IMG/VR virus record: IMGVR_UViG_3300046007_010296
Location: 1 to 23,975 of that record
DNA length: 23,975 bases
Source: a virus
Direction: 5' to 3' (one strand)
The position numbers and the translations under genes were made by a program. The notes beneath the pieces are model-generated. The model made no database searches and was not told where the DNA came from. It was given only the letters and a program-made list of their open reading frames with translations. Position 1 is the first letter of the stretch. Each line of letters begins with the position of its first letter. Shown here piece by piece: positions 1 to 23,975 of the stretch.

Positions 1-69
1 ATCGAATTAATCAGGCTGCCCTTTGAACCAAATCAAATAGATAATAATATTATTGTAATTATTAAATGA
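1..69 (+). CDS. 3' end of an unidentified gene (22 codons)
   Basis: An open frame runs from the first base of the window to a TGA at 67-69. Its stop overlaps the ATG of the next gene in an ATGA arrangement, as at most junctions downstream. Only 22 residues are visible, ending in a hydrophobic IIVIIK tail, so no family can be assigned. Its position suggests that it is another member of the glycan operon; that is inference. Confidence 0.6.
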   Translation: MELIRLPFEPNQIDNNIIVIIK

Positions 70-938
70 ATAATATTTATCTTTTAACTTTTTATACAGA
101 AGGTGGTAAAATAGACAAAGGGTATGAATTAAAAAACATAACCTCTGCTATCAAAGAAAAACTATCTCCATATTTTACTAACATATTTACTTTTAATAAA
201 CAACAATTAAAAGAATTGCCAAACAGTCAAGATGTTTGTAATGAATATGATGAAGCACTGGATATGAATCCAAATGCTAATTATATTGGCTATTTTGATT
301 TTAAAGGTTTTTTAATTAGTCATATTTTAAAACAGATTCCTGAGAATTCTATTTTAATTTATCATGATAGTAATTTTGAAAAAAATGCCCAGTATTGGGA
401 ATCTGATTGGCCTAATATTAACAATTTATGTGAAACAGTTTTACAGCATAATGAAAGTGATATTTTTTGTCAATTTGAGAGAGATAACGTTTTAGTTAAA
501 GAATATGTTAAAACACATACAATTGATGCCCTTATAACAGATCCAACAGAGAATGGTTTAATTAAAAATTGTTACCTGATCAATGCCGCAAGAATTATTT
601 TGAGAAATACTCCATTTAGCCGTCAGTTTATCAAAGAGTATTCTGATCTGTGTGCTGATAAGACTTTGCTCTCAAAGAATCCCAACGCTAATCCTGACCC
701 ATCATTTAAATGGTCATGCGGCGATCAAGATGTTTTAAACTGTCTCATATATAAATATATTTTGGACGATAAACTAAAACCAACTTTTCCTATCTTTTCA
801 TTCTTATATAGAGTATTGAGATTTGAAAATAGACCTTTCAATTGGATTGGTCAAAATTGGAATCCTCATCCAACAGGTGCAAGCGCTTTAACTAATTCAG
901 CATTAATAGATTATTTAAAAAGGAAATTCTCATGTTAA
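66..938 (+). CDS. Putative GT-A-type glycosyltransferase
   Basis: A 290-residue protein without signal peptide or membrane segment. Around residues 93-106 a hydrophobic strand leads into IYHDSN, where GT-A enzymes carry their metal-binding DXD. Near residues 217-228 the motif CGDQDVLNCLIYKY matches the DQ-D-N helix found after the acceptor loop in many GT8/GT32-like transferases, where the Asp-Gln pair contacts substrate. I infer an inverting or retaining sugar transferase using a nucleotide sugar, but the family number and substrate are not clear. The gene starts inside the stop of the upstream gene and overlaps the next gene by 7 nt, so translation is probably coupled. Length fits a single GT-A domain. 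A non-enzymatic relative remains possible because no canonical DXD is present. Confidence 0.55.
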   Translation: MNNIYLLTFYTEGGKIDKGYELKNITSAIKEKLSPYFTNIFTFNKQQLKELPNSQDVCNEYDEALDMNPNANYIGYFDFKGFLISHILKQIPENSILIYHDSNFEKNAQYWESDWPNINNLCETVLQHNESDIFCQFERDNVLVKEYVKTHTIDALITDPTENGLIKNCYLINAARIILRNTPFSRQFIKEYSDLCADKTLLSKNPNANPDPSFKWSCGDQDVLNCLIYKYILDDKLKPTFPIFSFLYRVLRFENRPFNWIGQNWNPHPTGASALTNSALIDYLKRKFSC

Positions 939-1966
939 TAGGAAGTGATCATATTTTTCCACAAAGTCAAACAGAGGTCATGGACATCTCGGACCCCTTG
1001 AATCTTCATAAAATTTATATACAAAATGTTCAGACTCAAAGTAAACACCTATCTGATTGCTACCTCAGCTTCGATCCTGTATCAAAAAATCTCAGATTTG
1101 TTTCTTCTTATTTTTGTGAAGGTATTAAGAAAGGTTTAATCCCACGTATTTCTCAAAACTGTAGGGGTGGCGAAGATGGGTGGTGGAGAGAAAGAACTGG
1201 GGAGAGTTGGTATCCTTGGTTATGGACAAGATATTTTTCAAATAATTCATGTAATGAACAATCTTGGAACAATTTATTTAAAGATATTAAAGATATTATT
1301 GATGATTTACCATCTGATATTAAACAAGCAGAAGGACAGTTGTCTGAATTCTATCTTTATTTGGCATGTTTAGATCATACTTTTAGACTCAATGAAGAAT
1401 TTGAGACAAAACTTAATGCTACACTATTAAATTATATATGGCCATCTAATCCTGTTTGTGGATTACAAATTAGAAGAGGTGAAATGGTTCCTCAAGATGG
1501 TAGTGTTAATAAATCATGGAATGGCCGACCAATTTTTACTATAGATGATTATATCCATGGACTCGATATAGTCTGCGAAAAACTTGGGACCAATGATGTT
1601 TTTGTTTCTACAGATTCTTTAGAGACAATAAACTATTTAAAAAATAATTATTCTAAATATAATTTTATTTCTAATTTATATGATAGAAATTTATTTATTA
1701 GATATGATGGAGATGCGTCTACTGTTCATTTATCAATTGATTTACAATCTAATCAGCATTTAATTCAGCATTATACAGAATCTTGTGTTGCTGATCTTGT
1801 GTGTTTAGCAAAATGTCAGGGGTATGTTGGTGGTATGAAACATTCTGAATATGGAGTTACTGGTTGGTTTTTACAAATGACAAAGCAAAAACAAATTACT
1901 CCTTATTATAATGTTGAAGGTAATTTTAATTTACAAGATAAACCTGTAGGATTATTTTTACTATGA
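932..1966 (+). CDS. GT23-like (NodZ/FUT8-type) fucosyltransferase
   Basis: A 344-residue protein whose C-terminal half matches the GDP-fucose-binding half of GT23 alpha-1,6-fucosyltransferases. LQIRRGE at 178-184 corresponds to the HxRRxD motif whose second Arg binds GDP-fucose. VFVSTDS at 223-229, then a spacer and NFISN at 244-248, follow the family's V-x-ATDD...Y-x-FISD strand pair. Residues 264-300 (VHLSIDLQ, then ADLVCLAKCQGYVGG) match the family's final I-L-D-I-H-F-L-S-x-A-D-F-L-V helix and strand. The N-terminal 150 residues are not recognisable. AGGA lies 7 nt before the ATG and the gene ends in an ATGA overlap with the next. The expected donor is GDP-fucose; the acceptor is unknown. 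The family call rests on motifs read by eye; assignment to the related GT11 family is the main alternative. Confidence 0.65.
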   Translation: MLIGSDHIFPQSQTEVMDISDPLNLHKIYIQNVQTQSKHLSDCYLSFDPVSKNLRFVSSYFCEGIKKGLIPRISQNCRGGEDGWWRERTGESWYPWLWTRYFSNNSCNEQSWNNLFKDIKDIIDDLPSDIKQAEGQLSEFYLYLACLDHTFRLNEEFETKLNATLLNYIWPSNPVCGLQIRRGEMVPQDGSVNKSWNGRPIFTIDDYIHGLDIVCEKLGTNDVFVSTDSLETINYLKNNYSKYNFISNLYDRNLFIRYDGDASTVHLSIDLQSNQHLIQHYTESCVADLVCLAKCQGYVGGMKHSEYGVTGWFLQMTKQKQITPYYNVEGNFNLQDKPVGLFLL

Positions 1967-2691
1967 AAACTGCTGTTTGTTTATATGGTCAACCTAGAAA
2001 TTTTCATAATAATTGGCTATATCTTAAAAATCATATTATAGATAATAATTCTGCAGATGTATTCTTTCATTCATGGTTTCATGAAAATGATTTGATAGTC
2101 AGCGGTTCCACAATGGCTGGTAAATTTTTACATCCTAATTTAAGAACTGATTTACCTAATATTATTAATCCAAAAGATTTTATTATTGAATCTCAAAAAC
2201 CATTCCATGAAAAAATAGTTACATTAACCGATAATCAAATAGATGCTTGTTGGCCTAATTTATATGGAAATCCAGATAAAACAGCATTTATTAAGAATAT
2301 GACTAAAACACAATATAGTATGATGTATAGTATTCATCAGTCTGTGATGTTAAAAGAATTATATGCTCAAAAAAATCAATTTGAATATGATTGTGTTATT
2401 ATTTCAAGATTTGATACCTCTCCTAAATTACCAGTAAATCTATTAGACATCAATCTGAATAATATCACGACTTGCTATGGTCCATTGCCTAGAGGAGAAA
2501 TTAATGATTGGTTTATTATATGTAATAATAAACATAGTAATATACTAGGTAGTTTATTTTTTTTATTAGACTATCACAGAGACAATATTATTGCAAATGA
2601 TAGCATGTGGACACCAGAAGCATATATAAGAGAACAAGTAAAATTATTTAATATTAATGTAGACTTTAAAAATTATAATATTACTTTCTAA
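1963..2691 (+). CDS. Putative transferase of an unnamed 'YGQPR' family, copy 1
   Basis: A 242-residue protein beginning with a beta strand and the motif CLYGQPRNF (6-14), then ADVFFHSW (31-38), a helical middle, and YDCVIISRFDTSP (about 143-155) where a GT-A enzyme would have a DXD-bearing strand. A later NDWFIIC segment follows. The next gene shares the same order of motifs, so the two are diverged tandem copies. I know this pattern from phage and giant-virus proteins that sit in sugar-transferase clusters, but I know of no demonstrated activity. The R-x-D instead of D-x-D is notable. It lies between ATGA (upstream) and TAATG (downstream) overlaps. Glycosyltransferase is inferred from context and strand-motif layout; function remains unknown. 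Confidence 0.5.
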   Translation: MKTAVCLYGQPRNFHNNWLYLKNHIIDNNSADVFFHSWFHENDLIVSGSTMAGKFLHPNLRTDLPNIINPKDFIIESQKPFHEKIVTLTDNQIDACWPNLYGNPDKTAFIKNMTKTQYSMMYSIHQSVMLKELYAQKNQFEYDCVIISRFDTSPKLPVNLLDINLNNITTCYGPLPRGEINDWFIICNNKHSNILGSLFFLLDYHRDNIIANDSMWTPEAYIREQVKLFNINVDFKNYNITF

Positions 2692-3554
2692 TGAAAATTG
2701 CATTCTCACTATCTGGTCAACCATATTCAACACCAGAATGTTTATCCACATTCATAGATAATGTATATTCATCAACACGCTGTGATATTTTTTGTCATTT
2801 TTGGTATGATGAGTCTTATCTAAATAGATGCTATAAAATGCACTATAATATGAAATTGCAACAAAATAATATATCACAAAAATTTCAAAGCATATTTACT
2901 ATTCTTGAAAAAAATCATAGTTATGATTTATCTTTTACACAAAGATTTGATACTAACACATGGCAAAATATGCCATTAAATTATCATAGGATGATGACTC
3001 CTATTTTTTTGTATGGATATTTATCTCAAACAGAATCTATTAATAAGTCATGTTATAATATTTCAAATGATTATGATATAATAATTAAAAGTAGACCAGA
3101 TCTTATTTATACTAAAAATATTGGTCAAATTATCTCACAGTTAGATTTTACTGAAGATACTATCTATTTTCAAGATTCTATGTACGGAGGTCATTTGTAT
3201 GCTGGTGAATTTAGTCATAATATTTGTGATTGGTTTTATGTTGGTCGTAGTGATATAATTAAACGCTTTACATTTCAATTACATAATCAAGTGTCTCATA
3301 AGTTTAGAAATGGTATCAAACATATGAGAGATTACAATCATCAGTTGTGTGAGGAAAATAATATCAAAGTTCAGTTAGTGGATTTCGGCTCTCTTATACA
3401 CAAACAGACTCCACTTTTTGACACTAAATACAAAAATGATATTAGTCTTTATTTGAATGATTTTGATTTTGATAAGAGTTATCCAAGAACACCAGAACTT
3501 TGGCCATACTGGATAGAATATGTGGATTTTGTTCACTTTAAAAATATTACATAA
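2691..3554 (+). CDS. Putative transferase of the 'SGQPR' family, copy 2
   Basis: A 287-residue relative of the preceding protein. The matching motifs are FSLSGQPYST (5-14), CDIFCHFWYDE (31-41), YDIIIKSRPD (about 128-137) and a CDWFYVGRSD segment about 60 residues later. It is some 45 residues longer, with extra sequence near the C terminus. Its start overlaps the stop of copy 1 by one base (TAATG). It is the last gene before a 73-nt gap, so it may close a sub-operon. No signal peptide or membrane helix is visible. As for copy 1, a role in sugar transfer is inferred from context rather than shown by a known catalytic motif. Confidence 0.5.
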   Translation: MKIAFSLSGQPYSTPECLSTFIDNVYSSTRCDIFCHFWYDESYLNRCYKMHYNMKLQQNNISQKFQSIFTILEKNHSYDLSFTQRFDTNTWQNMPLNYHRMMTPIFLYGYLSQTESINKSCYNISNDYDIIIKSRPDLIYTKNIGQIISQLDFTEDTIYFQDSMYGGHLYAGEFSHNICDWFYVGRSDIIKRFTFQLHNQVSHKFRNGIKHMRDYNHQLCEENNIKVQLVDFGSLIHKQTPLFDTKYKNDISLYLNDFDFDKSYPRTPELWPYWIEYVDFVHFKNIT

Positions 3555-3627
3555 TCGCTAGTTGGTGGTATGAAATTTTCCATCCTCAACTATTATACTT
3601 TAGAGTTCAATATAAAAAGGGAGAATC
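3555..3627 (+). promoter_or_regulatory. Intergenic gap with strong Shine-Dalgarno sequence
   Basis: This 73-nt gap breaks an otherwise gapless operon. AGGGAGA at 3618-3624 is a strong ribosome-binding site for the sugar dehydrogenase at 3628. A TATACT at 3594-3599 could be a -10 element, but no convincing -35 lies 16-18 nt upstream, so a promoter here is weak. The gap also has TGGTGGTATG at 3563-3572, close to the ATAATGGTGTAT element seen in two later gaps. Confidence 0.35.
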
Positions 3628-4881
3628 ATGTCTTATAATATAGGTTTCGTCGGTCTTGGTAAATTAGGTCTGCCAGTTGCTCTTGCAATAGAGTCTAAGG
3701 GCCATAATGTTTGCGGATATGATATTAATCCAGCAGTTAAGACATATATTGATAACAAATCTATCCCTTACAAAGAACTTTATGTAGATGAACTATTACC
3801 ACAATCTCAAATTAAATTTACTGAGATAGATGATGTGGTCCAACAAAGTGATATCATATTCGTGCCTGTGCAAACTCCTCATGATCCTCTTTATGAAGGA
3901 TGTACTCCGCTACCAGCTACTCGCGTAGATTTTAACTATGATGCTCTGGTCAATGCTATAAAAAATCTTTCAGAGTCTGTTGATAGAAATGGTCAAGAAA
4001 AAATAGTTGTTATAATATCAACAGTTCTTCCGGGAACTATTGAAAAATATATCAAACCAGTTTTATCAAATAAGATTAAATTATGTTATAATCCATTCTT
4101 TATTGCTATGGGAACAACTATTAAAGATTTTCTTAATCCAGAGTTTGTATTATTTGGAGTAGACGATCCTGACGCTGCAAATTATGTTGAGAATTTTTAT
4201 TCAACACTACATTCTAAAAAAGTTTTCAGAACAACTATTAAAAATGCTGAATTAATTAAAGTGGCATACAACACATTTATTGGTATGAAAATAGTTTATG
4301 CTAATACTATTATGGAAATTTGTCATAAAATAGGTGCAGACTGTGATGCTGTTATTGATGCTATTAGTTTAGCAGATGAGCGACTGATTTCTCCCAAGTA
4401 TCTGCGTGGTGGTATGGGTGATGGTGGTGGTTGTCATCCAAGAGATAATATTGCTATGTCATGGCTAGCAAAAATGTTAAATTTAAGTCATGACTATTTT
4501 GAAGATTTGATGCTTGCAAGAGAACATCAAACAGAATGGCTGGCATTTTTATGTGCTGAACCACAACGACCAATTTATATCCTCGGCAAGTCATTTAAAC
4601 CAGAGACTAATATTCAAACTGGTAGTCCATCGATTCTATTATTTAACATATTATATAGTCGCGGTTTTAATGTAGATATTTTTGATCCTCATACAGATGG
4701 ATTAGAAAAATTCAATGAAAAATTTTCTAAGATAGAAGGTAATTCTGTAATTTTTTTAGGTACTATGCACGAATATTTCAAAGATTTGACATATCCAAAT
4801 GGTAGTATTGTGATAGATCCATTCAGATATATCCCTGATAAAGAAAATATTAAATTAATGCAAATAGGAAGAAATTTATAA
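3628..4881 (+). CDS. UDP-glucose/GDP-mannose dehydrogenase family protein
   Basis: A 417-residue, NAD-dependent nucleotide-sugar 6-dehydrogenase that should oxidise a UDP- or GDP-hexose to the uronic acid in the cytoplasm. The N-terminal Rossmann domain opens with VGLGKLGLP (8-16) and ends its first unit with the acidic D32 expected for NAD. STVLPGT (131-137) matches the family's STVPxGT. AELIK with Lys211 and the following helix match the central domain. The catalytic cysteine is Cys269 in GGGCHPRDN, equivalent to GGSCFPKD of UDP-glucose dehydrogenases. LGKSFKPETN and SPSI near residue 315-330 open the C-terminal substrate domain. The length is typical. The His after the catalytic Cys is unusual. 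The exact substrate (Glc, ManNAc, GalNAc or Man) cannot be read from sequence. A strong SD precedes the start and the next gene follows with no gap. Confidence 0.85.
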   Translation: MSYNIGFVGLGKLGLPVALAIESKGHNVCGYDINPAVKTYIDNKSIPYKELYVDELLPQSQIKFTEIDDVVQQSDIIFVPVQTPHDPLYEGCTPLPATRVDFNYDALVNAIKNLSESVDRNGQEKIVVIISTVLPGTIEKYIKPVLSNKIKLCYNPFFIAMGTTIKDFLNPEFVLFGVDDPDAANYVENFYSTLHSKKVFRTTIKNAELIKVAYNTFIGMKIVYANTIMEICHKIGADCDAVIDAISLADERLISPKYLRGGMGDGGGCHPRDNIAMSWLAKMLNLSHDYFEDLMLAREHQTEWLAFLCAEPQRPIYILGKSFKPETNIQTGSPSILLFNILYSRGFNVDIFDPHTDGLEKFNEKFSKIEGNSVIFLGTMHEYFKDLTYPNGSIVIDPFRYIPDKENIKLMQIGRNL

Positions 4882-5664
4882 ATGAGTAATATAGCAAAAA
4901 AATTAAAATCTAAAAATTTAGATATCTCTATATCTCATTTAAATTTTTCTTATGATAGGGCTATTGATGTATGGAAAGCAGCATATAGTGATACTCTTAA
5001 ACGAATGGCACAATCTGAAACTATACATACTTTTTTAGATCTTGGAGCTAACGTTGGAGCCACAATAAATTTCTTTTGTGAAACTTTTCCAAGTATAAAT
5101 ACTGTGTATGGTTTTGAACCTATGCCATTCAACTATGACTATTTAATGTATAAAATTGCACCTCTTTTATCTGAAAATAAAAAAATACAAATTTTCCAAA
5201 AAGCAGTTTATTATGGTATACAAAAAGCATCATTTTGTGGTTTAGGAGACAATAATACTGGTGGTATGCATCTTTCAGAAATAGTTGAAAGTAATAATGC
5301 TGAATTTGGGTGGGGAGAAGCCTTTCTCATTGGTTATGATGCTGAATGTGTAACATTAGAAGATACTTTACCATCATCAACTATAATAGATCTGTGTAAA
5401 ATAGATATTGAAGGTAGTGAATGGAATGTTTTATCTAATAGTCAATTTATTAAAAACAATATCAAAAATATTTTATTAGAATATCATTTTGTTTCAAACG
5501 ATGGAATAGTTAGGCGCAGAAATCCACTTTCCGGTCCTTGTTTAAGATATAATAATGCTGAAGCATATGCTATTAAATTTATTAATGATCATCTACCTAA
5601 TTTTTCTATTGTAGAAACAATACTTAGTAGTGAAGGTATTTGGATTAGGAATAATAATTTATGA
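4882..5664 (+). CDS. FkbM-family SAM-dependent methyltransferase
   Basis: A 260-residue protein with the SAM-binding motif I FLDLGANVG (51-59) and an acidic end to strand 2, GFEPMP (77-82). The FkbM-family signature KIDIEGSEW is at 173-181. FkbM enzymes O-methylate sugars or polyketides; next to glycosyltransferases they usually methylate a glycan, sometimes as a chain-terminating cap. The start directly follows the stop of the sugar dehydrogenase, and the gene ends in an ATGA overlap with a GT4. The methylated position and substrate cannot be inferred. Confidence 0.85.
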   Translation: MSNIAKKLKSKNLDISISHLNFSYDRAIDVWKAAYSDTLKRMAQSETIHTFLDLGANVGATINFFCETFPSINTVYGFEPMPFNYDYLMYKIAPLLSENKKIQIFQKAVYYGIQKASFCGLGDNNTGGMHLSEIVESNNAEFGWGEAFLIGYDAECVTLEDTLPSSTIIDLCKIDIEGSEWNVLSNSQFIKNNIKNILLEYHFVSNDGIVRRRNPLSGPCLRYNNAEAYAIKFINDHLPNFSIVETILSSEGIWIRNNNL

Positions 5665-6632
5665 AAATTTGTTTAATAGGTCCAGGTATTATGTCTATTC
5701 CCCCAGATAATTGGGGTGCTGTAGAAAGTTTAATTTGGGATTATTATCAATATCTTAATCAGATGGGTATCGAGACAGATATAATTAATAACCCTAATCT
5801 TGTACAAGTTGCCGATCAAGTTAATAATACAAACTATGATTTTATACATCTTCATTATGATGATCATGCAGAAACTCTAAGTAAACTAATTAAGAAGCCA
5901 TTTTGTACTACCACACACTATGGATATGTTAAAGAACATTATCCTAATTATGGTGGGTGGGGTCATATTTTTAATGGTGTACTAAAAAGTCCATCAATGA
6001 TAGCATTATCAAATGAAATTGCACAAGTATTCAAAAATGCAGGCTATAATAAATCTATTAAAGTTTTAAGGAATGGAGCAAGAACATCGGAGTTCTCTTT
6101 TAATACCAATCCTTCCAAATTTGGAATCTGTCTTGGTAAAATCGAACCACGCAAAAGACAAAGAGATTTAGCAAATGTTTGTGGTGATATGTGCAATATA
6201 GATTTCTTTGGTCCTGTTATAGATCCAACATTTAGGAATAATGGTAATTGTATTTATAGAGGTATATGGTCTAAAAAAGATCTCTATGAAAATTTAAGCC
6301 ATTACAAATGTTTAGTATTATTAAGTGATGGTGAAGCTGCACCGTTAGTTGTTCCAGAAGCATTATCAGCAGGATTAAGTTTAGTGGTTTCTGAAACAGC
6401 ATCGGCAAATCTAGATCCTAGTTTACCGTTCATTCATGTAATACCTAATGGAAAATTTGATCATGATCTTATTTCTAGTATTAATTATGCTATTGGTAAT
6501 AACTTTAAATATAGAAATCAAATTAGACAATATGCGTTTGACCACTTCGATTGGTCTGTTATCTGCAAAGACTATATTAAAATTATAGAAGAGTTAATAG
6601 ATGAGAATAGCATTTCTAACAATAGCAACTAA
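5661..6632 (+). CDS. GT4-family glycosyltransferase (GT-B fold)
   Basis: A 323-residue retaining glycosyltransferase. It starts with the short-strand and glycine loop KICLIGPGIMSIPP typical of GT4 N-terminal domains, followed by WGAVESLIWDYYQYL (18-32). The C-terminal nucleotide-sugar domain begins near GICLGKIEPRKRQRDL (155-170). It holds the EX7E pair, Glu225 and Glu233, in DGEAAPLVVPEALSAG. HxH-like residues in FIHLHYDDH (61-69) add support. It is short for GT4, with compact N- and C-domains, as phage versions often are. The 3' end overlaps the next gene by 32 nt, longer than other junctions here. Donor and acceptor are unknown. Confidence 0.85.
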   Translation: MKICLIGPGIMSIPPDNWGAVESLIWDYYQYLNQMGIETDIINNPNLVQVADQVNNTNYDFIHLHYDDHAETLSKLIKKPFCTTTHYGYVKEHYPNYGGWGHIFNGVLKSPSMIALSNEIAQVFKNAGYNKSIKVLRNGARTSEFSFNTNPSKFGICLGKIEPRKRQRDLANVCGDMCNIDFFGPVIDPTFRNNGNCIYRGIWSKKDLYENLSHYKCLVLLSDGEAAPLVVPEALSAGLSLVVSETASANLDPSLPFIHVIPNGKFDHDLISSINYAIGNNFKYRNQIRQYAFDHFDWSVICKDYIKIIEELIDENSISNNSN

Positions 6633-7299
6633 TAAATATACTCATTTTGCCCAAGATTTGTATAATAGTATCAATATTTATAGAAACAACTATCCTATAG
6701 ATTTGATTTGTTTTACCAATAAAGCAGATTCATTTAGTCAATCTGGGCCTACTAAATTACAGACGATAGACACTAATCATATTCCATTTCCAATGATTTC
6801 TTTATTAAGATATCATTATTATGCATCTCAAGAAAAATTATTATCTTGGTATGATTATATCTATCACATAGATTGCGATATGCTTTTAAAAGATGATTTA
6901 TCAGATGAGTTTTTGGGCGAAAGGGTTTGTGTGATTCATCCAGCCTATACTCATCCACAACATCCTCCAGAACAATTTCCCTATGACAGAAATGAAAAAA
7001 GTGGTGCTTTTATCCCTTATGGCTATGGTCAAAGATATTATCAAAATTGTTTTCAGGGTGGATCGTCCAAAGAATTTCTTAACATGTGTAGAACATTACA
7101 AGTAAGAATAGAGCAAGATTTGAGAAAAAATTATATTGCTCTTTGGCATGATGAGAGTTATATGAATAGGTATATGGCTGAAAATCCACCAACAAAAGAA
7201 TTGCCGCCCACATATGCTCAACCTGAAAACTGGCCTAGTTTTGGATTAACTAAAATTTTACATAGAGAGAAAAATCATACAGAGATCAGAAGTATATGA
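6601..7299 (+). CDS. GT6-family glycosyltransferase (ABO blood-group transferase family)
   Basis: A 232-residue soluble GT6 catalytic domain. The order of motifs follows human ABO and alpha-1,3-galactosyltransferase: YDYIYHIDCDM with a DXD (Asp91-Cys-Asp93), HPAYT (113-117), an aromatic-rich stretch ending in NCFQGGSSKEF (149-159), WHDESYMNRY (182-191) and NPPTKELPPTY (195-205). GT6 enzymes are retaining transferases that add alpha-1,3-linked Gal or GalNAc from the UDP sugar to a galactoside acceptor, often fucosylated. The family's catalytic region is WHDES, whose Glu is the putative nucleophile; it is intact. Most bacterial GT6 proteins have NXN in place of DXD, so the metal-binding DXD here resembles vertebrate enzymes. 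There is no transmembrane anchor. The ATG lies inside the GT4 gene, and the stop overlaps the GT2 start (ATGA). The family call is firm; linkage and sugar are inferred. Confidence 0.88.
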   Translation: MRIAFLTIATNKYTHFAQDLYNSINIYRNNYPIDLICFTNKADSFSQSGPTKLQTIDTNHIPFPMISLLRYHYYASQEKLLSWYDYIYHIDCDMLLKDDLSDEFLGERVCVIHPAYTHPQHPPEQFPYDRNEKSGAFIPYGYGQRYYQNCFQGGSSKEFLNMCRTLQVRIEQDLRKNYIALWHDESYMNRYMAENPPTKELPPTYAQPENWPSFGLTKILHREKNHTEIRSI

Positions 7300-8090
7300 T
7301 TAATAAAATGAGTTTTTGCATAGCTACTAATGGAAAAAAAGAACTTATTACGCAAATAAGTATTGGCAGTATTGCAATTGCATGTAAAAATGCTAATATA
7401 AATTTTGAAATTATAATTTGTGGAGTTTGTGGGCCGTTCATTGGTTTGTCTAAGATATTATCTTTTATAAAATGTGTAGAACATAATGAAGAAGCTAATA
7501 CTGGACAACTAGCAAAGTTAAGAAATCTAGCTGCTAAACATACAGATGGAGATATATTGATTTTTTTAGATGATGATATCATCTTTAATGACGATTGGGC
7601 TATAAAATTATTAGAATACTCCAAAAATTACTCATGGGATATCTTAGGTAATAAAATACTCATGCCTAATTATGACAGATATTGGGATAGAGCAGTAATG
7701 AGGAGGAATGGACTTCATCATATGGTATCATATGATTATCCAGATACCGATCCAGAACTATATCAAACTGGATGTTTCTGGATAGTATCTAGACAATTAT
7801 TTAATCAACATGGATGGGATAGTAATATTGGTTATTATGCATCTCATACTGGTGGTATTAATGAAGATATTGAATATTCACAAAGACTAGCTTCTTATGG
7901 TTATAAATTTATGTTTAATAAAAACGGGCTTGTTTGGCATTGGGACGAATCTTATAGAGAGATCAAATATCCTAATGATGTTAGTGTATGTGAAAAATTT
8001 AAAAATCCAGAACGAATGATTTATAGTAATGAATTTTTATCATTACTAACAAGACTTGGTGTTGAGTATATAGTAGAACAACCATCTTGA
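7296..8090 (+). CDS. GT2-family glycosyltransferase
   Basis: A 264-residue GT-A inverting transferase. FCIATNGKKELI (7-18) is the typical opening strand and loop. The metal-binding motif is FLDDDIIF (90-97). The acceptor/catalytic part is GGINEDIEYSQRLASYG (186-202), with the ED pair (190-191) expected of GT2 enzymes and a following GLVWHWDES. The start at 7296 overlaps the GT6 stop by four bases; a second ATG twelve bases later (Met5) is an alternative. It is the last gene of this transcription block: its stop overlaps the -35 element of a strong promoter. Sugar and acceptor are not predictable. Confidence 0.85.
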   Translation: MINKMSFCIATNGKKELITQISIGSIAIACKNANINFEIIICGVCGPFIGLSKILSFIKCVEHNEEANTGQLAKLRNLAAKHTDGDILIFLDDDIIFNDDWAIKLLEYSKNYSWDILGNKILMPNYDRYWDRAVMRRNGLHHMVSYDYPDTDPELYQTGCFWIVSRQLFNQHGWDSNIGYYASHTGGINEDIEYSQRLASYGYKFMFNKNGLVWHWDESYREIKYPNDVSVCEKFKNPERMIYSNEFLSLLTRLGVEYIVEQPS

Positions 8091-8115
8091 CGCGGGCCAT
8101 CGCTCTGGTTATAAT
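8087..8115 (+). promoter_or_regulatory. Near-consensus sigma70-type promoter
   Basis: TTGACG at 8087-8092 (five of six matches to the -35 consensus), a 17-nt spacer, and a perfect TATAAT at 8110-8115. The -35 overlaps the stop of the GT2 gene and the spacer is markedly GC-rich against the AT-rich background. Transcription would start near 8121-8123. It would begin just before a 47-codon ORF and leave a leader of about 160 nt before the gene at 8281. This is the best promoter I could find in the window, and it suggests that host RNA polymerase starts a new unit here. Confidence 0.65.
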
Positions 8116-8127
8116 AAACAAGATAAA

Positions 8128-8271
8128 ATGCTTAAATTCTGCTTTATTATTGCAATGATATCTGGTTGTTTTAGCGGATTACATAAGATGTATTCTGTTA
8201 AAAATAATCCATCTTTAGGCGTTAAGCCTTCTAAAAATTTATTTACATTTCTTTTTATAGATAATTATTGA
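8128..8271 (+). CDS. Possible 47-residue lipoprotein-like small protein
   Basis: An ATG-started ORF of 47 codons lies in the gap downstream of the promoter. Its product begins MLKFCFIIAMISGC, a very short signal-like segment ending in a lipobox (ISGC, Cys14), followed by a polar tail. Against it: no Shine-Dalgarno sequence is visible, and the ATG lies only about 5-7 nt after the predicted transcription start, so it would be nearly leaderless. It is in the same frame as the gene at 8281, separated by its TGA and three codons. A non-coding leader is a real alternative. Confidence 0.3.
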   Translation: MLKFCFIIAMISGCFSGLHKMYSVKNNPSLGVKPSKNLFTFLFIDNY

Positions 8272-8280
8272 ATTTCGACT

Positions 8281-8811
8281 ATGAATAGGTTAAAAAATCA
8301 AAGAGTGTATTTGGCTGGCGCTATGGATCGAGTAGCAGATAGAGGTGCTACTTGGAGAGATAATATTACACCATTTTTAGAAGGTTTAGGAGTGATTGTT
8401 TTCAATCCCATTAGCAAGCCTTCTGAAACTGGCCTAGAAGATCAGGATGCTCATTCTATAAAAAAGAAACTTAAAGAAAAATGTCAATATGATGAACTAT
8501 CTTTAATGATGAAAAATATTAGAGCTGTTGATCTTAGATTAGTAGATATCAGTGATTTTGTCATAGTCAATCTTGATTTAAATGTTCATCCATGTGGAAC
8601 ATTAGAAGAAATTTTTTGGGCAAATCGTCAAAAAAAACCTATTATAATTCATATGGTACAAGGTAAGCAGCAAACACCAGATTGGTTATTCGGCACTATC
8701 CCACATCAAATGATTTTTTCAAATTGGGATGAAATTAAATCCTATTTATCTTATATTAATCTATCAGAAAATATAGATAATCATAAAAGATGGTATTTTT
8801 TTGACATATGA
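8281..8811 (+). CDS. Nucleoside 2-deoxyribosyltransferase-like protein
   Basis: A 176-residue protein of the nucleoside 2-deoxyribosyltransferase/DUF4406-like fold. VYLAGAM (9-15) followed by DRVADRGATWR (16-26) matches the family's first strand and phosphate/base loop. VDISDFVIVN (88-97) and CGTLEE (105-110), then WANRQKKPIIIHM, match the strand and helix that carry the catalytic Glu and the ribose-binding Asp. Family members cleave or exchange the N-glycosidic bond of deoxynucleosides or hydrolyse deoxynucleotides. Phage members may adjust nucleotide pools or feed modified-base synthesis. No SD precedes the ATG; an in-frame TGA twelve bases upstream rules out a longer start. The stop overlaps the next start (ATGA). 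Confidence 0.7.
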   Translation: MNRLKNQRVYLAGAMDRVADRGATWRDNITPFLEGLGVIVFNPISKPSETGLEDQDAHSIKKKLKEKCQYDELSLMMKNIRAVDLRLVDISDFVIVNLDLNVHPCGTLEEIFWANRQKKPIIIHMVQGKQQTPDWLFGTIPHQMIFSNWDEIKSYLSYINLSENIDNHKRWYFFDI

Positions 8812-9611
8812 GATTTCGCATTGACGATGAATTCATTGATGTTTATACAGAAAAAATTAATGAAGGATCAACTTTCATTAAAGATAAAAATATTTGTATC
8901 ACTGGATTAGCTAGAAATATAGAATCTACTATTGATAATAGTCTTGAATATTTGAGTGCCATATGCTCATTATTCAATAGTTGTAATAGTGTAATTTTTG
9001 AAAATGATTCTACAGATAATACAAAAAATATTTTAACATCTTGGCAGAATAAACATAATCATCTAATTTCCTATAGTCTTAATGCTACCCATCCAACTGG
9101 GAGTTCTAAATCTAGATTAAGAACAGAAGCTTTAGCAAAATATAGAAATATTTGCAAACAATTTATTGCTGATAAATTTACTAATTTAGATTATATTATG
9201 GTAATCGATTTAGATTTTCGTGGAATTGATATAAATGGCATATTAAATAGTTTTGGCTGGCTATCATCTTCTGAAATAGATGCCATTGTTGGATCATGCT
9301 ATATGATTTTACAAGATGAACATAATAATAGAACAGCTTTAAATTATGACTCCTGGGCTTTTAGACAAAATTGGTGGAATGATAATCAAGAAAAAATGCC
9401 GTGGTTTTCTAGATGGTTTCCATTTATAGGATCTCCACCTATGAAAGTTAATAGTGCTTTTGGTGGTATTGGTATCTATAAAGCAGATCAGTATTTATCG
9501 TGTGATTATGAGGGTTATGATTGTGAACACGTATGTTTTCACAAAAATCTATATAATAAATATATAAATTTTAATCTATGTCTTAATCCATCTCAACTTT
9601 TTATTATTTAA
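8808..9611 (+). CDS. GT69-like (CAP59/CMT1-type) glycosyltransferase
   Basis: A 267-residue protein with the layout of the GT69 family known from fungal capsule alpha-1,3-mannosyltransferase. It has ICITGLARNIES (29-40), the signature FENDSTDNT (64-72), a basic helix with LAKYRN (109-114) and the DXD-bearing strand YIMVIDLDF (129-137). Related proteins are common in phage and giant-virus sugar clusters. It would use a nucleotide sugar, possibly GDP-mannose, but the donor is an inference. It lies between two nucleotide-metabolism genes, which separates it from the main transferase block. Length fits the catalytic domain, with no membrane anchor. Confidence 0.7.
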   Translation: MRFRIDDEFIDVYTEKINEGSTFIKDKNICITGLARNIESTIDNSLEYLSAICSLFNSCNSVIFENDSTDNTKNILTSWQNKHNHLISYSLNATHPTGSSKSRLRTEALAKYRNICKQFIADKFTNLDYIMVIDLDFRGIDINGILNSFGWLSSSEIDAIVGSCYMILQDEHNNRTALNYDSWAFRQNWWNDNQEKMPWFSRWFPFIGSPPMKVNSAFGGIGIYKADQYLSCDYEGYDCEHVCFHKNLYNKYINFNLCLNPSQLFII

Positions 9612-9613
9612 TT

Positions 9614-10759
9614 ATGCAAAAAATTATAAATGAAATAAAACTAGATTTTGATGATGTCCTTATTAGGCCCAAACGATCAACTCTTAAAAGTAGAGCAGAA
9701 GTTTGTGTATCCAGAACATTTAATTTTAAATATTCTCCCAGAGAATTAGCATGCATACCAATAATAGTGGCCAATATGGATACTGTTGGTACCTTAGAAA
9801 TGGGTAAAGTATTATCCAAAAATCAAGCAATCACTTGCCTGCATAAGCATTATGATCCTTCTGATTATATTAGTTTATATACTGATCCTAATATAGTAAA
9901 TAAAAATTTAATATTTTATTCTGTTGGAACTGGTCATAAAGATATTGAAAAGATGACAGAGGTATTTAATCAGATCAGACAAGTAAATGGACAATTGCCA
10001 AATATTTGTGTCGATGTGGCTAATGGTTATACAGAACAATTTGTAAAAACAGTAAGTCATATTCGTAAATTATATGAAGAAGTGATTATTATGGCTGGTA
10101 ATGTGGTAACACCTGAAATGACAGAAGAATTGATTATTCATGGTAAAGTTGATATAGTCAAGGTTGGTATAGGGTCAGGCAGTGTTTGTACAACGCGTTT
10201 AAAAACTGGCGTAGGATACCCACAATTGAGCGCTGTAATGGAATGTGCTGATGCTGCTCATGGTCTTGGTGGTCATATTTGTTCTGATGGTGGCTGCAAA
10301 GTAGTTGGTGATGTTTGTAAAGCATTTGGCGCTAATGCTGATTTTGTAATGTTAGGTAGTATGTTTGCTGGATGTGATGAGTGTGAAGGAGAATGGGAAT
10401 ATGAATATAAATGCGTCATTAAACAGTCCAATCAAATTGATAAATATAAACAAATTAATTGGTGGCAACCTAATGATCCAGGAACCTCTACTGAAAAACG
10501 CAAAATTGCACTTAAATATTATGGTATGAGTAGCAAAGACGCTATGGATAAACATCATAATGGAATCGCAAAATATAGAACAGCAGAAGGAAAATCTGTT
10601 ATTGTTCCATATAAAGGTCCAGCAGAAAATACTTTATTAGATATTTATGGTGGTATTCGTAGTTCATGCACTTATATTGGTGCTAATAAAATTAAAGATT
10701 TTGGTAAAAAAACAACATTTATTCAAGTTAATAATACTCATAATAGGAAATACGAATGA
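9614..10759 (+). CDS. guaC: GMP reductase
   Basis: A 381-residue TIM-barrel enzyme of the IMPDH/GMP reductase family that converts GMP to IMP and ammonia with NADPH. LDFDDVLIRPKRSTLKSRAEV-type sequence from residue 10, the catalytic loop GIGSGSVCTTR with Cys192, TGVGYPQLSAVMECADAA, and SDGGC (224-228) all match GMP reductase better than IMP dehydrogenase. There is also no CBS domain. Human and bacterial GuaC are about 345 residues; the extra length lies mainly at about 258-300, between the ML-G-S-M-F-AG segment and YYGMSS. That is where the flap region sits in relatives. The C terminus retains GGIRSSCTYIGA and TTFIQV. It starts 2 nt after the GT69 gene and ends in ATGA overlap with a GT4. GuaC is unusual cargo for a phage. 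Confidence 0.88.
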   Translation: MQKIINEIKLDFDDVLIRPKRSTLKSRAEVCVSRTFNFKYSPRELACIPIIVANMDTVGTLEMGKVLSKNQAITCLHKHYDPSDYISLYTDPNIVNKNLIFYSVGTGHKDIEKMTEVFNQIRQVNGQLPNICVDVANGYTEQFVKTVSHIRKLYEEVIIMAGNVVTPEMTEELIIHGKVDIVKVGIGSGSVCTTRLKTGVGYPQLSAVMECADAAHGLGGHICSDGGCKVVGDVCKAFGANADFVMLGSMFAGCDECEGEWEYEYKCVIKQSNQIDKYKQINWWQPNDPGTSTEKRKIALKYYGMSSKDAMDKHHNGIAKYRTAEGKSVIVPYKGPAENTLLDIYGGIRSSCTYIGANKIKDFGKKTTFIQVNNTHNRKYE

Positions 10760-11871
10760 AAAATCTTAATCTTAATTGTCCAATAGGTGGTACTGGCTAT
10801 GGTATTACCTCATTAAATATTTTTAAATCATTAACTAATTTAGGATTAAATGTTTCTCTATTTCCTATTGGAAATAATATAGAATTAAATTATGAACAAG
10901 AGAAGATAATAGTTGAAAATGCTTTAAAGAATGCTGCATTTTTTGACCACAATGCACCATGCTTAAAGATTTGGCATCAAAATGATCTTGCTAATAGAAT
11001 TGGAAATGGGCATTTTTATGCGTTTCCATTTTTTGAAGTTGATAAATTAAATGATAGAGAAAAACATCATTTAAATTATTGTGATTATATATTTGTCGCT
11101 TCAGAATGGGGTAAAAAAGTATTATTAAATAATGATATAAATAAAAAGATTTATGTTGCACCTTTAGCAGTGGATCTTAATATTTTTAATATTCCTCCTA
11201 GAATTAAAATTAAAAATCGTAATTATGTATTTTTTCATATTGGTAAATGGGAATATAGAAAATCACACGATGTTCTAATTAAAGCATTTGATGCTGCTTT
11301 TGATCATTCTGATAATGTTGAATTAAGATTATTACCTCACAATCCATTTTTGAACGAAAATGAAGTTAAAGAATGGATGAGTTTAGTAAATAATGCTAAA
11401 TTAGCTAATAAAATTAAAGTTTTTAATAGACTGCCAACTCAATATCATTTAGCCGAATTTATTTTTCAAGGTGATTGTGGAGTATTTATCTCTAGAGCAG
11501 AAGGTTGGAATAATGAAATCTTAGAATGTATGGCTATGAATAAGCCCATAATCGCTACAGATTATTCTGCTCATACAGAATATTGTACCGAAAAGAATTC
11601 ATATTTAGTAAAAATTGATGAACTTGAGATTGCTAATGATAAACGATGGTTCTTTGGAGAAGGTTCATGGGCTAAATTAGGTCAAAATCAATTTGATCAA
11701 ACAGTAAATTATATGAGATATGTGTATAATAATCATATCTCGTCTAATCCAAATGGAGTAGAGAGTGCTAAGAAATTTACTTGGCACAATACAGGTTCAA
11801 TTATTGCAGAAACATTACTAAGGAATAATAGTTATCATGCCAATACCAAAGCCAAAACCAAACGAAGATAG
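10756..11871 (+). CDS. GT4-family glycosyltransferase (second copy)
   Basis: A 371-residue GT-B retaining transferase. The N-terminal domain starts with the glycine-rich CPIGGTGYGITSLNIF (8-23). The linker VAPLAVDLNIF (134-144) and IGKWEYRKSHDVLIKAF (162-178) mark entry into the nucleotide-sugar domain. The EX7E motif is Glu249 and Glu257 in SRAEGWNNEILECMAMNKP. TDYSAHTEYC follows, as in GT4 proteins. It is more complete than the GT4 at 5661 and not obviously a duplicate of it. The last 35 nt overlap the start of the first head-associated gene, so the basic tail HANTKAKTKRR is read in a second frame as well. Confidence 0.85.
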   Translation: MKNLNLNCPIGGTGYGITSLNIFKSLTNLGLNVSLFPIGNNIELNYEQEKIIVENALKNAAFFDHNAPCLKIWHQNDLANRIGNGHFYAFPFFEVDKLNDREKHHLNYCDYIFVASEWGKKVLLNNDINKKIYVAPLAVDLNIFNIPPRIKIKNRNYVFFHIGKWEYRKSHDVLIKAFDAAFDHSDNVELRLLPHNPFLNENEVKEWMSLVNNAKLANKIKVFNRLPTQYHLAEFIFQGDCGVFISRAEGWNNEILECMAMNKPIIATDYSAHTEYCTEKNSYLVKIDELEIANDKRWFFGEGSWAKLGQNQFDQTVNYMRYVYNNHISSNPNGVESAKKFTWHNTGSIIAETLLRNNSYHANTKAKTKRR

Positions 11872-12424
11872 TCAAAAATTCGTTGCCCGCTGTATGGGTA
11901 ACGAAACAATGAAAAAAGATTATCCAAATAACAAACAAAGAGTTGCAATTTGTTTAGGACAAACTGGTAAAAAGACAAAAGGAGGCATATTTAGTCAAGT
12001 ACTAGATATTCTAGGTCTATCTATACAGTATGATGAATGTGACGCATGTGGTTCAGTAGAAGAATTATCAGCCTCCAATTTAATAATTCCACAAGAATAC
12101 GAAGATGCTGGTGAAATATCAGAAGACTATTCTGTTGAGCATCTGTTGTGGATCGATCCACCGTTTGAACATTCTGAATCATCAGAATATCAAGGAAGGA
12201 AAGTAACACTAAACAAACCATTTAGAACACCGAGTGGCCCCAAAAAATTTGCTGTTTATGTTAAGAACGAGAGTGGAAATGTTGTTATTGTAAGATTTGG
12301 CGATCCAAACATGAAAATAAAAAAGAATATTCCAGAAAGAAGACGTAGTTTTAGGGCTAGACATAACTGCGATAATCCTGGTCCAAAATGGAAAGCACGT
12401 TACTGGTCATGCAAAGCGTGGTAA
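11837..12424 (+). CDS. Phage head-associated two-domain protein
   Basis: A 195-residue protein of two conserved phage segments joined by an acidic linker. The N-terminal MPIPKPKPNEDS...FVARCMG...YPNNKQRVAICLGQ (1-42) is a motif often found at the start of phage prohead protease or portal-associated proteins. The C-terminal part from about residue 125 (NKPFRTPSGPKKFAVYVK, FGDPNM, RRSFRARHNCDNPGPK, YWSCKAW) is a conserved domain of unknown function in phage head regions. It has two Cys and several Arg/Lys/Trp residues that could bind metal or nucleic acid. The name DUF6321 may apply, but I am not certain. No protease triad is visible. Start chosen at MPIPKP; AGGA is about 12 nt upstream, within the GT4 gene. 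Confidence 0.6.
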   Translation: MPIPKPKPNEDSQKFVARCMGNETMKKDYPNNKQRVAICLGQTGKKTKGGIFSQVLDILGLSIQYDECDACGSVEELSASNLIIPQEYEDAGEISEDYSVEHLLWIDPPFEHSESSEYQGRKVTLNKPFRTPSGPKKFAVYVKNESGNVVIVRFGDPNMKIKKNIPERRRSFRARHNCDNPGPKWKARYWSCKAW

Positions 12425-12434
12425 GGAGCAAATT

Positions 12435-12890
12435 ATGTCAAATACTAAAAGTATAGATAAGCTTTTATCAGAATATTCAAATCGTGTTGTATCTGAAGAA
12501 ATCCAGGAAGATAACACAGAATGTCCCAAAGCAACACAAGATATTAGTATAAATTTAGCTAATCGTCAAATATGTGTAGACAAAGCTAATTATGGTCCAG
12601 CTAATCCAAAATTAGATAATCTAGAATTTTGGCAACAAAAAGCTTCTTTATTTAAAACATCAATTGAAGAAGCAAAAACAATGAGATGTTCTAATTGTGC
12701 TGCTTTTATTGTAAAACATAAAATGATGAAATGTATCGAAAAAGGTATTTGCGAAGAAAATATGAATGAAGCGGCTAAAATTGTAAATTTAGCCAATCTT
12801 GGTTATTGTGAATTATTTGATTTTAAGTGTGCTGGAGATAGAACGTGTGATGCGTGGATTACTGGTGGTCCTTTAACTGATGAGGTATAA
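12435..12890 (+). CDS. Cysteine-rich phage protein with HiPIP-like Cys pattern
   Basis: A 151-residue protein with a low-complexity acidic N terminus. A conserved middle follows (YGPANPKLDNLEFW, 53-66), then a cysteine-rich C terminus. The pattern is RCSNCAAF (Cys85, Cys88), Cys100, Cys106, NLGYCELFDF (Cys125), Cys132 and TCDAW (Cys138). C-x2-C, then G-x-C-x-L-F, then C-x-x-W is the spacing logic of high-potential iron-sulfur proteins, which bind one 4Fe-4S cluster. Such proteins occur beside phage head genes, but I know of no demonstrated role. A strong SD (AAGGAG at 12423-12428, 6 nt spacing) precedes the start. Zinc binding instead of Fe-S is the main alternative. Confidence 0.6.
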   Translation: MSNTKSIDKLLSEYSNRVVSEEIQEDNTECPKATQDISINLANRQICVDKANYGPANPKLDNLEFWQQKASLFKTSIEEAKTMRCSNCAAFIVKHKMMKCIEKGICEENMNEAAKIVNLANLGYCELFDFKCAGDRTCDAWITGGPLTDEV

Positions 12891-12892
12891 CA

Positions 12893-13792
12893 ATGGATCG
12901 TATTAATGATATTCTAAATTCTGTCAATGAGAGCCTTGCTGCTCAAAAGACCTATAAAGGTAAAAAGCGTAGCGAACTCAAGGATAGCGATTTTCTATTT
13001 CCACAAACACGATCTTTTCCAATAGTAACACCACAAGATATTCCAGATGCTATTAGTAATTTTGGTCGCATGAAAGGACAAATGAGTTATGATGCTTTCT
13101 TAAAGAAGCTTTATAATATGGCAAAACGCAAAGGACCAGAGTTTATTGCAGCATTACCAAAAGCTAGCAAAGATAAACTTAATCTAAAAAGTAAATCTTA
13201 TATTGGTAATCTCGATGATGATCTTATGACCCCAAGTGAAACTAATTATTTTGAATTAGATCGAGTAAATTTAGCCAATTTGAAACCGGGTGATATGGTA
13301 AAAAATATCAACCAGCTCTGCAAACATTATGGCAGTGAAGGCTATGTGGATGATGTGAGCGAACTTCCAGATTTTATGGGACAAGTAGTTGGATATACTA
13401 CTAGTAATTCTGGTCCAACATGGAATAAAGGTGAAAAATTAGTTAAAACTCCAAATCAATTAGTGGTGATGCGTCAAGCTCAAGAAGATGATATGGATTC
13501 AGAAACAGAGATGGATGAATATAAGGATGAATATTTTGAAATGTCAATGGCATCAATTAAAGCAATCGCTGCACACGCGAACAATATACTATCAGCATTA
13601 GAAGATAATAATAAAAAAAATACTATATCAGAAAATTTGACAGAATCGTGGCTACAGGGTAAAATCGCTGTAACAGAAGAAAACATGAGAACCATTCATG
13701 ATTTTGTAATGTTTAGTGAGCCAGAAACCGATATAGAGGATAGTGAATCCAAAGTAGAACCAGTAGATATAAAAAAAAAAGACATAAGTTAA
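12893..13792 (+). CDS. Phage head-morphogenesis-type protein, possible frameshift donor
   Basis: A 299-residue protein of modular make-up. Residues 28-90 (LKDSDFLFPQTRSFPI, FGRMKGQMSYDAF, MAKRKGPEFIAALP) form a small conserved domain widespread in phage structural proteins (a DUF6582-like segment; the name is uncertain). Residues 125-195 form a beta-rich part with LKPGDMV. A very acidic linker (about 198-213) leads to a helical pair, residues 215-275: FEMSMASIKAIAAHANNIL, then WLQGKIAVTEENMRTIHDFV. The helical pair is also common in phage head proteins. No catalytic motif is visible. The last codons pass through a run of ten A residues, where a -1 shift would extend the protein by 95 residues. 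It probably acts as a scaffold or virion component; that is inference from context. Confidence 0.6.
   Translation: MDRINDILNSVNESLAAQKTYKGKKRSELKDSDFLFPQTRSFPIVTPQDIPDAISNFGRMKGQMSYDAFLKKLYNMAKRKGPEFIAALPKASKDKLNLKSKSYIGNLDDDLMTPSETNYFELDRVNLANLKPGDMVKNINQLCKHYGSEGYVDDVSELPDFMGQVVGYTTSNSGPTWNKGEKLVKTPNQLVVMRQAQEDDMDSETEMDEYKDEYFEMSMASIKAIAAHANNILSALEDNNKKNTISENLTESWLQGKIAVTEENMRTIHDFVMFSEPETDIEDSESKVEPVDIKKKDIS
13637..13665 (+). promoter_or_regulatory. Candidate internal sigma70-type promoter
   Basis: A perfect TTGACA at 13637-13642, a 17-nt spacer and TAAAAT at 13660-13665 (five of six) lie inside the coding region of the 299-residue protein. Transcription would start near 13672 and supply the genes downstream, including the sigma factor at 14382. 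It is coding sequence, so chance is possible in an AT-rich genome, but full -35 hexamers with ideal spacing are rare here. Confidence 0.4.
13771..13780 (+). other. A10 tract: possible -1 frameshift or slippage site
   Basis: Ten consecutive A residues are read as three Lys codons near the end of the 299-residue frame. The reading frame of the downstream 87-codon ORF is -1 relative to this frame, and it is open upstream back to 13747, across the tract. Slipping by one base on A_AAA_AAA would give one protein of about 391 residues. A homopolymer assembly error would look the same. Confidence 0.45.
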
Positions 13793-13803
13793 CAGTTAAG
13801 GAC

Positions 13804-14067
13804 TTGCCAACTTCCAGATTTTATTATCGTAAAGATCCTGCTCCAGATGTTCAAGATCCACAAAATAAAGATACGGAAGATGATAATGCTCCTTATTTAG
13901 ATGATTTTTCGGGTGTTTGGGCAAAAAACAAACCTGGACTATGGGATAACATAAGAAAGAAAAAGGAACGCGAAGGTAAAAATTATAGACCTGCCAAACT
14001 CGGTCAAAAGGATCGCCCCTCGCCAGAACAATGGACAAAATTAACCAAGAAAAAAGACAATACATAA
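13804..14067 (+). CDS. Phage protein, probably the C-terminal extension of the preceding gene
   Basis: An 87-codon ORF rich in charge, with SRFYYRKDPAPDVQDP near its start, WAKNKPGLWDNIRKKKERE (39-57) and the tail motif PAKLGQKDRPSPEQW (63-77). This kind of basic, proline-rich tail is found at the ends of phage head proteins. The frame has no ATG or GTG; the only start-like codon is TTG at 13804. AAGGA (13798-13802) ends one base before the TTG, too close for normal initiation. The frame is open upstream through the A10 tract, so I favour expression by -1 frameshift or transcriptional slippage from the 299-residue gene. The 3' end overlaps the next gene by 37 nt. Confidence 0.5.
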   Translation: MPTSRFYYRKDPAPDVQDPQNKDTEDDNAPYLDDFSGVWAKNKPGLWDNIRKKKEREGKNYRPAKLGQKDRPSPEQWTKLTKKKDNT

Positions 14068-14381
14068 CATTTCTATCATGGCTAGAACAAAGGCTTATCT
14101 ATAAGCATGGCTATGATAGGAATGATCGTATAATTGTGTCTATACAACAGTTAATTAATTTTTTACAACCAAAACCTTACTCGATAGATATTTGTCAATC
14201 TGATTTTGATAAAATTATATCAAAGTATTATGCCGATTTTACTCTTGATGGTTCAGATTATCTTAGTTTTGGATACACAGAATCTCAACGTAATAGACTG
14301 AGAGATGATATAAGAAATCTTATTAATGATGTACTTAATAAGAATATACCAAAGGAATTTTTAATAAAGGATAAATATTAA
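14031..14381 (+). CDS. Protein of unknown function upstream of the sigma factor
   Basis: A 116-residue protein I do not recognise. It appears mostly helical: a basic and aromatic N terminus (RQYITFLSWLEQRLIYKHGYDRNDR, in parts), then an acidic middle with YSIDICQSDFDKII, and a C-terminal amphipathic helix (RNRLRDDIRNLINDVLNK). No Cys pairs, membrane segments or signal peptide are apparent. It overlaps the preceding ORF by 37 nt and has no clear SD, so its translation may be coupled. It ends directly before the sigma factor ATG, which suggests joint expression. A partner or regulator of the sigma factor is a guess from position only. Confidence 0.6.
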   Translation: MDKINQEKRQYITFLSWLEQRLIYKHGYDRNDRIIVSIQQLINFLQPKPYSIDICQSDFDKIISKYYADFTLDGSDYLSFGYTESQRNRLRDDIRNLINDVLNKNIPKEFLIKDKY

Positions 14382-15035
14382 ATGTTATTACAATTAAATG
14401 GTATTGGTAATCAAAAAATATCTTATAAAGATCATAATGATATTAAATTTGATAGTTTACAAACATACGTTCTATTAGCTAAAAAGGCAATATCTAAATT
14501 TGCTAATCAAATTTATAACGGCTTGTCTTCTAAAATGCTTAAGGATGAGGACGCTATTGCTTCTGTTGCTAATGCTATAATGATGGCGGATTGGAGATGG
14601 GATGAAAATTATCAAAACGAAAAAGGAACTAAAAAGACCAGATATTCATATAGAAATCAATGTGCATTATGGGCTATTCAAACACATGTTTCCAAGCGAT
14701 CTAAAAAATCTAAAAAATATAATAATGTATATTCACTAGACTATATATCTGAATCAGATGACTCACTATCTGCGCACCACTATACTGAAGATAATAAGGG
14801 ATTGAGTCCTGAACAAATAGCCATTAATAATGAAGAAAATCAATCTCTTAAAAATCTTATCAATGCTATGCTACAGTCTGATTGCTTAACAGATAAACAA
14901 AAGGACTATATTAAATTATATTATTTTGAAGATTATACTTTTGATAAAATTGGTAAAAAGTATGGAATAACTAGAGAGGCTGTAAGACAGGGACTTAATA
15001 AGGCTTTAGATATTATTAGGAGCAATAATGTATAA
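14382..15035 (+). CDS. Phage RNA polymerase sigma factor (sigma70 family)
   Basis: A 217-residue protein with a reduced sigma70 architecture. A region-2-like segment at about 58-105 includes ANAIMMADWRWDENY and RYSYRNQCALWAIQTHV, the helices that would contact core polymerase and the -10 DNA. A lysine-rich linker (105-113) follows, then a C-terminal region 4 at 165-213. The helix-turn-helix runs from about 184 to 210: YTFDKIGKKYGITREAVRQG, then LNKALDIIR. T4 gp55-like late sigma factors are of similar size but lack a full region 4, so this one looks more like a small sigma70 or ECF-type factor. It probably redirects host polymerase to phage promoters. Its gene abuts the 116-residue gene and overlaps the next by 8 nt. 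Confidence 0.8.
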   Translation: MLLQLNGIGNQKISYKDHNDIKFDSLQTYVLLAKKAISKFANQIYNGLSSKMLKDEDAIASVANAIMMADWRWDENYQNEKGTKKTRYSYRNQCALWAIQTHVSKRSKKSKKYNNVYSLDYISESDDSLSAHHYTEDNKGLSPEQIAINNEENQSLKNLINAMLQSDCLTDKQKDYIKLYYFEDYTFDKIGKKYGITREAVRQGLNKALDIIRSNNV

Positions 15036-15411
15036 TCTAAATTTATATTGTATAATTATTAGTATGAATTATATGAATAATAGTTTGTATGTTTTATCAA
15101 CTGAAGAAAATACTTTAAATTTTCCAAAAATTATAGCAGATAATAGTGTTATTTTAGATCCTCAATATGCGTTTAATATTTTGCTGAAATCTTATTTGCC
15201 CGAAACAAACGAAGTAGAATTTTTCTCACAATTTATTAAATTGCACGATCCAGTTCTTGATGCTTGTGAGAATAACTACATTAATTGTGTTTATGGTTTC
15301 ATTATTAACCATACTCAAAAATTAAATAATTGCTTCTGGCATACTTTTAAATTGGGAACCGATAATAAATATCATGATTTACTACTAGAAGCTGTACAAA
15401 AATTAAAATAA
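15028..15411 (+). CDS. Protein of unknown function
   Basis: A 127-residue protein I do not recognise. The first ATG overlaps the sigma factor stop; Met13 (15064) or Met16 are alternatives, and the segment before them is hydrophobic (NLYCIIIS) but unlikely to be a real signal. The body has an aromatic and acidic character, with DPQYAFNILLKSYLPE, then LHDPVLDACENNYINC and the helix YHDLLLEAVQKLK at the C terminus. It probably folds as a small soluble alpha/beta domain. Its stop overlaps the next ATG by one base. Placement between sigma factor and protease gives no specific clue. Confidence 0.55.
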   Translation: MYNLNLYCIIISMNYMNNSLYVLSTEENTLNFPKIIADNSVILDPQYAFNILLKSYLPETNEVEFFSQFIKLHDPVLDACENNYINCVYGFIINHTQKLNNCFWHTFKLGTDNKYHDLLLEAVQKLK

Positions 15412-15809
15412 TGATTAATTCTATAATTAAGTTTTTTACAAAAACCAAAAAAGTAAAAAATGCAGAAAAAGAACCAGCTATAGAAACAGATAATATTCTA
15501 GCTTTTATTATAGATAAAAAGGGTGATATTTTTGTTAAAATTATTATTAATGATACAACTGAAATTGCTAGTTTAAGATTTGGTAATATGATTAATAATA
15601 TTAATTATGGTCAATTTGAAAATAGTATATTAGATGTGTTAGCGAAAGAATCCGATCATTCCGAAGATTATAAACAATTTAAAGATAATATTCTTGTATA
15701 TTGGAATATAGCAGATACCAGCTATAATAAAGAGGTATCTCAAGAGATTGAAGAACCATACATATCACCATTAGCATTTTCTAAAGTTCTTAATCCCAAA
15801 AATGAATAA
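15411..15809 (+). CDS. Protein of unknown function
   Basis: A 132-residue protein I do not recognise. After a basic N terminus (MINSIIKFFTKTKKVKNAEK) comes a predicted beta sheet (ILAFIIDKKGDIFVKIIIND). An amphipathic helix and acidic tail follow. The alternation of IIIDKKGDI and VKIIIND resembles a small beta-meander domain. It has one-base overlap with the upstream gene and 8-nt overlap with the downstream one, so it belongs to the same translation-coupled set. No catalytic motif is visible. Confidence 0.55.
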   Translation: MINSIIKFFTKTKKVKNAEKEPAIETDNILAFIIDKKGDIFVKIIINDTTEIASLRFGNMINNINYGQFENSILDVLAKESDHSEDYKQFKDNILVYWNIADTSYNKEVSQEIEEPYISPLAFSKVLNPKNE

Positions 15810-16248
15810 TTTTAAAACATTAATAATTTGGGAAAAATGGGTGGATCCATTTGGTCAAGACGGAGACGAAACTAAATGGACAGATTATGATAATGAAAAT
15901 GATAACATAGATAATGAAGACTATGATGATACCTTAGAAACTGAATCTCCTCAACATTTGATTAATAGATCTATTAAAGTTATTCAATCTCCTATGGGCT
16001 TGATACCATACAACGAATATACTGCTCCTAGTAAATTATTTAATTTTTGGATAGGACATACAAATTTTGATATTACTCCAACTATAATTCAAATTTTAGA
16101 AAAATGTCATGGGGTAGAAATTTTAGATATTTTTAGCAGATACCGGTTTAGAATTGCTATTGGTAAATGTTTTAATGATGCTGATATTATGACCGATATT
16201 AATGATCAACTTTACACCTTTTTAGATACACAATATGGCCAATCCTAA
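15802..16248 (+). CDS. Acidic protein of unknown function
   Basis: A 148-residue protein I do not recognise. It opens with LIIWEKWVDPFGQDGDE (7-23), then has a very acidic, disordered-looking stretch at 24-50 (DYDNENDNIDNEDYDD). A folded C-terminal part follows, with SPMGLIPYNEY, FNFWIGHTNFDIT and a VEILDIFSRYRFRIAIGK segment. The last part looks like an alpha/beta domain of about 85 residues. It overlaps the ClpP-like gene by 14 nt, which may signal a functional link to the protease, for example as a substrate or partner. That is inference. Confidence 0.55.
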   Translation: MNNFKTLIIWEKWVDPFGQDGDETKWTDYDNENDNIDNEDYDDTLETESPQHLINRSIKVIQSPMGLIPYNEYTAPSKLFNFWIGHTNFDITPTIIQILEKCHGVEILDIFSRYRFRIAIGKCFNDADIMTDINDQLYTFLDTQYGQS

Positions 16249-16906
16249 TACACTAAATGATATTCATAACTATAATGTAGATATAGAAAATAGAGAAATA
16301 TATTTACATTCCCATTTGTCAGATGCGGAGGAAGAATCTGGTGTCGATTATAAATCTGCTGTAGTATTCGAAAAAAATTTAAGATATTTAAATTTATTGT
16401 CTTTAGATCCTATTCTTGTACATATGCACTTACCTGGTGGTAGTTGGGAAGATTGTTTAGGTATGTATGATGCTGTTAAAGCATCTAAAGCTAAAGTTAT
16501 TATATTAGCTTATGCCAAAGCAGAATCATCTAGTGGTGTTTTATTACAATCTGCTGATCTAAGAATATTAATGCCAAATACAAATGTTTTAATACATTAC
16601 GGGTCATTCACACTGGATGGTGAACATAGTAAAGCGGCTGTTAGTAGTATCAAATGGAATGAGCAAGAGTGCGAAAAGATGGTTGATATATTTACTGAAA
16701 GGTGTATGAGTAGTAGTCTTGCAAAAGATAAAAATTGGAAAAGAATGATGGCTAAAAAGCATATTGTATCACAATTGGCCAATAAATGTGATTGGATCTT
16801 AACTGCTCAAGAAGCGGTTGATTATGGCTTTGCTGATGGTATTCTTGGTACAAAAAAATATCCCAACATTGATTATCTAAAAACAATCACCAAGAAGATC
16901 AAATAA
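16235..16906 (+). CDS. ClpP-fold serine protease
   Basis: A 223-residue ClpP/crotonase-fold protease. HMHLPGGSWEDCLGMYDA (63-80) matches the ClpP oxyanion loop and following helix. The nucleophile is Ser98 in KAESSSGVLLQSAD, equivalent to GQAASMG of ClpP. The general base is His121 in LIHYGSF, equivalent to MIHQP. Asp186 in KCDWILTAQEAVDYG aligns with the Asp before the F-S-A-x-E-A segment of ClpP. The triad is therefore intact. The IGT of ClpP's C-terminal end and the hydrophobic pocket for ClpX binding are not clear. It may be a phage ClpP-like protease or a head-maturation protease of this fold; its distance from the capsid genes makes the former equally possible. The start overlaps the acidic gene. 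Confidence 0.8.
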   Translation: MANPNTLNDIHNYNVDIENREIYLHSHLSDAEEESGVDYKSAVVFEKNLRYLNLLSLDPILVHMHLPGGSWEDCLGMYDAVKASKAKVIILAYAKAESSSGVLLQSADLRILMPNTNVLIHYGSFTLDGEHSKAAVSSIKWNEQECEKMVDIFTERCMSSSLAKDKNWKRMMAKKHIVSQLANKCDWILTAQEAVDYGFADGILGTKKYPNIDYLKTITKKIK

Positions 16907-16907
16907 T

Positions 16908-17582
16908 ATGTATATAGATTTTGCTTTTATTAATACGGATACTAATGAAGCAACAGTTAAAGAAGATATAAAACAAATCTTATCTCTCAATTGTGTTAAT
17001 AGTATTACTCTGCCATATTATTTAATCCGTTCAGCCAAAGCTCTCCTGTTAGATTATAAGAATGTAGATCTATCTTGTTTAATAGATTATCCACTTGGTA
17101 TTTCTGATCTAAAAACCAGAGTTTTTGCTATAGATCAGGCTATAAAAATGGGCGCAAATACTATTGATATAGTTATGCCACAAAATTTAGCTACGAATAG
17201 AAAATATGATAAAATCAGAGAAGATGTTAAAAATTGTATAGATTTATCTATTGAAAATAATGTTAAAATTAGATATATCCTAGAATATAGGATGTTTGAC
17301 CACTCGTGCTTAAAAAAACTATGTGAAATATTTGAAAATCATAACATGAGATGTGTTTTACCATCTAGTGGATATTTTCTAGATAATTTAGCGGATAATA
17401 TTCTCGCCTCGGTCTTTCTGCATCAAAATTCTAAAGATTTAAATATTATTTGTACTGGTAATATCTGGTTAGATAAACATTTTGATACTATAAAGAAATC
17501 TGGCCTATTTGGCTTGCGTACCACTTCTATACACAGTCTAGCCAACTTTGTCAAATTTAATTTGAGTCATCCTAAAGAATAA
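16908..17582 (+). CDS. DeoC-like aldolase barrel lacking the Schiff-base lysine
   Basis: A 224-residue TIM-barrel protein similar to deoxyribose-phosphate aldolase. CLIDYPLGISDLKTRVFAI (57-75), AIKMGANTIDIVMP (78-91), VKIRYILEY (119-127) and the C-terminal GLRTTSIHS (202-210) follow the order of DeoC strands (F-PLG, GA-EID-V, VKVILE, RIGTSS). The active-site segment VKTSTGF of DeoC is CVLPSSGYF here, so the Schiff-base Lys is replaced by Leu151. The second conserved Lys segment (VKAAGG) is ICTGNI. It therefore should not work as a class I aldolase. It could be a lyase of other chemistry, a binding protein or a structural relic. The start follows the protease by one base; a 57-nt gap follows. 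Confidence 0.65.
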   Translation: MYIDFAFINTDTNEATVKEDIKQILSLNCVNSITLPYYLIRSAKALLLDYKNVDLSCLIDYPLGISDLKTRVFAIDQAIKMGANTIDIVMPQNLATNRKYDKIREDVKNCIDLSIENNVKIRYILEYRMFDHSCLKKLCEIFENHNMRCVLPSSGYFLDNLADNILASVFLHQNSKDLNIICTGNIWLDKHFDTIKKSGLFGLRTTSIHSLANFVKFNLSHPKE

Positions 17583-17639
17583 TGGTGTATGAATAACTAA
17601 TCAAATAACCCATTACTTAAATTATGGAGCAATTAAAAA
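17583..17639 (+). promoter_or_regulatory. Short gap before the virion module
   Basis: This 57-nt gap begins with the second half of ATAATGGTGTAT (17579-17590), a 12-mer repeated exactly at 23162-23173. GGAG at 17626-17629 serves as ribosome-binding site for 17640. No convincing -35/-10 pair is visible, so any promoter here would have to be of phage type. Confidence 0.3.
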
Positions 17640-18224
17640 ATGGCCACTTCTTCTAATAATCCAGTAAACTATACAAAACAAGCTGACGGTTCCTCAGCAG
17701 TAACCAGCACAAGCACACGAAATAATCGTGGCGTAATTGCAACAGGCGCCACAATCAGCAATTCACTTTTTACAAAATTTCAGCCAGTCAATTTCTCGGT
17801 TAGTGGTCTAGGAATTGGCACATATCCAACAGACGGCGCGACAACAGACAAGGCTTTGAGCGCTGGCACATTTGCCTACAATAGTAGCGGTGTTATTGTT
17901 AAAGTAACAACCAGACTTGGTAACACAAATAATAGTGTTATGCAAAGCGGTAGTGTTCCCCCAGGCCAAATACAAGCTATCAATCAATTCCGTTCTGGCA
18001 CATATCGTTCTTACAGATATGCTGATTTTAATTCGTTGACTGGCACATTCTCAGTAGCGCCATCTGGTCAAACAGATGGACTTGCTTATAACAGTGGCGT
18101 AAGCACAAATTCTGGTTCTACTGATGAAGCAGCTAATCCAAGCAGATCTATTCCAGGAGAATTCGTTTACCGTCTTGGTTCTGGCGTGATCTATGGTAAC
18201 TATCCAGCAAAGAATGGTGGCTGA
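17640..18224 (+). CDS. Probable abundant virion protein of unknown family
   Basis: A 194-residue Ser/Thr/Gly/Asn-rich protein without cysteine. It has a beta-rich look (FSVSGLGIGTYPTDGATT, SGVIVKVTTRLGN, FVYRLGSGVIYGNYP) like a virion or fibre-type protein. I do not recognise the family. Codon use differs from neighbours: far more C- and G-ending codons such as GGC, ACC, AGC and GTT-rich stretches, and fewer AT-only runs. That is the usual mark of a highly expressed structural gene. A clear rho-independent terminator follows about 45 nt after its stop, fitting an abundant separate transcript. The start has GGAG about 10 nt upstream. A decoration or tail-tube-like role is possible but not shown. 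Confidence 0.55.
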   Translation: MATSSNNPVNYTKQADGSSAVTSTSTRNNRGVIATGATISNSLFTKFQPVNFSVSGLGIGTYPTDGATTDKALSAGTFAYNSSGVIVKVTTRLGNTNNSVMQSGSVPPGQIQAINQFRSGTYRSYRYADFNSLTGTFSVAPSGQTDGLAYNSGVSTNSGSTDEAANPSRSIPGEFVYRLGSGVIYGNYPAKNGG

Positions 18225-18267
18225 TTCAAGTTATATTATAATTCATATATAAAATAGTTTAATAATT

Positions 18268-18304
18268 GAGCCATCGTACCTTGGTATGTATGGCTCTTTT
18301 ATTT
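18268..18304 (+). terminator. Rho-independent terminator
   Basis: GAGCCAT (18268-18274) pairs with ATGGCTC (18290-18296), with an inner TACC/GGTA stem, followed by TTTTATTT (18297-18304). It is the only strong hairpin-plus-T-run I found in the window. It lies between the abundant virion protein and the next gene. The downstream Shine-Dalgarno AGGAGA starts right after the T-run, so the next gene depends on read-through or on an unseen promoter. Confidence 0.8.
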
Positions 18305-18319
18305 AGGAGATCATTAATA

Positions 18320-18640
18320 ATGAGTGATACTATTATTCATTTTTGGGAAAATATTGCCACAACAAGTATTGGTATTATAATTACAATGGTGGGTTTTTGG
18401 GTTACGATTGGTAAAAAAATGGTCACAAGACCAGAGGTTTTGGAAATGATTAAAAATGAGAGTCCATACAATCAGGATCGTCAATTTATTATGGAGAGAT
18501 TAGCTAGTAACAAAGAAACCCAAGCAGCTTTTGCGTCAGCACTTCAACGCAACACTGAAGTTATGACAGAATTAAAAGTGCAAATTGCTACTCTGGGTAA
18601 AACTCTAGAAGCACTAGAAGATAGAATAGAAAGAGACTAA
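18320..18640 (+). CDS. Small membrane-anchored coiled-coil protein
   Basis: A 106-residue protein with one transmembrane helix (about 12-30, IATTSIGIIITMVGFWVTI) followed by GKKM, a positive-inside boundary. A helical tail of about 70 residues ends in a heptad-like stretch (MTELKVQIATLGKTLEALEDRIERD). ATG at 18320 is chosen because AGGAGA (18305-18310) lies 9 nt upstream. A longer reading from a TTG at 18266 would run through the terminator hairpin. I do not recognise a named family. The topology, small size and place between virion genes would suit an i-spanin-like or tail-associated membrane protein, but no partner o-spanin gene is seen. Confidence 0.65.
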   Translation: MSDTIIHFWENIATTSIGIIITMVGFWVTIGKKMVTRPEVLEMIKNESPYNQDRQFIMERLASNKETQAAFASALQRNTEVMTELKVQIATLGKTLEALEDRIERD

Positions 18641-18642
18641 TT

Positions 18643-20727
18643 ATGCCTAATTGTCCTACTACTAGCTTACCGGATGGTGGAGGTAGCGTTGGTGCTAGCG
18701 ATACTGTTCTTATTAATGTTGGTGGTGCAACATCACAGGTGAGTATTACTAATTTAACCACACTAATAACAACACTGATTAATATTAATAATATTCCTAA
18801 TTTTTCTAGCGCTGTTAGCGGATTACTACCTGTAAAAAATATAATTGCAGGAACAGGTATATCAATATCATCTGTTAGTGGAGTGTTTACAGTTGTAAAT
18901 ACTATGTGTGAAACTGGTTCTATGGCTAGTCAATTTAGTAATAATGTTAATATTAGTGGTGGTAGTATTAGTGGTGTTAATTTAATTATTACTAGTGGCA
19001 CTATTACTGGCATAACAGATTTAGCGATAGCAGATGGTGGAACAGGAGCGAGCACAGCTAGTGGTGCTAGAAGTAATCTGGGTTTGGGAACCATGGCAAT
19101 TCAAAATGCTACTGGTGTCGCTATAACTGGAGGTAGTATTACTGGTGTGATAATAACTAATATCACAGACTTGGCCATTGCTGACGGTGGAACAGGTTCA
19201 AGCACGCCATCTGGAGCTAGAAGTAATCTGGGATTAGGTACACTAAGTGTTCAAAACGCCAACTCTGTTCAAATTACTGGTGGTAGTATTAGTGGTATCT
19301 CTGACCTAGCGATAGCAGACGGTGGTACAGGAGCAAGTAATGCTAGTCAGGCTAGAATAAATTTGGGACTTGGTACTATGAGTACTCAAAATGCTAGTGG
19401 AGTAGTAATTACTGGTGGAACTATTAGCAATACAACATTTACAGGTAGTATTTATGCTACGGGCATCACCATACTTGGTGGGACTATTACTGGTATAACA
19501 GACTTGGCAATAGCAGATGGTGGAACAGGAGCTAGTTCGCCTTCTGGCGCTAGAACCAATTTGGGTTTGGGAACTATATCTACTCAAAATAGTAACAATG
19601 TCAACATAACTGGAGGTACTATCTCCGGGGTATCAATTAATTTACCAAATAATACTATTTTAGCTGGATCTGGTATAACTGTTAGTCGCTCAGGCATAGC
19701 ATTTGTTATTGCAACTAAATCTAGTGGAACTACTGGATCATCAACATTATCTGGATTAAGTGATGTCTCTATTAGTTCACCAGTAAGTGGAAATATATTA
19801 GCATATAATGGAACCTCATGGGTTAATAGTGGTGTGAATGTTAATATTAGTGGATCATTATCATCACTCATAGTAGACAATCTGAAGATTGATAATAGTA
19901 GCATTAGTGGCATTTCCAGTTCTTATAATGTGAATGGTAATTCTAATGGTGCTATTGTTATAGAACCAAAAGGTAATAGTCCATTACAAGCAACATATGA
20001 TGGAGATGCTAGAGGCGATTACGCTACTGATTGGCAACGATCAAGATCTGACAGTACTAAAGTTGCTGGTTGTAACTATAGCATTATTGCTGGTGGTGAA
20101 GATAATCTAATAGATAGCGCTAGTTTTACAACACACGGGGTTATTGGTGGTGGATTGTCAAACAGCATAGCTAGTGGTACTTCTTATGGTAATTATAGCA
20201 CTATAGGTGGTGGAGAATCTAACGCTATCAATGCTCATTATAGTACTATTCCTGGAGGATATCGATCCAAAACGCGTCTATATGGCGAATTATCACATGC
20301 TGCAGGAAGTTTTGCTAATAGAGGAGATGCTCAAAAAAGCACTTTAGTATTAAGAGGAATCACAACCAACAGCACACCAGCTGAATTAACACTAGATAAT
20401 AGTGCAGAATTTGTATATTTGCCGGCCAATTCTGTTTGGACATATACGGTTCATATTAGCGCATTAAAAAACAATGGTGGAGTTTATGATGCTGGTGCTG
20501 GATTTATTATACGAGGATGTGTAAGATCTGATAATAGCTCTGTAGTATACGATGTTGGCTCGTCTATAATAGACAGTTTTAAAGATACTGCTATGAGTAG
20601 CACAGATACTGTTGTTTCTAGTAGCCATGCTAATCGTTTTAGTATTCTTGTAACTGGATTACCGTCGAATGATGTAAGATGGGTAGCTACCGTAGAATTA
20701 AGCCAAGTTAGTTATGGAACTCCATAA
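18643..20727 (+). CDS. Tail fibre protein with DGGTG repeats and YadA-like region
   Basis: A 694-residue virion fibre. The N-terminal part (1-125) is Gly/Ser/Asn-rich beta sequence. Four copies of a ~43-residue repeat follow, beginning at about residues 126, 176, 221 and 287. Each has LAIADGGTG, a short variable spacer, AR-x-NLGLGT and ending ITGG, the classic phage tail-fibre repeat. Residues 477-565 hold short repeats of the type YS-I-x-GG-x-x-N-x-I, like the YadA head, ending in HAAGSFANRGDAQ. The C-terminal ~130 residues form a beta-rich domain (EFVYLPANSVWTYTVHISAL, VRWVATVELSQVS). It probably forms trimers and binds the host surface. The start is 2 nt after the membrane protein gene, and the next gene starts 14 nt downstream with AAGGA. 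Confidence 0.85.
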   Translation: MPNCPTTSLPDGGGSVGASDTVLINVGGATSQVSITNLTTLITTLININNIPNFSSAVSGLLPVKNIIAGTGISISSVSGVFTVVNTMCETGSMASQFSNNVNISGGSISGVNLIITSGTITGITDLAIADGGTGASTASGARSNLGLGTMAIQNATGVAITGGSITGVIITNITDLAIADGGTGSSTPSGARSNLGLGTLSVQNANSVQITGGSISGISDLAIADGGTGASNASQARINLGLGTMSTQNASGVVITGGTISNTTFTGSIYATGITILGGTITGITDLAIADGGTGASSPSGARTNLGLGTISTQNSNNVNITGGTISGVSINLPNNTILAGSGITVSRSGIAFVIATKSSGTTGSSTLSGLSDVSISSPVSGNILAYNGTSWVNSGVNVNISGSLSSLIVDNLKIDNSSISGISSSYNVNGNSNGAIVIEPKGNSPLQATYDGDARGDYATDWQRSRSDSTKVAGCNYSIIAGGEDNLIDSASFTTHGVIGGGLSNSIASGTSYGNYSTIGGGESNAINAHYSTIPGGYRSKTRLYGELSHAAGSFANRGDAQKSTLVLRGITTNSTPAELTLDNSAEFVYLPANSVWTYTVHISALKNNGGVYDAGAGFIIRGCVRSDNSSVVYDVGSSIIDSFKDTAMSSTDTVVSSSHANRFSILVTGLPSNDVRWVATVELSQVSYGTP
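19018..19629 (+). repeat. Four in-frame tail-fibre repeat units
   Basis: Four in-frame units start at 19018, 19168, 19303 and 19501, each about 129 nt and encoding LAIADGGTG...NLGLGT...ITGG. They are separated by 6-70 nt of non-repeated coding sequence. The copies are diverged at third positions, so the protein repeat is conserved more than the DNA. The units offer sites for recombination that could lengthen or shorten the fibre. Confidence 0.8.
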
Positions 20728-20740
20728 GGAATAATTTATT

Positions 20741-22822
20741 ATGACTGCTAATTTTCAATATAACGATGTTTTTACCAGTGGTAATATAACTAGTAGTGGT
20801 ATTATTACTAGTATTAGTGGCGTCTTTAATAGTGTCTATAATGATATATTATCTTTTAATACTAATAATGGTGTGGTAAGTCTTCGAGGTCAGGTTGGTT
20901 GGAATAACACAGAGGGTACTTTGGATATAGCATTAGAAGACAACGTGGCAGTACAGGTGGATGAGCATCGTTTATTAAGAGTAAGAAATACAACAGGATC
21001 ACAATTATATAAGGGTCAGGTTGTTTATGCTAGTGGTGTTCATGCTAATGGTATTATTACTCCTAATTTATACGTTGCAGATGGAACGATTCAAGAAATA
21101 AGATTTATAGGTTTAATGTTAGCGGATGTTGCTATAAATAATAATGGCTTTGTTATTGATTTTGGTCATATTAATAATATTGATACTAGAGGAAATGTGC
21201 TTAATAATTATGCTGTGGGTGATGAAACTTGGGCAGATGGAGACATTCTTTATGCTCACCCAACAGTTGCTGGAAAATTGACTAAAGTAGAACCAAAACA
21301 CGCTATTAGTGTTGCATATATACTAGATGCTGCCAGCAATGGTAAAATATTTGTGCGTCCAAGTAATTTTGGAGATTTTGGTCAATTACACGATGTTAAT
21401 ATTAGTGGTGCTACTAATGGACAATTTTTACAATATAACTCATCGACAGATTATTGGATACCAAGTTCTAGTGGATCTTTAACCAATCTAACAGTATCTA
21501 GTGGTAGTCCAAGAATAAGTGGTGAAAATTTTACTGCTTATGGTAATGCTGGAATTAGTGGTTTATTAACAGTCTCTGGTCTTAATATTGGTGCTCCGGC
21601 AAATACGGGGGTTATAGCTGGTTTATCCACAACATCTACCGTACCAGCATTAAGTTTTCAAAGTGTAACAGCTAATCATACTAGTTCAAGTCATGTAATT
21701 TTTGATTTTAGAAAAAATACTTCTACTAGACTTTTATATTTTGCTGGTGATGGAGGTATAGTGGCAGATGCCACAAACGGATACTTTGTAGCATCATCAA
21801 CTAGTCCATCCGCAGGTAACGGAGCAATTGCTGCTCACGGAATGAGAAGACATAGTTCCACAAACGGTTTCGATTTTGCTTGGGGAGAAAGTATAAGTAG
21901 TGCATCAGAACCAGGAATTGATCTATTTCCAATTGGTGGCACCCACATGGTAAGTGGCATATTATTTAGACTTAGCAAAAATAGTACAAAATCCGATGTG
22001 GCTATGCTTGTTGATGGTAATGGTAAAGTTGGTATAGGCACAGCCTCTCCTCAACAATTTGTACATATTAGTGGCAATTTTGCTTGTGGTAGCGAAATAC
22101 TAAGACTGCAAAACAGTGGAGTATATTTGGGTATTGGTATAGGAGCATCTGGATGTTTTGAAAATTATGCTATATTTTATAGAAATCAAAATAGAAGTTT
22201 TGGTATAATACCAGGAACAGAAAATGTTATTTTCTTTAGTGGTATACAAATGGCCACTACAAAACAAATAAGAGGAGACAATGGTAATGCTAGTATAACT
22301 TTAGAACAGACAGCAAATGGTAATTTAGCTATAAGCGCTGTTTCTGGAATTAAATTTCAATCTAGTTTTGTAGATAAAATGACTCTTACTAGCGATGGTA
22401 AACTAGGAATTGGTACCACCACGCCTAGCGGAACTTTGCATGTTGTTGGAAATACTAATATTAGTGGAGTATTAACGGCAACTAGTGGTTCAATCACAAC
22501 TCTAAACACAGTACCAACATTCACATCACCATCTGCACTAGGTTCTAGTCAAGGAGATTGGAATCCTGGAGCTGGAGATGTGATAAGAGCTAGTGCAAGT
22601 GTTAGTGGCGTGGCAATTAGTGGTATATTTTTAGGTAATGAATACACTAGAGTATTAATTAATGTAGGGACTACAAATAACCTAACCCTTAAACATCAAG
22701 CATCAACCGCAACATCAGGATATAGAATAATTACTCCTAATGGTGGAGATTATATTGTACAACCCACAGGAGCGGCTACTATTTTATATGATATTGTTGA
22801 TAATCGATGGAGAGTTTTATAA
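20741..22822 (+). CDS. Tail fibre protein with GIGT motifs
   Basis: A 693-residue virion fibre. The N-terminal part has VSLRGQVGWNNTEGTLDIAL (46-65), then RLLRVRNTTGSQLYKGQVV, and a long conserved stretch with IRFIGLMLADVAINNNGFV, HINNIDTRGN, DILYAHPTVAGKLTKVEPKH and FVRPSNFGDFGQLHDV. These lie in the part that phage fibres often share. Two GIGT motifs (GKVGIGTASPQ near 428, GKLGIGTTTPSG near 553), the second followed by LHVVGNTNISG, are typical of long tail fibres and of S74-containing fibres, but no S74 chaperone domain is seen. The last 90 residues form a module also present in the fibre gene at 23423. AAGGA is 10 nt upstream of the ATG. It is likely a second receptor-binding or adaptor fibre. 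Confidence 0.8.
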   Translation: MTANFQYNDVFTSGNITSSGIITSISGVFNSVYNDILSFNTNNGVVSLRGQVGWNNTEGTLDIALEDNVAVQVDEHRLLRVRNTTGSQLYKGQVVYASGVHANGIITPNLYVADGTIQEIRFIGLMLADVAINNNGFVIDFGHINNIDTRGNVLNNYAVGDETWADGDILYAHPTVAGKLTKVEPKHAISVAYILDAASNGKIFVRPSNFGDFGQLHDVNISGATNGQFLQYNSSTDYWIPSSSGSLTNLTVSSGSPRISGENFTAYGNAGISGLLTVSGLNIGAPANTGVIAGLSTTSTVPALSFQSVTANHTSSSHVIFDFRKNTSTRLLYFAGDGGIVADATNGYFVASSTSPSAGNGAIAAHGMRRHSSTNGFDFAWGESISSASEPGIDLFPIGGTHMVSGILFRLSKNSTKSDVAMLVDGNGKVGIGTASPQQFVHISGNFACGSEILRLQNSGVYLGIGIGASGCFENYAIFYRNQNRSFGIIPGTENVIFFSGIQMATTKQIRGDNGNASITLEQTANGNLAISAVSGIKFQSSFVDKMTLTSDGKLGIGTTTPSGTLHVVGNTNISGVLTATSGSITTLNTVPTFTSPSALGSSQGDWNPGAGDVIRASASVSGVAISGIFLGNEYTRVLINVGTTNNLTLKHQASTATSGYRIITPNGGDYIVQPTGAATILYDIVDNRWRVL
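22550..22770 (+). repeat. C-terminal fibre module, copy A
   Basis: Codes for residues 604 to about 677 of the fibre protein. It shares the order DWNPGAGDV, SASVSGVAISG, RVLINVGTTNNLTLKH and ITPNGGDYIV with the fibre gene at 23423 (residues 113 on). Roughly two-thirds of the DNA positions look the same by eye, so this is a duplicated coding module, not a recent perfect repeat. Confidence 0.7.
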
Positions 22823-22838
22823 ATAGGAGAATCATAAA

Positions 22839-23162
22839 ATGAGTATTTTAGACACAAATGAATATAAGCCATCAGCCGAATCAATTTCAGCAGGATTAAG
22901 GGTGGAAATTTCAAGTTTATTTAATGCTATGGTTTCTACTTACAATAATGGCACACTATCTTTTTGGAAAAATCCATACTATAATCCTTCTGAGATGGCA
23001 CTGGCTCTGGGAAAGGATGCTAAAGAAATATTTGAATTACATTATAAACTTGGTCAATTAATAACTTCTATAAAACCAGAAGCTATAGCTGAGACTAATA
23101 ATTATATTGGTCATTTCACCATTAATCAGGATGGTTCTGTTACTGTCTTATCAAACTCTTGA
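22839..23162 (+). CDS. Small phage protein of unknown function
   Basis: A 107-residue protein I do not recognise. It is helical in the middle (SAESISAGLRVEISSLFNAMV, then LALGKDAKEIFELHYKLGQLI), and ends in a short beta segment (YIGHFTINQDGSVTVL). No signal peptide is seen. AGGAGA at 22825-22830 with 8-nt spacing to the ATG gives a good ribosome-binding site. Its place between two fibre genes suggests an assembly factor or minor virion component; that is inference. Confidence 0.6.
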   Translation: MSILDTNEYKPSAESISAGLRVEISSLFNAMVSTYNNGTLSFWKNPYYNPSEMALALGKDAKEIFELHYKLGQLITSIKPEAIAETNNYIGHFTINQDGSVTVLSNS

Positions 23163-23201
23163 TAATGGTGTATTTTAATATTATACCCCGGAGAAAAGAA
23201 T
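23162..23201 (+). promoter_or_regulatory. Short gap with a repeated 12-mer
   Basis: ATAATGGTGTAT at 23162-23173 matches 17579-17590 exactly. GGTGTA (23167-23172) can pair with TATACC (23182-23187, one G-T pair) around a nine-base loop, without a T-run. Both gaps sit before virion genes. A promoter or processing site is possible but not supported by known consensus. Confidence 0.3.
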
Positions 23202-23423
23202 ATGGCCATTGATATATCAACAATAGTAACGGCTAACCCTATTAAAAATGGAACAATTGTAGTGCAAGCTTGTGGTGGGCACTATGGTAGTGGAGTTATT
23301 AAACTAGACACTTATGTGCTAAATACTCCCACAAGTGGTGATATTGGATCAAAATATACTAACAGATTTAATGATCCAGCTTATTACTATGGTGTTACCT
23401 CTGTTAATGGTGGAGGCGCATAA
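23202..23423 (+). CDS. Small phage protein of unknown function
   Basis: A 73-residue protein with a beta-rich look (TIVVQACGGHYGSGVIKLDTYVL) and a C-terminal Gly-rich end (GVTSVNGGGA). One Cys is present and no membrane segment. GGAG lies about 8 nt upstream of the ATG. Its TAA overlaps the ATG of the next fibre gene by one base. I do not recognise the family; a minor virion part is likely from position. Confidence 0.55.
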   Translation: MAIDISTIVTANPIKNGTIVVQACGGHYGSGVIKLDTYVLNTPTSGDIGSKYTNRFNDPAYYYGVTSVNGGGA

Positions 23424-23975
23424 TGGCCAATCAAGGTTATGTAACCATAAAATTAAGACGAGACTTAGCAGCTACTTGGACAAGTGTAAATTCTGTGCTT
23501 GCTAGTGGCGAGCCAGGATTTGAATTAGATACTGGCAAATTAAAAATTGGTGATGGTACCACAGCATGGAGCGGATTGAGTTATTTATCAGGAAGTAGCG
23601 GTAGTGGTGTCACATTAGAACAAGTTGAAGATGATCTTGGAACTGGCTTTTTAGTTGCTGGTACGGGTATTACTTTGTCTTATAATGATGCTGGCAACAC
23701 TTTAACTGTTGGTAATAGTGGCGTTAGCGTATTATCTCCAACCACCATATCAACTAGTCAAAATAATTATGATCCTGGATCTGGTGATGTTTTAAGACTT
23801 AGCGCTAGTGCTAGTGGAGTTAATATTACAGGATTAGTTCCAAGATTAGAAAAAATCCGATTATTAATTAATATTGGAACCACAAATAATCTTACTCTTG
23901 TTCACGAATCAGCCAGTTCAAGTTCTGGTAATAGATTTATTACTCCAAATGGTGGTAACTATATTGTGGCGCTTC
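23423..23975 (+). CDS. Tail fibre protein, 5' part (cut by window edge)
   Basis: The open frame starts at the ATG that overlaps the previous stop (TAATG) and runs off the window after 184 codons. Residues 1-55 (VTIKLRRDLAATWTSVNSVL, LASGEPGFELDTGKLKIGDG, TTAWSGLSYL) match the N-terminal domain common to many phage fibres, including the major-tropism-determinant-like N terminus. EQVEDDLGTGFLVAGTGITL follows, and from residue 113 a module shared with the fibre at 20741 (NNYDPGSGDV, RLLINIGTTNNLTLVHE, ITPNGGNYIV). It is probably a third fibre or a tropism protein; the C terminus is outside the window. Confidence 0.7.
   Translation, partial: MANQGYVTIKLRRDLAATWTSVNSVLASGEPGFELDTGKLKIGDGTTAWSGLSYLSGSSGSGVTLEQVEDDLGTGFLVAGTGITLSYNDAGNTLTVGNSGVSVLSPTTISTSQNNYDPGSGDVLRLSASASGVNITGLVPRLEKIRLLINIGTTNNLTLVHESASSSSGNRFITPNGGNYIVAL
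23759..23975 (+). repeat. C-terminal fibre module, copy B
   Basis: Second copy of the module at 22550-22770, in frame within the truncated fibre. Both copies keep PG-x-GDV-x-R-x-SAS-x-SGV, LIN-x-GTTNNLTL and ITPNGG-x-YIV. In this gene the module follows a different N-terminal domain. Confidence 0.7.

Follow-up and report, generated by a model that had tools for sequence, protein, structure and literature searches.

A conserved poly-A run at a domain junction of a modular phage gene is a candidate site of transcriptional slippage

The DNA analysed here, referred to as the window, is a 23,975-base IMG/VR virus fragment in which two consecutive open reading frames on the + strand, together spanning 12893-14067, meet at a run of ten As. 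The question raised by this locus is whether these are two genes or one and, if one, how a break in frame at the A run is to be understood. As assembled, the 5′ part (12893..13792, +) has 299 codons and ends in ...VDIKKKDIS*; the 0-frame at its end reads GAT ATA AAA AAA AAA GAC ATA AGT TAA, in which the A10 tract (13771..13780, +, coding for I-KKK) is a candidate slippery site and the TAA stop (13790..13792, +), three codons past the tract, ends the short product. Within the window this is the sole run of nine or more As. An open -1 frame extends from 13747 to 14067, including upstream across the ten As in the last codons of the 5′ part, and contains neither ATG nor GTG; its sole TTG (13804..13806, +) is separated by one base from an SD-like AAGGA (13798-13802). 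These properties of the 87-codon downstream ORF had been pointed out in the initial annotation and are confirmed in the sequence, as is the computed result that one extra A, or a -1 shift, joins both parts into a product of 391 aa with a basic, K/R-rich end. The 3′ part read in this way (-1 frame, 13781..14067, +) consists of a linker (RHKLTVKDLPTSRFYYRKDP...) and a basic C-terminal module, D4 (GLWDNIRKK...RPAK...RP). The 5′ part comprises the domains D1 (residues ~11-98), D2 (~125-197) and a helical D3 (~199-290), followed by the lysine tract; the domain limits were taken from tblastn pieces and from an AlphaFold model of the relative L003.

Relatives were gathered from IMG/VR with either part of the gene, a distant homologue or an alignment as query, and also by DNA patterns; a loose DNA pattern scan returned mostly unrelated loci, and the junction pattern found in L436 was set aside as a chance match. 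D3, which precedes the tract, and D4, which follows it, served as markers for the continuity of the gene. Both lie within one ORF in 86 of 90 distinct D3-D4 pairs, the exceptions being window/L002, L005, L009 and L402, the last of which has a different arrangement with D4 0.8 kb away in another ORF. A continuous homologue of 431 residues is encoded by L003 and L004 (identity 74% and 73% over its length), in which the position of the window's TTG is TTA. A separate gene starting from TTG 13804 was rejected on account of the SD one base away, the TTA in these two relatives and the continuous ORF; from the TTA and the continuous ORFs it follows that the 87-codon ORF is the 3′ end of the gene. The initial annotation had asked whether homologues are one continuous gene and had suggested that both parts form one protein; this is borne out by the relatives, none of which was found to start the 87-residue part of this protein from an ATG of its own. 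Judged by these alignments, 12893-14067 is a single gene and the fused protein is its normal form.

A misassembled tract length, the other explanation offered for the interrupted frame, is unlikely. L002, a 12.4 kb contig from another dataset, covers window positions 11290-23700 with 99.984% identity, no indel and the same A10, which independently argues against a one-off misassembly, and tract length is reproducible within types (3/3 contigs of the L014 type, 4/4 of the L346 type and 2/2 of the window type). In the comparison of alignable window genes with relatives, the tract was the only frameshift which was neither compensated nearby nor situated at a gene end, at a gene overlap or within the opening codons of an ORF. 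By their substitution ratios, the codons downstream of the tract are under purifying selection, dN/dS after the tract being ~0.10 for the window and L005, both of which are out of frame, and 0.13 for the window and L006. Over window positions 13181-14400, L005 and L006 are near-identical to the window up to ~13950 and then 10-20% different, a pattern suggestive of a recombination breakpoint within the part of the gene that encodes the end of D4. As the near-identity around the tract extends up to ~13950, the frame difference between the window and L005 may be young and the divergence older.

What the protein does is a separate matter. Searches for function by homology in Pfam, PHROGs and the PDB, and by tblastn against 50,697 phage records, returned nothing usable; the best hits reached E values of 0.025-0.03 only, and homology to a known head or packaging family was not found. 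The description of the product as a head protein is thus unsupported, as no Pfam, PHROG or PDB match assigns the family a function; a structural role is possible, given a head-maturation-protease-like gene 2.4 kb downstream, and the head protein label is unproven. That gene (window 16235-16906) encodes a ClpP-like protein which matches phage head maturation protease families (phrog_94, E 8e-19). The gene pair is followed immediately by the gene of a Sigma-70 region 4 protein (14382-15035; Pfam Sigma70_r4, E 3e-12). Elsewhere in the window, a long IMPDH/GMP-reductase-like gene (9614-10759; phrog_9582, ‘dehydrogenase’, E 8e-107) stands in a stretch rich in glycosyltransferase-like genes, and a tail-fibre-like gene (18643-20727) contains many internal repeats of the type ITDLAIADGGTGAS.

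No cultured relative of this modular protein family was found. An AlphaFold model of the 431-aa relative L003, of low overall confidence (mean pLDDT 59, pTM 0.25), is confident for the D1 and D2 blocks; in it D3 is helical, D4 has a short helix, and the linker (residues 314-388), which starts at the lysine tract, is disordered. In L005 (346-999) and L006 (4168-5094), D1 is cleanly absent relative to window 12893-13180, the join falling at approximately residues 18 and 97 in the numbering of the window protein; domains have been gained and lost many times in the family, and this is one instance. Modules are also common to neighbouring genes, since D3 and D4-like modules occur in the L379, L398 and L401 homologues of window gene 11837-12424; homologues of that gene have the N-terminus MPIPxPKxxE and the C-terminus RRKSFRARHNCDNPGPKWKARYWSCKAW.

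An A9-A10 run is present at the junction in four lineages, namely the window clade, L009, L014/L346 and L067, whose proteins are ~50-60% identical, and the frame in which it is assembled varies. The window and L002 (A10) are shifted by -1, as is L009 (A10; 49% identical, on a 93-kb contig), L005 (A10) is shifted by +1, and L006 (A9), L003/L004 (A10), L014/L017/L018 (A9), L346/L433/L434/L435 (A9) and L067 (A10) are in frame. Slip products were computed for ten contigs: the window and L009 both lack precisely one A to reach the in-frame length, whilst the repair of L005 would take the loss of one A or the gain of two, which are rarer slips. A slip joins two frames, and either the unslipped or the slipped reading ends soon after the run; these early stops in the other frames were discarded as evidence of design, as a stop within 3 codons has a chance of 0.28-0.36 per frame, which makes the argument too weak. 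L070/L109 and L015/L016 keep the lysine run, interrupted by AAG, and the majority of other relatives pass from D3 directly to D4, without linker and tract. On a tree of D3 and D4, with modest support values, sequences with the tract occupy four separate positions among tract-less relatives, and therefore the linker was gained, lost or exchanged more than once. In three unrelated phage contigs (L168, L190 and L243) an A9-A10 run of similar look stands at the very end of a 312-320-codon ORF, immediately before the next ATG.

Whether such a run is exceptional depends on codon usage. Lysine is encoded by AAA ~80% of the time, and A9 within KKK would thus be ordinary in the absence of any opposing force. 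Elsewhere in the family loci only 1/161 unique lysine runs contains A9, where ~88 would be expected, compared with 7/10 lysine runs at the junction (Fisher p 1e-9, and 5e-5 once collapsed to lineages). As a control, synonymous codons were shuffled within genes, and 1,056 non-junction genes were set against nine junction genes. The former contain 19 runs of A9 or more (~112 expected), none of A10 or more (~40 expected) and AAAAAAAAA in lysine phase once (~70 expected); off-phase A9 runs do occur in them (18 observed, ~45 expected). The nine junction genes have no such deficit (9 observed, ~11 expected); they match the plain shuffle expectation, and if A runs were not avoided at all, KKK written as A9 would be unremarkable. 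Every distinct A10 run in the family loci (5/5) is at the junction. By these counts the junction is exempt from a strong genome-wide purge of long A runs, and the exemption may represent either selection for slipping or tolerance of slipping, which the data fit alike.

We consider slippage of the RNA polymerase on the A run, whether programmed or tolerated, to be the best explanation of this locus, with a probability of roughly 0.6. Bacterial RNA polymerase slips on long A runs with a frequency that climbs steeply with run length, and the commonest transcriptional slip at A/T runs is a single insertion (PMC5574713). On the A9-A10 run, the polymerase would thus produce mRNAs of differing tract length, mostly through single-A additions. 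In the window, the unslipped A10 mRNA would yield the 299-aa short form, which stops three codons past the lysines, and an mRNA with one extra A would yield the 391-aa long form carrying D4. In relatives which are in frame the roles would be swapped, with the long form made from unslipped and the short form from slipped mRNA. A slip would thereby add or remove the linker and the basic D4 module, so that proteins carrying D4 and proteins lacking it would be made side by side, and a variable DNA frame is what would be expected if either frame yields both products. We infer that the run does slip, that it does so during transcription, that the phage makes and uses both products and that their mixture is the useful outcome.

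The locus has those defining features of a transcriptional realignment site which can be judged from sequence. The A run within the coding region is of the length of 8-9 or more (A10 in the window, A9-A10 in relatives), diverged homologues retain it to a greater extent than codon use and the general avoidance of A runs account for, and purifying selection acts downstream of it in the out-of-frame members, bearing in mind that these may have lost the frame only recently. What is read from the DNA itself is thus that the locus is a single gene, that the tract is conserved and exempt from the purge, that the frame varies and that selection acts downstream. As a counterpoint, three or four of the lineages with the tract have an intact gene by assembly, which may simply be translated in frame, and slippage is dispensable for the family as a whole, because some tracts are interrupted by AAG (L070/L109, L015) and most relatives are without linker and tract. 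More tentatively, and at slightly less than even odds, the junction may serve this dsDNA phage family as a frame-agnostic site, in which a long A run is kept against the purge and the host RNA polymerase yields proteins with and without D4 from whichever frame the DNA holds.

The initial annotation had left the kind of programmed slip undecided between the ribosome and the polymerase, and the relatives favour the latter. Programmed -1 ribosomal frameshifting would act on the heptamer A_AAA_AAA, which is indeed in the 0-frame of both the window and L009, and in both a -1 shift gives the long product. However, a conserved stimulator, either an SD or a stem-loop, was sought around the tract in the relatives and not found: downstream structure is not conserved (z +0.26, -0.43, -0.54, -1.54), and an upstream SD-like GAGGG occurs in L009 only. 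Nor is the direction of shift the same among homologues (-1 in the window and L009, +1 in L005 and none in the others), L005 could not be repaired by a -1 shift, and in every lineage the run exceeds the length which the heptamer needs. Transcriptional slippage fits better than a -1 ribosomal slip because the homopolymer is conserved, the frame varies (-1, +1, 0) and a conserved stimulator is absent, and we regard the ribosomal mechanism as quite improbable.

Slippage by the polymerase must also be weighed against changes in the DNA itself. The gene could be an ordinary one in which a replication or sequencing error has changed the A count, leaving a truncated or miscalled copy and nothing programmed. 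Homopolymers of this length are indel hot spots, a clade is in frame in several contigs, which makes the intact gene the common state, and the frame changes within the window clade look recent. This account is nevertheless unlikely, as random miscalls would hardly give the same A10 in two contigs, nor an unvarying A9 in all three contigs of the L014 type and all four of the L346 type, and it leaves unexplained both the persistence of the run in four lineages, while A10 or longer is purged from 1,056 genes, and the shift of the distant L009 at the same place. Heritable phase variation, in which slipped-strand mispairing during replication would toggle D4 between individual phages and so create a mixed population, is less likely still. 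Poly-A phase variation is known in bacteria (PMC3711429), and close haplotypes do differ in both length and frame (L006 is A9 and in frame, L005 A10 and out of frame), but all contigs of a given type share one tract length, and contigs are consensus sequences in which mixtures within a population would be invisible.

If transcriptional slippage does take place here, this would be, as far as our literature search showed, an early example of such a slippage site being conserved in a gene of a tailed phage, recoding in tailed phages being known chiefly as ribosomal frameshifting. A conserved and otherwise purged A run, found at a domain junction in both frames, would also allow transcriptional slippage in phages to be tested cleanly on a natural example. 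Gene callers will split such proteins in two, and apparent frameshifts at A9-A10 in metagenomic phages should not be dismissed outright as errors.

Comparable situations have been described in several systems. In Buchnera and Blochmannia, poly-A frameshifts are rescued by polymerase infidelity, and there, as here, the frame differs and the downstream codons stay constrained; however, long A runs are common genome-wide in those bacteria, whereas here they are purged except at the junction. Among tailed phages, the G/GT tail assembly chaperones of lambda and Ig-like C-terminal extensions likewise have an optional C-terminal module, and in phage ribosomal frameshift systems the shift goes one way in some phages and the other way in others, with certain relatives simply in frame; these differ in that the ribosome shifts at phase-fixed slippery sites (PMC5009743), and no homology to the window protein was found. 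The dnaX gene of Thermus thermophilus and other poly-A dnaX genes are alike in having a conserved A9-A10 at the junction of two domains, with short and long products, although gene, organism and function are different and the dnaX products, which arise by programmed transcriptional realignment, have been characterised (PMC3711429). The type of arrangement proposed here is mirrored by tssM1 of Citrobacter rodentium, in which an A11 run gives the long form through slippage at ~20-25%, and tssM3 of Yersinia pseudotuberculosis, in which slippage gives the short form (PMC4256274). In each, an early stop comes after a poly-A run, and both lengths are made because slippage brings the reading back into frame in tssM1 and throws it out of frame in tssM3, just as the out-of-frame and in-frame members of the phage family would behave. 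For the tssM genes, RNA heterogeneity and both proteins have been measured, whereas the phage gene is known from sequence; the phage family, in turn, differs in having both states at one junction within a single gene family.
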